Positions 1 to 64,000 of a stretch of DNA of 64,000 bases are shown here, piece after piece. Positions within the stretch are counted from its first letter, which is position 1. Each line of letters begins with the position of its first letter. The notes under the pieces were generated by a model. It saw only the letters and a list, made by a program, of their open reading frames with translations. It searched no databases and was not told where the DNA came from. The stretch is from contig JADZCU010000004.1 in NCBI GenBank assembly GCA_020851415.1, forward strand, positions 62,001-126,000, written 5' to 3'. Source of the DNA: Candidatus Peregrinibacteria bacterium (GTDB taxonomy: Bacteria > Patescibacteriota > Gracilibacteria > UBA1369). Both the position numbers and the translations under genes were made by a program.

Positions 1-192
1 GAAGAGATTATGAATCTACATAAGGATCACATGAATCGATACACTGTGATGGATGAGATTCAGAAACTTGTGGCTCTTAGAAATAACTCAGGTATGATTC
101 CGGGTCTCTATAATGAAGGCGGTAAAGTGAAACTGGATTATTTCCCGGCTGCTCCTTGCGACAATGTAGGTGTGGCTTTTGTTTACTTTTAG
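1..192 (+). CDS. C-terminal end of an unrecognised protein (cut by window edge)
   Basis: The reading frame is open from base 1 and ends at a TAG at 190-192, so this is probably the last 63 residues of a longer protein and not a small gene; the first in-frame ATG is at base 10. The visible part is mixed charged and aromatic and ends GVAFVYF. I see no diagnostic motif, membrane segment or repeat and cannot name a family. It converges on the ribosomal operon and shares a terminator with it. Confidence 0.55.
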   Translation, partial: EEIMNLHKDHMNRYTVMDEIQKLVALRNNSGMIPGLYNEGGKVKLDYFPAAPCDNVGVAFVYF

Positions 193-201
193 ATTTGATC
201 T

Positions 202-234
202 AAAAAAAACACCCCGCCATATCGGGGTGTTTTT
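202..234. terminator. Bidirectional Rho-independent terminator
   Basis: Stem CACCCCG (210-216) pairs with CGGGGTG (223-229) around a six-base loop, flanked by an A-run on the left and a T-run on the right. It can therefore terminate the rightward partial gene and also the leftward ribosomal operon after rpsI. Confidence 0.85.
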
Positions 235-266
235 CGGGTTGGTATAGTAAGTTCGTACTCTTTCTT

Positions 267-719
267 TTAGCGTTTGCTGAACTGTGGAGCGCGACGAGCA
301 CGTTTGAGACCTGGCTTTTTGCGTTCTTTTACACGTGCATCACGTGTAAGGAAGCCTGCTTTTTTGAGTGTACCGCGAAGTGTTTCATCAAATACGATCA
401 GGGCGCGAGCTATACCATGGCGAATTGCTTCAGCCTGAGCGCTCATGCCGCCGCCGGCTACTTTTACGGAAACATCAAAATTCTTTGAGTGACCAGTAAG
501 TTTTAACGCAGATTGAATTACTCCATGTGCGCTTGGAACTGTGAAGTATTCATTTTCAGGTTTATCATTTACTGTAACTACACCTTTGCCTTTAGCATAT
601 AAACGAACACGTGCTACCGCTGTTTTTCGTTTGCCTGCAGAGTAGTAATATTCTTGAGCAACTGTTTTTTTTGCAACAACCGGTTTAGTTGTACCTGATT
701 CTTCAGTCTTTTTCACCAT
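267..719 (-). CDS. rpsI: 30S ribosomal protein S9 (uS9)
   Basis: S9 binds the 3' major domain of 16S rRNA, and its C-terminal tail reaches the P site. The 150-residue protein has the S9 fold (GKRKTAVARVRL near residue 30, GGGMSAQAEAIRHGIARAL in the middle) and the conserved tail ending QFSKR. The first roughly 25 residues are an extra Lys/Thr/Val-rich extension compared with the usual 130-residue form. It is the last gene of the operon, 28 bases after rplM, and is followed by the shared terminator. Confidence 0.97.
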   Translation of the reverse strand: MVKKTEESGTTKPVVAKKTVAQEYYYSAGKRKTAVARVRLYAKGKGVVTVNDKPENEYFTVPSAHGVIQSALKLTGHSKNFDVSVKVAGGGMSAQAEAIRHGIARALIVFDETLRGTLKKAGFLTRDARVKERKKPGLKRARRAPQFSKR

Positions 720-747
720 AGGATAGGGGAGTTGAGATGTTTAAATA

Positions 748-1176
748 TTAGAGTTCAATAGGTTTTGGCTGTTGAGCTTCGTGGTCATGCTCAGCACCAC
801 TGTATACTTTGAGTTTTCTCAAAATATCTTTTTTCAATTTGTTGTGTGGAATCATGCCTGCAACTGCCATTTCGATCAGTTTTTCAGGTTTTACTTCACG
901 TTGTTTTGCAGCTGTAATAGCTTTTAAACCGTTTGGGAAACGGGAATGTTTGTAATAAACTTTCTGTTCAGCTTTGTTACCTGTTAATCGTACTTCTTTG
1001 GCATTGATAACTACAACGTAGTTTCCGCTGATAACATAAGGTGCAAATGTAGGGCTGTTTTTGCCACGGAGTAATGCAGCAATTTTACTTGCAACACGGC
1101 CTAGGCTTTTACCTTTTACATCTACCAGGTTCCATTCCTGTTTGATTTCAGATTGTTTTGGGGCGAATGTTTTCAT
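748..1176 (-). CDS. rplM: 50S ribosomal protein L13 (uL13)
   Basis: L13 is an early-assembly 23S rRNA-binding protein. The 142-residue product has the usual length and the conserved segments WNLVDVKGKSLGRVASKIA near the N-terminus and YYKHSRFPNGLK in the middle, plus GMIPHNKL. As in most bacteria it is paired with rpsI. The start is an ATG preceded by an A/T-rich leader with no Shine-Dalgarno motif. Confidence 0.97.
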   Translation of the reverse strand: MKTFAPKQSEIKQEWNLVDVKGKSLGRVASKIAALLRGKNSPTFAPYVISGNYVVVINAKEVRLTGNKAEQKVYYKHSRFPNGLKAITAAKQREVKPEKLIEMAVAGMIPHNKLKKDILRKLKVYSGAEHDHEAQQPKPIEL

Positions 1177-1210
1177 GATTATTTGGGATTAACCCGGATT
1201 ATAGACAAGA

Positions 1211-1564
1211 TTATACAAGTTCAATTTGAACGATTGGAGCTGCGTCACCTGCGCGGAAACCCATATCGCTGATGCGTGTATAGCCGCTGTTGCGATCCTG
1301 GTATCGTTTTGTGATTTCGTCGACGAGCTTTTTGGAGCAGATCTCACTTTGGACAAGAGAGCTTACTTTACGAATGGCAGTTTTCTTATCAGCATGTTTT
1401 GCATCGTTGATAAGTTTATCCATAATTCCCTGAAGAGCTTTAGCTTTTGCTTTGGTAGTCTTGATTTTCTCTTCAAGAATCAGAGATGTAGCCAGGTTAT
1501 ACATGAGGAGTTTTCTCTGTCCTTTTGGCAGTCCGAGGTAGAGCTTTTTTACATTATGTCGCAT
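1211..1564 (-). CDS. rplQ: 50S ribosomal protein L17 (bL17)
   Basis: L17 sits near the exit tunnel of the large subunit. The 117-residue sequence has the hallmark N-terminus (MRHNVKKLYLGLPKGQRKLL) and the central LILEEKIKTTKAKAKAL helix, and ends in the short RAGDAAPIVQIELV strand. It follows rpoA by 27 bases, the standard bacterial order. An open frame on the opposite strand over the same bases is only a shadow. Confidence 0.97.
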   Translation of the reverse strand: MRHNVKKLYLGLPKGQRKLLMYNLATSLILEEKIKTTKAKAKALQGIMDKLINDAKHADKKTAIRKVSSLVQSEICSKKLVDEITKRYQDRNSGYTRISDMGFRAGDAAPIVQIELV

Positions 1565-1591
1565 GGTCGTGAGTGAGATGAAATGACAAAT

Positions 1592-2566
1592 TTATTCTTT
1601 AGCCAGGCTCTTGTCGCGGGTTGCGAGAGCTGCAGCAACTTCTGTGAGTGCCTTTTTACCAAATCCGCGGAGGTTTGACAACTTACTTTCTGTACATTTT
1701 TCGAGCTGTTCAACTGAACCGATTCCGCCGTTGATCAAAGCATTCAATGTACGAGGGGAGAAACCAAGGATTTCAATAGGAGTATAGGACTCTTGTGCTG
1801 GTTTATTCTTTTCTTCAGCTTGTTCTTTTTCAGCGATCTTTTTGAAATCGCTCATGTATGCTTCCTCAACCATTGCGTTTTCCTGATTGAAGAGGCTGAA
1901 GTAAGACTGGAGAATGTTAGAAGCGAATTTAACTGCGTCTTCCGGAGTGATTGAACCATCTGTCATAACTTCCAGAGTGAGCTTATCAAGGTTGGTCATT
2001 TGACCTACACGTGCAGCCTCGATTTCGTAGCGTACTTTTTTAACTGGGGAGAATACAGAATCCAGGAGAATTAAACCTGGCTCATTTGTTTCACGTTGAC
2101 GCTGAGTAGCAGGAACGTAACCTACACCTTTATCTACATGGAGTTCAATGTTGAGTTTTGCACCTTTTTCGAGTGTTGTAATGTAGAGATCTGGATTGAG
2201 TACTTCTACATCGCTTGGGCACTTGATGTCTTTAGCTGTAACAACACCTTCTTTGCTTACTGTGAGATTGCAAACTGAAGATGCTGTGCTGGTTTTTCGT
2301 AAATGTACCTGCTTAAGGCTCAGGTTGATATCTAAAATGCTGTCTTTTACGCCTTTTAGCGTGGAATATTCGTGACTTGCACCTTCGATTTTTACTGCAG
2401 TAATGCAGGCACCCGGCAACGAAGAAAGCAGAATACGGCGAAAGCTGTTTCCAATAGTAGTACCATAACCAGGAGGCAGTGGACTTACTGTAAATACAGC
2501 ATGGGTTCCGCTTATGCGCTCAGTCTTGATCTTTGGAATGCCGATTTCAGCTTGAATCTGATGCAT
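1592..2566 (-). CDS. rpoA: RNA polymerase alpha subunit
   Basis: Alpha dimerises to nucleate core RNA polymerase assembly. At 324 residues it has both domains: an N-terminal assembly domain (roughly 1-235, with PLPPGYGTTIGNSFRRILLSS and LDSVFSPVKKVRYEIEAARV) and a C-terminal helix-hairpin domain (about 258-320, FSPRTLNALINGGIGSVEQL, RGFGKKALTEV) that contacts UP elements and activators. A charged Glu/Lys linker joins them. It lies between rpsD and rplQ, the classical alpha operon order. Confidence 0.97.
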   Translation of the reverse strand: MHQIQAEIGIPKIKTERISGTHAVFTVSPLPPGYGTTIGNSFRRILLSSLPGACITAVKIEGASHEYSTLKGVKDSILDINLSLKQVHLRKTSTASSVCNLTVSKEGVVTAKDIKCPSDVEVLNPDLYITTLEKGAKLNIELHVDKGVGYVPATQRQRETNEPGLILLDSVFSPVKKVRYEIEAARVGQMTNLDKLTLEVMTDGSITPEDAVKFASNILQSYFSLFNQENAMVEEAYMSDFKKIAEKEQAEEKNKPAQESYTPIEILGFSPRTLNALINGGIGSVEQLEKCTESKLSNLRGFGKKALTEVAAALATRDKSLAKE

Positions 2567-2585
2567 TATCGATGTGGGTTATAAA

Positions 2586-3194
2586 TTATTTAGAATAGAA
2601 TTCTACGATCAAGCTTGATGAAATAGCTTGCTCGAGTTCGTCGGCTTCAATTGCTCTCGTAACTTCCCCACTGAGAGTTTTGTAGTCAACTTTTACCCAT
2701 TTTGCTGGCGCAAATTTCTGTTTTTCAAGGTCCGCAAAGAGTGGGGAACTCTTGGCGCGATCGATAACGTCAAATTTGTCACCGATTTTAATATGTATGG
2801 AGGGGGTCTTTACGCGCTGGCCGTTTACACGCATCAATCCATGGCTTACGATCTGACGAGCCTGGTTGCGAGTCTTTGCCATACCTGCACGATAAATTAC
2901 GTTGTCTAAGCGATATTCTAATAACTTGAAAAGAGCATTACCTGTAATGTCCTTAGCTTTTGCAGCTTTTTTGAAATAGTTACCAAGTTGGCGTTCTGTT
3001 ACGCCATACATGAACTTCAACTTCTGTTTTTCACGAAGTTGACGTGCATATTCAGATGGTTTGGAAACATTTCCTTTTGGTCCGTGCATGCCTGGGCGAT
3101 AGTTCTTTTTCTTCAGATTGTATTTTTCTGATCCGAAGATGTTAAGGCCTTCGCGGCGGACAATACGAGCTTTTGGTCCAGTATATCGTGACAT
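2586..3194 (-). CDS. rpsD: 30S ribosomal protein S4 (uS4)
   Basis: S4 starts 30S assembly by binding the 5' domain of 16S rRNA and in many bacteria represses the alpha operon. The 202-residue protein has the normal length and a clear S4 RNA-binding domain (RLDNVIYRAGMAKTRNQARQ, then RVNGQRV). The N-terminal region lacks the Cys4 zinc site found in some S4 proteins, so this is the zinc-independent form. It sits between rpsK and rpoA. Confidence 0.97.
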   Translation of the reverse strand: MSRYTGPKARIVRREGLNIFGSEKYNLKKKNYRPGMHGPKGNVSKPSEYARQLREKQKLKFMYGVTERQLGNYFKKAAKAKDITGNALFKLLEYRLDNVIYRAGMAKTRNQARQIVSHGLMRVNGQRVKTPSIHIKIGDKFDVIDRAKSSPLFADLEKQKFAPAKWVKVDYKTLSGEVTRAIEADELEQAISSSLIVEFYSK

Positions 3195-3224
3195 ATTATT
3201 TAGGGGGAATAAAAAACTTACAAA

Positions 3225-3686
3225 CTAAACGCGGCGTGATTTGCGTGGACGGCATCCATTGTGTGGAACAGGTGTAATGTCAGTGAGACGTTCAATTGAA
3301 ACGCCACCTGCCTGTAAACCACGGATCGCTTGTTCTCGTCCGTTGCCGGCACCTTTTACATAAACATGCACTTTTTCAAGACCAAACACTTTAGCTTTTG
3401 TTATAGCAGTTTCAGCTGCAACCTGAGCAGCATATGGAGTAGCTTTACGAGGACCTTTGAAACCACATGTACCTGAACTGCTCCATGAAACCACTTCACC
3501 ATTTGGATCAGTAACTGTAACAATTGTGTTGTTGAAAGAAGCTTGAATAAATACTTTTCCTTCAGTCAAAAGTCTGCGCTTTGGCTTACCCTTTTTGCCT
3601 TTAGCCGCCTTTACTGGAGCCGCTGCCTTTACAGGAGCTTTGCTTTCGGCTGCCTTGGCTTCACTTTTAATATTTTCTTCTGCCAT
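3225..3686 (-). CDS. rpsK: 30S ribosomal protein S11 (uS11)
   Basis: S11 lines the platform of the small subunit near the mRNA exit. The conserved core begins about residue 40 (FIQASFNNTIVTVTDPNGEV) and ends with the typical DITPVPHNGCRPRKSRRV. The first ~38 residues are a low-complexity Lys/Ala/Pro extension that makes the protein 153 residues long, against about 129 in E. coli. The neighbours rpsM and rpsD are in standard order. Confidence 0.97.
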   Translation of the reverse strand: MAEENIKSEAKAAESKAPVKAAAPVKAAKGKKGKPKRRLLTEGKVFIQASFNNTIVTVTDPNGEVVSWSSSGTCGFKGPRKATPYAAQVAAETAITKAKVFGLEKVHVYVKGAGNGREQAIRGLQAGGVSIERLTDITPVPHNGCRPRKSRRV

Positions 3687-3724
3687 ATGTTTGGTAATTA
3701 ATTACGGATTTCAATTATTAATGA

Positions 3725-4099
3725 TTACTTAGTAGCAATCTTCTTATTTGCTACTGTCTTCTTCTTACCCTTGCGAGTTCGGGCATTCTTCTTTGTCTTT
3801 TGACCACGCACAGGTAAACCTCTGCGATGACGGTAGCCACGATAGGTACCAACTTCCTGCAGATGTTTGATATCCATTTGAACCTTGCGACGGAGATCAC
3901 CTTCGACAGGCATTTTCTCGATTTTTTCACGGATTCTTGCGAGCTGGTCTTCTGATAAATCCTGGATTTTCGCCATAGGATCTATGTTTGCGTCATCGAG
4001 GATTTTCTTACTGATACTACGGCCAATGCCATAGATTGCAGTCAAACCGATAAGTACACGTTTTTCCTTTGGAAGGTTAACACCGGCAATGCGAGCCAT
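3725..4099 (-). CDS. rpsM: 30S ribosomal protein S13 (uS13)
   Basis: S13 contacts P-site tRNA and forms inter-subunit bridges with L5. The 124-residue sequence shows the family signature from the start ([19 protein letters not shown]), the YGIGRS helix-hairpin and the basic tail ([16 protein letters not shown]). Length is normal. It follows rpmJ and precedes rpsK, as in the bacterial alpha operon. Confidence 0.97.
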
Positions 4100-4178
4100 T
4101 TTTAATGTAATTAGTAATTAGTATGATTTTAGCAATTGACCATTTGGAGTTTTTGACACAGGAAGCTTCCAAATAAGC

Positions 4179-4292
4179 TTAGCCCTGACGCTGTTTGTGC
4201 TTCTTGTTTTCACAGATTACGCGCACAACACCGTTACGACGGATTACTTTGCATTTATCACAGATTGTTTTGACTGAAGATCGTACCTTCAT
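4179..4292 (-). CDS. rpmJ: 50S ribosomal protein L36 (bL36), 37 residues
   Basis: This short gene was found by translating the gap between infA and rpsM. It runs ATG (4290-4292) to TAA (4179-4181) and gives a 37-residue protein starting [15 protein letters not shown] and ending KHKQRQG. The zinc ligands follow the C-x2-C ... C-x4-H pattern of zinc-type L36. It lies 9 bases after infA and 79 bases before rpsM, the standard position. Confidence 0.97.
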
Positions 4293-4301
4293 AGGAGTGA
4301 G

Positions 4302-4619
4302 TTATTCGGCTTTATTAGTAGGAGCTGTTTCGGTTGGGACAACCGGTGTTGTCGCTTGAGGTGGTACCTGTGGCTGTTGACCCGGTCTTACGTCTTTGTG
4401 ACGGAATATGATTCTACCTTTTGAAAGATCATAAGGAGTCAACTCAATTGTTACTTTATCACCCGGGAGTATTCGAATGTGGTTAACCCTCATTCGCCCG
4501 GAGATGTGTGCCAAAACGACATGATCCGGATAGTTCTCGTCGAGGAGTTTCACGCGGAAAGTCGCATTAGGTAGCGCTTCTGTAACGACTCCGAGTAATT
4601 CAATTACCTCTTTGCCCAT
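4302..4619 (-). CDS. infA: Translation initiation factor IF-1 with C-terminal extension
   Basis: IF-1 is an OB-fold protein that blocks the A site during initiation. I place the start at the ATG at 4617-4619 ([12 protein letters not shown]), matching the family N-terminus; an upstream GTG at 4694 would add 25 residues unlike IF-1. The OB core ([41 protein letters not shown]) fills about 75 residues. A further ~30-residue Pro/Thr/Gln-rich tail follows, which is unusual for a protein normally about 72 residues long. Confidence 0.93.
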
Positions 4620-4726
4620 AGGGTGGTTTTTAGCTTTGTTTAGCCTTTTTTCCTGTAAAAAGTTACAGTAAAGCGTTAGGATTTTACACGACACTTTTTA
4701 CTATTGCAACCTTTTTTTCCAAAATA

Positions 4727-5506
4727 TCAGGTAGGCCTTGTTGTAAGTATTTCTGCGCCTTTTTCGGTGATGAGAATTGTGTGTTCGACCTGTACGGAAA
4801 GTGATCCGTCTTTTGTTGCAAATGTCCACCCGTCCTTGAGTAATTTCACGTCCGGTTTTTTCATTGTAATTATAGGCTCAATGGCAATAGTCATGCCAGT
4901 CTGAAGAATCGGACCGCGATCTTTGTCACGAAAATTTGGGACTTGCGGATCTTCATGCATTTCGTGTCCGATACCATGACCGACCAGATCACGGACAACA
5001 CCGAATCCTTGTTCTTCTACGATGTCCTGAATCACACCGCTTATTTCGTGAATGCGAATTCCCGGGCGTGCGGTTTCGATAGCTTTTTTTAATGCTTTTT
5101 CAGCTGTATTGATAAGTTTTTGAGCATCGGGAGAAATCGATCCGATACCTACAGTGATGGCTGAGTCTGTGTGGAATTTTTGGTGAATTACTCCACAATC
5201 GATGGTGACAATGTCGCCGTCTTTGAGTTTGTAGTTTGTAGGAATACCGTGAACTACCTGTTCGTTTACATTTGCGCAAATGACATTTGGGTATCCATGG
5301 TAACCTTTAAATGACGGAAGGACATTCATTTCCTTCATCATTTTTTCTGCGTGTTGGTCCAGCTCTAACGTGGTAACTCCTGCTTTCGCCATTTTCCCTA
5401 CTTCGTACAGAATTTTGCCTAAAATTTTTCCGCCTTCACGCATAGCTTTAATATCTTCTTTGTCTTTTATACCGATGCGCAATTTGCCTTCTCGCCAGAT
5501 TTTCAC
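4727..5506 (-). CDS. map: Methionine aminopeptidase, type I
   Basis: It removes the initiator methionine from nascent proteins. The pita-bread fold metal ligands are all visible: Asp in TIDCG, Asp in HTDSA, His in VGHGIGHEMHE, Glu in IAIEPI and Glu in VEHTILIT. The length of 259 residues is normal. The start is a GTG 11 bases after the adk stop, and the stop is a TGA, which argues that UGA is not recoded. It sits in the usual secY-adk-map-infA order. Confidence 0.95.
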   Translation of the reverse strand: MKIWREGKLRIGIKDKEDIKAMREGGKILGKILYEVGKMAKAGVTTLELDQHAEKMMKEMNVLPSFKGYHGYPNVICANVNEQVVHGIPTNYKLKDGDIVTIDCGVIHQKFHTDSAITVGIGSISPDAQKLINTAEKALKKAIETARPGIRIHEISGVIQDIVEEQGFGVVRDLVGHGIGHEMHEDPQVPNFRDKDRGPILQTGMTIAIEPIITMKKPDVKLLKDGWTFATKDGSLSVQVEHTILITEKGAEILTTRPT

Positions 5507-5517
5507 AGTGAAATAAG

Positions 5518-6156
5518 TTAGGATAAAATTTTAGCAACAACCTCAAGAATTTCTTTTGCCGCAGTGTCAATAGGTTGGTCACCGTTCATAGTAACCATGA
5601 GGTTTTCCTTTTTGTATTTTTCAATGACCGGCATGGTTTCTTCATTGAAAGCTGCGATGCGTGTTTTGATACTTTCTGGATTGTCGTCACTGCGTGTTAC
5701 CAGTTTGCCGCCGCATTTTTCACAGTTGTCCTTGGTGTAGTCGGCCGGGTAAACGGTTTTGCAATTTTCGCATAATCTGCGTGTTGTCAGGCGGCGAAGC
5801 GCGGTTGATTCCGGTACATTTATGAGAATGCCGGTAAACTTTCTTCCGTTTCTTTCCATCAAGGCATCAAATGTTTCCGCTTGTTCCATTTTTCTTGGGA
5901 TGCCATCGAAGAGTACCGCTTTACCGTTTGGTAAATGGTGCATGAAGTTTTCGATGATATCCATGACGATTTCGTTTGGAACCAGTTTGCCGGATTCAAC
6001 TATACTTTTTACTTTACGGGCAAGCTCTGTGTCTTCGGATGAAAGTTTGCGAAGTTCAGATCCGGTTTCAAAAATAACGAATCCGTATTTCTCGGCGATG
6101 ATTTTACTTAAGGTGCCTTTACCGGATCCCTGAATGCCAAAGAGGACGATGTCCAT
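5518..6156 (-). CDS. adk: Adenylate kinase, zinc-LID type
   Basis: It interconverts ATP + AMP and 2 ADP. The P-loop is at residues 7-15 (GIQGSGKGT), the AMP-binding segment is ETGSELRKL, and DGIPRK replaces the common DGFPR. The LID domain has four cysteines in two C-x2-C pairs (CENC and CEKC), the structural zinc form. The 212-residue length is normal. It is the second gene after secY in the operon. Confidence 0.95.
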   Translation of the reverse strand: MDIVLFGIQGSGKGTLSKIIAEKYGFVIFETGSELRKLSSEDTELARKVKSIVESGKLVPNEIVMDIIENFMHHLPNGKAVLFDGIPRKMEQAETFDALMERNGRKFTGILINVPESTALRRLTTRRLCENCKTVYPADYTKDNCEKCGGKLVTRSDDNPESIKTRIAAFNEETMPVIEKYKKENLMVTMNGDQPIDTAAKEILEVVAKILS

Positions 6157-6226
6157 AGTGTTGAGAATGTGGATAGGAGAGCCTGGGCGATATTTGGATC
6201 GCGCCTTTCTTGGCTCTAGCGATTTT

Positions 6227-7519
6227 CTAATACAGTTTGTTGTAATCGTGCATTACGAGCTGCGCATTGACCTGACGGAACAGTTCGAGTACGACACCAA
6301 CCACGATAATCAAGCTGGCACCACCTACAATGTTTGCGGTTGAGCCCATATTGAGAGAAGAGAAAATTATGCTAATGATCATCGGAGCTATTGCCAGGAA
6401 GGCAATGAACAAGCCACCGAAAAGGTTGAGACGACTTGAAACTTTATCGAGGTATTCAGCAGTTTGCTTACCTGGGCGAATGCCTGGGATGTATCCGCCG
6501 CGTTTTTGAATGTTTTCAGCTACCTGTTCCGGGTTGAATGTGATCGACACATAGAAGAATGTGAAAGCCATTACCAGGATGAAATAGAGAACCAGATATT
6601 GCCAGTTGCTTTGTTGTAAGTATGTATCAAAGAATGCACCGATTGCTTTTAATGTGTCGTTGGTTGAATTCTTGAAGAATGATCCAAGGATTGTTGGAAA
6701 GCTCATAACTGATACGGCGAAGATGATTGGAATCATACCTGCCTGATTGATACGGATTGGGAGTGCTGAGTTTACGCTTTTGCCACGGACTCCGCGACCT
6801 GCATAAATGATTGGAATATTACGCACACCTTCGGTAATAAGAATTGCTGATACGGTAAATACCAGGGTCATGAGTATGCTGATAACCAGCGGTATGAGTT
6901 GTTCTGAAGATTGTTGAGCAAGTGCTAAAGATTGACCTACGAATCCAGGAATACCAACTATGATACCGGCGAAGATCAGTAACGACACTCCGTTGCCTAA
7001 GCCTTTTTCTGAAATAAGTTCACCTAACCACATCATCAACATTGAACCGGCTACGATTGTGATCATCACCGGGATGATGATGTTTGCTGAGTGGATGTCT
7101 ATAATAGGTACTGGAGATTGTGAGTTGAGAAGAGCTAACATTCCATATGATTGAATGAAAGCGATTGGGATAGTGAGGTAACGGGTATACTGATTTAATG
7201 TTTTTCGACCTTGTTCACCTTCCTTGGAAAGGTTTTCCCACTTTGGGATAATTACCGTAAGGAGTTGTACGATGATTGATGCATTAATATATGGAGAAAG
7301 ACCCATCAAAATAATGGAGAAGTTCTCGGCACTTCCACCTGTGAGCATGCTGAACATACCAAGCAGTTGGTTTTGAGCGTAGATTACCTGGAGCGCGCTG
7401 GTGTTTGCTCCCGGGATAGTTATCTGAGCCAGGAGACGGGTGAGTATGAGGATACCAAAAGTGAAAAGGATCTTATTACGAAGATCCTTAGAATGCCAGA
7501 TTTGAAGCAGATAGTTCAT
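6227..7519 (-). CDS. secY: Protein translocase channel subunit SecY
   Basis: SecY forms the membrane channel for Sec-dependent export and membrane insertion. The 430-residue protein is highly hydrophobic with about ten transmembrane segments. It shows family features such as GLSPYINASIIVQLL, the cytoplasmic RNIPIIYAGRG stretch and the C-terminal PGIRPGKQTAEYLDKV region. It lies between rplO and adk, as in typical spc operons. Confidence 0.96.
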   Translation of the reverse strand: MNYLLQIWHSKDLRNKILFTFGILILTRLLAQITIPGANTSALQVIYAQNQLLGMFSMLTGGSAENFSIILMGLSPYINASIIVQLLTVIIPKWENLSKEGEQGRKTLNQYTRYLTIPIAFIQSYGMLALLNSQSPVPIIDIHSANIIIPVMITIVAGSMLMMWLGELISEKGLGNGVSLLIFAGIIVGIPGFVGQSLALAQQSSEQLIPLVISILMTLVFTVSAILITEGVRNIPIIYAGRGVRGKSVNSALPIRINQAGMIPIIFAVSVMSFPTILGSFFKNSTNDTLKAIGAFFDTYLQQSNWQYLVLYFILVMAFTFFYVSITFNPEQVAENIQKRGGYIPGIRPGKQTAEYLDKVSSRLNLFGGLFIAFLAIAPMIISIIFSSLNMGSTANIVGGASLIIVVGVVLELFRQVNAQLVMHDYNKLY

Positions 7520-7568
7520 GGAAACAGTAAGACAGGTATATCAAGATTTGTTCGCGGAAAGTATATAC

Positions 7569-8039
7569 CTATTTTTCAGTTTCGGCACCAGCTTTCATCA
7601 TTTCTTCAAACTTACCTTTGGCTTTTTCAATTTTTTCTTTGGCTGAAGCGGAAATTTTATCAACTTTCACTACAAGCTTTTTAGTAAGTTCGCCGTCACC
7701 GAGTACTTTAACAGGCATATTTTTTCGGCAGATGAGATTTCTCTCAAACAGTTTTGTTATGTTTACTTCTTCGTTTTCTTCAAACACGTTGAGTGCACCG
7801 ACATTTACCACTTGATAGGCAACGCGGTTGATGTTTCTAAAGCCACCGAGTTTTGGCATTTTGCGATAAAGGGGAGTCTGTCCACCTTCGAAACCCGGAC
7901 TAGCTGAACTACCAGTACGTTGGCGTTGACCGTTCATACCACGAGTTGAATAGGTACCGTGACCGGAACCGTTACCACGACCTACTACTTTACGTTTTTT
8001 GCGGGCGCCTGGGTTGCTTTTGAGTTTCAGGAGAGACAT
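7569..8039 (-). CDS. rplO: 50S ribosomal protein L15 (uL15)
   Basis: L15 binds 23S rRNA late in assembly. The Gly/Arg-rich N-terminal half (GRGNGSGHGTYSTRGMNGQR, GFEGGQTPLYRKMPKLGGF) and the globular C-terminal part are both present; 156 residues is near normal. It directly follows rpsE with no rpmD between them, whereas most bacteria have rpsE-rpmD-rplO. Confidence 0.96.
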   Translation of the reverse strand: MSLLKLKSNPGARKKRKVVGRGNGSGHGTYSTRGMNGQRQRTGSSASPGFEGGQTPLYRKMPKLGGFRNINRVAYQVVNVGALNVFEENEEVNITKLFERNLICRKNMPVKVLGDGELTKKLVVKVDKISASAKEKIEKAKGKFEEMMKAGAETEK

Positions 8040-8067
8040 CTCTTTGTGTAATTAGTAATTATTGTGA

Positions 8068-8685
8068 TTAGGCTTTCTTTTCATTCTTTGGATCTGCTTT
8101 TGGGGCAGTGGTTTGTGGTTTTGAGTGGTGTTGCTGTCTCATTGGAGGTCTTCCTGCAGTTGTTGGTGTAAATTTAGGAGCACTTACTGTCGCTACTGTA
8201 GTTGCTTTTTTCTTTAACCAAGGAATCTGTTGAAGTCTTGCGAGAGCCATAATTGCTGCCTGGCTGTTTGTAACACGATTATTGCAACCAAGAGACTTGC
8301 TGAGAATGTCCTGTACTCCTGAAAGTTCTACGATTTTGCGGAGTGGACCACCGGCGATGATACCAGTACCAGGGCAAGCAGGCATAAGGAGGAGTTTTGC
8401 ACTCTTGAATTTTACCTGGATGCGATGAGGGATTGTTTGACCAGCCATTGGAACTTCAACCATAGCTTTCTTAGCCTGAGCAATAGCTTTTTGAATAGCT
8501 CCAGTTACTTCAGTGGACTTTCCAATACCGACACCAACTTTGCCTTTGCGGTTACCAACTACAACCGTTGCGCGGAAGCGGAGACGGCGACCACCTTTTA
8601 CTACACGGGTTACGCGATCAAGCTGAATTACTTCTTCTTCGAATTCTTTTACTTCCTTAACGTGTTGTCTACCTCTTTTTTGCAT
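8068..8685 (-). CDS. rpsE: 30S ribosomal protein S5 (uS5)
   Basis: S5 shapes the mRNA entry channel and decoding fidelity. It has the double-stranded-RNA-like N-terminal domain (VTRVVKGGRRLRFRATVVVG) and the C-terminal domain (LLMPACPGTGIIAGGPLRKI). At 205 residues it exceeds the usual ~165; the excess is a C-terminal tail rich in Pro, Thr, Gln and Lys after about residue 165. The bases downstream lead straight to rplO. Confidence 0.96.
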   Translation of the reverse strand: MQKRGRQHVKEVKEFEEEVIQLDRVTRVVKGGRRLRFRATVVVGNRKGKVGVGIGKSTEVTGAIQKAIAQAKKAMVEVPMAGQTIPHRIQVKFKSAKLLLMPACPGTGIIAGGPLRKIVELSGVQDILSKSLGCNNRVTNSQAAIMALARLQQIPWLKKKATTVATVSAPKFTPTTAGRPPMRQQHHSKPQTTAPKADPKNEKKA

Positions 8686-8716
8686 AATAATATTGTGAGA
8701 TTAGGGTAAGTTTTTA

Positions 8717-9064
8717 TTAGAACTTGAGTCCGCCTTCACGGGCACCGTCAGCCAAAGCTTTGATGCGGCCATGATACTTATAACCGTTGCGATCGAAAAC
8801 GCAGGCTTCAATTTTCATGTCTTTTGCAATCTTTGCCAGTTCCATACCTACTTTCTTGGCACGTTCTGTCTTGTTCTCTTTCCCTTTCATTTTGAGATCA
8901 GATGTAGCGGCGATTGTAACACCTTTCACGTCATCGATAAGTTGAGCGTAGTTGTTGCTTAAACTTCGGAATACGGAGAGACGAGGACGTTCTGCTGTAC
9001 CTGATAATTTTGCACGGATACGTACGTGACGGCGTTTGCGAATTGTAATCTTAGAGTTTGTCAT
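8717..9064 (-). CDS. rplR: 50S ribosomal protein L18 (uL18)
   Basis: L18 helps bind 5S rRNA to the large subunit. The 115-residue sequence has the basic N-terminus ([20 protein letters not shown]), RLSVFRS, and the end ([20 protein letters not shown] then AREGGLKF) typical of the family. Length is normal. It lies between rplF and rpsE. Confidence 0.97.
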
Positions 9065-9082
9065 AATGCGTTAATGCTTATT

Positions 9083-9637
9083 TTACTTATCCTTTGCAGC
9101 AGCTTTACCAGCTTTGCGAACAATGTGTTCACCCATATATCGGATACCTTTACCTTTATATGGTTCTGGTTTGCGGAATGAACGGATATTAGCTGCTACT
9201 TGGCCGACCATCTGTTTGTCAGCACCCATAACTGTCATAATGTTCTTTTTTTCCTTATCTATTTCTACTTTAATACCTGTTGGAAGTGGGTATTCAATTG
9301 GGTGTGAGTGACCAAGGTTTAATACTACTTTAGTACCTTGTACCGCTACACGATAACCTACACCATGAATTTCAAGTTTTTTCTCGAAACCTTTGCTTAC
9401 GCCTTCTACCATATTAAGCAACAGAGTGCGGCTTAAACCATGGAGACTGCGGGCTGTTTTACTTTCATCTTTACGTTTGCAGAGAATTTGACTGCCTTCA
9501 ATTTCGAAACTTACCATTGGGTGGAACTGAAATTTCAGTTCACCTTTTGGGCCTTTTGCAAGCACAGTGTTATCTTCACTTTTTGTTACAGTTACACCGC
9601 TTGGAATCTGAATTGGTAATTTGCCGATACGTGACAT
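9083..9637 (-). CDS. rplF: 50S ribosomal protein L6 (uL6)
   Basis: L6 sits near the factor-binding site. The 184-residue protein has the two repeated L6 domains, starts MSRIGKLPIQIPSGV, and ends with the signature PEPYKGKGIRYMGEHIVRKA followed by a short Gly/Lys/Ala tail. Length is normal. The ATG start has no Shine-Dalgarno motif. Confidence 0.97.
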   Translation of the reverse strand: MSRIGKLPIQIPSGVTVTKSEDNTVLAKGPKGELKFQFHPMVSFEIEGSQILCKRKDESKTARSLHGLSRTLLLNMVEGVSKGFEKKLEIHGVGYRVAVQGTKVVLNLGHSHPIEYPLPTGIKVEIDKEKKNIMTVMGADKQMVGQVAANIRSFRKPEPYKGKGIRYMGEHIVRKAGKAAAKDK

Positions 9638-9661
9638 GAGATATTGTAAGTTAGTTGAGTC

Positions 9662-10051
9662 TTAGTAGATTTGGCAGAGAAGTTCTCCTCCGAGTTTTTG
9701 CTTCATAGCATCATCGGCACTCATAACACCTTTTGGTGTTGAAAGGATGGCAACCCCCATACCGCCGTTTACTTTCTTGATTTCGCGGACCTGTACGTAG
9801 ATTCTTTGTCCTGGCTTGCTCATACGTTTGAATGTCAGATATTTCGTCTCTTTCAATACAACCTGCAGTTCATTGAATTTTCCATTTTTTACTTTCTCGT
9901 AGCCTTCAATGAAACCTCTTTCTTTCATAACCTTGAGAATTTCAGATTTGATCTTTGAGTAAGGCATATTTGTCACATCATGACGCGCTTTCATAGCGTT
10001 TCGGATGCGAGTGAGAAGATCTGCAATTGGGTCTGTGATAACTTTTGCCAT
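9662..10051 (-). CDS. rpsH: 30S ribosomal protein S8 (uS8)
   Basis: S8 organises the central domain of 16S rRNA and in E. coli represses the spc operon. The 129-residue sequence has the N-terminal DPIADLLTRIRNAMKARH and the C-terminal GVMSADDAMKQKLGGELLCQ segments of the family. Its neighbours are rpsN and rplF. Confidence 0.97.
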   Translation of the reverse strand: MAKVITDPIADLLTRIRNAMKARHDVTNMPYSKIKSEILKVMKERGFIEGYEKVKNGKFNELQVVLKETKYLTFKRMSKPGQRIYVQVREIKKVNGGMGVAILSTPKGVMSADDAMKQKLGGELLCQIY

Positions 10052-10080
10052 AGGAATGTTAGTTGACTTAAGTGAAAATT

Positions 10081-10305
10081 TTACCAGGAAGATTTTTTGA
10101 TGCCCATAATTTTGCCTTTTACTGCGAGTTCACGGAAGCAGATACGGCACATATCGAATTTTCGCATGTAACCTCCCTGACGACCACACAGTTTGCAACG
10201 ATTGTAAACACGGGTAGGATGATGAGGCTTTTTACCGGCAGCTAAATCTTTGAGTAAATTCTGCTTTCGGCGTTGAGTTTTAACTTTCAGGGCAAGACGT
10301 GCCAT
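10081..10305 (-). CDS. rpsN: 30S ribosomal protein S14, zinc form (uS14)
   Basis: S14 is a late-binding head protein of the 30S subunit. The 74-residue protein is of the short zinc-containing type, with two C-x2-C pairs (CKLC and CRIC) and the usual end [11 protein letters not shown]. It is slightly longer than the common 61-residue form because of a basic N-terminal segment. It lies between rplE and rpsH. Confidence 0.96.
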
Positions 10306-10323
10306 CGTAGTAATTAATTAGGA

Positions 10324-10899
10324 TTATTTTTTCTTCTTTGATTCTTTTTTAACCTGGAATGGGAAACCGAATGCTTTTAATAGTTTGAATCCCTTTTCAT
10401 CGTCACCGGCATTGGTGATGATTGTTACCTGCACACCGTGGATACGATCTACGTTGTCAGGGTTGATCTCCGGGAATACGATGTTTTCCTTGAGACCAAC
10501 TGAGTAGTTACCGTGTCCATCGAATGCTTTTGGATTGATGCCACGGAAATCACGAACGCGAGGGAATGTGATGTGTACTAATTTATTCAGAAAGCTGTAC
10601 ATGCGGCGACCACGAAGTGTTACCATTACTCCTACTGCCTGATTCTCACGAATCTTGAAGTTAGAGATGGACTTGCGTGACTTTGTTACTACCGGTTTCT
10701 GGCCGGTAATATTCGCAAGGTTTTCAACTACCTCTGTGTAATCTTTTTTAGCAGAGATAAATGAACCTAAACCGATATTCAGAGTGATCTTGGTGATCTT
10801 AGGAACCGCATTTGGGTTCTTAATATTTAACTCTTTTTTGAGTTCAGGGACGATCTTAGATTTGTAATGTTCTTGTATATCGAACGGAGTTGCAGACAT
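10324..10899 (-). CDS. rplE: 50S ribosomal protein L5 (uL5)
   Basis: L5 binds 5S rRNA and contacts P-site tRNA. The 191-residue sequence has the family blocks TKITLNIGLG, TGQKPVVTKSRKSISNFKIR, RDFRGINPKAFDGHGNYSVG and FPEINPDNVD. Length is near normal, with a Lys-rich C-terminal tail. It starts 6 bases after the rplX stop. Confidence 0.97.
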   Translation of the reverse strand: MSATPFDIQEHYKSKIVPELKKELNIKNPNAVPKITKITLNIGLGSFISAKKDYTEVVENLANITGQKPVVTKSRKSISNFKIRENQAVGVMVTLRGRRMYSFLNKLVHITFPRVRDFRGINPKAFDGHGNYSVGLKENIVFPEINPDNVDRIHGVQVTIITNAGDDEKGFKLLKAFGFPFQVKKESKKKK

Positions 10900-10904
10900 T
10901 GTGA

Positions 10905-11306
10905 TTAAGCTTTAACAATAGTTTTTTTAGAAGTAGATTTAGTGGTTGAAGCGGCTTTCTCTTTTTTCTTTGGAGCTGCTTTTGCTTCAGCCGGGAGATT
11001 ATCGAGTACTGTACCTGATAGCTTGGCGATACGTTCTTTTTTGCCGTTTTCAAGTTTTCGATAACCGATACGAGTTGGCTTGTTGTTACTTGGATCCAGG
11101 ATCATAGCATTGCTGGCACTCATTGGAGCTTCGAAAGTGATTTTCTGGCCAGCTGCGTTAGCACTCTTCTTGATATGTTTGGTACGAATGTTCGCGCCTT
11201 CTACAACGATCTTATCGTGTTTTGTAACAACACGGATGATACGACCGGTTTTACCTTTGTCTTTGCCGGCGATGATAAGCACTTTGTCGTTTACTTTGAG
11301 CTTCAT
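10905..11306 (-). CDS. rplX: 50S ribosomal protein L24 (uL24) with basic tail
   Basis: L24 initiates large-subunit assembly. The KOW motif is near the N-terminus (KVLIIAGKDKGKTGRIIRVV) and the core ends around residue 105 (IGYRKLENGKKERIAKLSG). The remaining ~30 residues are a Lys/Ala/Ser/Thr-rich tail, making 133 residues against about 104 in E. coli. An overlapping frame at 10856-11053 is a shadow. Confidence 0.96.
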   Translation of the reverse strand: MKLKVNDKVLIIAGKDKGKTGRIIRVVTKHDKIVVEGANIRTKHIKKSANAAGQKITFEAPMSASNAMILDPSNNKPTRIGYRKLENGKKERIAKLSGTVLDNLPAEAKAAPKKKEKAASTTKSTSKKTIVKA

Positions 11307-11326
11307 GTTCTATTGAGATATATAGT

Positions 11327-11695
11327 TTAGAGTACTTCTGGAGCAAGACTTACGATTTTCTGGAAACCCTTTTCACGGAGTTCACGACCTACCGGGCCGA
11401 ATACGCGGGTTCCTTTTGGTTCAAGGTCTTTGTTGATGATTACGATAGCGTTGTCATCGAAGCGAATATAGCTTCCATCTTTACGCTTTGTCTCTTTTCT
11501 TGTGCGTACAACTACTCCTTTTTCTACAGCATGAGCTTTGACACCCGCGCGAGGAGACGCTTGCTTGATACTTACAACCACGATATCGCCTATGTGGGCA
11601 TAACGTTTTCTACTGCTACCCAGTACTTTGACGCACTGAGCGAGTTTTGCGCCACTGTTATCGGCTATTTCCAGCATTGAGCGTAATTGAATCAT
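11327..11695 (-). CDS. rplN: 50S ribosomal protein L14 (uL14)
   Basis: L14 forms inter-subunit bridges and binds elongation-related factors. The 122-residue sequence is colinear with the family from [20 protein letters not shown] to [12 protein letters not shown]. Length is exactly typical. It lies between rpsQ and rplX. Confidence 0.97.
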
Positions 11696-11732
11696 CGGAG
11701 TTCTTTAATTTAAAATTGTTTGGGAGAATATA

Positions 11733-11978
11733 TTATTTAGTTGCCACTTCAGCCTTTGGGGCTACCACTGTCCAGCGTTTTAGTTTTGAAAGGGGACGTG
11801 TTTCGTAGATTACTACCTCGTCACCGATTTGAAACTTCTTTTCCGGGTCGTGTGCATAGAACTTTTTTGAAACACGGAAACGCTTCTTATATTTTGGATG
11901 AGTTTTGTAACTGTGAACTGTGACTACGATAGTCATGTTCATTTTATTACTCGTTACTATTCCTTTTTTCGTTCTCAT
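11733..11978 (-). CDS. rpsQ: 30S ribosomal protein S17 (uS17)
   Basis: S17 is a primary 16S rRNA-binding OB-fold protein. The 81-residue sequence has KGIVTSNKMNMTIVVTV, HPKYKKRFRVSKKFYAHDP and the IYETRPLSKLKRW motif of the family. Length is normal. It lies between rpmC and rplN. Confidence 0.96.
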   Translation of the reverse strand: MRTKKGIVTSNKMNMTIVVTVHSYKTHPKYKKRFRVSKKFYAHDPEKKFQIGDEVVIYETRPLSKLKRWTVVAPKAEVATK

Positions 11979-12002
11979 GGTTGAGGTGACTAAGATAAGT
12001 GA

Positions 12003-12332
12003 TTATTTTTTGGTAGATTTAGTAGCTTTCTTTACTGCAGCCTTTGCCTTTGTTACTGCTTTTGCTGCTTTTCTTGTAGTAGCTTTTACAACTTTCTTTG
12101 GCTTTACTTCAGACTTCACCTCTTCTTTTGGAGCAGCTACCTCTTTTGGCTGCTGGTTCATAATAGTTTTGATGCGAGCAATGTGTTTTTTCAGCTCTGT
12201 AAGTCTGTGACTTTCTTTAGATGTACCGGTTACGATATCCATACGAACCTGTATAAGTTCACGCGTAGATCGAGCAAGCTCATCGTGCAGTTCTTTGGTC
12301 TGTAATTGGCGGATTTCCTGTGTAGACAACAT
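12003..12332 (-). CDS. rpmC: 50S ribosomal protein L29 (uL29) with long basic tail
   Basis: L29 sits at the exit tunnel near the signal-recognition-particle and trigger-factor docking site. The normal core of about 65 residues is recognisable (QTKELHDELARSTRELIQVR, then HIARIKTIM). It continues into a ~45-residue Lys/Ala/Val-rich, histone-H1-like C-terminal extension, giving 109 residues. The ATG is 2 bases after the rplP stop. Confidence 0.93.
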   Translation of the reverse strand: MLSTQEIRQLQTKELHDELARSTRELIQVRMDIVTGTSKESHRLTELKKHIARIKTIMNQQPKEVAAPKEEVKSEVKPKKVVKATTRKAAKAVTKAKAAVKKATKSTKK

Positions 12333-12334
12333 AA

Positions 12335-12757
12335 TTAATTCAAAATATGTGAATCGATGAATTTCGTTTTTACCGGGAGTTTATGTGAAGCAAGACGAAG
12401 GGCTTCTTTTGCAATTTCGGTTGTTACACCGTCCATCTCAAACAGTACTGTTCCTGCCTTGATGGTTGCTACGTACTTTTCAACACTACCTTTTCCAGAA
12501 CCCATCGGTACTTCAGCAGCCTTTTGAGTTACTGGTTTGTGTGGGAATACGCGAATCCAGATTTTACCGCCACGTTTGATGTGGTGAGTCATGGCACGGC
12601 GAGCTGCTTCTATCTGACGAGCGGAGATTTCTCCACCTTCCATCGATTTGAGAGCAAATGTACCGAATGCGATACGACTACCACGAGTAGCGATACCCTG
12701 GTCAGCGCCACGAATGCGCTGTGATTTCCTATATTTAGTCTTTCTTGGTCCTAACAT
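12335..12757 (-). CDS. rplP: 50S ribosomal protein L16 (uL16)
   Basis: L16 helps place A-site tRNA. The 140-residue sequence starts [17 protein letters not shown] and has [29 protein letters not shown]-like ([20 protein letters not shown]) and the [20 protein letters not shown] end. Length is normal. It lies between rpsC and rpmC. Confidence 0.97.
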
Positions 12758-12795
12758 GCCTGAAGATTATAATGATTGTTTTTCTTAAATCAATG

Positions 12796-13455
12796 TTATT
12801 TCGTCGTTACCTTTACTTCACTCTTCTTTTTAAAGATATCGCCACGATAGATCCATACCTTAATACCAATTGTTCCATAGGCAGTTTTGGCATGTACAAT
12901 AGCATAATCGATGTCTGCACGGAGAGTATGTAGAGGGATTTTTCCTTTAGAGAAAAATTCACTGCGAGCGATTTCAACACCATTGAGACGACCTGCGCAG
13001 TTAACTTTTGCTCCGATTGCGCCTGCTTCGATGATTTTTTCCAAAGCCATCTTTGATGCACGGCGGTAAGCAATACGTTTTTCTACTTGCTTGGCGATTG
13101 AATCAGCAACAAGCATTGCGTCGAGAGTAGGTTTTTGGATTTCACGGATACTGAGATTGAACTCTTCATGGAACTTTTTCTCCAATTCGTCTTTGAGTGA
13201 TTCGATTCCTGCACCCTGGCGACCAATGATGAGACCAGGTTTTGCACTGTGAATTACTACTATTACACGGTTGGCTGTACGCTGGATTTCAATGTGAGAA
13301 ACAGATGCATCTGCCAAACGGCCTCGAATGATTTTTTCAATTTCAATATCTTGGTGAAGGAGTTTGCTGAAATTTTTCTTGTTAGCATACCACTTGTTGT
13401 CCCAAGTTTTGATGATACCAATGCGGAGGATGTTTGGATTTACTTTGTGACCCAT
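12796..13455 (-). CDS. rpsC: 30S ribosomal protein S3 (uS3)
   Basis: S3 forms the mRNA entry site and part of the ribosomal helicase. The N-terminal GHKVNPNILRIGI is typical, the KH domain GLIIGRQG motif is in the middle, and the C-terminal domain has GRLNGVEIARSEFFSKGKIP and YGTIGIKVWIYRGD. The 219-residue length is usual. It lies between rplV and rplP. Confidence 0.97.
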   Translation of the reverse strand: MGHKVNPNILRIGIIKTWDNKWYANKKNFSKLLHQDIEIEKIIRGRLADASVSHIEIQRTANRVIVVIHSAKPGLIIGRQGAGIESLKDELEKKFHEEFNLSIREIQKPTLDAMLVADSIAKQVEKRIAYRRASKMALEKIIEAGAIGAKVNCAGRLNGVEIARSEFFSKGKIPLHTLRADIDYAIVHAKTAYGTIGIKVWIYRGDIFKKKSEVKVTTK

Positions 13456-13490
13456 GGAATGAGTAATTAGTAGTTAGTAATTTTGTTGGT

Positions 13491-13916
13491 TTATTTAGCA
13501 GCTTTCTTGGCTGTAGTTTTCTTAGTAGCCTTTGCCTCTTTTGTTGCTACTTTCTTTTCTTCCTTCTTTGGTTCAGCCTTTGCATCGCCTTCTTTTACTC
13601 CGATCATAACGGTAACATGAGAGTTACGTTTAACAATTGGCTGGATACGACCCTTTGATGCCGGGATGCCACGTTTGAAAGAAGGTGCCTTTGTTACGAC
13701 GATTTCTTTTACAAATAATGATGCACGTTCCTGCTTGAAGTTGTTTTCAGCATTTGCAACGGCACTTGCCAAAACTTTCGCAAGAATGTGTGCACCTTTT
13801 TTAGGTGTATATTCAAGAATTTTCAAAGCTTCTTCAGCGTCCAGATTGCGCACCATGTGTGCAATGAGGTTCATCTTTTTTGGCGTGATTCTGACAAAAC
13901 GTGCTATGGCTTTCAT
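13491..13916 (-). CDS. rplV: 50S ribosomal protein L22 (uL22) with basic tail
   Basis: L22 lines the exit tunnel with an extended beta-hairpin. The core (ARFVRITPKKMNLIAHMVRN, AHILAKVLASAVANAENNF, RGIPASKGRIQPIVKRNSHV) is complete by about residue 110. A ~30-residue Lys/Ala/Thr-rich C-terminal tail follows (141 residues in total). It lies between rpsS and rpsC. Confidence 0.96.
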   Translation of the reverse strand: MKAIARFVRITPKKMNLIAHMVRNLDAEEALKILEYTPKKGAHILAKVLASAVANAENNFKQERASLFVKEIVVTKAPSFKRGIPASKGRIQPIVKRNSHVTVMIGVKEGDAKAEPKKEEKKVATKEAKATKKTTAKKAAK

Positions 13917-13937
13917 GATTTTATTAAAAGAGAATTA

Positions 13938-14258
13938 TTATTTCTTAGCTGGTGCAGGTGCTGCTTCAGCTGGTTTAGCCGTACCGGTTTCTTTAGCAAG
14001 TTTTCCACCATGTCCTTTGAACTTGCGAGTGTGAGCGAATTCGCCCAGGCGGTGACCAACCATGTTTTCTGTTACAAACACCGGGATGTGTTGCTTGCCG
14101 TTATATACCCCGAAGGTGTGACCTACAAACTCTGGAGCTATGACACAGGCACGAACCCATGTTTTAATCAGTTTCTTTTGACCAGAATCGTTCATTGTTT
14201 GAACTTTCTTCATGAGTTTTGGGTCGAGATATGGACCTTTTTTTGCGCTTCGTGACAT
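13938..14258 (-). CDS. rpsS: 30S ribosomal protein S19 (uS19)
   Basis: S19 lies in the 30S head and bridges to L5. It starts [19 protein letters not shown] and has the [20 protein letters not shown] and [18 protein letters not shown] signatures. After about residue 92 there is a short Ala/Pro/Lys tail, giving 106 residues. It lies between rplB and rplV. Confidence 0.97.
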
Positions 14259-14293
14259 AGTTTTTTAAAAGAGAATGTTTGGGGAAATATAAA

Positions 14294-15130
14294 TTATTTC
14301 TTAAGGCGACGGTCTTTTACTATCATCTTGTCGCTGTACTTGCGTTTGCGAGTCTTGAGACCCAAAGTTGGAACACCCCATGGAGTGCGAGGTTGTGGTA
14401 AACCAATTGGTTGGTTACCTTCACCACCACCATGCGGATGATCATTTGGGTTCATAGCTTTACCACGAACTACCGGACGTTTACCGAGCCATCGATTGCG
14501 GCCAGCTTTACCAATTTTTACGTTAGCGTGATCGAGGTTACTGACTTCACCAATAGTTGCGTAGCAGTTTTTATCAATAAGACGTACTTCACCTGATGGC
14601 ATTTGAACCTGTGCAAATGCGCCTTCTACAGCCATAACATAAGCCTTTGAGCCTGCTGAACGAACGAGCTGACCACCACGGCCTTTAACGAGCTCAACGT
14701 TGTGAATTGCGTAAGCAGAAGGGATATGTTTGAGTTGCATGCGATTTCCATTCTTAATTTCAGCTTTTTCTTTCGTAACAATAGATTCACCAACCTTGAT
14801 GCTTGATGGAGCGATGTGATATCGCTTTTCACCATCAGCATAGTTTACGAGCATGATGAAACATGTACGATTTGGATCGTATTCAATTGCTACAACTTTT
14901 GCAGGAATATTGTTTTTATCAGTCTGTTTGAAATCTATCAAACGATAAAGCTGTTTGTGACCACCACCCTGATGACGAATTGTGAGTTTACCCTGGTTGT
15001 TACGGCCACCCATTTTTTTGCCGCCTACAACGAGGCTCTTCTCAGGCTTTGTCTTGGTGATTTCCTCAAATGTTAAGCCGCTCATGTTGCGTCGGCCTGC
15101 AGATGTCTTTTTGTAAATTTTGATAGCCAC
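14294..15130 (-). CDS. rplB: 50S ribosomal protein L2 (uL2)
   Basis: L2 is needed for subunit association and peptidyl-transferase function. The 278-residue protein shows [20 protein letters not shown], the C-terminal [20 protein letters not shown] loop with the functionally important His, and [14 protein letters not shown]. Length is normal. The start codon is GTG. The ORF spans the full family without interruption. Confidence 0.97.
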
Positions 15131-15169
15131 TTTAGTCTAATTAGTGATGAGTAAGATGAGTTGGTTGAA

Positions 15170-15472
15170 TTATTTCTTTGCTTCCTTAGCGAACTTCGTT
15201 ATATCGAATTTTTTGCGACCCTTGAGTGTAACGATAACTTTTTTCATTTCATCACGCTTATTTACTACAGCGCGACGGATTACACGTTTCTTTGCTGACA
15301 CAATACTTGATCGTACAGTTGCTACATCATGACCGTAGATTTCCTTGATAGCTTTTTTCACATCGATCTTTGTAGCCTTGGTGTGAACCAGGAATACATA
15401 GCTCATTTTTTCAGCCAATCTTGTGGCTTTTTCTGTAACAACCGGTCTGATGATAACTTGATGCGCGTTCAT
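15170..15472 (-). CDS. rplW: 50S ribosomal protein L23 (uL23)
   Basis: L23 is the main docking site for trigger factor and SRP at the exit tunnel. The 100-residue sequence has VIIRPVVTEKATRLAE and the internal YVFLVHTKATKIDVKKAIKE block, followed by the basic loop. Length is normal. It lies between rplD and rplB. Confidence 0.96.
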   Translation of the reverse strand: MNAHQVIIRPVVTEKATRLAEKMSYVFLVHTKATKIDVKKAIKEIYGHDVATVRSSIVSAKKRVIRRAVVNKRDEMKKVIVTLKGRKKFDITKFAKEAKK

Positions 15473-15495
15473 TGTTTATTACTTAAGGGAGTTTA

Positions 15496-16128
15496 TTATT
15501 TAAGGAAAACCTCTTCCATCTTCTTTACCGCGTCTTTAAGGAAAAGAACGTGGTCGTATTTCTGAAGATCAGAAATGTTGAGATAGTTTACCATTAATGT
15601 TTTTGCGAATGGTACGTTGCGGCTGGATTTCTGAATAAGATCGTTTTTTCCAGACAGTACAACGAGAACATCTTTATCAATAGGGAGTTTGTGAAGCATA
15701 TCTACAAATGCCTTTGTCTTCACTTTGTCGTTTTCGTAGTTTTCAAGAGCCAAGATTTTGCCTTCCTGGAATTTTACCGTGAGGGCAGAGAACAAGGCCA
15801 AACGGCGTTGCTTCTTTGGCATCATCTGAGAGTAGTTGCGGTTATTGCGAGGACCCAATGCGATACCACCACCTGGATGATGTGGATTGCGGAGTGAACC
15901 CTGACGAGCACGTCCTGTGTGCTTTTGCTTGAATGGTTTTTTACCAGTACCTGATACTTCACCCTTGGTTTGAGTATGAGAGATCATACCTAAACGGCGG
16001 TTTGCGTGCTCACGTACGAGTGCCTGATGCATCAGATCATTATTTACTTTTTGAGCAAAGATAGTTTCTGAAGCTTCGAGCGTGCCATTCTTTTCACCTT
16101 TCTGATTGTAGAGGTCTATTGTTAACAT
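15496..16128 (-). CDS. rplD: 50S ribosomal protein L4 (uL4)
   Basis: L4 has a globular domain and an exit-tunnel loop; in E. coli it also represses the S10 operon. The conserved loop is clear: GTGKKPFKQKHTGRARQGSL and HHPGGGIALGPRNNRNYSQM. The 210-residue length is usual. Its ATG overlaps the rplC stop by one base (TAATG), so the two are likely translationally coupled. Confidence 0.97.
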   Translation of the reverse strand: MLTIDLYNQKGEKNGTLEASETIFAQKVNNDLMHQALVREHANRRLGMISHTQTKGEVSGTGKKPFKQKHTGRARQGSLRNPHHPGGGIALGPRNNRNYSQMMPKKQRRLALFSALTVKFQEGKILALENYENDKVKTKAFVDMLHKLPIDKDVLVVLSGKNDLIQKSSRNVPFAKTLMVNYLNISDLQKYDHVLFLKDAVKKMEEVFLK

Positions 16129-16709
16129 TATGCGAGTTTCTTTATAGTGATGAGTGTATTCATGCCTCCTGGGAGAGCGCCTTTGATGCCAACCAGGTTA
16201 TTCTTTTTATCGAGGTATACTACAGAGCTTTTACTGGTAACAGTTTCAGAACCCATGTGACCTGCCATGCGTTTACCACGATGGATTTTACCAGGCTTAG
16301 CACGAGCACCTACTGAACCAGGCTCGCGTTTAAAATGTGAACCGTGACTTGCTGGACCACCCGCCATGTGATGACGGCGGACTACACCCTGGAAACCTTT
16401 ACCCTTGGAGGTGCCGCTGATACTTACTTCGTCACCTTCAGAGAAAATCTCTACAGTCACTTCTTCACCTTTTTTCATTTCTTTCCCTTCTTCAAGACGG
16501 AACTCTTTCATGTGATGAAACTTCCGTGTCTTTGTAGCTTTTTTTAGTGGGTCAAAGCCAAGAACGACAGCACTGTAGCCATCTTTCTCAACTGTTTTGA
16601 TCTGTGCAACAACGTTTGGTGCACATTGTACTACCGTAATTGGTACTACACGACCATCTTCTTGTATGACGCGAGTCATGCCTATTTTTTTGCCAAGTAA
16701 TCCTGACAT
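16128..16709 (-). CDS. rplC: 50S ribosomal protein L3 (uL3)
   Basis: L3 starts 50S assembly and reaches the peptidyl-transferase centre. It opens MSGLLGKKIGMTRV and has GTSKGKGFQGVVRRHHMAGG, SHFKREPGSVGARAKPGKIH and the GKRMAGHMGSETVT end. At 193 residues it is slightly shorter than the ~205 norm. It is preceded by an unusually long 179-base structured gap after rpsJ. Confidence 0.96.
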   Translation of the reverse strand: MSGLLGKKIGMTRVIQEDGRVVPITVVQCAPNVVAQIKTVEKDGYSAVVLGFDPLKKATKTRKFHHMKEFRLEEGKEMKKGEEVTVEIFSEGDEVSISGTSKGKGFQGVVRRHHMAGGPASHGSHFKREPGSVGARAKPGKIHRGKRMAGHMGSETVTSKSSVVYLDKKNNLVGIKGALPGGMNTLITIKKLA

Positions 16710-16888
16710 AAGTTACTAGAGGTTACGTACATCCCCGAAGTGGGGAGACTAGGGTGCAGATTCTATAAAGCCTTTGTGAGGCGGAGAACCCGCGTGCCCT
16801 GGAAATAACGTGGGCTATTTGTGATGAGCTGAATCGGTTGCTCGGATTCATGCACTTAAGTGCGGGCTCATGTTTACCATTTATTAGG
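16710..16888 (-). promoter_or_regulatory. Structured leader between rpsJ and rplC
   Basis: Other gaps inside the ribosomal operon are 2-79 bases; this one is 179. Read on the minus strand it can form a three-way junction. The closing stem is ATGAGC/GCTCAT. It encloses hairpins GCAC-TTAA-GTGC and GAATC/GATTC. GCCC/GGGC, GCCT/AGGC and a terminal hairpin CCCC-ACTTC-GGGG (16732-16745) set between two CTAG arms follow, ending just before the rplC ATG. I infer a ribosomal-protein autoregulatory leader; no known family is recognised. Confidence 0.5.
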
Positions 16889-17209
16889 TTAGGATGCAAG
16901 CATCTTTATTTCGATGTCTACACCTGCTGGGAGACTTAGGTTAGTAAGTGAATCCACAGTCTTTGGAGTACTTTCAGTGATGTCGATAAGTCGCTTGTGT
17001 GTTCGCATTTCGAACTGATCACGGGCGTTCTTATGAACGAATGTTGAACGATTTACTGTAAACTTCTCAATTTTCGTTGGAAGTGGGATTGGACCGGCAA
17101 CGATGGCACCTGTACGTTCAGCTGTTTCAATAATTAATTTCGCTGATTCGTCTACTATTTTATGATCGTATGCTTGGATCTTAATGCGAATTTTTTGCTT
17201 AGTTGCCAT
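16889..17209 (-). CDS. rpsJ: 30S ribosomal protein S10 (uS10)
   Basis: S10 is a head protein of the 30S subunit that also pairs with NusB in antitermination. The 106-residue sequence has [40 protein letters not shown] and [13 protein letters not shown]. Length is normal. It starts 43 bases after tuf, a common tuf-rpsJ junction. Confidence 0.97.
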
Positions 17210-17252
17210 AGTTTCGGGATTTCAAAAGAACAAACGAGGGGATATATAATTA

Positions 17253-18437
17253 TTATTCAATGATCTTGGATACTACACCAGCACCTACCGTACGACCACC
17301 TTCACGGATAGCGAAGCGTACACCTTGATCAAGAGCGATAGGAGCACCAAGTGTTACTACCATCTTGATGTTATCACCTGGCATAACCATTTCTACGCCA
17401 GCTGGAAGTTCAATGTTACCTGTTACGTCAGTTGTACGGATGTAGAACTGAGGTTTGTAACCCTTGAAGAATGGAGTATGACGACCACCTTCATCTTTAG
17501 TCAAAATATATACTTCACCTTCGAACTTTGTGTGAGGCTTGATTGAGCCTGGTTTACAAATTACCTGACCACGGAGGATTTCTTCACGTTCAATACCACG
17601 GAGGAGAAGACCAACGTTATCACCAGCCTGACCCTGATCAAGAAGTTTCTTGAACATTTCAACACCAGTTACTACTACTTTGCGAGTAGCGTTGATACCA
17701 ATGATTTCTACTTCTTCGTTAATCTTTACAACACCTGTGTCGATACGACCAGTTGCTACTGTACCGCGTCCTTTAATAGAGAACACGTCTTCAACAGGCA
17801 TAAGGAATGGTTTGTCTAATTCACGTTTTGGATCCGGGATATAGCTATCGAGAGCGTCGAGAAGATCCTGAATACATTTAGTAGCTTCTGGATCTGTTGG
17901 ATTTTCGAGAGCCTTTAGAGCTGAACCGCGGATGAATGGAGTTTTGTCACCATCGAAACCGTATTTCTTGAGAAGTTCACGTACTTCCATTTCTGAAAGT
18001 TCTGCGATTTCCGGGTCAGCCATATCCATCTTGTTCATAAACACAACGATGTATGGAACGTTTACCTGGTTAGCCAAAAGGATGTGCTCACGAGTCTGTG
18101 GCATTGGACCATCAGCAGCTGAAACTACGAGGATGGCACCGTCCATCTGAGCAGCACCTGTAATCATGTTCTTTACGTAGTCGGCATGTCCTGGACAGTC
18201 AACGTGTGCGTAGTGACGTTTTTCTGTTTCGTATTCCTGATGTGAAGTAGCGATAGTAATACCACGTGCCTTTTCTTCTGGAGCGTTATCGATATCATCG
18301 TACTTGCGAGCTTTCGCTAAACCTTTTTGAGCACAATAAAATGTGATTGCAGCAGTGAGGGTTGTTTTTCCATGATCTACGTGACCGATGGTACCAACGT
18401 TTACGTGTGTCTTATTTCTATTGAATACGTCTGCCAT
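17253..18437 (-). CDS. tuf: Elongation factor Tu
   Basis: EF-Tu brings aminoacyl-tRNA to the ribosome using GTP. The 394-residue protein is full length, with G1 GHVDHGKT at residues 18-25, switch [10 protein letters not shown], the NKMD guanine-specificity motif and the domain 2/3 segments ([31 protein letters not shown]). It is the first gene of the ribosomal operon and has its own upstream region of about 350 bases. Confidence 0.98.
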
Positions 18438-18499
18438 AACAATTTTAGAATTAAAGAATGTTTATTAATATGTACTTTTGTTGAGTCTAAGGGAAAACC

Positions 18500-18527
18500 C
18501 TTATATTGCCCTCTTTTGCAAGAGCAA
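18500..18527 (-). promoter_or_regulatory. Candidate tuf promoter
   Basis: On the minus strand, TTGCTC (18522-18527) and TATAAG (18500-18505) are separated by 16 bases and lie about 63 bases upstream of the tuf ATG. This is a reasonable sigma-70 match, but it was identified only by eye. Confidence 0.4.
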
Positions 18528-18785
18528 TGCGAAGAGATACTAGTCGAATTTTTTACTCAAAGCAAGAGAATTTTTCAATTAAATTTCAGTGTGTTAGTTC
18601 AAGTGATGGGGGGCGGGCGGGGTGGCTTGAGGCGGAAAATTTTTGCATTGGATATGACGTTTGTTTTTGAACCCTGGGGTTTACCAAAATAAGAGCTCAT
18701 TATTTTTGATATTTGTTATGAAATGTATACGTCATTGGAAATTTAGAGGGGTGAGAGGAGCTCTTTAGTAGATGTGCTTGGGATC
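18528..18785. other. Gene-free stretch upstream of tuf
   Basis: No credible gene is seen between the fusA terminator and the tuf promoter candidate. The stretch holds a G-rich run on the plus strand (18608-18622, a 6-G, a 3-G and a 4-G run separated by single C's) and an 8-base inverted repeat AAGAGCTC (18691-18698) / GAGCTCTT (18758-18765). A further 7-base pair is ATGACGT / ACGTCAT. A plus-strand open frame here overlaps the tuf start and is rejected. Confidence 0.5.
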
Positions 18786-18787
18786 AC

Positions 18788-18815
18788 AAAAACCCCCACG
18801 CGAAGTGGGGGTTAT
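18788..18815 (-). terminator. Rho-independent terminator after fusA
   Basis: AACCCCCAC (18791-18799) pairs with GTGGGGGTT (18805-18813) around GCGAA. On the minus strand the stem is followed by a T-run, 32 bases downstream of the fusA stop. This separates fusA from the tuf operon. Confidence 0.85.
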
Positions 18816-18846
18816 TTGCCAGTGTAAGAGCTGAATCCGCTAATAA

Positions 18847-20922
18847 TTATTTAGCTGAACGTTCAGCGATGATTTTTTCCGAGATATTGTTTGGGGTTTT
18901 GTCGTAGCGTTCAAACTCCATGGCGTATGATGAGCGGCCTTGAGAAATGGAACGGAGGTCAGTTGCGTAACCGAACATTTCTGAAAGTGGTACGTATGCG
19001 TGAATTACTTTGGCGATACCACGTGCTGTTGTTTCGTAGATCTGACCGCGTTTTGAAGAGAGGTTACCCATTACGTCTCCGAAGAACTCTTCTGGAGTCA
19101 CTACTTCTACTTTCATGATTGGTTCAAGGATAACCGGTTTAGCGGCGCGAGCACCTTTCTGGAAAGCGAGTGATCCGGCGATTTTGAACGCAAGTTCGGA
19201 TGAATCCACGTCATGGTATGAACCATCGAGAAGTTCGATGAGGACGTCTACCACTGGATACCCGGCGAGGATACCACGAGTCAAAGCTTCTTTGATACCT
19301 TTATCTACAGCTGGGATGTATTCACGAGGGATACGTCCACCTACTACTTTGTTTACGAACTCATAGCCTTTACCTACTTCATTTGGCTTGATGTTGATGA
19401 TAACGTGACCATACTGACCACGGCCACCGGACTGTTTTACATACTTTTCTTCAGCTTCCGCTTCTGTCTGAATTGTTTCACGGTATGCAACCTGTGGGCG
19501 ACCGATATTGGCTTCTACTTTGAATTCGCGTTTCATACGGTCAACGATAATTTCAAGATGAAGTTCACCCATACCAGCGATAAGTGTCTGAGAAGTTTCT
19601 GGATCTGTCTTAACCTGGAATGTTGGATCTTCTTCAGCGAGTTTTTGGAGAGCGATACCCATCTTTTCCTGGTCAGCTTTTGTCTTTGGTTCGATAGCGA
19701 TCTGGATAACAGGTTCTGGGAATGTGATGGATTCGAGGATGATTGGTTTGTCGATGTCACAGAGAGTGTGGCCTGTGAAAGTTGCTTTCAAACCTACAGT
19801 TGCAGCGATATCACCGGCGTGTACTTCTTTGATTTCTTCACGTTGGTTAGCGTGCATCTGGAGGAGACGGCTGATACGTTCTTTGTCTCCTTTTGTTGAG
19901 TTGTATACGTAGCTACCTGCGGCAAGCTTACCTGAATATACACGGAAGAATGCGAGTTTTCCCACGAATGGATCTGTAGCGATTTTGAATACGAGAGCTG
20001 AGAATGGTTCGCTATCAACCGGTTTGCGTTCTTCTGTTTCGCCGGTGTCAGGGTTTGTACCGTGGAATGATTTGATGTCGAGAGGTGATGGGAGGTATGC
20101 ATTTACACCATCGAGTACCAACTGTACGCCCATGTTTGCGAGGGAACTTCCACAGAATACCGGGTAGAGTTTGCCGGCAATACAGCTCTTACGGATACTT
20201 TTTTTGAGTTCTTCGATAGAGATTTCCTGAGCGTTCAAGAATTTGTCGATAAGTTCATCGTCATTTTCTGCTACGCGTTCTACTAATGTTTGGCGATATT
20301 CAGCAACTTTCTCTTTCATATCTTCCGGCATTGGTACTTCAACGTGTTTTTCACCGTGTTTGCCTTCGAACTTCCAGCATTTGTTTTCGAGGATGTCGAT
20401 GATTGCCGAGAAGCTGCTTTCTTCACCAACCGGGAGTTGTACTGCTACAGCGTTTGGGCTGAGACGGTCGTGAATTGATTTCAAACTCATATAGAAGTCT
20501 GCACCAATTTTGTCCATTTTATTGATGTAGGCCATACGTGGAACATTATATTTATCAGCCTGGCGCCATACGGTCTCTGATTGTGGTTCTACACCTTGTG
20601 AACCGTCGAAAACCACTACACCACCATCGAGTACACGGAGTGAGCGTTCTACTTCAGCGGTAAAGTCTACGTGCCCTGGAGTATCGATAATGTTGTATCG
20701 GCATTCTTTCCAGCGGCATGTTGTTGCGGCTGAAGTGATGGTGATACCACGTTCACGTTCCTGTTCCATCCAGTCCATGGTTGCTGCACCTTCGTGCACT
20801 TCACCAATTTTATAATTACGTCCTGTGTAAAACAGTACGCGTTCTGTTGTTGTAGTTTTTCCCGCATCGATGTGGGCGATAATTCCGAAATTACGGAGCT
20901 TACCAAGGTCTTCTTGTTCCAT
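18847..20922 (-). CDS. fusA: Elongation factor G
   Basis: EF-G drives GTP-dependent translocation. The 691-residue protein is full length: G1 AHIDAGKT at residues 16-23, [18 protein letters not shown], and domains II-V ending in the [16 protein letters not shown] segment. In many bacteria it lies directly between rpsG and tuf. Here it has its own promoter and terminator and is split from rpsL-rpsG by about 3 kb of other genes. Confidence 0.98.
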
Positions 20923-20951
20923 ATATGTAAATTATTAAAAAGGGCTTTGGT

Positions 20952-20979
20952 ATTATAGGTATTGCGGTTATGAAGTCAA
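20952..20979 (-). promoter_or_regulatory. fusA promoter
   Basis: On the minus strand, TTGACT (20974-20979) and a perfect TATAAT (20952-20957) are separated by 16 bases, about 30 bases before the fusA ATG. The leader between them and the ATG is A/T-rich with no Shine-Dalgarno motif. Confidence 0.7.
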
Positions 20980-21032
20980 GGGAATGCATTTTTGTGCTAT
21001 GATGCAGCTGTAGCCATTTAATACAAATACTT

Positions 21033-21497
21033 ATGAAAGATCTTGTTGGAAAGAAAGCCCCGGATTTTAAACTGATGAATGATGAAGGCAAGGAAACTTC
21101 TTTGGCAGATTATAAAGGGAAGATGGTTTTGTTGTACTTTTATCCAAAAGATATGACGCCGGGATGTACTACCGAAGCGTGCACTTTGCGAGATCGAATG
21201 AACGATTTGAAAGCTTTGAATGTTGTGGTTTTGGGAGTGAGTGCCGATTCTGTAGAATCGCATAAAAAATTTAAGGCAAAAGAGCGTTTGAACTTTCCAT
21301 TGCTTTCAGATCCTGACCGAAAGGTTTTGGAGGCTTATAGTGTGTGGAGAGAAAAATCTATGTATGGCAGACTCTTTATGGGTATTGTGCGAGAATCTTT
21401 TTTGATAGATAAAAATGGGATAGTCGTAAAGCACTACAACAAAGTGAAGCCTGCTGAACATGCTCAGGAAGTGATTGATGATGTGAAGGCTCTGTAG
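21033..21497 (+). CDS. bcp: Peroxiredoxin of the Bcp/PrxQ type
   Basis: It reduces peroxides through cysteine chemistry in the cytoplasm. The 154-residue protein has the thioredoxin-fold start (KKAPDFKLMNDEGKETSLAD), YFYPKDMTPGCTTEAC with the peroxidatic Cys45 and a likely resolving Cys50 in the PrxQ spacing, and RESFLIDKNGIV near the end. It is transcribed divergently from fusA, with 110 bases between the two starts. Confidence 0.93.
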   Translation: MKDLVGKKAPDFKLMNDEGKETSLADYKGKMVLLYFYPKDMTPGCTTEACTLRDRMNDLKALNVVVLGVSADSVESHKKFKAKERLNFPLLSDPDRKVLEAYSVWREKSMYGRLFMGIVRESFLIDKNGIVVKHYNKVKPAEHAQEVIDDVKAL

Positions 21498-21502
21498 TGT
21501 TG

Positions 21503-22231
21503 TTAGGTGGTTTCTTCCGGCATCAGATACAGAGGAACATTTAGGCCATATGACTCGATGGCTTTGAGTATGTCTGGAGTCGCTATCGCGTCATCTACTT
21601 CGACATCGAGTACCGGATTTCGTCCTTTTAACACCATTTGTATGGTTGTTGATCCTTCAATTTCTTCAATTGATAAATGGGGAATGTGGGCTTGAATTAA
21701 GTGACGAATTGCTTTTTGTCGTACTGAAAAAGTTTGTTCTTCGCTGAGTTTGAGAATGTCACTTACTTTTGTTATGGCCACAATCGGATGCGGGCTGTAA
21801 CGGGGATGTTGCTCTGGGTATAAGTGATTCAGGCCGATGGCTAGAAGTTTGTCATCGCCAAAGGGGAGTATGGAAAAGGCTCGGTTTCTTTTTCTGGGAT
21901 CAATGAGGACGCCTGGTTTGATTTTTAAAGCGGCCATGCGGAGGTGATTGAAAACATCTTCTGTTTGTGCTCGGCCTTCTTCGTGATTTTTTGGAGACTC
22001 CGGGATGATATATATCAGGGATGCACTTTTTGCTTTGTGAAACTCTTCAAGGCCGTTGCTTACTGCATCATGAAATTCGGAAGCATTTTGGGGATTTGCT
22101 TGGTCGGGGAGTGTTTTTATTGTTGCAGCCAGTTTGGCATATGGGCAAACATAACCGCCGTTGATGCGATGATCTTCTACGATCATGTGGATCATGTCGC
22201 CCGGTGTTGGATTTTCCGGTAATTTGCTCAT
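21503..22231 (-). CDS. Unknown protein with a CPYAK motif
   Basis: I do not recognise this 242-residue protein with confidence. It is soluble, with a GGYVCPYAK motif around residues 25-33, a central HPRYSPHPIVAI stretch and an acidic C-terminus. The CPYAK motif faintly recalls uncharacterised families that carry a CP(F/Y) motif (YqcI/YcgG-like, DUF6875-like), but that is a weak resemblance. It lies downstream of hflX with a 37-base gap and may be cotranscribed with it. Confidence 0.75.
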   Translation of the reverse strand: MSKLPENPTPGDMIHMIVEDHRINGGYVCPYAKLAATIKTLPDQANPQNASEFHDAVSNGLEEFHKAKSASLIYIIPESPKNHEEGRAQTEDVFNHLRMAALKIKPGVLIDPRKRNRAFSILPFGDDKLLAIGLNHLYPEQHPRYSPHPIVAITKVSDILKLSEEQTFSVRQKAIRHLIQAHIPHLSIEEIEGSTTIQMVLKGRNPVLDVEVDDAIATPDILKAIESYGLNVPLYLMPEETT

Positions 22232-22268
22232 AAGTTCACTTTGGTATTACAAAGAGAGCCTATTTTGC

Positions 22269-23429
22269 TTATTTTTTGTCTTTTGTCAATATTCGCTTGG
22301 CGATTGTTTTTTTGAGTTCATCTATGCCTTCGCCGCTGTAGGTGGAGATGAAACAGGGGTGGAAAATTTTGTACTCTTTTGCCAGCTCTTCTGGTTTGAT
22401 ATCGATGGCTGAAGCTTTATCCATTTTGTTGAAGACATAGATGGCCGGTTTGTGGAGTGCTTCGATTTTGGCCAGTATGTCGTTTACTATGGCAATTTTT
22501 TCTTCGCGGCGCGGGTCGGTGATGTCTATAACGTGGAGGAGGAGATCAGCTTCGATGGTTTCTTCCAATGTGGATTGGAAAGAGTTGATGAGGGTTGTAG
22601 GTAGATCTTGAATGAAACCGATGGTATCTGAGATGAGAACGAAATTTTGATAGTTGGGAGTTTCGTTTGCTGTGTCAGATGGATTTTCCAGGAGCATTTT
22701 GCCGACGCGAGTGTCTAGGGTGGCGAAGAGCTTGTCCGCTGCGTATGCGCCTTTTTGGGTGAGGGCGTTGAGCAGGCTGGTTTTGCCGGCGTTGGTGTAG
22801 CCGATGATACCGATGGTTTTGATGTCCTGGCGTCTGCGGCCGGCGCGGTGGAGTTTGCGAACGCGTTTGCAGTCGTCGAGTTCTGCTTTGATGCGTCTTT
22901 CCATCTTGGCTAGATGACGTTTCATGAACTCGGTGTTGGTTTCTCCAACACCTTTGGTTCCGATACCACCACCCTGGCGGGAGAGTTGCATACCCATACC
23001 AAATATTCTTGGGCCCATGTGTTTGATACTAGCCAGCTCTATTTCTAATTTGGCTTCACGAGTTGTGGCGTGTTTTTGGAATATTTTTAAAATTACATCA
23101 ATACGATCCCAAGCCTCCAGATGTCCTTTGGCCTTCTTGCCTGCGGCTTCACGCAGGAGTTCGTTGAGGTTGTAGGTTTGCTGGGGTTTGAGTTCGTTGT
23201 TGATGATGAGGATGTTGGCATCCAAACTTTTGCTTTCTTCAATGATTTCCTGAAGTTTACCGCTCCCTATGTAGGTGCGGTAATCAGGAGTACTACGTTT
23301 TTGAATTCTTTTGACCAGTACGACACCACCGTAGGTCTTGATGAGACTTTCGGCTTCTGCCATATGATATTCAGCGTCTTCTTTGGAGAAAGTGTGAGGG
23401 ATGCAGTCTACGAGTATTGCTTTGAGCAT
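22269..23429 (-). CDS. hflX: GTPase HflX
   Basis: HflX is a ribosome-associated GTPase that splits stalled or stress-arrested 70S ribosomes. The 386-residue protein has the HflX N-terminal domain with the Gly-rich loop (SRQGGGIGTKGVGETNTE near 150-167) and then the G domain with G1 GYTNAGKTS (about 210-218). G3 DTIGF with the family's DLPTTLINSFQSTLEE segment and G4 NKMD follow. It is 8 bases downstream of the DoxX-like gene, suggesting cotranscription. Confidence 0.95.
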   Translation of the reverse strand: MLKAILVDCIPHTFSKEDAEYHMAEAESLIKTYGGVVLVKRIQKRSTPDYRTYIGSGKLQEIIEESKSLDANILIINNELKPQQTYNLNELLREAAGKKAKGHLEAWDRIDVILKIFQKHATTREAKLEIELASIKHMGPRIFGMGMQLSRQGGGIGTKGVGETNTEFMKRHLAKMERRIKAELDDCKRVRKLHRAGRRRQDIKTIGIIGYTNAGKTSLLNALTQKGAYAADKLFATLDTRVGKMLLENPSDTANETPNYQNFVLISDTIGFIQDLPTTLINSFQSTLEETIEADLLLHVIDITDPRREEKIAIVNDILAKIEALHKPAIYVFNKMDKASAIDIKPEELAKEYKIFHPCFISTYSGEGIDELKKTIAKRILTKDKK

Positions 23430-23437
23430 GAGGTCGT

Positions 23438-23842
23438 TTATTTCTTTTTTCCGAGAACGCAGCTACCGAAACTGTTGCCGGAAAGTGCAAAGAAAGTGGA
23501 TATAGCGAAGAGTGTCATTACGTATTCGAAGCCGCCGTTGCTCATGTCGAAACCTTTTGGAAGGTGGACCATGAAGAAGGCACCAAGCATTACGATTGAG
23601 ATGAAAGCGCCGCCTGTTCTGGTAACGATGTCTTTTGTGAATGCGCCAACAAATACCAGGAGACCGCCGAAGAATTCAGCGCAGGCTACAAGTAATGCAA
23701 CGATGTAGGGTAGTTTTGCTGCTCCGGCAAAAGCGTCGAGCATTCCAAACTTTTGTGCACCGTGATACATGAATACTGCTGCGAGTGCTACGCGTAGGAA
23801 CCAGTGAGCGTGTACGGAGGGATTATTGAGCTTGTCTTTCAT
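23438..23842 (-). CDS. DoxX-family membrane protein
   Basis: This 134-residue protein has about four transmembrane segments. It shows the DoxX-like pattern of an N-terminal FLRVALAAVFMYHGAQKF helix with Gly/His, then ACAEFFGGLLVFVGAFT. Members of this family are small membrane proteins, often of unknown or redox-related function. It is the first gene before hflX, with an ATG start and a pyrimidine-rich leader. Confidence 0.85.
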   Translation of the reverse strand: MKDKLNNPSVHAHWFLRVALAAVFMYHGAQKFGMLDAFAGAAKLPYIVALLVACAEFFGGLLVFVGAFTKDIVTRTGGAFISIVMLGAFFMVHLPKGFDMSNGGFEYVMTLFAISTFFALSGNSFGSCVLGKKK

Positions 23843-23889
23843 AGGTTGAGAAATTATAAATAAGTTTTGTGTGTAAACAATACTCGTCT

Positions 23890-23919
23890 AATATACTATA
23901 AAAATCATAGTGAAGTAAA
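23890..23919 (-). promoter_or_regulatory. Candidate promoter for doxX-hflX
   Basis: On the minus strand, TTTACT (23914-23919) and TATATT (23890-23895) are separated by 18 bases and lie about 48 bases before the DoxX start. It is a plausible but imperfect sigma-70 match. Confidence 0.35.
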
Positions 23920-24023
23920 TAATGCGTAGCTGGTAAGAGACCGGTGTTTTTCTGATGCGATATTGGATGGGGCGGGGGAACTTGGGATTGTGTTTGGGAG
24001 CAAAAGATACAAAATTTGATATC

Positions 24024-24050
24024 AAAAAAGCCCCGACTGGCGGGGCTTTT
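24024..24050 (-). terminator. Terminator after rpsG
   Basis: GCCCCG (24030-24035) pairs with CGGGGC (24041-24046), extended by AAAA/TTTT. On the minus strand a T-run follows. It lies 35 bases after the rpsG stop and ends the rpoB-ssb-rpoC-rpsL-rpsG unit. Confidence 0.85.
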
Positions 24051-24084
24051 GAATGTTTGAATATTGCCGGATTGAGCTGCGCTC

Positions 24085-24537
24085 TTAGTATTTAGCGTAG
24101 TGAGCGAAAGCTTTGTTGGCCTGTGCCATTTTGATAGTATCTTCTTTCTTTTTGATGGCTGCGCCTTCGTTGTTCATGGCGAGCATGAGTTCACTAGCGA
24201 GTTTCTTAGCCATAGGAGCGTTACGTTTGCTGCGGGCAGCGCCGAGGATCCAACGGAAAGCAAGCATTAACTGACGTTCTGGTTTTACTTCGACCGGGAT
24301 TTGGTATACAGCTCCACCGATACGTTTAGCACGTACTTCTACTGCAGGTTTGATATTGTCGATTGCAGCTTCGAAAAGTTTTTCAGGAGCTTTGTCGTTC
24401 TTGCCGATGATCTCCAAAGTGTCTTTGAAGATTTTGCGAGCTACGTTTTTTTTGCCCTGCTTCATGATGTAGTTGATAAACTTTTCTTGAAGTGGGTTAG
24501 ATCCTTCTGGAATGTATACACAGCGCTTCTGTGGCAT
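24085..24537 (-). CDS. rpsG: 30S ribosomal protein S7 (uS7)
   Basis: S7 nucleates the 30S head and contacts E-site tRNA. The 150-residue sequence has KFINYIMKQGKKNVARKIF, EVRAKRIGGAVYQIPVEVKP and RWILGAARSKRNAPMAKKLA of the family. Length is near normal. It follows rpsL by 29 bases. Confidence 0.97.
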   Translation of the reverse strand: MPQKRCVYIPEGSNPLQEKFINYIMKQGKKNVARKIFKDTLEIIGKNDKAPEKLFEAAIDNIKPAVEVRAKRIGGAVYQIPVEVKPERQLMLAFRWILGAARSKRNAPMAKKLASELMLAMNNEGAAIKKKEDTIKMAQANKAFAHYAKY

Positions 24538-24566
24538 CTCGTTTTAGTTATTAAAGTAGATAAGAT

Positions 24567-24995
24567 TTATTTAGCAGCGGCACCAGCTTTTGGACGTTTA
24601 TTTCCATAAAGTGAGCGACCCTGTCTGCGGCTTTGAACACCTTGAGTATCGAGTTTTCCGCGAACGATGTGGTAGCGGACACCTGGCAAATCTTTTACAC
24701 GACCGCCACGTACGAGTACCACGCTGTGTTCCTGTAAGTTGTGACCTTCACCAGGGATGTAAGCGATAACTTCCACGCCGTTGGTTAAACGTACACGGGC
24801 AACTTTACGGAGAGCGGAGTTCGGCTTTTTAGGTGTTGTTGTGTAAACCTTCAAGCATACTCCACGGCGCTGCGGTGCAGCTAAATACAAAGATGTATTT
24901 TTGAGTGAGTTGAAATTTTTCTGCAATGCAGGTGCTTTACTTTTGCGTTTTACTGCTTTGCGTGGGTTGCGAACTAATTGATTGATTGTTGGCAT
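24567..24995 (-). CDS. rpsL: 30S ribosomal protein S12 (uS12)
   Basis: S12 controls decoding accuracy. The sequence has [13 protein letters not shown], the fidelity loop [39 protein letters not shown] and [12 protein letters not shown]. The segment around residues 25-40 matches the usual long N-terminal form, and 142 residues is slightly above the common 124-137. It is 82 bases downstream of rpoC. Confidence 0.97.
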
Positions 24996-25077
24996 TGAGT
25001 ATTTTGGATGAAATGCTTGCCTAATTTACATAAGGATTGCCCCGATTGCAAGGTTTTTTTGACGGGGATCGACTTTT

Positions 25078-28000
25078 TTAGATTACCGGGAGTTCGTACA
25101 TGGTTGCTGTCTGGGCTTCCATTGGTTGAGCCTGAAGACGTGAGCTTTTGCCTGATTGTTTGATGATCTGGCTCAAAATCTCCGGATGACGTTTGCGGTA
25201 TGTTTCACCTGCAGGGATAAGTTTACCGATAATTACGTTTTCTTTAAGACCTGCGAGTTGATCCATTTTGTTGGTTGTTGAGGCTTCAACCAGTACGCGA
25301 ATTGTTTCCTGGAATGATGCTGCGGACAACCATGAGTCTGTACAGAGAGATACACGTGTGAGACCAAGGAGGAGACGGTCGGCTTTTGCCGGTGTTTTGC
25401 CTTCAGCCAAAAGGCTCTTGTTCATTTCTTCGAATGTCATGATGTCTGCAAGTTCACCAGGGAGGAACGGTGTGTTACCTGAATCCAAAACGCGAACTTT
25501 TGAGAGCATCTGACGAGCGATGATTTCGATGTGTTTGTCGTTGATAGTCTGACCTTGTGAAGCATAGATACTCTGTACTTCAGTCATGATGTATTTTTGT
25601 ACAGTGTAGAGGTCGGTGAGACGCATGAGTTCACGGAGGTTGTAGTGACCTGATGTGAGAGCTTCACCACGTTTTACTTTCTTGTTGTTGGTTACTTTGA
25701 GAGTCTTGCCGAATGGAATCTTGTATGTGCGTTCAACAACTCCTTCACTGAGAACTGTGATGTTACCGTTAGCGATTTCTTTGATTTTTCCGGCAACTGA
25801 AGCGCGGATTACGCTCTTGTTTGGACCTTTTGCGATTACATCTTTTTCTTTTACTTTATCGCCAACCTTTACGATTGGGTTGTAATCAGCCAAAACCATG
25901 TGTTCACTTTCGATTGGTTCTTCTGAAGTGACAGTGATTTCCGTGTTGCTGTTCTTGTGGTGAATTTTTACGACACCGCTGATTTCTGTGAGAACGGCAG
26001 GACTCTTTGGAGTACGAGCTTCGAAGAGTTCTTCAACACGTGTGAGACCCTGGGTAATATCACCTTCACCGGCTACACCACCCATGTGGAATGTACGCAT
26101 GGTGAGCTGTGTACCTGGTTCACCGATTGACTGAGCTGCGATAATACCAACGGCTGTACCGATTTCTACTGTCTTGTTTGTACCAAGATCTTTACCATAA
26201 CATTTCATACAGATACCACCACGTGTCTGACATGTCATTACTGAACGTACCTTGACCATGTCGACTTTCTTTTCGGTGATAACTTTCAACATTTCTTTGT
26301 CGATTTCTTCGTCTTTTTCGAGTAATACTTCACCGGATTTCTGATCAACCACCGCTTCAGCGAGTACACGACCGTAGATACGTGTTTCGAATTTTTCACC
26401 GATGCGTACTGACTCTTCACGAGTTACGGTGTGAGCTGCGAGTGAGCCACAATCGTATTCTTTGATGATGATGTCCTGTACTGCGTCAACCAAACGACGT
26501 GTGAGGTAACCAGCTTCAGCAGTTTTCAGAGCTGTATCTGATTTACCTTTACGTCCACCGTGCGTAGCAATGAAGTACTCAAGAATGGAGAATCCTTCTT
26601 TGAGGTTGGATTTGATTGGGAGCTCGATAGTGCGACCAGCAGGGTTAGCTACGAGACCTTTGATTCCACAGAGCTGTGTGATCTGACCCCAGTTACCACG
26701 GGCTCCGGAGTTGATCATGTAGTGAAGATCGTTTTCAGGGAGAATGCCTTTTACCATTTCTACCGTTACGTCAGATTTTGTCTGTGACCATACTTTGATG
26801 GCATGGTTGTAACGTTCGTCGTCGGTAATGAGACCTTTGTTGTAGTAGTCAGTAATTACTTTTACGCGATCTGTTGCTTTGTCGATAATCGCGCCTTTTG
26901 CATCCGGTACTACCATGTCGTCAGCACCGATGGAAAGACCTGACTGAGTGGCAAAGTAGAAACCCATGCGCTTGAGATCGTCTGTTACGTGAGCTGTAAT
27001 TTCTGTACCGAAACGTTCATATACTTCTGAAATGAGTTCACTTAATTGTTTCTTGCCTATAGTTTCGTTGATGAAACCGTATTCTTGAGGCATGAAGCTG
27101 TTGAAAATGGCACGACCAACAGTTGTTTCTTTGATTTCACCGTTGATACGGATGCCGATTTTTGCCTGAAGATGTACGTGACCAAGCTGGTAAGCAATCA
27201 TTGCTTCATTTAAGTCAGCAAAGATCAAACCTTCACCGTTTTTGCCTTCGGTTAATTTTGTGAGGTAGTAGCAACCGAGTACCATGTCCTGAACTGGAGT
27301 TACGATAGGTTCACCGGCGGATGGTTTGAGAAGGTTGTGTGAGGAAACCATGAGCTCACGTGACTCTTTCTGTGCCTGTTGTGAGAGTGGTACGTGTACG
27401 GCCATCTGATCTCCATCGAAGTCGGCGTTGAACGCTGTACAAACGAGTGGGTGGATTTGAATAGCTTTTCCTTCAACGAGTACCGGCTGGAAAGCCTGGA
27501 TACCAAGACGGTGAAGTGTTGGAGCACGGTTGAGGAGCACGTAACGGTCACGAGTTACTTCTTCGAGGATGTCCCATACTTCTTTACGACCAGCCTGGAT
27601 AAGTTTTTCTGCGCTCTTGATGTTGTGAGCAAATCCGTCACGGATGAGTTTTCCAATAACGAATGGTTTGAAGAGTTCAAGAGCCATTGATTTTGGAAGA
27701 CCACATTGGTGAAGTTTGAGTTTTGGACCTACCACGATTACTGAACGACCGGAGTAATCCACACGTTTACCAAGGAGGTTCTGACGGAAGCGACCTTGTT
27801 TACCTTTCAACATGTCTGAAAGGGAGCGGAGCTTGCGTTTGTCACCTGAGTTGAAAACTGTTTTTCCCTGACGTGCGCTGTTGTTTAAGAGTGTATCAAC
27901 AGCTTCCTGGAGCATACGTTTTTCGTTGCGGCAGATTACTTCCGGAGCACCGATAGCCATAAGTCTCTTTAAGCGGTTGTTGCGGTTGATAACGCGGCGA

Positions 28001-28989
28001 TAGAGATCATTAAGATCTGAAGCGGCGAAACGACCACCATCAAGCTGTACCATTGGACGAAGATCTGGTGGGATTACTGGGAGAACTGTCATGATCATCC
28101 ATTCAGCCTTGATACCAGCTTTCATGAGGGATCCTGCAAGTTTGATACGTTTGATAATTTTCTTTTGCTTCTGACCGGAAGCTTTTTTGAGATCCTGTTC
28201 AAGAGTCTCTGTGAGCTTGTTGAGGTCGAGGTTTTGGATGATGTTGCGGATAGCTTCAGCACCGATACCTGCTTTGAAGATGTGACCGTATTTCATGGAC
28301 ATGTCACGGTATTCAAGTTCAGAGAAGATTTTTCCGATCTTGAGGGTTTCAAGATCGCTCTTGGCAACACGATGTTGTTCATCGAGTTCTTCAATGCGAG
28401 TCGCCATTTCTTTTTCGCTGACTTCGATTTTTTTGCCTGTTTCGTCTTCGATGATTCCTTTTTTGATTTCATCCTGAATTTTTTTGCGGATGACTTTGTA
28501 TTCTACAGTGAGCTGTTCTTTGGCTTCTGTCTTTGACTTATCGTCAACTTCAGTCACGATGTAGGCAGCAAAATAGATAACTTGTTCAATCGCTTTGATT
28601 GGAAGGTCTACTAGCAAACCAATACGACTTGGAGTTGAACGGAGGAACCAGATATGACTTACTGGTACGGCAAGTTTGATGTGAGCCATGCGGTCACGAC
28701 GAACGCTTGAGCGTGTAACTTCAACGCCACACTTTTCACAAATTACACCTTTATAGCGGATACGTTTGTATTTACCGCAATAACATTCCCAGTTTTTTGT
28801 TGGTCCAAATATTTTTTCACAGAAAAGTCCGTCACGTTCAGGTTTCTGAGTACGATAGTTGATGGTTTCCGGTTTTTTTACTTCGCCGTGAGACCATGAA
28901 AGCATCTCTTCCGGTGAAGCTACTGATACCGATATCGCATCGAAGTTATCGAGCGTGGTGAGATTTTTCTCCGTGTCGTTGAATGACAT
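25078..28989 (-). CDS. rpoC: RNA polymerase beta' subunit
   Basis: Beta' carries the catalytic magnesium site of RNA polymerase. The 1303-residue protein has the N-terminal zinc site ([20 protein letters not shown]), the [12 protein letters not shown] active-site motif, the trigger loop region ([15 protein letters not shown]) and the second zinc site ending CMKC. It is shorter than the E. coli protein (1407). It is separated from rpoB by ssb and by a short repeat-bearing gap. Confidence 0.98.
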
Positions 28990-29040
28990 AGGGGAGGTAA
29001 ATTAGTAAGTATTAAGTATATTGTAGTTAGGTTTTTAGTT

Positions 29041-29090
29041 ACGGTTGGGCGTAGCTACGCCTTTACGTACACCCGGAGGGTGCGTGCTCT
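29041..29090. repeat. Palindromic repeat copy A, between ssb and rpoC
   Basis: The core CTTTACGTACACCCGGAGGG is shared with two copies inside ssb (29205-29249 and 29291-29339), and similarity extends about 45 bases. The copy has outer arms AGCTACGC / GCGTGCT and an inner ACCC/GGGT hairpin. It lies after the ssb stop and is out of the ssb frame, so it is not conserved as protein. Confidence 0.65.
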
Positions 29091-29100
29091 AAATTTTTGC

Positions 29101-29742
29101 TTAGAGGCCGAGGTCGTCATCAATGCCGATGCTTTTTATAGGTGCTGGCGGAGGAGTTGGTGTCGGAGTTGCCGCAGGCACACTTGGTTTTACTGGAGTG
29201 GATTGTCTTTGCTCAGCCTTTACGTCCACCCGAGGGGTAGGCGCTTGCGTTGCAGCTGGTTGTACTTCTTTCTTTGGCATGACAGCCACTGGTTGTCTTA
29301 GCTCCGCCTTTACGTACACCCGGGGGGTGGGAGCTTCTGATGGCATGTCGCTCATGTAATTGTTGTTGTCCATTTCTTCCGGAATGAAGTCAGGTTGATC
29401 TCCGTTTTCACCTTTTTTATCCAGCATGATCAAATCCTGTACTACGATTTCGGTTTTAAAACGTTTGATGCCTTCTGGTGTGTCCCAAGAACGAGTTTTT
29501 AAATATCCTTCTACGTATACTAATTTACTTTTCTTGAGATATTTTTGGCAGACTTCAGCCAGATTGGCCCAGGCTACCACGTCGTGAAATTCACTTAAGC
29601 TCTGACGGCGACCATCGCGGGTTACCCATTCGCGGTTGGTGGCGACACCAAAGGTTACTACAGTCTGGCCGTTTGGTGTTTGTCGGAGTTCTGGATCACG
29701 GGTTAGGTTGCCTATCAAAATAACTTTGTTCACACTTCTCAT
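29101..29742 (-). CDS. ssb: Single-stranded DNA-binding protein
   Basis: SSB coats single-stranded DNA during replication and repair. The OB-fold fills roughly residues 1-105 (NKVILIGNLTRDPELRQTPN, GVATNREW, VYVEGYLKTRSW). A long Pro/Thr/Gln-rich linker follows, and the protein ends SIGIDDDLGL, an acidic tip like the usual DDDIPF but not identical. The linker carries two near-identical segments, APTPRVYVKAELRQ and APTPRVDVKAEQRQ, that match a DNA repeat. Its position between rpoB and rpoC is unusual. Confidence 0.94.
   Translation of the reverse strand: MRSVNKVILIGNLTRDPELRQTPNGQTVVTFGVATNREWVTRDGRRQSLSEFHDVVAWANLAEVCQKYLKKSKLVYVEGYLKTRSWDTPEGIKRFKTEIVVQDLIMLDKKGENGDQPDFIPEEMDNNNYMSDMPSEAPTPRVYVKAELRQPVAVMPKKEVQPAATQAPTPRVDVKAEQRQSTPVKPSVPAATPTPTPPPAPIKSIGIDDDLGL
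29205..29249. repeat. Palindromic repeat copy B, inside ssb
   Basis: The core GCCTTTACGTCCACCCGAGG starts at 29216. It is translated in frame on the minus strand as APTPRVDVKAEQRQ in the SSB linker. Outer complementarity is weaker than in copies A and C. Confidence 0.6.
29291..29339. repeat. Palindromic repeat copy C, inside ssb
   Basis: The core GCCTTTACGTACACCCGGGG starts at 29306, with perfect outer arms AGCTCC / GGAGCT and an inner ACCC/GGGT hairpin. It is translated in frame as APTPRVYVKAELRQ in the SSB linker. Confidence 0.65.
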
Positions 29743-29781
29743 GATTTCTATAAGTTAGGGAAAATCTCGTTTTTACAGGAG

Positions 29782-32700
29782 TTATTCTTTATCCTCATCG
29801 ATACCTTCTTCGGCCATGAGTTCGTCGTCGGAAGGTTCTGCGTCGAGTTCTTCTACAGGGGTGTCGTCAACTGCTTCTTCGAGGGCAAATTCGTCATCGA
29901 CGAGTTCTTTTGCCTCGGATTCGTTTTCGTCGAGGATTTCCATACCGCCTGCGTCCTCTTCCGGAGCTACTACTTCGTCGGCCATAAGTTTTTCAACTTC
30001 CGGATCAACGTCTACCTGTTCAGTTGGAGTTTCTTTGAGAATTTCAGTTTCTTCAACGATGGCTTGTTCCAGAGTGTATTCATCTTCTTCACGGAGGAGT
30101 GCTGCGTTTTCTGTAGCCTGAAGTTTAACGCTCAATCCAAGTGATTGAAGTTCTTTTACCAATACGTTGAATGATTCTGGAGTACGTGGTTTTCTGATTG
30201 GTTCGCCTTTTACGATAGATTCGTAGGCTTTGGCACGACCATATACGTCATCTGATTTGATCGTAAGCATTTCCTGGAGTGTATGAGCAGCGCCGTATGC
30301 TTCAAGCGCCCACACTTCCATTTCTCCGAAACGCTGACCACCATGCTGTGCTTTACCTCCGAGAGGCTGTTGTGTAACGAGAGAATATGGACCAACTGAA
30401 CGAGCGTGAATCTTGTCTTCAATCAAATGGCTCAACTTCATGATGTAACTGATACCTACAGTTGTTTTGCGATCAAACGCTTCACCGCTGCGGCCATCGT
30501 AGAGCTGGATTTTTCCGTCTGTTGGGAGATCTGCTTCTTTGAGCAGCTCTGTAATCTGTTGCGTAGAGATACCTTTCAATGCTGGAGTAGCAACTTTGAT
30601 ACCCAGCTTCTGTGCTGCCCAACCTGCATGGGTTTCCAAGATCTGACCGATGTTCATACGACTTGATACACCGAGTGGGTTTAACACTACGTCGATTGGT
30701 GTACCGTCCGGCATGAATGGCATGTCTTCCTGTGGAACGATAATTGAGATAACACCCTTATTACCGTGGCGTCCCGCAACTTTATCACCCACAGAGATCT
30801 TACGTGTTTGAGCAACGCTCACTTTGATTTGTTGATTTACGCCGGTTGAAAGTTCATCACCATTTTTGCGTGAGAAGATTTGTACGCCGACGATTTTTCC
30901 ACCTTCACCACCTGGGAGGCGGAGAGATGTATCTTTAACGTCACGGGCTTTGTCGCCGAAGATGGCGCGAAGCAGACGTTCTTCTGCTGTTAATTCAGTT
31001 TCACCTTTTGGTGTGATTTTACCAACCAAGATGTCGCCTTCGTGTACTGTTGCACCGATGCGAACGATACCGTTTTCGTCGAGATCTTTGAGGCGGGCTT
31101 CACCAACGTTTGGAATATCACGGGTAATAATTTCTGGACCAAGTTTTGTGTCACGAACATCCATGGTAAATGTTTCGATATGACATGAGTCATAGAAACC
31201 ATCTTTTACCATGCGGTCTGACATAATTACGGCATCCTCAAAGTTGAAACCTTGCCATGACATGTATGCCACGAGCACGTTTCGACCGAGAGCGATTTCA
31301 CCGTTTTCTGTAGCTGCACCGTCTGCGAGTACGTCACCACGGGTTACACGTTGACCTTTTTTTACACGTGCGCGCTGGTGAATAGATGTACCCTGGTTGC
31401 TTCTTTCGTATGCGATTAAACGATATGATGATTTTTTACCATTGTCGTAGATAACGATGATTTGATCTGCGTCTACGTAAGAAACCATACCGCTGTCTTC
31501 GGCGAGAGCTACCTGACCTGAACTTTTTGCCACGAGCTCTTCCATACCTGTACCTACAACCGGAGCGGTTGGAGTTACGAGAGATACAGCCTGACGTTGC
31601 ATGTTTGAACCCATGGATGCACGAGTGTTATCGTCGTGTTCCAAGAACGGAATGAGAGCTGTTGTTTCAGAGATAATCTGTTTTGGAGAGATATCCAAAT
31701 GTGTTACTTCGTTGATGGTAATCGTATTTGGCTCACCGTTTACACGGGCAGCAATACGAGGAACCATGATTTCACCAACTTCGTTTGATGGAATGTTGGC
31801 TTCACCGATAACCAAACCACGTTCTTCGTCGGCATCGTAATAGCGAACGTTTTCTGTGAGGAATGGCATAACCGCTATTCTTTCCATTTTTACTTTTTCA
31901 ATCTCTTTTGCGAGTTTTTCATTTACTACAGTACCGCTCTTAGCGATAACTTTTTTCTTATCATCAATCACATCTTCAACGATGGTGTGACCGGTGAGAG
32001 CTTTTGCCTTGTTTTCAATACTGTGGCCAACTTCACGATATGGAGTTTCAATAAAGCCATACTTGTTTACACGGGCAAATGTACCCAAATGCACTACGAG
32101 ACCGATGTTTGGACCTTCTGGAGTGGAAATAGGACAGATACGACCGTAGTGAGATGGATGCACGTCACGTACATCGAAGGATGCACGTTCACGGGAGAGA
32201 CCACCCGGACCCATGGCAGACAAACGACGTTTGTGAGCAAGCTCAGCAAGTGGGTTTGTTTGATCCATGAACTGTGACAACTGTGAGCTGGCAAAGAATT
32301 CACGGAGAGCCGCTGTGATAGGGCGGGAGTTGATAAGTTGAGTTGGAGTAACCGTTTCAAGATCCATAACTGTCATACGATCTTTGGCGATACGATCAGT
32401 ACGCAGGAGACCTACGCGGAATTTGTTCTGTACCAGTTCACCTACAGCGCGAACGCGGCGGTTTGAAAGGTGATCGATATCGTCAGGAGTTACTTCACCA
32501 TTATTCATGCGAACGAGTTCACGCAAAATTGCGAGAAGGTCATCAACCTGGAATACATGGTTTTCTTTTTTGTTTGGTACGTCGAGTACGAAACGTTTGT
32601 TGAGTTTGTAACGAGCTACCGGACCCATGTCATATTTGCGGTAGTCGAAGAACATTGACTGGATGAGAGACTTGGCATTTTCCGGAGTAGCCAAATCACC

Positions 32701-33882
32701 CGGACGGATCTTTTTGTAAATGCTCTGGTATGCCTCGTCTTCAGTTTTTGCACTGTCTTTTTCCAGAGTGTTGAAAATGTAATCGTGTTCAGGATCTTTG
32801 GTCACCTCTTTGAAGAGATCCAAAATGTCTTTGTCTGATTTGTAACCGAATACTCGAAGAAGGGAAGTGATCGGGATTTTGCGTTTGCGATCAATCTTTA
32901 CCGTGATGATTCCTTTCTTATCTGTTTCGATTTCGAGCCAAGCACCACGCTTTGGAATGATTTTTGCATTGTGCATTCCAGGTGCGAGGGAGTTGCGTGA
33001 GAAAAATACACCAGGAGAACGTACCAACTGACTTACCACTACACGTTCAATACCGTTTACGATAAACGTTCCACGGTTTGTCATAAGTGGAATACCGCCA
33101 AGGAACACGTCCTGTTCTTTAATTTCACCTGATTCTTTGTTGATTAACTGTACATGAACTTTCAGCGGAGCTTCATAGGTCATGTTCTTTGATTTGCATG
33201 TATCGGGGTCATGCTTTGGTTCGCCGATGGAGTGTCTTAAAAAGTGAAGTTCCAGTTTTTTGCCGGAGAAATCACTGATTGGATTGATTTCATCAAGGAG
33301 TTCACGGATACCTTCATCCAAATACCAGCGATATGAATCGATCTGGATTTCGATCAGGTTGGGGAGAACGATTTTTTCGTCGATACGGTCATTGAAGAAA
33401 CGGCGACCGCTGGTCTCTTTCATGCTGATGTTTTCCTTTGGAAGAAGTTTGGAAATTTCGTCAGCGACGTTTGAAGAAGCTTTGATCTTAGCCAACTTTT
33501 CACGGGCTTTGAGTGAAGCTTCTGCTGCGATTTTTCCAGCTTTTTCAAGCTGAACCTCTTTTTTAGAAGGGTTCTGAACATGAACTTTTTTTGGTTCCTC
33601 TTTCTTTGCTTCAACTTTTGGTTGAGCTTTGACTTCGACTTTTTTCGCTGCTGGTTTTGAGACAGGAGCTACGGCTTTTTTAGGAGCCGGTTTTGTTGCT
33701 TTTACCGCTTTCTTGGCAACAGGTTTTGCCTTTGGGGCTGCTTTTTTCACCGGAGCTTTTTTAGGAGCCGGTTTTTTAGCAACCTTCTTGACGGTCTTTA
33801 AAGGTTTTGTCGCTTTTTTAACCGGCGCAGCCTTTTTGAGGGGCTTCGCAGCTTTTTTAGCGGCAGGTTTCTTTTTCGCCAT
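29782..33882 (-). CDS. rpoB: RNA polymerase beta subunit with basic N-tail and acidic C-tail
   Basis: Beta forms half of the RNA polymerase claw. The canonical protein starts about residue 155 (GRRFFNDRIDEKIVLPNLIE) and runs to KELQSLGLSVKLQ near residue 1255. It includes the rifampicin-pocket region (SQLSQFMDQTNPLAELAHKR, wild-type-like) and the GRHGNKGV motif. The first ~110 residues are an extreme Lys/Ala/Pro low-complexity tail like histone H1, followed by a charged helix. The last ~110 residues are extremely Asp/Glu-rich. Both extensions are outside the usual beta fold. Confidence 0.97.
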   Translation of the reverse strand: MAKKKPAAKKAAKPLKKAAPVKKATKPLKTVKKVAKKPAPKKAPVKKAAPKAKPVAKKAVKATKPAPKKAVAPVSKPAAKKVEVKAQPKVEAKKEEPKKVHVQNPSKKEVQLEKAGKIAAEASLKAREKLAKIKASSNVADEISKLLPKENISMKETSGRRFFNDRIDEKIVLPNLIEIQIDSYRWYLDEGIRELLDEINPISDFSGKKLELHFLRHSIGEPKHDPDTCKSKNMTYEAPLKVHVQLINKESGEIKEQDVFLGGIPLMTNRGTFIVNGIERVVVSQLVRSPGVFFSRNSLAPGMHNAKIIPKRGAWLEIETDKKGIITVKIDRKRKIPITSLLRVFGYKSDKDILDLFKEVTKDPEHDYIFNTLEKDSAKTEDEAYQSIYKKIRPGDLATPENAKSLIQSMFFDYRKYDMGPVARYKLNKRFVLDVPNKKENHVFQVDDLLAILRELVRMNNGEVTPDDIDHLSNRRVRAVGELVQNKFRVGLLRTDRIAKDRMTVMDLETVTPTQLINSRPITAALREFFASSQLSQFMDQTNPLAELAHKRRLSAMGPGGLSRERASFDVRDVHPSHYGRICPISTPEGPNIGLVVHLGTFARVNKYGFIETPYREVGHSIENKAKALTGHTIVEDVIDDKKKVIAKSGTVVNEKLAKEIEKVKMERIAVMPFLTENVRYYDADEERGLVIGEANIPSNEVGEIMVPRIAARVNGEPNTITINEVTHLDISPKQIISETTALIPFLEHDDNTRASMGSNMQRQAVSLVTPTAPVVGTGMEELVAKSSGQVALAEDSGMVSYVDADQIIVIYDNGKKSSYRLIAYERSNQGTSIHQRARVKKGQRVTRGDVLADGAATENGEIALGRNVLVAYMSWQGFNFEDAVIMSDRMVKDGFYDSCHIETFTMDVRDTKLGPEIITRDIPNVGEARLKDLDENGIVRIGATVHEGDILVGKITPKGETELTAEERLLRAIFGDKARDVKDTSLRLPGGEGGKIVGVQIFSRKNGDELSTGVNQQIKVSVAQTRKISVGDKVAGRHGNKGVISIIVPQEDMPFMPDGTPIDVVLNPLGVSSRMNIGQILETHAGWAAQKLGIKVATPALKGISTQQITELLKEADLPTDGKIQLYDGRSGEAFDRKTTVGISYIMKLSHLIEDKIHARSVGPYSLVTQQPLGGKAQHGGQRFGEMEVWALEAYGAAHTLQEMLTIKSDDVYGRAKAYESIVKGEPIRKPRTPESFNVLVKELQSLGLSVKLQATENAALLREEDEYTLEQAIVEETEILKETPTEQVDVDPEVEKLMADEVVAPEEDAGGMEILDENESEAKELVDDEFALEEAVDDTPVEELDAEPSDDELMAEEGIDEDKE

Positions 33883-33920
33883 AAATGAAAAAGGAAGTGA
33901 AATAATAGCTTTCGGAAAGT

Positions 33921-33947
33921 GCTGGCACGGCTTAAATAAGCCCCAGC
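33921..33947 (-). promoter_or_regulatory. Stem-loop in the rpoB leader
   Basis: On the minus strand, GCTGG/CCAGC encloses GGCTT-ATTT-AAGCC. Just upstream in the same leader GCTATC can pair with GATAGC across about 30 bases. The hairpin lies in the roughly 125-base untranslated leader of rpoB and is not followed by a T-run, so it is not a simple terminator. Confidence 0.45.
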
Positions 33948-34013
33948 GGCAAGAATCGGCTATCGCTCACAACACAATCGGGACCTTGTAAAAAGTTCTC
34001 TGATAGCGAGTCC

Positions 34014-34041
34014 ATTCTATTCATTTTTGGGCTAGAGTCAA
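34014..34041 (-). promoter_or_regulatory. rpoB operon promoter
   Basis: On the minus strand, TTGACT (34036-34041) and TAGAAT (34014-34019) are separated by 16 bases. This gives a leader of about 125 bases before the rpoB ATG and makes rpoB-ssb-rpoC-rpsL-rpsG one transcription unit that does not include L7/L12 genes here. Confidence 0.6.
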
Positions 34042-34195
34042 ATGGAAATTTGTGATTTCGCCGGTTTGCTAACTGGCGAAAAAATTGGAAATAGGTCTGA
34101 CCCGTTTTAATTGACAGAGTGTTTTTTGTTGAATTTGTTTTTCTGCCTTGAAATAACGGTGAGTTTTTTTACTCAGCGTTTAGGCGACGTCACCA
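34042..34195. other. Gene-free stretch upstream of the rpoB promoter
   Basis: There is no supported gene. It contains a short inverted repeat GTGAG/ACTCA around a T-run near 34160-34175 and otherwise A/T-rich sequence. A 62-codon open frame at 34111-34299 runs antisense into the ABC permease and is rejected. Confidence 0.4.
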
Positions 34196-34221
34196 CAAAA
34201 AAGTGGCACTTTCAAATGCCA
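34196..34221 (-). terminator. Probable terminator after the ABC permease gene
   Basis: TGGCA (34204-34208) pairs with TGCCA (34217-34221) around eight bases; on the minus strand it is followed by ACTTTTTT. The stem is short, so confidence is moderate. It lies 22 bases after the permease stop. Confidence 0.45.
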
Positions 34222-34243
34222 TGGTGTGTTGTGCGGTCACGAA

Positions 34244-35524
34244 TTAACTCGTCAAGGCTTCTAACGGTTCCAGGTTGCCGGCTTTCATGGCTGGAATGAG
34301 GGCAAAGAAATTGCAGAGGATGATGCCGAAGAGCAGGATGAAAATTGCCGTGAGTGGTGTTGTTATAAAGAGGGTTTCCGGTTTTGTGCTGAGTACGGGG
34401 AGCGCGCTGAGAGCGATGCCGTTGATGATAAAGCCGGCGATGAAACTGAAGAGGAGTCCGGTGACACTGGCGATGGTGCCTATGAGTGTGGCTTCGGTGA
34501 GGATCATTTTTTGGATGTCGCTTTGGGTGGCACCCAAAGTTCTGTAGATGCCGATTTCGTGTTTGCGTTCACTGACGGCGGAAAGGAAGGTGTTCATGAT
34601 CATGAGGCCGGAGACGAAGAGAATGATGAGGCTGACCATGCTGAGGCCCAGGGTAACGATTTTGAAATTATCCTGGATGGCTTTGAGTTCGTCTTCTGAA
34701 CTGAATACGTCCAGACCCAGGTTCTGGATTGCTTTGCTTACGGATTCGGCGTGTTCAACGCTGTCTACTTGTACGAAAAGACGGAGGTATTGATCCTGAT
34801 AGCTGCCGTTGTTTTGAAGGTTGAGTTGGCGGATGGCTTCGATTGGGAGAGTTACGCCAACCAGGGAGGTGCGGTCGGAGAAGCCGGCGATTTTGGCACG
34901 AACCGGGTTTGTGCTTTGGCCGAGTTGAGGGAAGAATGTTGATTGGTTTGGGAGGAGTGTGAACTCAATACCACTGATATCTTTTTCGGTGAAGGTTGGC
35001 AGGCGGTTGGTAGGTGCTACGGTGAAGTTGTACAGATCAACTATTTTGCGGGAGATGAAAACCGGGTATGGTTGCTCGGGGTTGTCCCACTGCTCTTTGG
35101 TGTACGATGTCGCGAGATCGTCTTTGATGAATTCGTAGGGTACGCCGAAAATCATGGCGTCGGTTTGGAGTCCTTGCCCCATGAGTGACACCTGGAGTGA
35201 TGAGATGTTGGCGTAGTTCATTTCCGGATACACTGCCGTGACGTGGGGGATTTTTTCGATACTTTCTTTTTTGTCAGGAGTGATGGGGTTTTGCGGCCCT
35301 TGGTTTAATAATTTGAGCAACCCGCCTTTTTCACCCTTCGCTTGTACCGTGATTTGGGTGAGGGGACTGGCGCTGGTGAGTTTTCCAATGACTGCCTCCT
35401 TGATGCCTTCGCTCAATGAGAGCAGCAGCGCGAGTGATGCAATGCCAACACTGATACCGAGTGTTGTGAGCACGGTGCGTGTTTTTTGGTTGAGCAGGTT
35501 TTTGAGAGCGAGGCTTAGGTACAC
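34244..35524 (-). CDS. ABC transporter permease, MacB/FtsX type
   Basis: This is a membrane subunit of an ABC exporter or envelope mechanotransmission system. The 426-residue protein has an N-terminal membrane helix (TRTVLTTLGISVGIASLALL), a large extracytoplasmic MacB-like domain (about 45-290), and three C-terminal helices of the FtsX type around 295-415. The start is GTG. The ATPase gene lies upstream in the same direction with 91 bases between, so the two probably form one transporter. The substrate cannot be told from sequence. Confidence 0.9.
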   Translation of the reverse strand: MYLSLALKNLLNQKTRTVLTTLGISVGIASLALLLSLSEGIKEAVIGKLTSASPLTQITVQAKGEKGGLLKLLNQGPQNPITPDKKESIEKIPHVTAVYPEMNYANISSLQVSLMGQGLQTDAMIFGVPYEFIKDDLATSYTKEQWDNPEQPYPVFISRKIVDLYNFTVAPTNRLPTFTEKDISGIEFTLLPNQSTFFPQLGQSTNPVRAKIAGFSDRTSLVGVTLPIEAIRQLNLQNNGSYQDQYLRLFVQVDSVEHAESVSKAIQNLGLDVFSSEDELKAIQDNFKIVTLGLSMVSLIILFVSGLMIMNTFLSAVSERKHEIGIYRTLGATQSDIQKMILTEATLIGTIASVTGLLFSFIAGFIINGIALSALPVLSTKPETLFITTPLTAIFILLFGIILCNFFALIPAMKAGNLEPLEALTS

Positions 35525-35615
35525 GGGTGTACGGTATATAGTATAGAGGGGTTTGCTGTCGCAAACTTCTTTTGCTATGCCTGCTTGGGGGCAGGCGCGA
35601 TTTGCTCCGGCAAAT

Positions 35616-36311
35616 CTAGTTGGTGAATCTGGTGGGGCGGTTTTTGGTTACTAGTTTGCCGTCTTTGATTTCGATAACTCTTTGGGCAGCCTTTGCAATT
35701 TCCTTATCGTGGGTGACAATAATTAGGGTGAGCTTCTTTTGTTTGTGGACCTTTTTCAACAAATCAATAATCGCTTTTCCAGTTACTGAGTCCAGGTTGC
35801 CGGTAGGCTCATCGGCCAAAATAATTTTGGGGGCATTGATGAGTGCGCGAGCTATGGCTACGCGTTGTTTTTGTCCTCCGGAAATTTCGTTTGGGCGGTG
35901 ATTGAGACGGTCACCAAGGTGTAAATCTTCTAAAAGTTCGGTCGCTTTTTTTTGGTGCGAAGCTTTTTCTTCGTGGCTGGCAAACATGAGGGGGACTTTG
36001 ACGTTTTCTAAAATGCTCAGGTGTTGCAGTAAATGGAACTCCTGAAAAATGAAACCGATGGTGCGGTTTCGGTATTTGGAAAGCACGCTGTCCGGAGTGA
36101 GCGCGAGATTTTTTTTCTGGACGACGACCTCTCCGTAACTTGGTTTATCCAGTCCGGCGATTAAATGGAGGAGTGTGGATTTGCCCGAACCGGATGGCCC
36201 GACAATCGCAACGAATTCACCTTCTTTGATAGAAAGGCTGACGCCGCTGAGGGCTTCAATTTCTTCGTTTCCTACATGATAAATTTTGCTGACGTCCTTA
36301 ATCTCGATCAT
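35616..36311 (-). CDS. ABC transporter ATPase, LolD/MacB type
   Basis: It is the ATP-hydrolysing partner of the downstream permease. The 231-residue protein has all motifs: Walker [10 protein letters not shown] near residue 38, Q-loop FQEFHLL, signature [15 protein letters not shown], Walker [13 protein letters not shown] and the H-loop VTHD. The overall pattern is that of the LolD/MacB/FtsE subgroup. It follows the TIM-barrel gene by 48 bases. Confidence 0.93.
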
Positions 36312-36359
36312 GTCGGCAGTTTAGCATAGCTTTTCTCCCTTGCAATAGCGCTTTTTGTT

Positions 36360-37157
36360 CTATGCGTGGTTGCCCGGTTCAGCTGGGACATCGACGGATT
36401 TTGGCATTAGCTTCACGTTGGTGAAGTAGGTGTCGTAGAAGAGTTTTTCTTCTTCCAGAGCTTTGATCACTTTGTCGTCTTCGCCGACTGTCAGGAATTT
36501 GCCGTTGAGTTTGAGTGATACGGTTCCTGGGAATCCGTCCTGCTTGAGCTTAGTGAGGAAGCTTTCGATTGGGAGGATACCTTTTTCCATCGGGGCATAA
36601 TATTTGCCGGCGCGGACGTTGGAAATGTGAACGTGTACCAGGAATTTTTGGAGGGATTTGTAGGTACGGATTAAGTCTTCGCGGCGTTGAGCAACGCGGG
36701 AAGTGTCCAGACAAGCGTGTTTGAATTTTTTGAGATCGAGCATGCTGCCCATGGCGTTTTCCGGGATGAGGCCCAGGAATGTTTGTGATGGAGCGTTTTC
36801 CAAAGCGATGGAGATGTTTTCTTTTTGACGGAGTTTTGGAATTTCGTTTTTCATCCACTGAACGTATTTGAAATCAAAAATCTTTGGTGGTTGGATGACG
36901 ATAATTCTTGTACCAAGAAGTTTGGCCATGCTCACGGTTTCCATAATCTTTTTTGGACTGGAAAGAGGAGGCGTGGCGATAGCTAAAACTGGAACACCTG
37001 TTTGGTCGATCAGCGATTTAATGTACTGCGCATTTTGGGTATCGTAATTTTTTGGGTCGATTGTGAGGTCGATACCATCGAATTTGGCAGCTTTCACGAA
37101 GCTGAATATACGGTTTAAGCCGTATCCTTTAAGTGAATCTGTTGAAAGTGCGAGCAT
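36360..37157 (-). CDS. TIM-barrel protein of the sugar isomerase/endonuclease IV superfamily
   Basis: The 265-residue protein has the xylose-isomerase-like TIM-barrel pattern: FDGIDLTIDP early, IVIQPPK, SIALENAP in the middle, and KFLVHVHISNVRAGKYYAPM with the metal-site region. The likely metal ligands (Glu in ALENA, Asp in CLDTS, His in VHVHIS) are visible. Members act as sugar-phosphate isomerases or epimerases; the substrate is unknown. Confidence 0.8.
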   Translation of the reverse strand: MLALSTDSLKGYGLNRIFSFVKAAKFDGIDLTIDPKNYDTQNAQYIKSLIDQTGVPVLAIATPPLSSPKKIMETVSMAKLLGTRIIVIQPPKIFDFKYVQWMKNEIPKLRQKENISIALENAPSQTFLGLIPENAMGSMLDLKKFKHACLDTSRVAQRREDLIRTYKSLQKFLVHVHISNVRAGKYYAPMEKGILPIESFLTKLKQDGFPGTVSLKLNGKFLTVGEDDKVIKALEEEKLFYDTYFTNVKLMPKSVDVPAEPGNHA

Positions 37158-37245
37158 TTGGGTATTTCTTTATGTTTTCGTCTAATTTTAGCACAAAAAG
37201 TGCCTTTTAATCAAGAAGGTGCATGAGGATGAGCAGCAACTGGTT

Positions 37246-37815
37246 TTATTGGCAGATTGTACTGCCATTTATGGTCTCTGGAGTCTCTTTTTCGGGGAAA
37301 TAGACCAGAAATGGTTGTTGTGGATCTAGTTCCAGATCGACATCAAATTTTGTGTTTGTTTCGATGGGGATAATTTCCAGAGGGTGGCTTAGTGCTGTGC
37401 AATCTGGGTATTCAACTGCTTGGCTTAAATCGTCCAGGATTTGATAAATTTTTATTGGGGGTTGTTTTCCTTGGTTGCAGTAGAGAATAGGGTAGTCAGG
37501 GGCACTTTCGTCATCGTTTTGACTGGATACGGGTTTTGACTCTGAACACTGTGTTTTTTCCGGGTCGGGTATTTTGATGTTGCGGGCTTTGATAATTTTT
37601 GTTGCGTTTGGTGGCGTCGGATCTTGTTGGGTATCTGCGGGTGGCGGCGTTTTGCTTGGGGGAGTTGATGAAAGAACGGCAGCTGTTTCATCTTTGATGT
37701 ATTTGTTTGTTATGGCGATTGCCGCCAAACCAACTACTAAACCAATTGCCAGTGGAACGCCATCTGCTGTGGTACGGGGACCTTTGCGGGTTTCAAATGA
37801 GTTTTTTGGCGGCAT
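37246..37815 (-). CDS. Proline-rich single-pass membrane protein, unknown
   Basis: I do not recognise this 189-residue protein. One hydrophobic segment at about 22-40 (LAIGLVVGLAAIAITNKY) suggests an N-in membrane anchor. It is followed by a Pro/Thr/Asp/Ser-rich linker and a small C-terminal part with several Cys. It lies 5 bases after the SLH-ankyrin gene, so the two are probably cotranscribed and both act at the envelope. Confidence 0.75.
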   Translation of the reverse strand: MPPKNSFETRKGPRTTADGVPLAIGLVVGLAAIAITNKYIKDETAAVLSSTPPSKTPPPADTQQDPTPPNATKIIKARNIKIPDPEKTQCSESKPVSSQNDDESAPDYPILYCNQGKQPPIKIYQILDDLSQAVEYPDCTALSHPLEIIPIETNTKFDVDLELDPQQPFLVYFPEKETPETINGSTICQ

Positions 37816-37820
37816 ATCTA

Positions 37821-40109
37821 TTATTGAACTGTTTCAATATAGGTTTTTGCTCCGTGGTCTTTGAGATATGTTTGGGTTTCTTCGCTGCTTTCGAGTACGG
37901 CTAAATCGAGGACTGTTGAAGAAGTTTTGAGAGTCTGGTTTATGTTTGCTTCAGCATCCAGAAGTTTTTGGATGAGTGTGGTGTTGTTGTGGATTGCAGC
38001 AAAGTAGAGTGGGCTGAGGTTTGGCCAAGGACTGAAATAATTGTCTGCTGTGAGTTTGTTTGGATCTGCTCCCTGGGCCAGTAACATTTCGACCATTGGT
38101 TGATCTTGGTTGTCTACCGCAATAATCAAAGGTGTTTTTCCGCTGTAGCCTGTGGTGTCGTTGAGTTTTGAGCTGTCTTGGGTGAGATAGTTTTTGGCAA
38201 TTTCTACGCATCCACTGTTTGTGGCGATGTGGAGTTTGTCCGGGTTTAAACCAAAGAGAACTGCAAGCATTGGGTTTTCACTTGTCCAGTTGTATATGTC
38301 GTAGTTATTGAGGTTTCCGTTGGCCTGGTTTTGTTCATTGTATTCAGCTATGAGTGCCATTGTTTCTTCGAATGTTTGGAAAGCAGTTTCTGTACAGGCG
38401 AGCTGGAAGTCACCACCAATACCTGCATAATAGTCTCCTGCTACGTATCTTTCACCGGTTTGGGTTTTGAGTATTTCGACTTTCGCGTTGATGGCCTCTT
38501 TGAGGGCAAGGTCTTTTGCGTTGTTCAAAACTCTGTAAAGCATCATGGCCATTTCACCGCGGGTGATTTCTTCGTCTGGGTTTCCGAGGCCTGGGTCGTA
38601 ATAGAGGAGGCCATTGTCACCTGCCGGTTCGATGTATGGTGTGTACCAAGGGCCGGTGGTTGGTTCATCTGCAATTTCTATGCCGGCTACTTTCAGTGCC
38701 ATTTTGATAGCTTCGGCGCGGCTGACATTTTTTTCCGGTTTGAAGGTTCCGTCTGCGTATCCTTTGATAAATTTCATGTGATAGGAGTAGCAGATTGGCA
38801 GGTTGTACCAAACTCCTTCTGCTACGTCGGAGAAAAAATTTGGATCATCTTCTTTGCTGCAATTTACATCGTATTCTACGAGTACCCCCTGGGTTTTTAC
38901 TTTGGTTAACATTTGGGCAAATTCGGCGCGGTTGATTTTGCTGAGAGGGCGGAACATGCCGTCGTCATACCCGTCTACAATGTAAGCATTTCGGAGGTAG
39001 ATAACTGCGTCGTAAAGGAAGTCATCTTTTGGGATGTCGATAAAATCTTGAGAGATGTTGAGTGGACCTGTTTGGTATTGGAGGCCGATACCCGGGATTT
39101 GAGTTGGATGGATCGAGATATTTTTTGAAGTATTGGTTGGGTCGATGATGTGTGCATTGATGGCCATGATTGAGCAACCATGCTTGTATTCTGATGACCA
39201 GCTAGTGGTTTTGAAATCGGCTAAGATATTGAGTTGTCTTGTGCTACCTCCACGGATTTGCCAATCGAGATTTGTGAATAACTCTGATTGGATCGGAGGG
39301 AAATAGTCCGGAGTCATAGGGCTAAAGTTGTCATTTGGAGCCCCTTCTCGGAGGATTTTTTTTGCAGTTTGATCTTTGAGCGTCAGGTTTTCGAGCGAGT
39401 ATGAGTTTTGGCAGGAAAAGAGGATGTCATCGATAGTGAGATCCTGGTTTGCTGTCACATCTGCCATGTAAATGAGTTGATTTTGTGAACCTAGTTTGTA
39501 AGTGAGATCTCCTAATTTTTTCATGTCTACTTCAAGGACGCTTTTTATTGGACCACTTTTGCTTGAACCCATAACGACTATTGGTGTGATTCCACTTGCC
39601 ACTTCTTCGTATGATCGTTCTGAGCCATACCGTATATCTTTGGATGGATCTATAAAACTGAAATCTGTGAGTTGGCAGACATAGGCATTACTTTTATCTG
39701 TATCTGTGACATCTACTTTTACCCAAAACTTTTCATTTACACCGTTTTTGATTTCTGACCCTGCTGCTGTAACATGTGCATATTTTTCTGTTGCATTTGC
39801 GGATATGTCGATAAAGGTTGATTCTCCTAGGGTTTTGCTACCTTGCCCTACCGATACTTTTGAAAAATCTGGTCTATTCTGACACGAAATACTAAATTCC
39901 ATGTCGTTTAGGCTGGAAATATCTTCGTTGTATAAAGAAACTTCTAACTCTTTTATGAGCTGGTTATTTTCTCCGGCCTGGATGGTACGGGTTTGTGGGT
40001 TTAATTCACTTATGCTAAAGCTGCTGCCACCGGCTTGTGCTGTGAGTGGGATCAGAGTTGTGAGTAGCGTGAAAACGATACCCCCCGCTGTGAACTGACG
40101 GTTCTTCAT
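37821..40109 (-). CDS. Exported protein with SLH domains and ankyrin repeats
   Basis: The start is taken at the ATG at 40107-40109, which gives a signal peptide (MKNRQFTAGGIVF...LTAQAGG) and clears the serS stop; the longer frame would overlap serS. The mature protein has a beta-rich N-terminal region (about 30-370). Three SLH-like modules follow (VDGYDDGMFRPLSKINRAEF, IKGYADGTFKPEKNVSRAEA, then a weaker third), which bind cell-wall polymers. Near the C-terminus are ankyrin repeats (GKTPLIIAVDNQDQPMVEML, SPLYFAAIHNNTTLIQKLLD). It has 762 residues. Confidence 0.85.
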   Translation of the reverse strand: MKNRQFTAGGIVFTLLTTLIPLTAQAGGSSFSISELNPQTRTIQAGENNQLIKELEVSLYNEDISSLNDMEFSISCQNRPDFSKVSVGQGSKTLGESTFIDISANATEKYAHVTAAGSEIKNGVNEKFWVKVDVTDTDKSNAYVCQLTDFSFIDPSKDIRYGSERSYEEVASGITPIVVMGSSKSGPIKSVLEVDMKKLGDLTYKLGSQNQLIYMADVTANQDLTIDDILFSCQNSYSLENLTLKDQTAKKILREGAPNDNFSPMTPDYFPPIQSELFTNLDWQIRGGSTRQLNILADFKTTSWSSEYKHGCSIMAINAHIIDPTNTSKNISIHPTQIPGIGLQYQTGPLNISQDFIDIPKDDFLYDAVIYLRNAYIVDGYDDGMFRPLSKINRAEFAQMLTKVKTQGVLVEYDVNCSKEDDPNFFSDVAEGVWYNLPICYSYHMKFIKGYADGTFKPEKNVSRAEAIKMALKVAGIEIADEPTTGPWYTPYIEPAGDNGLLYYDPGLGNPDEEITRGEMAMMLYRVLNNAKDLALKEAINAKVEILKTQTGERYVAGDYYAGIGGDFQLACTETAFQTFEETMALIAEYNEQNQANGNLNNYDIYNWTSENPMLAVLFGLNPDKLHIATNSGCVEIAKNYLTQDSSKLNDTTGYSGKTPLIIAVDNQDQPMVEMLLAQGADPNKLTADNYFSPWPNLSPLYFAAIHNNTTLIQKLLDAEANINQTLKTSSTVLDLAVLESSEETQTYLKDHGAKTYIETVQ

Positions 40110-40128
40110 AGTGAGTTGTGAAAAAGGG

Positions 40129-41415
40129 TTATTTGCCGATATACGTTTTGCCAAACATGAATGGACGGAGGACTTCCGGGATCATGATGGTTCCATCTTT
40201 TTGTTGGTAGTTTTCCAGGATGGCGACAATGGTTCGGCCCATGGCGGTTGCTGTGCCGTTGAGTGTGTGCACTAAATGTTTTTTTCCTTCGCTGTCTTTG
40301 TAGCGGATCTGGGCGCGGCGGGCCTGGAAGTCGGTGCAGTTACTGCAACTGGTGAGCTCGCGGAATTTTTCCTGGGTTGGAATCCAGACTTCTACGTCGT
40401 ATTTTTTTGCTGCAGGGGCGCCGAGGTCTCCTCCACAAATGTCGAGTACCTGATAGTGGAAGCCGAGGTCTGACATAATTTCTTCTTCCACACTTCTGAT
40501 CAGCTCATGTTCTTCCTCTGACTTTGCGGGGTCACAAAATGAAAACATTTCGATTTTATCGAACTGGTGTACACGGATAATGCCCTGCGTATCTTTACCG
40601 TAACTGCCGGCTTCGCGACGGAAACAGGTTGAGAATCCTACGTAACGGAGGGGAAGTTTTTCGGCTTCCAGAATTTCATCCGCATGGAGCATGGCGAGTG
40701 GAACTTCTGATGTTCCGACTAAATAGAGGTCGTCGTTGTCGGGATTTTCTGTGGATTTTGGGTTTACTTGGTAGATTTCGTTGCGGTCTGCCGGGAAGAA
40801 ACCTGTGGCAAACATGGCACTTTCTTTGACGAGCACAGGTGGAATTACTGGCTTGAATCCTTTGCTCATGAGTTTTTGCATTACGAACTGGAGGAGTGCG
40901 AACTCCAGCATAACGGCTTCGTTTTTGAGGTAGTAGAAGCGGGCGCCGGACATGCGGGCACCGCGTTCCATGTCGATGATGTCGTGCTTTTTTCCAAGTT
41001 CCATGTGGTCGAGCGGCTTGAAATCGAATTCCGGTTTTTTGCCAACGGTTTTGATGGGTTTATTTTCGCTATCATCTTTTCCGTCAATGACTGAGTCGAG
41101 TGGTGGGTTTGGGATCATCATGGCCTGAGCGTTGAGTTCGGCCTGGACTTCTGAAAGGGTTCCTTCGAGTCCTTTCATTTTTTCTTTGAGTTCTTTGGAC
41201 TGTTCCATGAGCTTTGTTTTGTCGTCACCTTGAGCTTTTGGAATTTCTTTGGAAATTTTATTCTGTTCGGCTTTGAGATTTTCGGATTCGAATAAGAGAG
41301 CTCGACGGCGTTCGTCGAGTTTGAGGATTCCGTCCAGGTCTCCTTTGAACTGTTTTTTTGCTAAAGCTTTTTTGATTTTTTCCGGGTTTTCCAGAAGGAG
41401 TTTGAGATCGATCAT
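40129..41415 (-). CDS. serS: Seryl-tRNA synthetase
   Basis: It charges tRNA-Ser. The 428-residue protein has the N-terminal long coiled-coil arm (about 25-110) that grips the tRNA-Ser long arm, and the class II core: TSEVPLAMLHADEI, motif 2 CFRREAGSYGKDTQGIIRVH, and motif 3 NGTATAMGRTIVAILENYQ. Length is normal. It is followed after 19 bases by the SLH-ankyrin gene. Confidence 0.96.
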   Translation of the reverse strand: MIDLKLLLENPEKIKKALAKKQFKGDLDGILKLDERRRALLFESENLKAEQNKISKEIPKAQGDDKTKLMEQSKELKEKMKGLEGTLSEVQAELNAQAMMIPNPPLDSVIDGKDDSENKPIKTVGKKPEFDFKPLDHMELGKKHDIIDMERGARMSGARFYYLKNEAVMLEFALLQFVMQKLMSKGFKPVIPPVLVKESAMFATGFFPADRNEIYQVNPKSTENPDNDDLYLVGTSEVPLAMLHADEILEAEKLPLRYVGFSTCFRREAGSYGKDTQGIIRVHQFDKIEMFSFCDPAKSEEEHELIRSVEEEIMSDLGFHYQVLDICGGDLGAPAAKKYDVEVWIPTQEKFRELTSCSNCTDFQARRAQIRYKDSEGKKHLVHTLNGTATAMGRTIVAILENYQQKDGTIMIPEVLRPFMFGKTYIGK

Positions 41416-41466
41416 AAACGCGCCGGTTGTGGCTTAGAGATAATTCGCAAATATCCTAGCATAGAA

Positions 41467-42144
41467 TTATTTCTTGCGAAAACGGTCGTGGATGCTTGCT
41501 ACCATATTGCCGTAGCAGCGCATGATTTTTTCACTGATTGGTTCGTTTGGGCCGGAGATAGGTTTTACATGGATGTATCGCATGCCGGCCTCTTTGCAGG
41601 CACCGTCTTTGGTGTAATCCGAACCGATCATGGCGCAATCTTCCGCTTTGAGATCCAGGCGCAGACGAGCCGCCATTTTGAAACCGTTTGGATCCGGTTT
41701 GTTTGGAATGTTGCTGGCAAAAGTTATGCCTGTTTTTACCAGTTGTGGTCGTTGATCATCGCTGTCACTGAAGAAACATACACGCATGGCTTTTTGAATC
41801 TCTTCGAGTTTTGCCATTACTTCAGGTGAAAACTCCTGGCTTCGCGGTTCGGCAAGGGTGTTGTCCACGTTGATAATTAAGCCTTTGATGTAGCGTTTGA
41901 GGTCGTCTACCGGCAGATCGGTAAATGAGTCCAAACGCATGAGTGTTCTGGTGAGTCTGGGATTGAAAGGAATTTTGAGTGCGTGGGCAAATCTTTCCAT
42001 GCTTATGCCCTCATGTTTTTTATCCAGTATCAGCATTGGGCCAATAATATGCGCTGAGTGGCTTACGGCCAAGTGCTTTGTGTCTGCTTCAGCTGGTGGA
42101 TTTTCCTCGTGTTGCAATCTTTCGTGAAGTGATCTTTGAGCCAT
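41467..42144 (-). CDS. HAD-superfamily protein, YqeG-like, with altered nucleophile
   Basis: The 225-residue protein matches the HAD IIIA (YqeG-like phosphatase) pattern: motif I INVDNTL, NIPNKPDPNGF, and motif IV IGSDYTKDGACKEAG. In catalytic HAD enzymes motif I is DxDxT, with the first Asp as nucleophile. Here it is Asn-Val-Asp-Asn-Thr, encoded AAC, so the classical phosphatase chemistry is doubtful. It may be a non-catalytic relative. It lies upstream of serS with a 51-base gap. Confidence 0.75.
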   Translation of the reverse strand: MAQRSLHERLQHEENPPAEADTKHLAVSHSAHIIGPMLILDKKHEGISMERFAHALKIPFNPRLTRTLMRLDSFTDLPVDDLKRYIKGLIINVDNTLAEPRSQEFSPEVMAKLEEIQKAMRVCFFSDSDDQRPQLVKTGITFASNIPNKPDPNGFKMAARLRLDLKAEDCAMIGSDYTKDGACKEAGMRYIHVKPISGPNEPISEKIMRCYGNMVASIHDRFRKK

Positions 42145-42210
42145 AATTCGTGAAATTTGGCTGACTTTTTACCAAAATTGCCCGAATTTGTCCAGTCTCG
42201 TTTGGTAATA

Positions 42211-42240
42211 TTGGCTCTTTTATGAGCATTTGGGTATAAT
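42211..42240 (+). promoter_or_regulatory. Promoter of the SIMPL gene
   Basis: TTGGCT (42211-42216) and a perfect TATAAT (42235-42240) are separated by 18 bases, 45 bases before the ATG at 42286. Confidence 0.55.
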
Positions 42241-42285
42241 GGTTTTAATAAAACTGAAACACATATTTCTTAACCATATTTGTTT

Positions 42286-43080
42286 ATGGCAGCTTCTACC
42301 TCGCCTCAATCTCATGGCGCGAAAACACTTGTGCAGGTTGCAGGGGCGATCTTTTTATTGGCCGGTGCTTTTAGCATTGTCTACATGCAGTTCCAAACTC
42401 CTTGGCAGAAAAGTATTAAAGCAGAGGTGACCAACCAGCCTTATGCCCGAACAATTACTGTGAATGCTGAGGGTAAAGTTACATCACGCCCGGATATTGC
42501 CACGATCAATCTTTCTGTGGTTTCTGAGGGAAAAATGGTAAAGGATGTTACAAAAGACGGTAATGAAAAAATGGCAAAAATCGTTGCTGCTGTGAAAGCG
42601 CAGGGGGTTGAATCCAAGGATGTTGTGACCAGCTCTTATAATCTTGGCTCACAATATGATTATGGAGATTATACCGTTCCTCCTAAATTTATTGGTTATC
42701 GTTTGGAACAGGGTATTACTGTAAAGATCCGTGATCTTGATAAGGTTGATGATGTTCTTGATCAGTCTGTGACAGCAGGTGCAAATCAGGTTGGGCAGTT
42801 GGTTTTTGATATTGATGATGCCAGCAATTTGAAGAAAGATGCTCGTAAAGAGGCTTTCAAAAAGGCAAAGGATAAGGCACAGGAAATGGCTGACGCTGCC
42901 GGTGTGAGATTGGGTCGTGTTGTGACTTTCAACGAGGGTTATGACTATATGCCAATGCAGTATGCAAACTTTGCTATGGATCGCGCCGAGTCTGCTCCTA
43001 TGGCTGCTCAGGGTTCTACTATTGAAGCGGGATCTAAGGAGTTGGCTGTTAATGTCTCAGTAACTTATGAAATAGAGTAG
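42286..43080 (+). CDS. SIMPL-domain (DUF541) protein, membrane anchored
   Basis: I use the ATG at 42286; a TTG six bases earlier is the only upstream alternative. The 264-residue protein has one N-terminal membrane helix (about 18-36) and an extracytoplasmic SIMPL domain (TITVNAEGKVTSRPDIATIN, AFKKAKDKAQEMADAAGVRL, VNVSVTYEIE). The family forms large oligomeric periplasmic or surface assemblies; its role is generally not well defined. A strong palindromic terminator follows. Confidence 0.88.
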   Translation: MAASTSPQSHGAKTLVQVAGAIFLLAGAFSIVYMQFQTPWQKSIKAEVTNQPYARTITVNAEGKVTSRPDIATINLSVVSEGKMVKDVTKDGNEKMAKIVAAVKAQGVESKDVVTSSYNLGSQYDYGDYTVPPKFIGYRLEQGITVKIRDLDKVDDVLDQSVTAGANQVGQLVFDIDDASNLKKDARKEAFKKAKDKAQEMADAAGVRLGRVVTFNEGYDYMPMQYANFAMDRAESAPMAAQGSTIEAGSKELAVNVSVTYEIE

Positions 43081-43193
43081 TTTCGCTGAAAATTCGTTTA
43101 TACTTCGTCGCCGTCGAAAAAAATCCTCTCAACGTATTCCCCAATACGTCTCGAGGATTTTTTTCTAGTCTCCTCGTATAAACAAATTTTGAG
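43081..43193. repeat. 113-base nested palindrome with internal terminator
   Basis: Outer arms 43081-43103 and 43176-43198 match at 20 of 23 positions (core AAAATTCGTTTATAC / GTATAAACAAATTTT, 14 of 15). Inside them, an A7-TCCTC / GAGGA-T7 terminator stem (43117-43128 / 43153-43164) surrounds a perfect ACGTATT-CCCC-AATACGT hairpin. It directly follows the SIMPL stop. Confidence 0.7.
43117..43164. terminator. Terminator after the SIMPL gene
   Basis: AAAAAAATCCTC pairs with GAGGATTTTTTT around a second hairpin with loop CCCC. The T-run on the right suits the SIMPL transcript; the A-run on the left would also work for the opposite strand. Confidence 0.75.
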
Positions 43194-43331
43194 CAAAACT
43201 GAAGTAACGATGTTACTTGCACCGGGATTTTGAATGTTGGTAATTTAATAAAGCTTATAAGAATGCGGTGTTTGTGTTGGACATTGCGTGTTTTTGCTGT
43301 ATGTATAGGGTAATTCTTTAATTTTTTTGGT

Positions 43332-44531
43332 ATGGCGTATCCTACGATTGTTTTGAAGCCGGGGCGTGAGAGGTCTTTATTTTATAGGCATCCGTGGATT
43401 TTTTCCGGGGCGTTGCAGGCGCAACGTGATAAGGAAAAGATTGAGGATGGTGCGATTGTTGACGTGATGACGTCCGAAGGAGTTTTTGCCGCACGCGGGT
43501 ACTACAATAGTTTGTCGAATATTACGGTTCGTATTTTAACGTTTGATGAGAAGGAGATGATTGATGTGAAATTTTTGGAAAATAAAATTCAGAAGGCGTG
43601 GAATGCTCGTCGTGATTTTATTGATGAGAAAAAGACGAACTCCTACCGGGTGGTGTTTGCGGAGAGTGATGGGTTGCCGGGTTTAATTGTGGATAAGTAT
43701 GATAAGGTTTTGGTTTTGCAGGCGCACACTTTGGGTATGGATACATTGAAACCTCTTGTTGTTAAAGCTTTGCAGAATGTTTTGAAACCCGCTGCGATTT
43801 ACGAACGCAGTGATGTGATGGTTCGAACTTTGGAGGGTTTGAAAGATAAGCCGGAAGGAGTTTTGGCGGGGATTTTACCTGAAGCACCGTTTACGATTTT
43901 GGAACATGGTTTGAAATATTTGGTGGATGTTGCTGGGGGTCAGAAAACGGGATTCTTTTTGGATCAGCGTGAAAACCGTTTGGCTCTGCGAAAATATGCT
44001 AAAGGAAAATCTGTGCTGAATCTGTTTTGTTATACCGGTGGATTTAGTTGTTCTGCGTTTGAGGGAGGCGCCACGGATGTTACGAGTGTGGATATTGCAG
44101 AAGGTGCGGTGAAGATGTGCAGCAAAAATGCGGAGCTGAATGGGTTTGAGAAAAACCATACCGTTGTCACGCAGGACGTGTTTACGTATCTGGACAAGAC
44201 CATAGCGGCCGGCACGAAATTTGATGTCGTGGTGGTGGATCCACCAGCGTTTGTCAAATCTCAGAAAAATTTGGAGACTGCTTTGAAGGCTTATGTCCGC
44301 ATGAATTCGATGGCACTTCGTGTTTTGAAGGACGGTGGAATTTTGGTGAGTTCTTCTTGTTCCAGTTATGTTTCTCCGGAGAAATACCGCGGGGTTTTGT
44401 TTCAGTCTGCCCTGAAAGAGAAATGTGTTTTGAGAGTTTTGGAACAGAAATCCCAGCCGATGGATCATCCGGTGAATTTGTATTTTCCGGAAGGGGAGTA
44501 CTTGAAGTTTTTTGTTTTACAGAAGGGTTAA
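43332..44531 (+). CDS. Class I rRNA methyltransferase, RlmI-like
   Basis: The 399-residue protein has an N-terminal PUA-like RNA-binding domain (about 1-75, KPGRERSLFYRHPWIFSGAL), a linker, and a Rossmann methyltransferase domain with VLNLFCYTGGFSCSAFEGGA and TSVDIAEGAVKMC. The VVVDPPAFVKSQK motif and SSSCSSY bring a Cys-rich catalytic loop. This is the RlmI/RlmK-like architecture that modifies 23S rRNA cytosine; the exact base is inferred only. A 250-base gap separates it from the SIMPL gene. Confidence 0.88.
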   Translation: MAYPTIVLKPGRERSLFYRHPWIFSGALQAQRDKEKIEDGAIVDVMTSEGVFAARGYYNSLSNITVRILTFDEKEMIDVKFLENKIQKAWNARRDFIDEKKTNSYRVVFAESDGLPGLIVDKYDKVLVLQAHTLGMDTLKPLVVKALQNVLKPAAIYERSDVMVRTLEGLKDKPEGVLAGILPEAPFTILEHGLKYLVDVAGGQKTGFFLDQRENRLALRKYAKGKSVLNLFCYTGGFSCSAFEGGATDVTSVDIAEGAVKMCSKNAELNGFEKNHTVVTQDVFTYLDKTIAAGTKFDVVVVDPPAFVKSQKNLETALKAYVRMNSMALRVLKDGGILVSSSCSSYVSPEKYRGVLFQSALKEKCVLRVLEQKSQPMDHPVNLYFPEGEYLKFFVLQKG

Positions 44532-44595
44532 TTGGGTGGAATTTTGCGGCGAATTTGAGTATAGTGTTTTCGTCGTATTTGTTAATTTTCATCTT

Positions 44596-45543
44596 ATGAA
44601 GAAATTGTTATCGGGGTTTCTTTTGGGGTCTTTGATGTTGCCGGCTTTGGTGCAGGCTGAGACTATGAGAGAAGAGGTTATGGCTGAAGCGAATGCATCC
44701 AGCATGAGTTTTGATGATATGAAAAAGGGGTATACGAATTTTGCGGCTGTCGCTTATTTGTATGGCCGTCAGGTTATTGAAGGGTATGAGGATGATACTT
44801 TTAGACCTGATAACGCGGTGAACCGCGCGGAGTTGGTGAAAATGGTTATTGGGATGATGGAGGGAAATACTCCGAACATAAATGCTTATAGTGATTGTTT
44901 TAAGGATGTTCAGAGCGAGTGGTTTGCACCGTATGTTTGTTTTGCCAAAGGCCATGGTTGGGTTGACGGGTATTCCGATAAAACTTTTAAACCGGGAAAT
45001 CCTGTGAACCGTGCGGAGGCGATGAAAATTATTTTGAATGTGATGGTAAAGCAAAGTTATCGTCCGACTCTTACCAGCGCGGAGAAATCATGGGCTATGC
45101 CAAGTGATGCGGATATGAGCGCTTGGTATGCAACATATTTGCGTTTGGCCTGGGTGAAAGATCTTTTGGATAAACAGCATGTTACAAACAATAACTATAA
45201 ACCGGGCGAGTCTATGACCCGCAAGGAGGTGGCTGAAATGATTTTCCGTACGTATTTGTTTATGGGTGAACGTTTGGAGACCGCAAATCTGCTTTCGGAT
45301 GTGACATGTTTTGATGTTGATCATTCGACAATGACAGAGGAGGAACGTGCTGATTTATGGCAAACCTCTTACCTTGATTTGAAAGGTTATACTATGGATG
45401 ACATTGAGCGATTGGACGCGAAGTATGCGGACGATGATGTTGTTCAAGAGCTTGTTACCGCTTTGGAAAAGGATAAATGCAATGCGGGTGATGCTGCCGA
45501 TATGTCCGTTTGGACTGAGTTTCAGGAGTTCGGGACGTTTTAG
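44596..45543 (+). CDS. Secreted SLH-domain protein
   Basis: The ATG at 44596 gives a clean signal peptide (MKKLLSGFLLGSLMLPALVQA), while the longer open frame does not. The 315-residue protein has three SLH-type modules (VIEGYEDDTFRPDNAVNRAE, WVDGYSDKTFKPGNPVNRAE, then a third around YKPGESMTRKEVAEM) that should anchor it to cell-wall polymers. A helical acidic C-terminus follows. It is terminated by a strong shared hairpin. It is probably an envelope or S-layer-associated protein. Confidence 0.85.
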   Translation: MKKLLSGFLLGSLMLPALVQAETMREEVMAEANASSMSFDDMKKGYTNFAAVAYLYGRQVIEGYEDDTFRPDNAVNRAELVKMVIGMMEGNTPNINAYSDCFKDVQSEWFAPYVCFAKGHGWVDGYSDKTFKPGNPVNRAEAMKIILNVMVKQSYRPTLTSAEKSWAMPSDADMSAWYATYLRLAWVKDLLDKQHVTNNNYKPGESMTRKEVAEMIFRTYLFMGERLETANLLSDVTCFDVDHSTMTEEERADLWQTSYLDLKGYTMDDIERLDAKYADDDVVQELVTALEKDKCNAGDAADMSVWTEFQEFGTF

Positions 45544-45556
45544 TTTTTGAACATAT

Positions 45557-45597
45557 AAAAAGAGGCCGCTCTGAACCAAACAGGCGGCCTCTTTTTT
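45557..45597. terminator. Bidirectional terminator
   Basis: GAGGCCGC (45562-45569 region) pairs with GCGGCCTC (45584-45591) with A-rich left and T-rich right flanks. It serves the rightward SLH gene and the leftward coiled-coil protein gene, which converge here. Confidence 0.85.
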
Positions 45598-46504
45598 ATT
45601 GGATGATGTTTCTGGCGCGGAGTTCTGCTTCCAGTGCTTTTATTTTTTCTGCTACTTCGTCTTTGAGGTCGGATGCTTCTTGGGATGCTTTTAGGAGTGC
45701 CGCTCTTTGGGCTTCGTCCATGGATTCGAGTTGCTTAGCTGCGGCTTCTTGTCTGGCGGCGACAGCTTTTGCGGTTAGTTCATCTAGTTTGGCTTTGGTG
45801 AGTCGTTTCGGTTTTTTTGCGGGAACTACTTCGGATTTTGGCGGTGGGGTTGGGGTGGTTGTGGTGCGTGTTCTTGGGAGTCGATCGATTGTTGGGATAT
45901 TTGGTGCAGGTGGTACCGGTGGGTTTGCTAATAGATGTCTGGTGACGGGGTTTTGTAATGGCGGTGGAACCATTGTGGGCTTGAGGTGGCGAGTTTCTGT
46001 TCCTCTTTCGAAGAGTGCGTAGTGGAGTTCTTTTTCGGTTGTTCCGAAAACGTTTCCGATTTCGCCGGCGTTGATTTCAAGTGCTTGCGTGAGTTCGGTG
46101 AGTATTTGTACGACAATTTCTTCGACGCTTTCGGCTTTGAGTTTGTATCCTTCTATGACTGCGTTGTCGTCACCTGCGGCTAGGTCGATGGCATTTTTTG
46201 GTTTTAGATGACGGAGTTCGTAGCGGGATTTGACTACGTGTCGTTGAAGATCTTTTGGGTGAATTTCGCGTTCTTTTACTCGTTCACGGTCTTCATCGGT
46301 TTGAATTGGTTGGTCGAACACACCCAACAGTTTTTTGTTTCTGAAAAGTGAATCGCGGACTTCTTCGATGGCGCGTTCGTATCTTAATTTGCAGTTTCCC
46401 GGGGTTTCACCTTTCCCGCGAGATATTGATTCCATGACTTCACCCTGTGTCCTGAAATAATGGACGACGTGGCTCACCTTTGCCAGATATTCTTTTAAAC
46501 GCAT
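45596..46504 (-). CDS. Unknown protein with proline-rich linker and C-terminal coiled coil
   Basis: I do not recognise this family. The ATG at 46502-46504 is preferred over an upstream start at 46750 that would run into the divergent transporter gene. The 302-residue protein has an N-terminal helical, charged region (about 1-170), a Pro/Thr-rich linker (about 185-230, with PTPPPKSEVVP) and a C-terminal Ala/Glu/Lys coiled coil. No membrane segment is seen. Its stop lies inside the shared terminator. Confidence 0.7.
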   Translation of the reverse strand: MRLKEYLAKVSHVVHYFRTQGEVMESISRGKGETPGNCKLRYERAIEEVRDSLFRNKKLLGVFDQPIQTDEDRERVKEREIHPKDLQRHVVKSRYELRHLKPKNAIDLAAGDDNAVIEGYKLKAESVEEIVVQILTELTQALEINAGEIGNVFGTTEKELHYALFERGTETRHLKPTMVPPPLQNPVTRHLLANPPVPPAPNIPTIDRLPRTRTTTTPTPPPKSEVVPAKKPKRLTKAKLDELTAKAVAARQEAAAKQLESMDEAQRAALLKASQEASDLKDEVAEKIKALEAELRARNIIQ

Positions 46505-46594
46505 ATAAAGAAACTCAAGGAGGCTTAGTCTAGCGATAAATTGCTTGAGTGCCAAGGGTTTTTGGAGCAGGGCAGGCGTTTCTGGCGTGGGGAA

Positions 46595-46623
46595 GTGACG
46601 AAAATGGCTATTTATAGTATAAT
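46595..46623 (+). promoter_or_regulatory. Promoter of the transporter-HEAT gene
   Basis: GTGACG (46595-46600) and a perfect TATAAT (46618-46623) are separated by 17 bases, 32 bases before the ATG at 46655. Confidence 0.5.
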
Positions 46624-46654
46624 AATGGGAAATGTATTTTTTTGTTTCTGATGG

Positions 46655-48907
46655 ATGGCTTTGCGGTTTAATCGAAATTTGTTGAAGAAAATTCTTTTGT
46701 GTCTCCTGGCTTTTTCGGGGTACGTGCTGGGGATCGCATTTTTGATTCATAGTCAGACGTTTTTTTTGGTGACGGTTGGCCCTGAGCAGTTGCCATTTGT
46801 GATGGTTTTGGGAGCGACTGTGGCGATTTGTTATTCGTTGTTGAGTTCAGCTATTGGCATGAAGCTTTCACCGCCGTTGAAGTTTGCTATTTTTACTATT
46901 TTTATCTCTGCATTTTACGGAATTGTTTATTTGTTGCCGCAAAATGTCGAATTGCAGGCTTTGCTTTTTTTCCTGATGAGTAGTTTCTTTTTTGATTTCC
47001 TGGATATTTCTGTGATTAACGTGTCTTCATCTTTGATGACTCCGCTTCAGGCAAAAAATATGTTGCCGCTTTTGAACAGTTTTTCCAGTCTTGGGGTGAT
47101 TGTGGGGTCGTATTTTGCTCTGGATATTCAGCGTTTGAGTGAACCGATGGGGATTGGGCTTTTGCCGGCGATGTCACTTTTGATTGTGGTTTTGTTTGCT
47201 TTGTTGACGGTGAAGTTTTTTAAGAAGGATTTGGCGCAGGCAGCCGAATCTGCAAAGTTACAGGCGACCGGATCAAAAAATCGTTTGAGGGATGCTTTTA
47301 AGTATGTTTTTCATCAGTCTCATCTTTTTAAAACGCTGGCGTTTATTGTCTTTTTATTTGTGGCGATTCGCGTTTCGATGGAGTTTAAGTTTAAGACGAC
47401 AATGAGTATGAACTTTAGCGGTGAGGAGCTGACGGATATTATTGGAAAAGTTTATATGGTGGAGAGCGCCATTATGTTTTTAGTGGGTTTGTTTTTGACT
47501 GAAAAGTTGTTATTTAGATTTGGTATTGTGAAGATTTTGTTGGCGTATCCGGTGTTGATGTTTGTAGCCGGTTGCGTGGCTCTTGCTCTTGGTCTGCCAC
47601 CTTTCTTTGTGGTTTTGTTCGCACTGTCCTGCACTATCCCGTGGTATTCAATAGTGGCGGTGACTACCTCTCAAATTTATTCGATTGCGCCCAAACAAAA
47701 GGCGCAGCAGGTGTATTTTTTGATTATGGGGTTGCTGACTTCATTGACGAAACTGGTTATGTCTTTGTCGTTTTTTGTGTATGCGACCAACATTGAGCTG
47801 GAGCGATTTTTGAATACGGGACTGATTATGTTTTTTATAGTTATTGCTTTTGTGGCGATTTTGAAATTCAAAAACTATTTCCAGATGGAGTTGAAGGATA
47901 ATCTGTTTAAGGAGGATGTGTATTTGAAACATCAGTCGATTGAGTTGCTGGCGGAAAAGACGCAGCGTAATCAGGGTGAGGTGTATTTGCGCCGTCTGGT
48001 GGCGATGAAATCCACCGATGAACAGACCAGGATCAAGACTTTGAATACTCTTGGGATTATTGGAAATTATGAGACGGTTACCGATTTGATTAAGATACTG
48101 AAAGAGGGGAGTCCCAAGGAGATGTTTGCGGCACTTCAGAATATTGAATTGATTGTGAAAAGTCGAAGGAAGTTTAATAAATATCCGCTTTCTAAACATT
48201 TGCTTTTGAAAACGTATCGGGAGATTTTTATCTCGAATGTTCCGCATTATGTGAAGATGGAAATTATTTCAGCCCTGAAATATTTTAATCTGGAAGAGGT
48301 GATCGACTTTTTGGAGAAGAATTTGCAGAATGCTGATCCACAAGTGCAGGTGAATATTATTGAAACGTTGGATACTTTTAATGACCGGGCGATTATTTTG
48401 TATCTGGAGCCGTTTTTGAACAGTGAAAATGTGAAGGTTGTGGCCAGTACGGTGGCGGCGCTTTGGAAGTTCCCGGATATGCGTATTTATCTGGTTCCAC
48501 GGTTGGCGGTGATTATGTCGGATAAGAGTTTGGCGGGTATGGAAAGTTCACTGTTTTTGATTGGTGCAATTCAGGCGCATTGGGAAAAGGAGTACGTGAA
48601 AGTCCTGACTACGTCTGAAAATGATCATATTCGTCAGTATGCTTATATTACTTTGATACTTTTGGGTGAGCGGGGCTATTTGGATGAACTTTTGCATGAG
48701 CTGGTTTTGACCTCAAAACAGAGCGAAACGAATAGTCATGGAGTGGAGTTTTTGCTTTCTCAGTATCGCAAATTTAGTTCTGAGGTGAAGGAACTTTTTA
48801 TTTCACAAATTCAGCAGTTGCCGGAGATGGATGTGCGAGCGGTTCGTGGGGCTTTTGATAGATCCAACTATATGTTTGTGACTGAACTGGAAGATTTGAG
48901 GACGTAG
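46655..48907 (+). CDS. MFS-like transporter fused to HEAT repeats
   Basis: The first ~410 residues of this 750-residue protein hold about twelve hydrophobic segments in a major-facilitator or ATP/ADP-translocase-like arrangement, including a long hydrophobic run near residues 80-115. From about residue 420 the sequence becomes soluble and shows repeated helix pairs of the HEAT/armadillo type (EEVIDFLEKNLQNADPQVQV, then similar units). The substrate is unknown. Similar transporter-HEAT fusions occur in some bacteria; the C-terminal part probably binds a partner. Confidence 0.8.
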   Translation: MALRFNRNLLKKILLCLLAFSGYVLGIAFLIHSQTFFLVTVGPEQLPFVMVLGATVAICYSLLSSAIGMKLSPPLKFAIFTIFISAFYGIVYLLPQNVELQALLFFLMSSFFFDFLDISVINVSSSLMTPLQAKNMLPLLNSFSSLGVIVGSYFALDIQRLSEPMGIGLLPAMSLLIVVLFALLTVKFFKKDLAQAAESAKLQATGSKNRLRDAFKYVFHQSHLFKTLAFIVFLFVAIRVSMEFKFKTTMSMNFSGEELTDIIGKVYMVESAIMFLVGLFLTEKLLFRFGIVKILLAYPVLMFVAGCVALALGLPPFFVVLFALSCTIPWYSIVAVTTSQIYSIAPKQKAQQVYFLIMGLLTSLTKLVMSLSFFVYATNIELERFLNTGLIMFFIVIAFVAILKFKNYFQMELKDNLFKEDVYLKHQSIELLAEKTQRNQGEVYLRRLVAMKSTDEQTRIKTLNTLGIIGNYETVTDLIKILKEGSPKEMFAALQNIELIVKSRRKFNKYPLSKHLLLKTYREIFISNVPHYVKMEIISALKYFNLEEVIDFLEKNLQNADPQVQVNIIETLDTFNDRAIILYLEPFLNSENVKVVASTVAALWKFPDMRIYLVPRLAVIMSDKSLAGMESSLFLIGAIQAHWEKEYVKVLTTSENDHIRQYAYITLILLGERGYLDELLHELVLTSKQSETNSHGVEFLLSQYRKFSSEVKELFISQIQQLPEMDVRAVRGAFDRSNYMFVTELEDLRT

Positions 48908-48967
48908 AAATGGGGGCGGGGGTGGAAAGGCTGTGGGAGAGCTGATTTTGCTTTTCTCTGAACGTGT

Positions 48968-48996
48968 TTGACATGACGTGGTTTTTGTTTTACTTT
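48968..48996 (+). promoter_or_regulatory. Candidate promoter of the RelA/SpoT-like gene
   Basis: A consensus TTGACA (48968-48973) is followed after 17 bases by a weak TACTTT (48991-48996), 22 bases before the ATG at 49018. Confidence 0.4.
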
Positions 48997-49017
48997 GAGA
49001 GCCATTTTTTATGATGT

Positions 49018-50874
49018 ATGGCTGAAATTGAAGACCCATCGGGTGAGTCTGGTGATGAACCAAAAAAAGGAGGGGATCAAATGCTTGGAGGTGATGGACA
49101 AGGGAAGCAGGGGGAAGAATGTGTGGAAGATGCTGAAGACTATTCAGATGGTGCTTTTGATGTTGTTGAGGAGTGTGAAGAGCATGAAGTAGATTTGATC
49201 GTGAAGGGGATTGAGGCGGAGAGTATGGCGGTGGTTAGTGATGTACGGGCACTGCGAGTAAGTGATGACATGGATGAAGGTTTGGAATCTGTGACAGCAA
49301 CGTTGCAGAAAATTTACGATCTTTTTCAGGTTGCTGGGGTGAAGGTGAAGTATATTTTGCCGATTGATCCTGTGGAGTACGAGAGTTTGGAGGCGGCGAA
49401 AGCGGCTGCGGATCATCCGATTACTATTCCTACAGAGATTTATCGGGTAGGAGACGCTTTGGCGATTTCACGGGAGCTTTTGGCTGTGGCTTGTGTGGCC
49501 TTGAAAAAGGCGGAAGCTTGTTTTGATGGAGAGAGTTTTTTTGAGAAGGATGAGTTGCTGGATATGGTGTTGGAAGTTTTGAAGTGTCGCATTGAGCAGA
49601 AGGTGAAAGGGTATGAATCGAAAGTGATTGTTCCGTTGGATTTAAATGAAGAGATTTCGTTTTTGGAATATTTGAGGAGGACTTTTATTTTTGAAGATGT
49701 GGATGCTGTTTTAGGGAGGGCGATGGAGGTTTTGCATTATCAGGGGAAGGTGGATGAGGTGCGGGAAGATCCTTCCAAGGAGGGGTTTGGTGAATACTTG
49801 GAGCATTTAGCGGGACGTGGAAAATATCAGAAGCTTTTGGATTATCGAGCTCAGTACCCGAATACCAGACTGTATAATAGACAGGGAGATTATATTATTG
49901 AGGCTCGCAGAAAGAAGGCCTGTTTTATTGATTTTGATGAGAATGGTATGCCTTTTTCCAATGATGTGTCACCGCAGTATGAGTGGGCAAATTTTGATAA
50001 ATATAGGGAACGATTTTTTAAGGCGCGTGGTGTGCCAGAGCAACTTGAAATTATGCGAAGGGCTTCCGTGGCGGAACTTTTGCGCAAGTTGGTGAATAAA
50101 GATTTGGATTATGGTGAATCACAGGGGGCTGATACTACGGAGGTGGGACTTTATTCAGAGGAGTTGGATCAGAAATATATTCGTATGGTTACCAGGGGAT
50201 TGAATAGTGCTTTTTCCGCTACCAGAGAACCGTTGCCGGCGCTTTTTAAGCCGATGGAGGAGATGTTGAAAGAGCAGATGGATCGGTATTTGGTTGTTTT
50301 GAAAGAGCGATATGGGGATCGATTTGAAATTTTGGGACCGCGTATTAAGACACCGGAATCGACACTTTTGAAAATGTTGAAAGAAGGAAAAACTGCGGTT
50401 GCTACTATTACCGACTTGATCGGATTTACCGTGCTTACTGATACTGAAGCTGAGGCTGAACAGGTGTATGCGGAAATTCGCGGGACTATGGATCCGGGCG
50501 ATATGAAAGAGGCTTTAACATGGGAAACGCCGACGCGACGCGGGTATAAATCTATGGATTTGACCGGAATTCCGGAAGGTTTTCAGACTCGTATCCAGGT
50601 GCAGTGTCGGACGAAAGGTTTGGATGAAAAAAATGCCGGTCGGTTTTCCAATCATGATGCGTATAAGGTCTTCTCCGGTCGGGATTTGTTGAGCAAAATT
50701 AATGCCAATCCGGAAAAATATTTGGATCAGTTATACCAGATGGTTCACAACCTGCGCTGCGCCTACGCTGTTTTGCAACATGAACCGGTTCGGACACCCG
50801 AGGTGATTCTTGATAACTATGGAAGTGATTTCACCGGTCCGATGAGTATTGTGAGGACCGGGAGGTTGTATTAG
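49018..50874 (+). CDS. Divergent RelA/SpoT-like nucleotidyltransferase-fold protein
   Basis: The 618-residue protein has an acidic N-terminus (about 1-75), a helical middle, and a C-terminal domain (about 410-600) that resembles the RelA/SpoT synthetase fold. It has RIKTPESTLLKML, ITDLIGFTVLTD (the catalytic-region Asp is kept), GYKSMDLTG and RIQVQCRTKGLDEKNAG. In true synthetases the last strand reads E-I-Q-I-R-T; here the Glu position appears to be Gln. So (p)ppGpp synthesis is uncertain. No HD hydrolase domain is present. Confidence 0.65.
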   Translation: MAEIEDPSGESGDEPKKGGDQMLGGDGQGKQGEECVEDAEDYSDGAFDVVEECEEHEVDLIVKGIEAESMAVVSDVRALRVSDDMDEGLESVTATLQKIYDLFQVAGVKVKYILPIDPVEYESLEAAKAAADHPITIPTEIYRVGDALAISRELLAVACVALKKAEACFDGESFFEKDELLDMVLEVLKCRIEQKVKGYESKVIVPLDLNEEISFLEYLRRTFIFEDVDAVLGRAMEVLHYQGKVDEVREDPSKEGFGEYLEHLAGRGKYQKLLDYRAQYPNTRLYNRQGDYIIEARRKKACFIDFDENGMPFSNDVSPQYEWANFDKYRERFFKARGVPEQLEIMRRASVAELLRKLVNKDLDYGESQGADTTEVGLYSEELDQKYIRMVTRGLNSAFSATREPLPALFKPMEEMLKEQMDRYLVVLKERYGDRFEILGPRIKTPESTLLKMLKEGKTAVATITDLIGFTVLTDTEAEAEQVYAEIRGTMDPGDMKEALTWETPTRRGYKSMDLTGIPEGFQTRIQVQCRTKGLDEKNAGRFSNHDAYKVFSGRDLLSKINANPEKYLDQLYQMVHNLRCAYAVLQHEPVRTPEVILDNYGSDFTGPMSIVRTGRLY

Positions 50875-50962
50875 GGGGGCTATACCTCTTTTTCCTGCAC
50901 ATCATTTATTTTAAAAAATACTGTAGTCATATTTTTGAGCTGTAGCTAGTTAAAAATTGCAA

Positions 50963-51187
50963 TCATCTCTTTAAAAGGAGTACCACCGAGCCCAGAACGA
51001 TGGGTGCAATGAGGATGATCGGAATCCACATCAAATCGAAGGGGAGTGTTATCCCCGGGCCTTTTGTGATTCCCGGATCAAAAGTGGTCCAGATACCCCA
51101 GATAATAAGAGGGAGGCCAAAAAGGGTTCCAACCAGGATGCCGTACCACCCCATGAATTTCATTAGTTGTTGCCGGAAGTTGTGCAT
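50963..51187 (-). CDS. Small two-helix membrane protein, unknown
   Basis: The 74-residue protein has two hydrophobic segments (about 15-33 and 52-70) separated by a Gly/Pro loop, with a basic N-terminus. It ends with a TGA stop. It starts 9 bases after the stop of the upstream nuclease gene, so the two are likely cotranscribed. No family is recognised. Confidence 0.65.
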   Translation of the reverse strand: MHNFRQQLMKFMGWYGILVGTLFGLPLIIWGIWTTFDPGITKGPGITLPFDLMWIPIILIAPIVLGSVVLLLKR

Positions 51188-51196
51188 AAATTATCT

Positions 51197-52684
51197 TTAC
51201 ACCACCTTCCTCAAAAATTCCAATATCCTCACCATAGCCAAAGTATCCTGTCCGCAATACTCAAGCATGTTCTTGATTGTTTCTTGGCGGTTTATAGCTT
51301 GGTCTGACATTAAATCGTGCCACGCGTCCATAGCATGGCCGCCGTGTTGAATGCCGAGGTTTTCGTAGTTGAGTTCCGGGACTAGGATCGGGAGAATTTT
51401 TTTGATGGTGGTTCTTCCTTTGAATTGGTAGTCGGCGTAGATGTCTTCCTCAAAAATTTTCATCAGGTCGCTGACTCTTTCGTTTACTGTCAGAAGGAAG
51501 TCACTGTGCTGTGGATAGTCTTTGGCCATAGCTGTGTTGCAACTTTTCTCAAAGGTTTGGTTCCAGGTGAAAACTGTTCCGTGATCGCCGATTTCTGTTT
51601 GTAGCTGCTTTAACAGATGTGGCATGGGATTGTCTTTTTCTGTGTGGAGGAACTCAAAATGTTCCAGGGAACTTTCCGGAGTACGTTGTACATGAAGTGA
51701 ATACTGGAAAACGATTTTTTGATACGGACGGGTGCCGTTGAAGCGGGGGATTGCGGGGTTTACGGTTTCGTAATCTAGGAAATAGAGTGGGTATTGGTAG
51801 GTGGCGAGCCTTTCTTTGAGTTTTACGTGATCTATATGCCTGGTGTGGGTTTTGGTGAGGCGTACTTGTAATTGTTTGTATCCCGGTTTGAAAAAATCGT
51901 TGGGGATATCTTTGATGAGGAGAATTTTTTGTTCACTGAGTTTGATAAGTTCTTTTTTGGTTATGAAGCTGATGTCGTAGATGCTGTAGTCGGGGATATC
52001 TTTCCAGTAGTACTCTTCTAACAGGGGAGGGAGTGCCGGGTTGAAGCTTTTTTTGAGAACTGCCGGGTGTGGTTCTTTTGGGCTGGTGAGGACGGCGTGG
52101 GCTTCTTCCATTTGCTGATTGAACTCTTGTTTGTGTTCATGGATTTCTTTGGTGAGGTCTTTGATGAGGAACATTTTTTTGAGTTCCAGACCTTTTTGTT
52201 CGTCGTATTGATAGTTTTTATCCAGATAGACCAGACTGTATGTGTAGACAGGAATGCCAACATGTTCAAAGACATTTGCCTGAAAAGAGATATCGGCCAA
52301 ATGTTCCGGTCTCAACTTGGTGACGGCTTTGACTTCGTACAGGTGCCAGCCTTTGCCATCTGCGTCGCGAACCATGATATCGGCGCGGCAGAGGTATTTG
52401 TCGGTGTGGACGGTGGCTTGGTAGATGACTTGGACTTTAGGGGCAGCCATCAATTCTTGAGTTTTGGTAGCTGCGGCACTTAGATCAAGATGTCTTTTAC
52501 CAAAGGGGATTTCTACACCTTCAGCAAAAAGGCCATGAGCGAGAGCTTCTACCTCCATACCCTGTTTGGCAGTACGCTTTGTTTTTTCGTGGCACAACTC
52601 TGGTTTGTGTTTGCAAAGCCAGCCGTATCGAGGGCATTTGAGGTAGCGGGTGAAGTCGGTTTTGGAGATGGGGGTAGAGTGCAT
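51197..52684 (-). CDS. DUF2779 protein with two nuclease-like domains
   Basis: The 495-residue protein has an N-terminal Cas4/PD-(D/E)XK-like part: MHSTPISKTDFTRYLKCPRY, Asp in CRADIMV and Glu-x-Lys in YEVKA. A C-terminal DnaQ/RNase-H-like part follows, with Asp-Glu in YFLDYETVNPAIPRFNGTRP and a late Asp in YCGQDTLAMV. The FNGTRPYQ block is typical of DUF2779. Such proteins are thought to be nucleases, often near mobile or defence genes; the substrate is not known. Confidence 0.85.
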   Translation of the reverse strand: MHSTPISKTDFTRYLKCPRYGWLCKHKPELCHEKTKRTAKQGMEVEALAHGLFAEGVEIPFGKRHLDLSAAATKTQELMAAPKVQVIYQATVHTDKYLCRADIMVRDADGKGWHLYEVKAVTKLRPEHLADISFQANVFEHVGIPVYTYSLVYLDKNYQYDEQKGLELKKMFLIKDLTKEIHEHKQEFNQQMEEAHAVLTSPKEPHPAVLKKSFNPALPPLLEEYYWKDIPDYSIYDISFITKKELIKLSEQKILLIKDIPNDFFKPGYKQLQVRLTKTHTRHIDHVKLKERLATYQYPLYFLDYETVNPAIPRFNGTRPYQKIVFQYSLHVQRTPESSLEHFEFLHTEKDNPMPHLLKQLQTEIGDHGTVFTWNQTFEKSCNTAMAKDYPQHSDFLLTVNERVSDLMKIFEEDIYADYQFKGRTTIKKILPILVPELNYENLGIQHGGHAMDAWHDLMSDQAINRQETIKNMLEYCGQDTLAMVRILEFLRKVV

Positions 52685-52747
52685 GTAAACATTGAGATCA
52701 GTTTATCTCAGTATTATAGCTGTAAAACAGTGTTTTGTCATGCAGGT

Positions 52748-53593
52748 TTAAGGCGCTGGATCGCCATTGGAAAGTTTCTTGATCGTAGGATTTCCTAAAA
52801 GTGACCGCATTTGGATGATGGCTATTTCATTCAGCTTTTTTAGCCTTTTAATAGGTTCCAATCCCTGCCGGATAAATTCGGCGTTCAGAGTTTCGAGGTT
52901 CGCTAAAATTACTAATTGTTCTACGGCTGCATGGTCCCGGATATTGCCGGTTTTCTGATGATTCTTTCTTCCCCATTCCTGGGCTTTCAGTCCGAACAGA
53001 GCCAGGTTTAATAGATCTGCTTCAGTGGCATACACCAGGTCTTTGGCATATTTTTCCAGATTTTCAGGTATGAGATGTTTTTTAATTGCGTCAGTGTGAA
53101 TTTTATAATTAATTTTTGCCAACATTCTTTTTACGTCCCAACCAAGAGCTAATTTTTTGTTTTCTTCCTCTTTGAGGCGTTGGAACTCTTTGATGAGAAA
53201 GAGCTTAAATTCTGGAGAAAGCCAGGTGGCGAATTCGAAAGCAATGTCTTTGTGGGCAAATGTCCCACCGTAGCGACCAGTACGGGATCTGATACCTATG
53301 GCATTTGTATTTTTTATCCACATGGATGAAGAGACAATAAACCCGTTTGTACCAACCTCAATTTTAATCTTATTGAATCCCATAAGATTAAAATCTGGGT
53401 TGTGGATTTGCTCCCATGCACTCATGAATTGAACAGTGTATTTTGTAGTGAGCCAATTTGATATAACCACTCCACTGTCATAGGTCTTATATTTTGCCAT
53501 ATCCGTCAGCGAAATATAGTCCTTATCATTGTGTTTTGCCGACGAAATATTCACCTCGATCCCCTGAACAATAATTTTCTTAGCTGAAGTCAT
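52748..53593 (-). CDS. KilA-N domain DNA-binding protein
   Basis: I use the ATG at 53593 rather than the GTG at 53668. The 281-residue protein has an N-terminal KilA-N fold: YISLTDMAKYK, VVISNWLTTKYTVQFMSAWE, RSRTGRYGGTFAHKDIAFEF and the ATWLSPEFKLFLIKEFQRLK helix. A helical C-terminal half follows. KilA-N proteins are DNA-binding regulators common in phages and mobile elements. Two inverted repeats lie just upstream and could be its operators. AT content rises here compared with the flanks. Confidence 0.85.
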   Translation of the reverse strand: MTSAKKIIVQGIEVNISSAKHNDKDYISLTDMAKYKTYDSGVVISNWLTTKYTVQFMSAWEQIHNPDFNLMGFNKIKIEVGTNGFIVSSSMWIKNTNAIGIRSRTGRYGGTFAHKDIAFEFATWLSPEFKLFLIKEFQRLKEEENKKLALGWDVKRMLAKINYKIHTDAIKKHLIPENLEKYAKDLVYATEADLLNLALFGLKAQEWGRKNHQKTGNIRDHAAVEQLVILANLETLNAEFIRQGLEPIKRLKKLNEIAIIQMRSLLGNPTIKKLSNGDPAP

Positions 53594-53600
53594 GAATAAT

Positions 53601-53636
53601 TGCGGTAAGTTTTGTGAATGCCGGTAACTTATCGCA
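53601..53636. promoter_or_regulatory. Inverted repeat upstream of the KilA-N gene
   Basis: TGCGGTAAGTT (53601-53611) and AACTTATCGCA (53626-53636) match at 10 of 11 positions around 14 bases, just before the KilA-N ATG. A candidate operator or leader hairpin. Confidence 0.45.
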
Positions 53637-53695
53637 TTTTTTATTAAAATTTTCTTAATCACATTCACACTTTCTCTTTCTTGTCAGAATTCCGC

Positions 53696-53720
53696 GATCT
53701 ATCATAGACGGCGATAGATC
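53696..53720. promoter_or_regulatory. Inverted repeat between KilA-N and the 53-residue gene
   Basis: GATCTATC (53696-53703) and GATAGATC (53713-53720) are perfect arms around nine bases. The site lies immediately upstream of a TATAAA (53724-53729) in front of the small rightward gene, where a repressor could act. Confidence 0.5.
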
Positions 53721-53736
53721 ATTTATAAATTACCTT

Positions 53737-53898
53737 ATGGATTGGTCGAAAATTGATTTTTCAACACCAGTATATGGAGGAATGGTTGAGGGGGCAGAGG
53801 CATTATGGCCTCTGATTGTATTTGTTTTGTTTGCTACGGTTTTGGGGGCGTGGGTGAAGAAGAGAGATCGTGCTACGAGGAGGAAAGACAAAAGCTAA
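53737..53898 (+). CDS. 53-residue single-pass membrane protein
   Basis: The gene was found by translation of the gap: ATG at 53737, TAA at 53896-53898. The product has an acidic amphipathic N-terminus, one hydrophobic helix at about 24-40 (LWPLIVFVLFATVLGAW) and a strongly basic tail (KKRDRATRRKDK), so the tail should face the cytoplasm. The family is unknown; size and layout recall phage holin-like or coat-like small proteins, but that is only a resemblance. A TATAAA seven bases upstream suggests a leaderless transcript. Confidence 0.55.
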   Translation: MDWSKIDFSTPVYGGMVEGAEALWPLIVFVLFATVLGAWVKKRDRATRRKDKS

Positions 53899-53946
53899 GA
53901 CTCCAAAAGTTTTTTTAAATTAATTTTAGAGAAATATAAGATCACT

Positions 53947-53976
53947 TTGTTAATTTGTGACCCTATTAAATATAAA
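53947..53976 (+). promoter_or_regulatory. Promoter of the BRO-N gene
   Basis: TTGTTA (53947-53952) and TATAAA (53971-53976) are separated by 18 bases. The ATG at 53982 is only 6 bases after the -10 box, which would make the transcript leaderless. Confidence 0.45.
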
Positions 53977-53981
53977 AAAAT

Positions 53982-54329
53982 ATGGAAATGGCCGATTTTT
54001 TTTGGGGAAGTGACAAAAAAGTTCGACGTGTTTGGCATGAAAATGAATGGTGGTTTGTGATAGAAGATGTAGTTTTAACTTTTATTGATTCTGGGAATGT
54101 ACATGATTTTGTTCATCATATGAGAAGTCTGGATCCAGAATTAGATAAATGGTATATCTCGAGAGCTTCCGTACTTGAAGTAGAGGAATTTGGCAAATGT
54201 AAGGAGTGGTGTACAAACCTTGAAGGGATTTTTCGTCTAGTTCAATCAATTAATCTTCCGAAAGCAGAACCTTTTAAGCTATGGCTAGCAAAATTGGGTA
54301 AATTACGTGTGGATGATTTAAAATTTTGA
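53982..54329 (+). CDS. BRO-N domain protein
   Basis: The 115-residue protein matches the N-terminal domain of BRO/antirepressor proteins: KVRRVWHENEWWFVIEDVVL, DPELDKWYISRA, then NLEGIFRLVQSINLPKAEPF and KLWLAKLG. BRO-N domains are DNA-binding parts of phage antirepressors and baculovirus regulators. Only this one domain is present, and the gene ends with a TGA. It is part of the island with the KilA-N and helicase genes. Confidence 0.85.
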   Translation: MEMADFFWGSDKKVRRVWHENEWWFVIEDVVLTFIDSGNVHDFVHHMRSLDPELDKWYISRASVLEVEEFGKCKEWCTNLEGIFRLVQSINLPKAEPFKLWLAKLGKLRVDDLKF

Positions 54330-54387
54330 TTCAATTATTATGTAGAAAGGTATATTTTGTTTTTGATGTGCACTTAATCATGTCTGT

Positions 54388-54735
54388 ATGAAGAATATTA
54401 GAGATATAATGCAAAGAATTATATCTTTTCGAGATGTAAGAGATTGGAAGCAGTTTCATAACCCAAAAGATGTTGCTATCTCATTGGTTTTGGAAGCAAA
54501 TGAGGTTATGGAGCATTTCCAATGGAAAAATGCCTTGGAGATGGAAAAACATGTAATTGAGCATAAGGACGAAATAAGTGATGAGCTTGCTGATGTATTG
54601 TATTGGGTACTATTGATGAGCCATGACTTGGAAATAGATATATTAACTTCTTTGGAGGAAAAAATAAGGAAAAATGAGATTAAGTACCCCGTCGAAAAAG
54701 TAAAAGGTAAACATACCAAATATACAAAACTTTAA
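54388..54735 (+). CDS. MazG-like nucleotide pyrophosphohydrolase
   Basis: The 115-residue protein is a single MazG/dCTPase-type all-alpha domain. It has RDWKQFHNPKDVAISLVLEA, the E-x2-E pair at 36 and 39, and E-x2-D at 66-69 (DELADVLYW), which bind magnesium, followed by KYPVEKVKGKHTKY. It likely hydrolyses nucleoside triphosphates to monophosphates. It ends 3 bases before the helicase gene, so the two are probably cotranscribed. This pairing is seen in phage-related and defence islands. Confidence 0.88.
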   Translation: MKNIRDIMQRIISFRDVRDWKQFHNPKDVAISLVLEANEVMEHFQWKNALEMEKHVIEHKDEISDELADVLYWVLLMSHDLEIDILTSLEEKIRKNEIKYPVEKVKGKHTKYTKL

Positions 54736-54738
54736 GAT

Positions 54739-56598
54739 ATGATTGTTTACCAGTCCAATAAAGAAAATTTTTTAAAGGATGTTGTTGATCGGAATATTGA
54801 GGATATTGTTGTAAAATGGGTACAAGATAAGCTTAAAATCAATGTTGGGCGTAGTGAAAAAGATTCCTGGAAGAATTCACTTAGGGAAATGTATTTTGTG
54901 TTAGAAGATAGTGATATTCCTGGGGATTCAGGAGTCGCTATTGAATATCGTATTCCGCAGACTTCAAAAAGAATAGATTTTATTTTGACCGGCCAAGATG
55001 GAAATAATGTTGAGCAGGTTATTTTAGTTGAACTTAAACAATGGGCTGAGGCACAATTAACAGATAATGATGGTATTGTTGTTACACGTTTTCAGCATGG
55101 ATTTAAAGAAACGGCTCATCCATCCTATCAAGCATGGTCTTATGCTTCATTGATGAATAATTTTAACCAGACGGTTTACGATGAACATATACAGATAAAT
55201 CCTTGTGCTTATTTACATAATTATTTGGATGATGGAATAATTAGTAATTCTTTTTATGCAGAATATATTGCTCAAGCGCCTATTTTTTTGAAAAACGATA
55301 AGGTGAAACTTCGTGAATTTATAAAAAAATATGTAAAGTTTGGTGATAAGAAAAATACAATGTTTAGAATTGATTCCGGCAAAATAAAGCCATCAAAAAG
55401 TTTGGCTGATAGTTTGTCGTCAATGTTGAAGGGAAATAAGGAGTTTGTGATGATTGATGATCAAAAAATTGTTTACGAAACTGCTTTGTCGCTTGCAAGA
55501 AAATCAAGTTTTGTGGCGAATAATGTCTTGATAGTTGAAGGCGGGCCAGGTACTGGAAAATCAGTTGTTGCAATTAATTTGCTTGTTGCGTTAACTAAAC
55601 TTGGGCTAGTTGCAAAGTATGTTACAAAAAATTCAGCACCACGCGATGTTTATGAAAGTATGCTTACTGGTCACTTTAAAAAAAGTGAGATATCTAATAT
55701 GTTTACTGGTTCAGGTTCTTTTACTGAAACTGAGGAAAATACGTTTGATGTTTTAATTATTGACGAAGCTCATCGTTTGAATGAAAAATCTGGAATGTAC
55801 AAGAATCTTGGCGAGAATCAAATTAAGGAAATAATTAAGTCATCAAAATTTAGTATTTTCTTCATTGATGAGGATCAAAAAGTAACCTGGAGTGATATTG
55901 GTGAGAAGGAAGAAATTATTAGGTGGGCAAATGGGCAAACTGCATTTGTTCATAAACTCGAACTAACTTCACAGTTTCGTTGTAATGGATCGGATGGTTA
56001 TTTGGCTTGGCTTGATAATGTTTTAGGAATAAGAGAGACAGCGAACGTAATTTTTGATAGGAATGATTTTGATTTTAAAGTTGTTGGGTCGCCAAATGAA
56101 TTGAGAGATATTATTTTAGAAAAAAATAAAATTAAGAATAAAGCTAGGCTTGTGGCTGGATATTGTTGGGATTGGGTTAGTAAACGTAATTCGGCTAAAA
56201 ATGACATTGTTATTCCTGAATATAATTTTGAAGCAAAATGGAATCTAGCAAGCCATGGCAATTTGTGGATTCTTAAGCCAGAATCTGTTAGTGAAATTGG
56301 TTGTATTCATACATGCCAAGGTCTCGAGGTTGACTATGTGGGTGTTATCGTGGGAAATGATTTTATTGTACGTGATGGTAAAGTTATTACCGATCCATCT
56401 AAACGTTCAAGAATGGATGCTTCCCTAAAGGGGTTCAAAAAATATTTCCAAGTAGATCCTGTGAAAGCTCAAAAGAAAGCCGATAGCATAATTAAAAATA
56501 CTTATAGAACTCTGATGACTCGTGGAATGAAAGGATGTTACGTCTATTTTTTGGATAAGGAGACTGAAGAGTACTTTAGAAGTCGGATGACTAGATAG
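54739..56598 (+). CDS. DUF2075-type helicase with N-terminal nuclease domain
   Basis: The 619-residue protein has an N-terminal PD-(D/E)XK-like part with Asp80 (SKRIDF) and Glu98-Leu-Lys100 (VELKQW). A superfamily-1 helicase/ATPase domain follows, with Walker A GGPGTGKS near 270, Walker B LIIDEAHR near 340, SQFRCNGSDGY and HTCQGLEVDYVGVIVG. It ends YRTLMTRGMKGCYVYF, typical of DUF2075. Such proteins are linked to phage defence in the literature, but the role here is inferred. The gene is AT-rich, and its end overlaps the convergent hicA by 8 bases. Confidence 0.85.
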   Translation: MIVYQSNKENFLKDVVDRNIEDIVVKWVQDKLKINVGRSEKDSWKNSLREMYFVLEDSDIPGDSGVAIEYRIPQTSKRIDFILTGQDGNNVEQVILVELKQWAEAQLTDNDGIVVTRFQHGFKETAHPSYQAWSYASLMNNFNQTVYDEHIQINPCAYLHNYLDDGIISNSFYAEYIAQAPIFLKNDKVKLREFIKKYVKFGDKKNTMFRIDSGKIKPSKSLADSLSSMLKGNKEFVMIDDQKIVYETALSLARKSSFVANNVLIVEGGPGTGKSVVAINLLVALTKLGLVAKYVTKNSAPRDVYESMLTGHFKKSEISNMFTGSGSFTETEENTFDVLIIDEAHRLNEKSGMYKNLGENQIKEIIKSSKFSIFFIDEDQKVTWSDIGEKEEIIRWANGQTAFVHKLELTSQFRCNGSDGYLAWLDNVLGIRETANVIFDRNDFDFKVVGSPNELRDIILEKNKIKNKARLVAGYCWDWVSKRNSAKNDIVIPEYNFEAKWNLASHGNLWILKPESVSEIGCIHTCQGLEVDYVGVIVGNDFIVRDGKVITDPSKRSRMDASLKGFKKYFQVDPVKAQKKADSIIKNTYRTLMTRGMKGCYVYFLDKETEEYFRSRMTR

Positions 56599-56839
56599 TA
56601 GTTTTTACCTTTTTCCCCTTCTTCCAATTTTCTTTCGGAATGAGTGTTTGGGTTGTGTATTGGAGCATTTCTCTTTGGGCGAATGCGTCACGCCCCATGT
56701 CCACTTCTGTATAGGCTTTTGTGATTTCGTTGAAGAGGCAGCAATGGTCGCCTTTGCCTTTTATTTCTGTAAAACCATTCTTTTTTAAAAAACGAACAAC
56801 TTCTCGTGGACTCCAATTCTTCAATACACTTTTTCCCAT
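56591..56839 (-). CDS. hicA: HicA-type toxin
   Basis: HicA is an mRNA interferase with a double-stranded-RNA-binding-like fold. The 82-residue protein has SPREVVRFLKKNGFTEIKGK and the catalytic His32 in KGDH (usually GSHH or GSHY). It follows the antitoxin gene by 5 bases, so the order is hicB-hicA. Its stop lies within the end of the helicase gene on the other strand. Confidence 0.8.
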   Translation of the reverse strand: MGKSVLKNWSPREVVRFLKKNGFTEIKGKGDHCCLFNEITKAYTEVDMGRDAFAQREMLQYTTQTLIPKENWKKGKKVKTTI

Positions 56840-56844
56840 GATAG

Positions 56845-57204
56845 TTAGGCTAGGGTATGGAGATTTTTGTTGTTTTCTTTTAACTTCTTAAAGCTTTCAA
56901 TCCATTTTTGAAAATCTTCATTACTTTTTTTTGCCCTGTAATCGTTGAACTCTTTGAGAATTTCTTTTGGGAGTTCTTGGTTGAGTAAGTGTTCACCTAA
57001 TTTTTTTGTACATACATTACGAATGTAAGATTGGGCTTTCCCTATGATCTTATATTTGAGTAATTCTTGGTCTTTACCCTCAACGATTAAACATAATTCC
57101 TGACATGCTGCGACAAAAGTTCCTTCTGGTGTAGGGTACATTATGAAATTGAGTATGCCCTTGTTGTAGCTATTTTTCGTTGCCATAAATGTATTGGTGA
57201 TCAT
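56845..57204 (-). CDS. hicB: HicB-type antitoxin
   Basis: HicB neutralises HicA and represses the operon. The product has the partial RNase-H-like HicB fold (LNFIMYPTPEGTFVAACQEL, LIVEGKDQELLKYKIIGKAQ) in the first ~65 residues and a charged helical C-terminus that could bind DNA or HicA. Two ATGs are possible, at 57204 (119 residues) and 57186 (113 residues). The -10 box at 57216-57221 leaves almost no leader for the first, so 57186 is the safer start. Confidence 0.75.
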   Translation of the reverse strand: MITNTFMATKNSYNKGILNFIMYPTPEGTFVAACQELCLIVEGKDQELLKYKIIGKAQSYIRNVCTKKLGEHLLNQELPKEILKEFNDYRAKKSNEDFQKWIESFKKLKENNKNLHTLA

Positions 57205-57215
57205 GTTGGGTGTAC

Positions 57216-57254
57216 ATTATATCATAGATGGACAACGGCTAGAAGGTATCTAGC
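57216..57254 (-). promoter_or_regulatory. hicBA promoter with embedded palindrome
   Basis: On the minus strand, TATAAT (57216-57221) is preceded after 16 bases by TCTAGC (57238-57243). That hexamer is part of a perfect palindrome GCTAGA-AGGTA-TCTAGC (57238-57254). The overlap with the -35 fits an autoregulatory HicB operator. Confidence 0.55.
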
Positions 57255-57310
57255 GTAGAGTATGGCTGCATTTAACCATGAGGAGTTAAAATTTTTCTTA
57301 ACATGTTATG

Positions 57311-57348
57311 ACAAAAAGAGCCGCCAAATATTTGGCGGCTCTTTTTGT
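57311..57348. terminator. Bidirectional terminator between the dnaK operon and hicBA
   Basis: A perfect 18-base-pair hairpin: 57311-57328 pairs with 57331-57348 around TA, with a GAGCCGCCAAA core and A/T-rich outer ends. It ends the leftward dnaK operon 13 bases after its last stop. Confidence 0.9.
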
Positions 57349-57361
57349 GTTAATTGAAAAT

Positions 57362-57655
57362 CTATTTTTCCTCCTTCGGCCCTGCGGAATCCTCCGTTGG
57401 TGGTATGAGGCCTGTTAACTTCTGAAACAGATCATTTGCTGGCTGTAAGCGTTGTTTGATGATGTCGGCCATTTTGAGGGCGGTGGAGTGGGGGATGAAG
57501 ATGCGGCTGGTGACTAGGGCTTCGCCTGGCGTGATGGATGGGACGATGAAGGTGAGGCTAACGTCTTTGTCTGATGTGCTGATGATGACTTCGCTGCCGT
57601 GAGTGCCCTGCATGAGTTCATCGGTGCATTTGAGATTGAGTTTTTTTGGTTCCAT
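57362..57655 (-). CDS. DUF3467-like protein in the dnaK operon
   Basis: The 97-residue soluble protein has a beta-rich core (GSEVIISTSDKDVSLTFIVP) followed by EALVTSRIFIPHSTALKMAD and a helix, similar to the small DUF3467 family. The ATG starts 2 bases after the stop of the 41-residue gene, so the two are cotranscribed with dnaK. A link to chaperone function is inferred only from this position. The C-terminus is Glu/Pro-rich. Confidence 0.7.
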   Translation of the reverse strand: MEPKKLNLKCTDELMQGTHGSEVIISTSDKDVSLTFIVPSITPGEALVTSRIFIPHSTALKMADIIKQRLQPANDLFQKLTGLIPPTEDSAGPKEEK

Positions 57656-57657
57656 TA

Positions 57658-57783
57658 TTAGAAGTTAACTTGTAGAGATGATTTGAAGTATTCCATCTTT
57701 GTTAAGAGCTCTTTTTCCCAGATAATGATTTTGTTCAGAACTTCTAATGGTGGGATTTCTGATATTATGATTTCTTTATTCAT
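57658..57783 (-). CDS. 41-residue protein between dnaK and the DUF3467-like gene
   Basis: The gene was found by translating the gap: ATG at 57781-57783, TAA at 57658-57660. It starts MNKEIIISEIPPLEVL and continues with a predicted helix rich in Ile, Leu, Lys and Glu (IIIWEKELLTKMEYFK). It lies 2 bases after the dnaK stop and 2 bases before the next ATG, a spacing that is hard to explain unless it is translated. No family is recognised. Confidence 0.65.
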   Translation of the reverse strand: MNKEIIISEIPPLEVLNKIIIWEKELLTKMEYFKSSLQVNF

Positions 57784-57785
57784 AG

Positions 57786-59753
57786 TTATTTTTTATCAAC
57801 CACTTCTCCCTCAATCGGGCCTTCCGTTCCTTCATTTGGAATATCCTTTTTCCCGGCTTCGTAAACCTTGGTGTCGTCAGGTTCGGCGCTAGCGCTGGCG
57901 TCGGCTCCTGCTGCCGCTGGGTCGCCGGTTGGTGTGCCCTGGGGGGCGTTTTTGTACATTTCGGCGCCTACTTTTTGGATGGCGTCGGAGAGTTCGTCGT
58001 AGCCTTTTTGGATTTCTTCGTTTTTGGCTTCTTTGTTCTCCATGATTTTTTTGAGGGCGTCGATTTTTTCTGTTACTGGGGTTTTGAGTTCGGCTGAGAC
58101 TTTGTCGCCGGCGTCTTTGAGGGTGCGTTCACTTTGAAGCACTAAGCTTTCGGCTTTGTTGCGGATTTCAATAGTCTCCTTCTTTTTCTTGTCTTCTTCG
58201 GCGAACTGTTCGGCTTCTTTGCGCATTTTTTCGATTTCGGCTTCGCTCATGTTGCTGGAGCCGGTGATGGTGATGTGTTGGGTTTTGCCGGAAGCTTTGT
58301 CTGTGGCTTTGACGTTCATGATACCGTTGGCATCAATGTCGAAGGTTACTTCTACTTGTGGTACGCCTCGTGGTGCCGGTGGCAGGCCGTCCAAAATGAA
58401 GCGGCCGAGTGATTTGTTGTCTGCGGCCATTGGACGTTCACCTTGGGTGATGTGGATCTCTACAGATGTTTGGTTGTCAGCGGCTGTTGAGAATGTTTGT
58501 GATTTGCTGGTTGGGATTGTTGCGTTGCGTTCGATGAGTCTTGTGGCAACACCGCCCATGGTTTCGATACTGAGTGAGAGTGGAGTTACATCCAATAAGA
58601 TGATGTCTTTGACATTTCCCTGGAGTACGCCGCCCTGGATGGCTGCACCGAGAGCTACGACTTCGTCTGGATTGCTGCCGCGGTTTGGTTCTTTGCCAAA
58701 TACTTCCTTCACTTTGGCTTGGACAGCGGGCATGCGTGTAACACCTCCCACCAATATGACTTCATCGATATCCGAAATGTAGACCTTTGCATCTTCGATG
58801 GCTTTTTTACATGGGGCTACGGTTTTCTCAATCAAATCGGAGACCAAATCTTCGAATTTTGCTCGAGTTAATTTCAGTGTTAAATGTTTTGGGGCTCCGC
58901 CTTTATCCATGGCGATGAATGGTTCGTTAATGTCGGTTTCGTGAACGGAAGAGAGCGCAATCTTGGCTTTTTCTGCCGCATCACGAAGGCGCTGGAGTGC
59001 TACTTTGTCGTTGGAGAGATCCAGTCCTGACTCTTTTTTGAATTCACCTAGAATCCAGCTGACCACGCGTTGGTCAAAATCGTCACCACCAAGTTGGGTG
59101 TCACCGTTGGTGGACATTACTTCGAATACGCCATCACCAAGCTCTAAAATGGAGACGTCGAAAGTTCCTCCACCAAGATCGTATACGGCGATTTTCTTGT
59201 TTTCGGCTTTGTTTTTATCAAGGCCGTAGGCAAGAGCGGCTGCGGTTGGCTCGTTAATAATACGTTTTACATCCAGGCCGGCGATTTTACCTGCGTCTTT
59301 GGTTGCCTGACGTTGGGCGTCGTTGAAGTAGGCAGGTACTGTAATAACAGCTTCAGTAACCGGCTGACCCAAGTATGCTTCTGCATCGGCTTTGAGTTTT
59401 GCCAAAACCATAGAACTGATTTCTGCAGGGCGGTGTTGTTTACCGTCGAGGACGATTTCACATTCGCCGTCGCGGCCTTCTACTACTTTGAAAGGCATGC
59501 GTTCTGCGTCTGCTTTTACTTCTTTGAACATGCGTCCGATGAAGCGTTTTGCAGAGTAGATAGTGTTGGCATGGTTTGTTACTGCTTGGGCTTTGGCTTG
59601 TTGGCCAACGAGACGTTCACCATTTTTGATGGCTACCACAGATGGAGTGGTACGAAAACCTTCGGCGTTGGCAATGACTACTGTGTCGGCACCTTCCATA
59701 ACGGCCACGCAGGAGTTAGTAGTACCAAGGTCGATTCCAATGATTTTTCCCAT
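57786..59753 (-). CDS. dnaK: Chaperone DnaK (Hsp70)
   Basis: DnaK binds unfolded segments under ATP control with DnaJ and GrpE. The 655-residue protein is full length, with [16 protein letters not shown] at the N-terminus, [14 protein letters not shown] near 200, [13 protein letters not shown] near 335 and the substrate-binding domain ([16 protein letters not shown]). A Gly/Ala-rich tail ends EGEVVDKK. It is driven by a CIRCE-containing promoter. grpE lies 4 kb upstream rather than next to it, and dnaJ is not in the window. Confidence 0.98.
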
Positions 59754-59835
59754 AAGAGTTTTTGTTAAAGTTTATTGATAGGATTTCGCTGCGTTTTTGC
59801 CTAGAAAAGCGGCTAATTGAACGTAGCCAAACAAC

Positions 59836-59876
59836 TTAGCACTCGAAATTATAGAGTGCTAAAAGCGGGAAGTCAA
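59836..59876 (-). promoter_or_regulatory. dnaK promoter overlapping a perfect CIRCE element
   Basis: CIRCE is exact: TTAGCACTC (59836-59844), nine bases, GAGTGCTAA (59854-59862). On the minus strand the promoter TTGACT (59871-59876) -17- TATAAT (59848-59853) overlaps it, with the -10 box inside the CIRCE loop. This implies HrcA repression and heat-shock induction; hrcA is not in the window. Confidence 0.93.
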
Positions 59877-60052
59877 GAATTGAAAAGGGGTTTTGAAACC
59901 GTGTGCCCGGAGGGGTTTGATATTGGCTTTTGGTACAAAAAAAGGCCAACGCGGCGCGCCTGTGGAGAATCAGATTTACCCTTAACCTATTCTTTTTGAG
60001 ACGCGCCTGTTAGCGGAGACCTATTGTATTCTTGAAAAAATAATCGTCAAGG

Positions 60053-61075
60053 CTAGTTTTTACATTGATTGACCAGATGGTTGCCGAGATTTTCCAGTCC
60101 CAATTCCGTGAGAAGGAATCTGAGATGGTCAGCCATGTAAATACGTGCCGCTAGGTTGTTATCATTTTTGAGGAGTTTTTGTGCTTCTTCGAGGATTGAG
60201 GTGCAGTCCTGGTAATCGAGTCCTCTGATGAATGCCTGGAGCGCCCGGTCAACGTCGCCTTCATAGAGGAGTGAAGCGGCTTCCATGAAATCTGTGTCAT
60301 CAGTTGAACGAAGTATTTCCATTATTTTACTGATCTGATCGAAATTGTAAGTGCGAATGGCGTAATCGAGAAGTTGTACGTGTGGGGAACGACGATCGTT
60401 TGGGTCTACCATTGTGAGTATGCTTTTGCAGAATTTATCGTTGTCGGCGGTGAAATAGTAAAAGGCCAAGTTCATTGCCGGCATGGTAAATTTTTTCTCA
60501 AGTGCTTCTTTGGCGAGTTTGTAGGCAGAGGTAAAGTCTTCGGTTTGAATGTAGTAGTTCATGAGCATGCTATAGCCTTCCGTGTGGCCTGCGTTAATTG
60601 CGTTTCGGTAGGTGGTTTTTGTGTCCGCTTCGTTTCCGCTGCTTTCGTGGATGAGACCGAGGGCTATGAGTAATTTGGTTCTGCCCTGATAGATTTCGAT
60701 GAGAAGTGTGGTGAATGCTGAATCACTTGCGGTTGGCTGGTCGATAAGGTCGAGGTATTTTTCTAAAGAAGCTTGAATGTCGAATTCGATTTTGGCTATG
60801 CGCATTCGTTCTTCCCGGGTGAGCTGTTCCGGGAGTTGTGATTTTTGTACTTCGGGAAGTCTGTGACTGAAGCGGGCGACTAAGTTTTCCGGCGCTTGTG
60901 CGGATAAAAATCTTCTGAGATTTTTTGGTGAATGGATGGCATTCATTTTTTCGTTTTGTACTTCAAGAGGCAGCATGGAAAGTGCTCTGTGGTAGTCGTT
61001 GAGTTTGTCTGCTTCGGTTTTGACGTGCACTGGCTTTGGTTCCGGAGCGTCTGTAAAAAGCTGTGTTTCTACCAT
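60053..61075 (-). CDS. Unknown helical protein, TPR/Sel1-like
   Basis: The ATG at 61075 is preferred to a TTG at 61162. The 340-residue protein is almost all helical. It has a charged N-terminus and a series of helix pairs between about residues 120 and 320, such as LIALGLIHESSGNEADTKTT, MLMNYYIQTEDFTSAYKLAK and NLAFYYFTADNDKFCKSI. These fit loose TPR or Sel1-type repeats, so protein binding is likely. No signal peptide or catalytic motif is seen. Confidence 0.7.
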   Translation of the reverse strand: MVETQLFTDAPEPKPVHVKTEADKLNDYHRALSMLPLEVQNEKMNAIHSPKNLRRFLSAQAPENLVARFSHRLPEVQKSQLPEQLTREERMRIAKIEFDIQASLEKYLDLIDQPTASDSAFTTLLIEIYQGRTKLLIALGLIHESSGNEADTKTTYRNAINAGHTEGYSMLMNYYIQTEDFTSAYKLAKEALEKKFTMPAMNLAFYYFTADNDKFCKSILTMVDPNDRRSPHVQLLDYAIRTYNFDQISKIMEILRSTDDTDFMEAASLLYEGDVDRALQAFIRGLDYQDCTSILEEAQKLLKNDNNLAARIYMADHLRFLLTELGLENLGNHLVNQCKN

Positions 61076-61218
61076 TGTCGTAGTGCTTATGGTTTTGTTG
61101 ATATTCTGCAATTTTGACCGTTTGCGGATGGCTAATTTACTATGATTTTCGGTTTGTGGCAATGTGTATTTGGGGGTGCCGGTGTGCTATGCTCAGGCAG
61201 AATTTTTTTAGCTTTTTT

Positions 61219-62544
61219 ATGCGAAACAAAATCTCTAATTCTGATGTTGGACTCCTTCGTTATGGTATTCGTGAAATTGTTGATGTGGCTCAGAAAATCG
61301 GTGAAGTGGATAAGGATTTTACATTTATTGGTGAAAATATCGGTGATCCGATTGCCAAAGGGTGGATGGTTCCGAAGTTTGTAAAAGAGATTATTGTGGA
61401 AGAGGTTCAAAAGCCCGGTGATGCGGTTTTTGGGTATTCTCATTCACGCGGGAATCCTGCTACTCGCAAATGGGTGACTGAGTATGCGAAGAGGTTTTCT
61501 CCTTCTTCGAAACTGGATTATGAGTATGTTTTGTTTGCCAGTGGGTTGGGGGCTGGGATTTCGGCTTTGTATCATATGTTACCTGCGGGGGCGCGTGTGC
61601 TGCAGCCAACTCCTTCGTATCCTACGCATGCTTCGATGGAGTCTTTTAATGCCAAAGCTGATCCGATTATTTATAAGTTGGATCCGGATAATGGTTGGCA
61701 GCCGGATTTGGGTGATATGGAAGCGCAGATAGTGGCTCACCCAGACATTGTGGCGATTTTGGTGATCAATCCGAACAACCCAACCGGAGCTGTGTATAGT
61801 AAAGAGACTTTGGAATCTATTGTGAAATTGGCAGAAAAATACTCTTTGATGATTATTTCGGACGAGGTGTATTTCCGTATGGTGTATAACGGTTTGGAAT
61901 ATGCGCAGATAACTGAAATTGCGCAGGGTCGCGTGCCGCTGGTTGTGATGCGTGGTCTTTCCAAGGATGTTCCTTGGCCGGGCGGACGTTGCGGTTGGTT
62001 GGAGTTCCATAATGTGGATTTGGATGCTGATTATAAAGAGTATGCGGAGGCTGTGAAGAAGCGCGTTTTGATGGAGGTTTGTTCTGTGACTTTGCCACAG
62101 GTGGTTCTTCCAAAAATTTATGATCATCCTGAGTTTGAAGCTTGGAACAGGGCTTACAATGCTGAGCTGGAAAAGAACGGAAATTATATCGCCGAGGTTC
62201 TTGGGAATACTCCGGGTATGAAGGTGAACCGTACAAATGGAGCTTTTTATATGATGCCGTTATTTAACGAAGGTGTGTTGAATGACAAGCAAACGTTGCC
62301 GGTGAAAAACGATGCGGCGCGTGCTTATATTGAAGGTGAAGTTTCAAAACCAGGGTTCCCGTTGGATAAACGGTTTGCTTATTATTTGTTGGCAAACACC
62401 GGCATTTGCGTGGTTCCTGCCAGTGGATTCTTTAGCCCTTATTATGGATTCCGTTTAACGACTTTAGATCGTGATGAGGTTCGTCGAAAAGACACGTATG
62501 CGAGACTTTCTGCTGCGATCACCGAATATACCAAGTCGGCGTAG
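61219..62544 (+). CDS. PLP-dependent aminotransferase, class I/II
   Basis: The ATG at 61219 gives a 441-residue protein; the longer frame to 61114 overlaps the divergent gene. The fold-type I features are clear: GYSHSRGNPATRKWVTEY, PTPSYPTHASMESF, INPNNPTGAVYSKETL, ISDEVYFRMVY, and the PLP Lys in RGLSKDVPWPGGRCGW. A C-terminal small domain with GFRLTTLD follows. The WPGGRCGW signature is shared with AlaA-like and aspartate aminotransferases. The specificity is not clear from sequence. Confidence 0.88.
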   Translation: MRNKISNSDVGLLRYGIREIVDVAQKIGEVDKDFTFIGENIGDPIAKGWMVPKFVKEIIVEEVQKPGDAVFGYSHSRGNPATRKWVTEYAKRFSPSSKLDYEYVLFASGLGAGISALYHMLPAGARVLQPTPSYPTHASMESFNAKADPIIYKLDPDNGWQPDLGDMEAQIVAHPDIVAILVINPNNPTGAVYSKETLESIVKLAEKYSLMIISDEVYFRMVYNGLEYAQITEIAQGRVPLVVMRGLSKDVPWPGGRCGWLEFHNVDLDADYKEYAEAVKKRVLMEVCSVTLPQVVLPKIYDHPEFEAWNRAYNAELEKNGNYIAEVLGNTPGMKVNRTNGAFYMMPLFNEGVLNDKQTLPVKNDAARAYIEGEVSKPGFPLDKRFAYYLLANTGICVVPASGFFSPYYGFRLTTLDRDEVRRKDTYARLSAAITEYTKSA

Positions 62545-62638
62545 GTTTTTTAGGCGATGCGGGCGGAGTTTGTTTTGTGTTTGGTGTATACTGTTGATTG
62601 GTGAATAATAGTAAGGTTTTATTTGATGATTTTTTGTT

Positions 62639-63079
62639 ATGGATTTTTTTTATTGGCTGACAAATCAGTTTAGCGAGGCAGGGACTTTGGAATATGTGAA
62701 TTGGTATGGTGCTTTAAAGAAGCCGTTTTTTGCACCTCCAACTTGGCTTTTTGGGGTGGCGTGGGGGATTATTTATCCGATGATTATTATCGCCTTTGTT
62801 TGGGCGTGCGTGCTTTTGAAGAAGAAAAAAGTGGATGCTGTTTTTGTGTGGGTGTTTGTGGCGAACATTGTTTCGAACCTTTTATTTACTGCTGTTTCGT
62901 TGGCATTTAAAAATAACTGGTTGAGTTTACTTAATATTTTGGTGGTTCTGGGTACTTTGATTTGGATTGAACTTTACGCATGGAAAAAGGCAAAACCTGT
63001 GTTTTGGTTACTGGTTCCGTATACTCTTTGGGGAAGTTTTGCTACGGTTTTGCAGCTGGCCATTACGTTGATGAATTAA
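62639..63079 (+). CDS. TspO/MBR family membrane protein
   Basis: The 146-residue protein has about five transmembrane segments and the family features: WYGALKKPFFAPPTWLFGVA in the first third, NNWLSLLN in the middle and LVPYTLWGSFATVLQLAITL near the end. TspO proteins bind porphyrins and are linked to stress or tetrapyrrole handling. The Trp-rich substrate pocket is partly kept. It ends 21 bases before the DUF1801 gene. Confidence 0.85.
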   Translation: MDFFYWLTNQFSEAGTLEYVNWYGALKKPFFAPPTWLFGVAWGIIYPMIIIAFVWACVLLKKKKVDAVFVWVFVANIVSNLLFTAVSLAFKNNWLSLLNILVVLGTLIWIELYAWKKAKPVFWLLVPYTLWGSFATVLQLAITLMN

Positions 63080-63100
63080 ATTTTTTTAATTTTTGAACTT

Positions 63101-63475
63101 ATGCCTGAACCCAAAAAATCTTATGGAACGATTGATGAATATATCAAAACTTTTCCAAAGGATGTTCAGACTATTTTGGTAAAAATACGGAAGGTGATTG
63201 GAAAAGCGGCGCCCGATGCTGTTGAGGGGATAAGTTATGGATTGCCAGCATTTACATTGAACGGGAAACCTTTGGTTTATTTTGGTGCGTGGAAAAAGCA
63301 CATAGGTTTTTATGCTACACCAGCGGGCAATGTGGCTTTTAAGAAAGAGCTGTCTGTGTACCAAGGGGCAAAAGGGTCTGTGCAGTTTCCTTTGGATGAG
63401 CCAATGCCTTATGATTTGATTGAAAAGATTGCGAAGTTCCGGGTGAGGGAAGTGGGGGCGAAGAAGAAAAAATAG
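63101..63475 (+). CDS. DUF1801 (YdhG-like) protein
   Basis: The 124-residue protein shows the DUF1801 pattern: YGTIDEYIKTFPKDVQTILV, RKVIGKAAPDAVEGISYGLP, then FYATPAGNVAFKKEL and GSVQFPLDEPMPYDLIEKIA. Its C-terminus is basic (Lys-rich). Members have a frataxin-like fold and are mostly of unknown function. It probably shares the transcript of the TspO gene. The hairpin at 63483-63509 lies just after the stop but is better suited to the opposite strand. Confidence 0.85.
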   Translation: MPEPKKSYGTIDEYIKTFPKDVQTILVKIRKVIGKAAPDAVEGISYGLPAFTLNGKPLVYFGAWKKHIGFYATPAGNVAFKKELSVYQGAKGSVQFPLDEPMPYDLIEKIAKFRVREVGAKKKK

Positions 63476-63482
63476 ATTTTAC

Positions 63483-63509
63483 AAAAAAGAAGCTCTGCTT
63501 AAGCAGAGC
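63483..63509 (-). terminator. Terminator of the tRNA-like RNA
   Basis: GCTCTGC (63492-63498) pairs with GCAGAGC (63503-63509) around TTAA; on the minus strand the stem is followed by TTC and a T6 run. It lies 14 bases past the encoded CCA end of the tRNA-like RNA. Confidence 0.75.
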
Positions 63510-63522
63510 CTCTTACCCATGA

Positions 63523-63593
63523 TGGTGGAGCTACGGGGACTCGAACCCCGGCTGATAGATTCTCGAAACCATCAACGGAACCTTCCTAACCCC
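63523..63593 (-). ncRNA. tRNA-like RNA with alanine-type G3-U70 acceptor stem
   Basis: On the minus strand, GGGGUUA pairs with UAGCUCC (including a G3-U70 wobble), then ACCA ends the molecule (CCA at 63523-63525). The T arm is perfect: CGGGG, loop UUCGAGU, CCCCG. The rest is unusual. The D-arm region is a mini-hairpin GGA/UCC, and the anticodon-like arm is UGAUGG / CUAUCA with a ten-base loop UUUCGAGAAU. Total length is 71. A CGA anticodon (Ser) could be read only with a bulge. A tmRNA is less likely because no tag reading frame is inserted. Confidence 0.55.
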
Positions 63594-63672
63594 ACCACAT
63601 TGGTGACGTGAAATTATCATTTGTGGTTAAAATTTTTTTAATGAGAAACATATTTTTTTGGATTGAGTGAAT

Positions 63673-63701
63673 TTGATAGCTTATGAAAGTGGGGGTATAA
63701 T
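63673..63701 (+). promoter_or_regulatory. Strong promoter of the small RNA
   Basis: TTGATA (63673-63678), 17 bases, then a perfect TATAAT (63696-63701). The predicted start is near 63708, and no convincing gene lies downstream on this strand. Confidence 0.8.
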
Positions 63702-63707
63702 GTGTAT

Positions 63708-63830
63708 GGTTCTCGAAGCCATTAGCGAATCTCAGGTCTTGTTAACCAACGATGGTGGAGCTAAAAATGGTAATTGCTAACAACCTGAGATTACAGAAAG
63801 AGAGCCCCGGCGTGGGCTCTCTTTCTTTTT
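63708..63830 (+). ncRNA. Small RNA complementary to the tRNA-like RNA
   Basis: It runs from a consensus promoter to a strong terminator (about 120 bases). Its 5' end (63708-63727) can form 20 consecutive pairs, four of them G-U, with the anticodon-like arm of the tRNA-like RNA. Bases 63751-63763 (GATGGTGGAGCTA) are perfectly complementary to that RNA's 3' end including CCA. This second site sits in the apical loop of a long stem (63728-63744 / 63778-63792). A 50-codon frame from 63752 exists but runs through the terminator and is not convincing. Confidence 0.55.
63797..63830 (+). terminator. Terminator of the small RNA
   Basis: AAAGAGAGCCC (63797-63807) pairs with GGGCTCTCTTT (63814-63824) around CGGCGT, followed by CTTTTT. 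The symmetric stem could also stop grpE transcription from the other side, although its T-run there is poor. Confidence 0.85.
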
Positions 63831-63871
63831 CAACTATGCTAAGTGGTAGAAGTCTGCCCGGGCAGATTTGT

Positions 63872-64000
63872 TTATGCCGCTTCGCCGTTTCCTACGATTA
63901 CTTTGGCTGGTTTGAGGACTTTGTCGCCTAACATGAAGCCTTTTTCGGCTTCCTGGAGGATGATGTCTTTTTCACCGGGAGCCATCATAACTACTTCGTG
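63872..64000 (-). CDS. grpE: C-terminal end of GrpE (cut by window edge)
   Basis: GrpE is the nucleotide-exchange factor for DnaK. The last 42 residues are visible on the minus strand, ending at a TAA at 63872-63874. They have the typical C-terminal beta-domain pattern: HEVVMMAPGEKDIILQEAEK, GFMLGDKVLKPAKVIV. The frame runs off the window at 64000. About 4 kb and several genes separate it from dnaK, which is transcribed in the same direction. Confidence 0.9.
   Translation of the reverse strand, partial: HEVVMMAPGEKDIILQEAEKGFMLGDKVLKPAKVIVGNGEAA

Follow-up and report, generated by a model that had tools for sequence, protein, structure and literature searches.

A putative antisense guard RNA and its alanine-type tRNA mimic, predicted members of a family of matched RNA pairs in Patescibacteria

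Two adjacent, divergently encoded small RNAs are predicted in the 64,000-nucleotide stretch of a Candidatus Peregrinibacteria genome analysed here (the window). One is a tRNA-like RNA (TLR) and the other, encoded at 63708-63830, appears to be a constitutive antisense guard which neutralises it. When free, this alanine-acceptor tRNA mimic would act as a brake on translation during competence. The probability of this reading is placed at about one half. The evidence lies in the pairing of the two RNAs, the co-evolution and orthogonality of such pairs, the promoter-set start of the antisense segment, the acceptor identity of the mimic and, in other genomes, the sharing of a promoter box with competence genes, all of which were read from sequence. 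By the same evidence, the guard RNA and the TLR belong to a family of matched RNA pairs distributed across Patescibacteria.

The guard RNA and its contacts with the TLR

The guard RNA is predicted to start 7 nt past the TATAAT of its promoter (TTGATA at 63673-63678 and TATAAT at 63696-63701, with a spacer of 17 nt) and to end in a 13-bp hairpin followed by a U run. Both the promoter and the strong terminator proposed for this RNA in a preliminary description were recovered (Table 1). The fold of 63708-63830, which includes a long stem, has an energy of -45.6 kcal/mol (z -4.75 against shuffled sequences). Past its stem the RNA holds the terminator at 63795-63826 and no gene of the kind that stands downstream of a T-box. 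The guard RNA and the TLR are predicted to form two adjacent divergent transcription units. Their genome is of Peregrinibacteria type, and its DnaK has its closest named relatives in Candidatus Peregrinibacteria. Next to the pair, at 62639-63079 and 63101-63475, lie genes for a protein of the TspO/MBR family and for a DUF1801 protein.

Table 1. Predicted features of the guard RNA and TLR locus (window positions; WC, Watson-Crick pairs).
Feature	Positions	Strand	Basis
Antisense guard RNA (anti-TLR), ~120 nt	63708-63830	+	Promoter, fold z -4.75, complementarity to TLR
Sigma-70 promoter of guard RNA, TTGATA-N17-TATAAT	63673-63701	+	11/12 matches
Terminator hairpin of guard RNA	63795-63826	+	MFE fold
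5' segment complementary to the TLR anticodon-like arm (TLR nt 17-36)	63708-63727	+	16 WC + 4 G-U, unbroken
Second segment complementary to the TLR acceptor strand, CCA and 2 trailer nt	63751-63763	+	13 WC
TLR, 71 nt, G3:U70, A73, encoded CCA, no mRNA domain	63523-63593	-	RF00023 34.6 bits; model R1 82.5 bits (this TLR is one of the 9 sequences used to build R1); family covariation
TLR anticodon-like arm and loop, complementary to guard RNA	63558-63577	-	20-nt pairing
TLR promoter region, TTAA-N7-TTAAC-N6-TGATAAT (two half sites 11 bp apart, -10)	63613-63641	-	9/12 matches
TLR terminator, 12-bp stem + T run	63487-63514	-	

An unbroken pairing of the first 20 bases of the guard RNA with the anticodon-like arm, and a perfect pairing of a second segment with the CCA end, had been claimed earlier; both duplexes are present (Table 1). 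The duplex energy of the 5' 23 nt of the guard with its own TLR was -32.4 kcal/mol, against -24.5 kcal/mol at best and a median of -14.9 kcal/mol with 96 other TLRs. Energies calculated for the whole sRNA did not discriminate between TLRs, probably because GC-rich stems dominate them, and the comparison was therefore limited to the 5' 23 nt. Only 5 of 97 pairs (the window, L123, L124, L130 and L347) showed strong pairing at the CCA end, so that the conserved core of the interaction is the anticodon-like arm. The D arm is contacted by some other partner RNAs. Selection appears to act on the pairing of the two gene products, and the contact that it conserves is the anticodon-like arm.

Matched pairs in related genomes

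Relatives were searched with the tmRNA model and with covariance models built for this purpose (R1 and R2), and 106 TLR loci remained once ordinary tRNAs had been recognised by inspection and discarded. A partner was scored where an antisense copy of the arm lay at most 300 nt away and gave a run of at least 10 WC pairs. Such a partner was found at 97 of the 106 loci, in 44 genomes from many families of Patescibacteria; homologous pairs thus exist in related genomes. The partners were placed in tandem (50 of the 97), convergently (39), divergently (7) or in tandem upstream (1). This mixed placement argues that RNA-RNA pairing, and not gene order, is kept. In all orientations the complementarity is to the TLR RNA and not to the TLR promoter, and in many convergent loci a bidirectional terminator is common to both units.

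Just 5' of the complement, 87% of the 70 partners with sufficient upstream sequence had a -10 box matching at 5 or more of its 6 bases, against 8% at random positions, and the spacing between box and complement peaked at 5-7 nt. Since the complement begins just past the -10 box, the partner RNA is predicted to start with the antisense segment.

The longest WC run was mostly 13-17 in true pairs and mostly 6-9 when TLRs were swapped between loci. TLRs are multi-copy, with up to about 8 per genome. For paralogs within a genome, own pairs gave 14.4 WC on average and cross pairs 5.9; by their complementarity, the paralogous pairs of one genome are orthogonal. In each of two small (0.6 Mb) genomes, G402 and G343, the model matched 7-8 times, for the most part at TLR/antisense pairs in tandem (L318, L320, L323, L325, L327-L331, L334, L341 and L354), and additional TLR-like copies there (L361, L366 and L367) are preceded by the same promoter box.

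Compensation between the pairing regions, proposed as a test in the preliminary description, was also observed. The 21 comparisons made between related loci gave 101 TLR substitutions in the paired region, of which 56 were compensated in the partner, 19 were kept as G-U and 26 were unpaired; these counts are not independent because some comparisons share loci. Part of this pattern could stem from gene conversion between the two short copies, which would mimic compensation. None of four ordinary tRNA-Ala genes taken as controls had a promoter-linked antisense partner, two of them matching other nearby tRNA sequence only.

Identity and promoter of the TLR

The TLR is better described as an alanine-type tRNA mimic with a putative tRNA-like domain of the tmRNA type. 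The window TLR matched the tmRNA model RF00023 over the tRNA-like domain only (34.6 bits, E 2.9e-12); TLRs of relatives scored 24.6-44.1 bits, and the gathering cut-off of 47 bits was not reached by any of them. Rfam at gathering thresholds gave no match. ARAGORN did not call the window TLR as a tRNA, and elsewhere called a few variants and left out most. The message domain of tmRNA (tag ORF and pseudoknots) is absent from the TLR, the halves of the tRNA-like domain being separated by about 25 nt.

An alignment of 66 TLRs fitted to model R1 supported the cloverleaf, with 94.7% of cells paired. There were 500 double-changed cells, where shuffling gave 141 +/- 12, and double changes were present in 23 of the 24 pairs. 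The same picture was obtained from a smaller MAFFT alignment made without use of structure (18 of 24 pairs). The acceptor was GGG..UCC-A in 98 of the 106 TLRs, while adjacent acceptor pairs vary freely, and pair 3:70 was G-U in 62 of the 66 aligned TLRs, as in the alanine identity of tmRNA. In the loop, U33 is usual, A38 is nearly always present and position 37 is mostly C; the arm is 8-9 bp long and the variable loop is missing in nearly all. The aligned TLRs therefore depart from canonical tRNAs in the variable loop, the 8-9 linker, the 5-bp anticodon stem and the purine at 37. The encoded CCA is missing in about one quarter of them. We infer from these features an acceptor domain of chargeable appearance joined to an anticodon arm of unusual form, and conservation of the alanine acceptor points to the TLR as the active member of the pair.

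Four of the 106 TLRs have a glycine-like acceptor (G1:C72, C2:G71, U73). This GCC..GGC/U73 acceptor, found at L194, L233 (G206), L197 and L322 (G254), resembles glycine and not alanine identity. The leader and trailer of the TLR are often inverted repeats of locus-specific sequence (e.g. L125, L127, L131 and L144). In the TLR precursor they would pair into a stem beyond the acceptor and mask the CCA.

In genomes G036 and G025, a box of 11-bp direct repeats, TTTA-N7-TTTAAGAAAATTTWA, occurs 23 and 29 times respectively, against 0 for the reversed control. TLRs, recA, ssb, dprA, comF, comM and a gene for a ComEC-like metallo-beta-lactamase lie 3' of these boxes (the names comF, comM and ComEC are a reading of domain content), as do many small genes of the toxin-antitoxin type (HicA, Phd/YefM) and genes for KilA-N/ORF-N proteins and LTD proteins. 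In these two genomes (loci L240-L272 and L278-L293), a competence regulon of Peregrinibacteria stands out sharply. A Pho-type box was the first guess for the 11-bp repeats; it was rejected because the co-regulation of recA, ssb, dprA, comF and comM indicates competence rather than Pho.

In G023 and G029, TLR promoters and dprA have common boxes quite different from that of G036/G025; local scores were 15-45, and shuffled sequences peaked near 14. In G002 a common TLR-dprA box gave a weaker signal. In the distant G402 and G343, the TLR box also stands 5' of a comF-like gene and of the gene for ribosomal protein S6. Reversed-pattern controls in G036/G025 and G402/G343 were without TLR boxes. The box thus differs by lineage, yet the TLR and competence genes have it in common. 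In the window genome, comparison of the TLR and dprA promoters gave no common box (p 0.65), and the TLR box was not enriched at other genes above control level. On this evidence, which comes from genomes other than that of the window, the TLR promoter would belong to a natural-competence regulon in several lineages.

Proposed role, alternatives and known systems

With a dedicated, separately promoted tRNA mimic as its target, the 63708 RNA has the look of an antisense guard. The guard would be transcribed constitutively from its near-consensus promoter, and its 5' end would anneal, from nucleotide 1, to the U-turn loop and the 5' side of the anticodon-like arm. At the window locus it would also cover the acceptor/CCA end, so that maturation, charging and use of the TLR would be blocked. 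The TLR, predicted to keep the elbow, the T arm and the G3:U70 acceptor with a minimal D arm, an anticodon-like arm of 8-9 bp and no variable loop, would be made from a separate promoter activated in particular conditions. Once its synthesis exceeded that of the guard, TLR left free, and presumably alanylated, would act on the machinery of translation and most likely slow it during competence. In this scheme we infer that the RNAs are transcribed, which of them controls the other, that the TLR is alanylated and how it affects translation. Antisense-controlled modules show orthogonality, and loops that are hypervariable yet matched. It is nearly as likely as not that aminoacylatable tRNA mimics, each with its own orthogonal guard, constitute a competence-coupled RNA toxin/antidote or translation-control system, phylum-wide and of an undescribed kind.

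The main alternatives to the guard account give the TLR a sponge role or make it a non-ribosomal alanine donor. In the former, it is the antisense RNA that acts, as an sRNA regulating mRNAs, and the TLR serves as a decoy or sponge that titrates it upon induction of the competence genes. The position of the pairing region at the sRNA 5' end, the usual seed position, and the regulated-looking promoter of the TLR agree with this. However, the seeds are completely different among paralogs of one genome and among related genomes, and are therefore a poor fit to conserved mRNA targets; moreover, a decoy has no need of G3:U70, elbow and CCA, all of which are kept. A sponge role is therefore unlikely. 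A TLR that donates alanine in a non-ribosomal reaction (e.g. to a tRNA-dependent peptidyl/aminoacyl transferase), with the antisense RNA limiting its supply or keeping it off the ribosome, would account for acceptor and elbow identity being kept while the anticodon is not. This is rather improbable, as no transferase gene was seen among the box-bearing genes, and the regulon seen consists of DNA uptake, recombination and small toxin-antitoxin-type genes.

The preliminary description had favoured a stand-alone tRNA-sensing or tRNA-sequestering RNA, with two contacts in T-box order and no gene following. That order and the lack of a gene hold for the window, and sequestration fits the data; T-box kinship and sensing are not supported. 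The second contact is found in 5 of 97 pairs, no T-box covariance model matched and no gene lies downstream. The target is tRNA-like, as its RF00023 score indicates, but it is a dedicated mimic with its own promoter and not a tRNA to be sensed. A T-box-like sensor is accordingly very unlikely. In a split tmRNA, the message domain would come from the 63708 RNA and the tRNA-like one from the TLR. The best TLR score is to the tmRNA model, and no full-length tmRNA was found in the window genome (95% complete), through an assembly gap or a real loss. The split tmRNA was rejected as highly improbable because an ordinary tmRNA of about 410 nt coexists with the TLR in most TLR-bearing relatives; partner RNAs elsewhere are short and have only the antisense segment and a terminator in common. 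A DNA-level repeat with no RNA function, such as an att site or the scar of a tRNA-gene duplication, would explain two short copies near a tRNA-like gene and is scarcely credible: the copies occur in both orientations and on both sides, the complement starts just past a -10 box, and the tRNA-Ala controls show nothing comparable.

Antisense control of RNA is a known principle. We know of no described family in which a chargeable-looking tRNA mimic has a dedicated co-evolving antisense RNA, and no description of a patescibacterial family of tRNA-like RNA/antisense pairs was found in the open-access literature. The distribution of the family is known from genomes of Patescibacteria, the phylum searched. 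TLR/guard pairs occur throughout this huge, poorly understood phylum and are tied to DNA-uptake genes in several lineages. If the guard account is true, they would add a new layer of RNA control on translation or aminoacyl-tRNA use. The system is testable, given that natural competence and genetic tractability are combined in Saccharibacteria, members of this phylum (PMC10633639), which would be candidate hosts if they carry TLRs.

The TLR resembles the tRNA-like domain of tmRNA (RF00023) and tRNA-Ala in its GGGG..CUCC-A-CCA acceptor with G3:U70, its T arm, the GG of its D loop and the abutment of the T arm on a long helix. Unlike tmRNA, it is 71 nt long, has no message domain or pseudoknots and scores below the cut-off; it also differs in its anticodon-like hairpin, the loop of which is variable, and in most genomes it stands beside a normal tmRNA. 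With the T-box riboswitch the window locus shares contact at the anticodon arm and then at the acceptor end, but model match and regulated gene are absent and the second contact is not conserved.

Type VIII toxin-antitoxin systems are RNA-RNA systems, e.g. SdsR-RyeA. At the level of sequence, the TLR/guard pairs are like them in that both partners are RNA and one is under an antisense RNA, but the controlled RNA here, the putative toxin, is a tRNA mimic. The pseudo-tRNA tRNAOther is likewise a tRNA-like RNA outside translation; the parts of its description considered here place it in Bacillus cereus only and mention no antisense partner, in contrast to the TLR (PMC3399842). In CreTA, the CreT RNA toxin sequesters a rare tRNA and is silenced by a second RNA, CreA, which acts via CRISPR Cascade on the promoter (PMC8501985). 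The TLR/guard pair would similarly place a small RNA at the tRNA level under the control of another RNA, but CreT is a mini-ORF (PMC8501985), whereas the TLR is a predicted tRNA mimic and its guard is complementary to the RNA itself.
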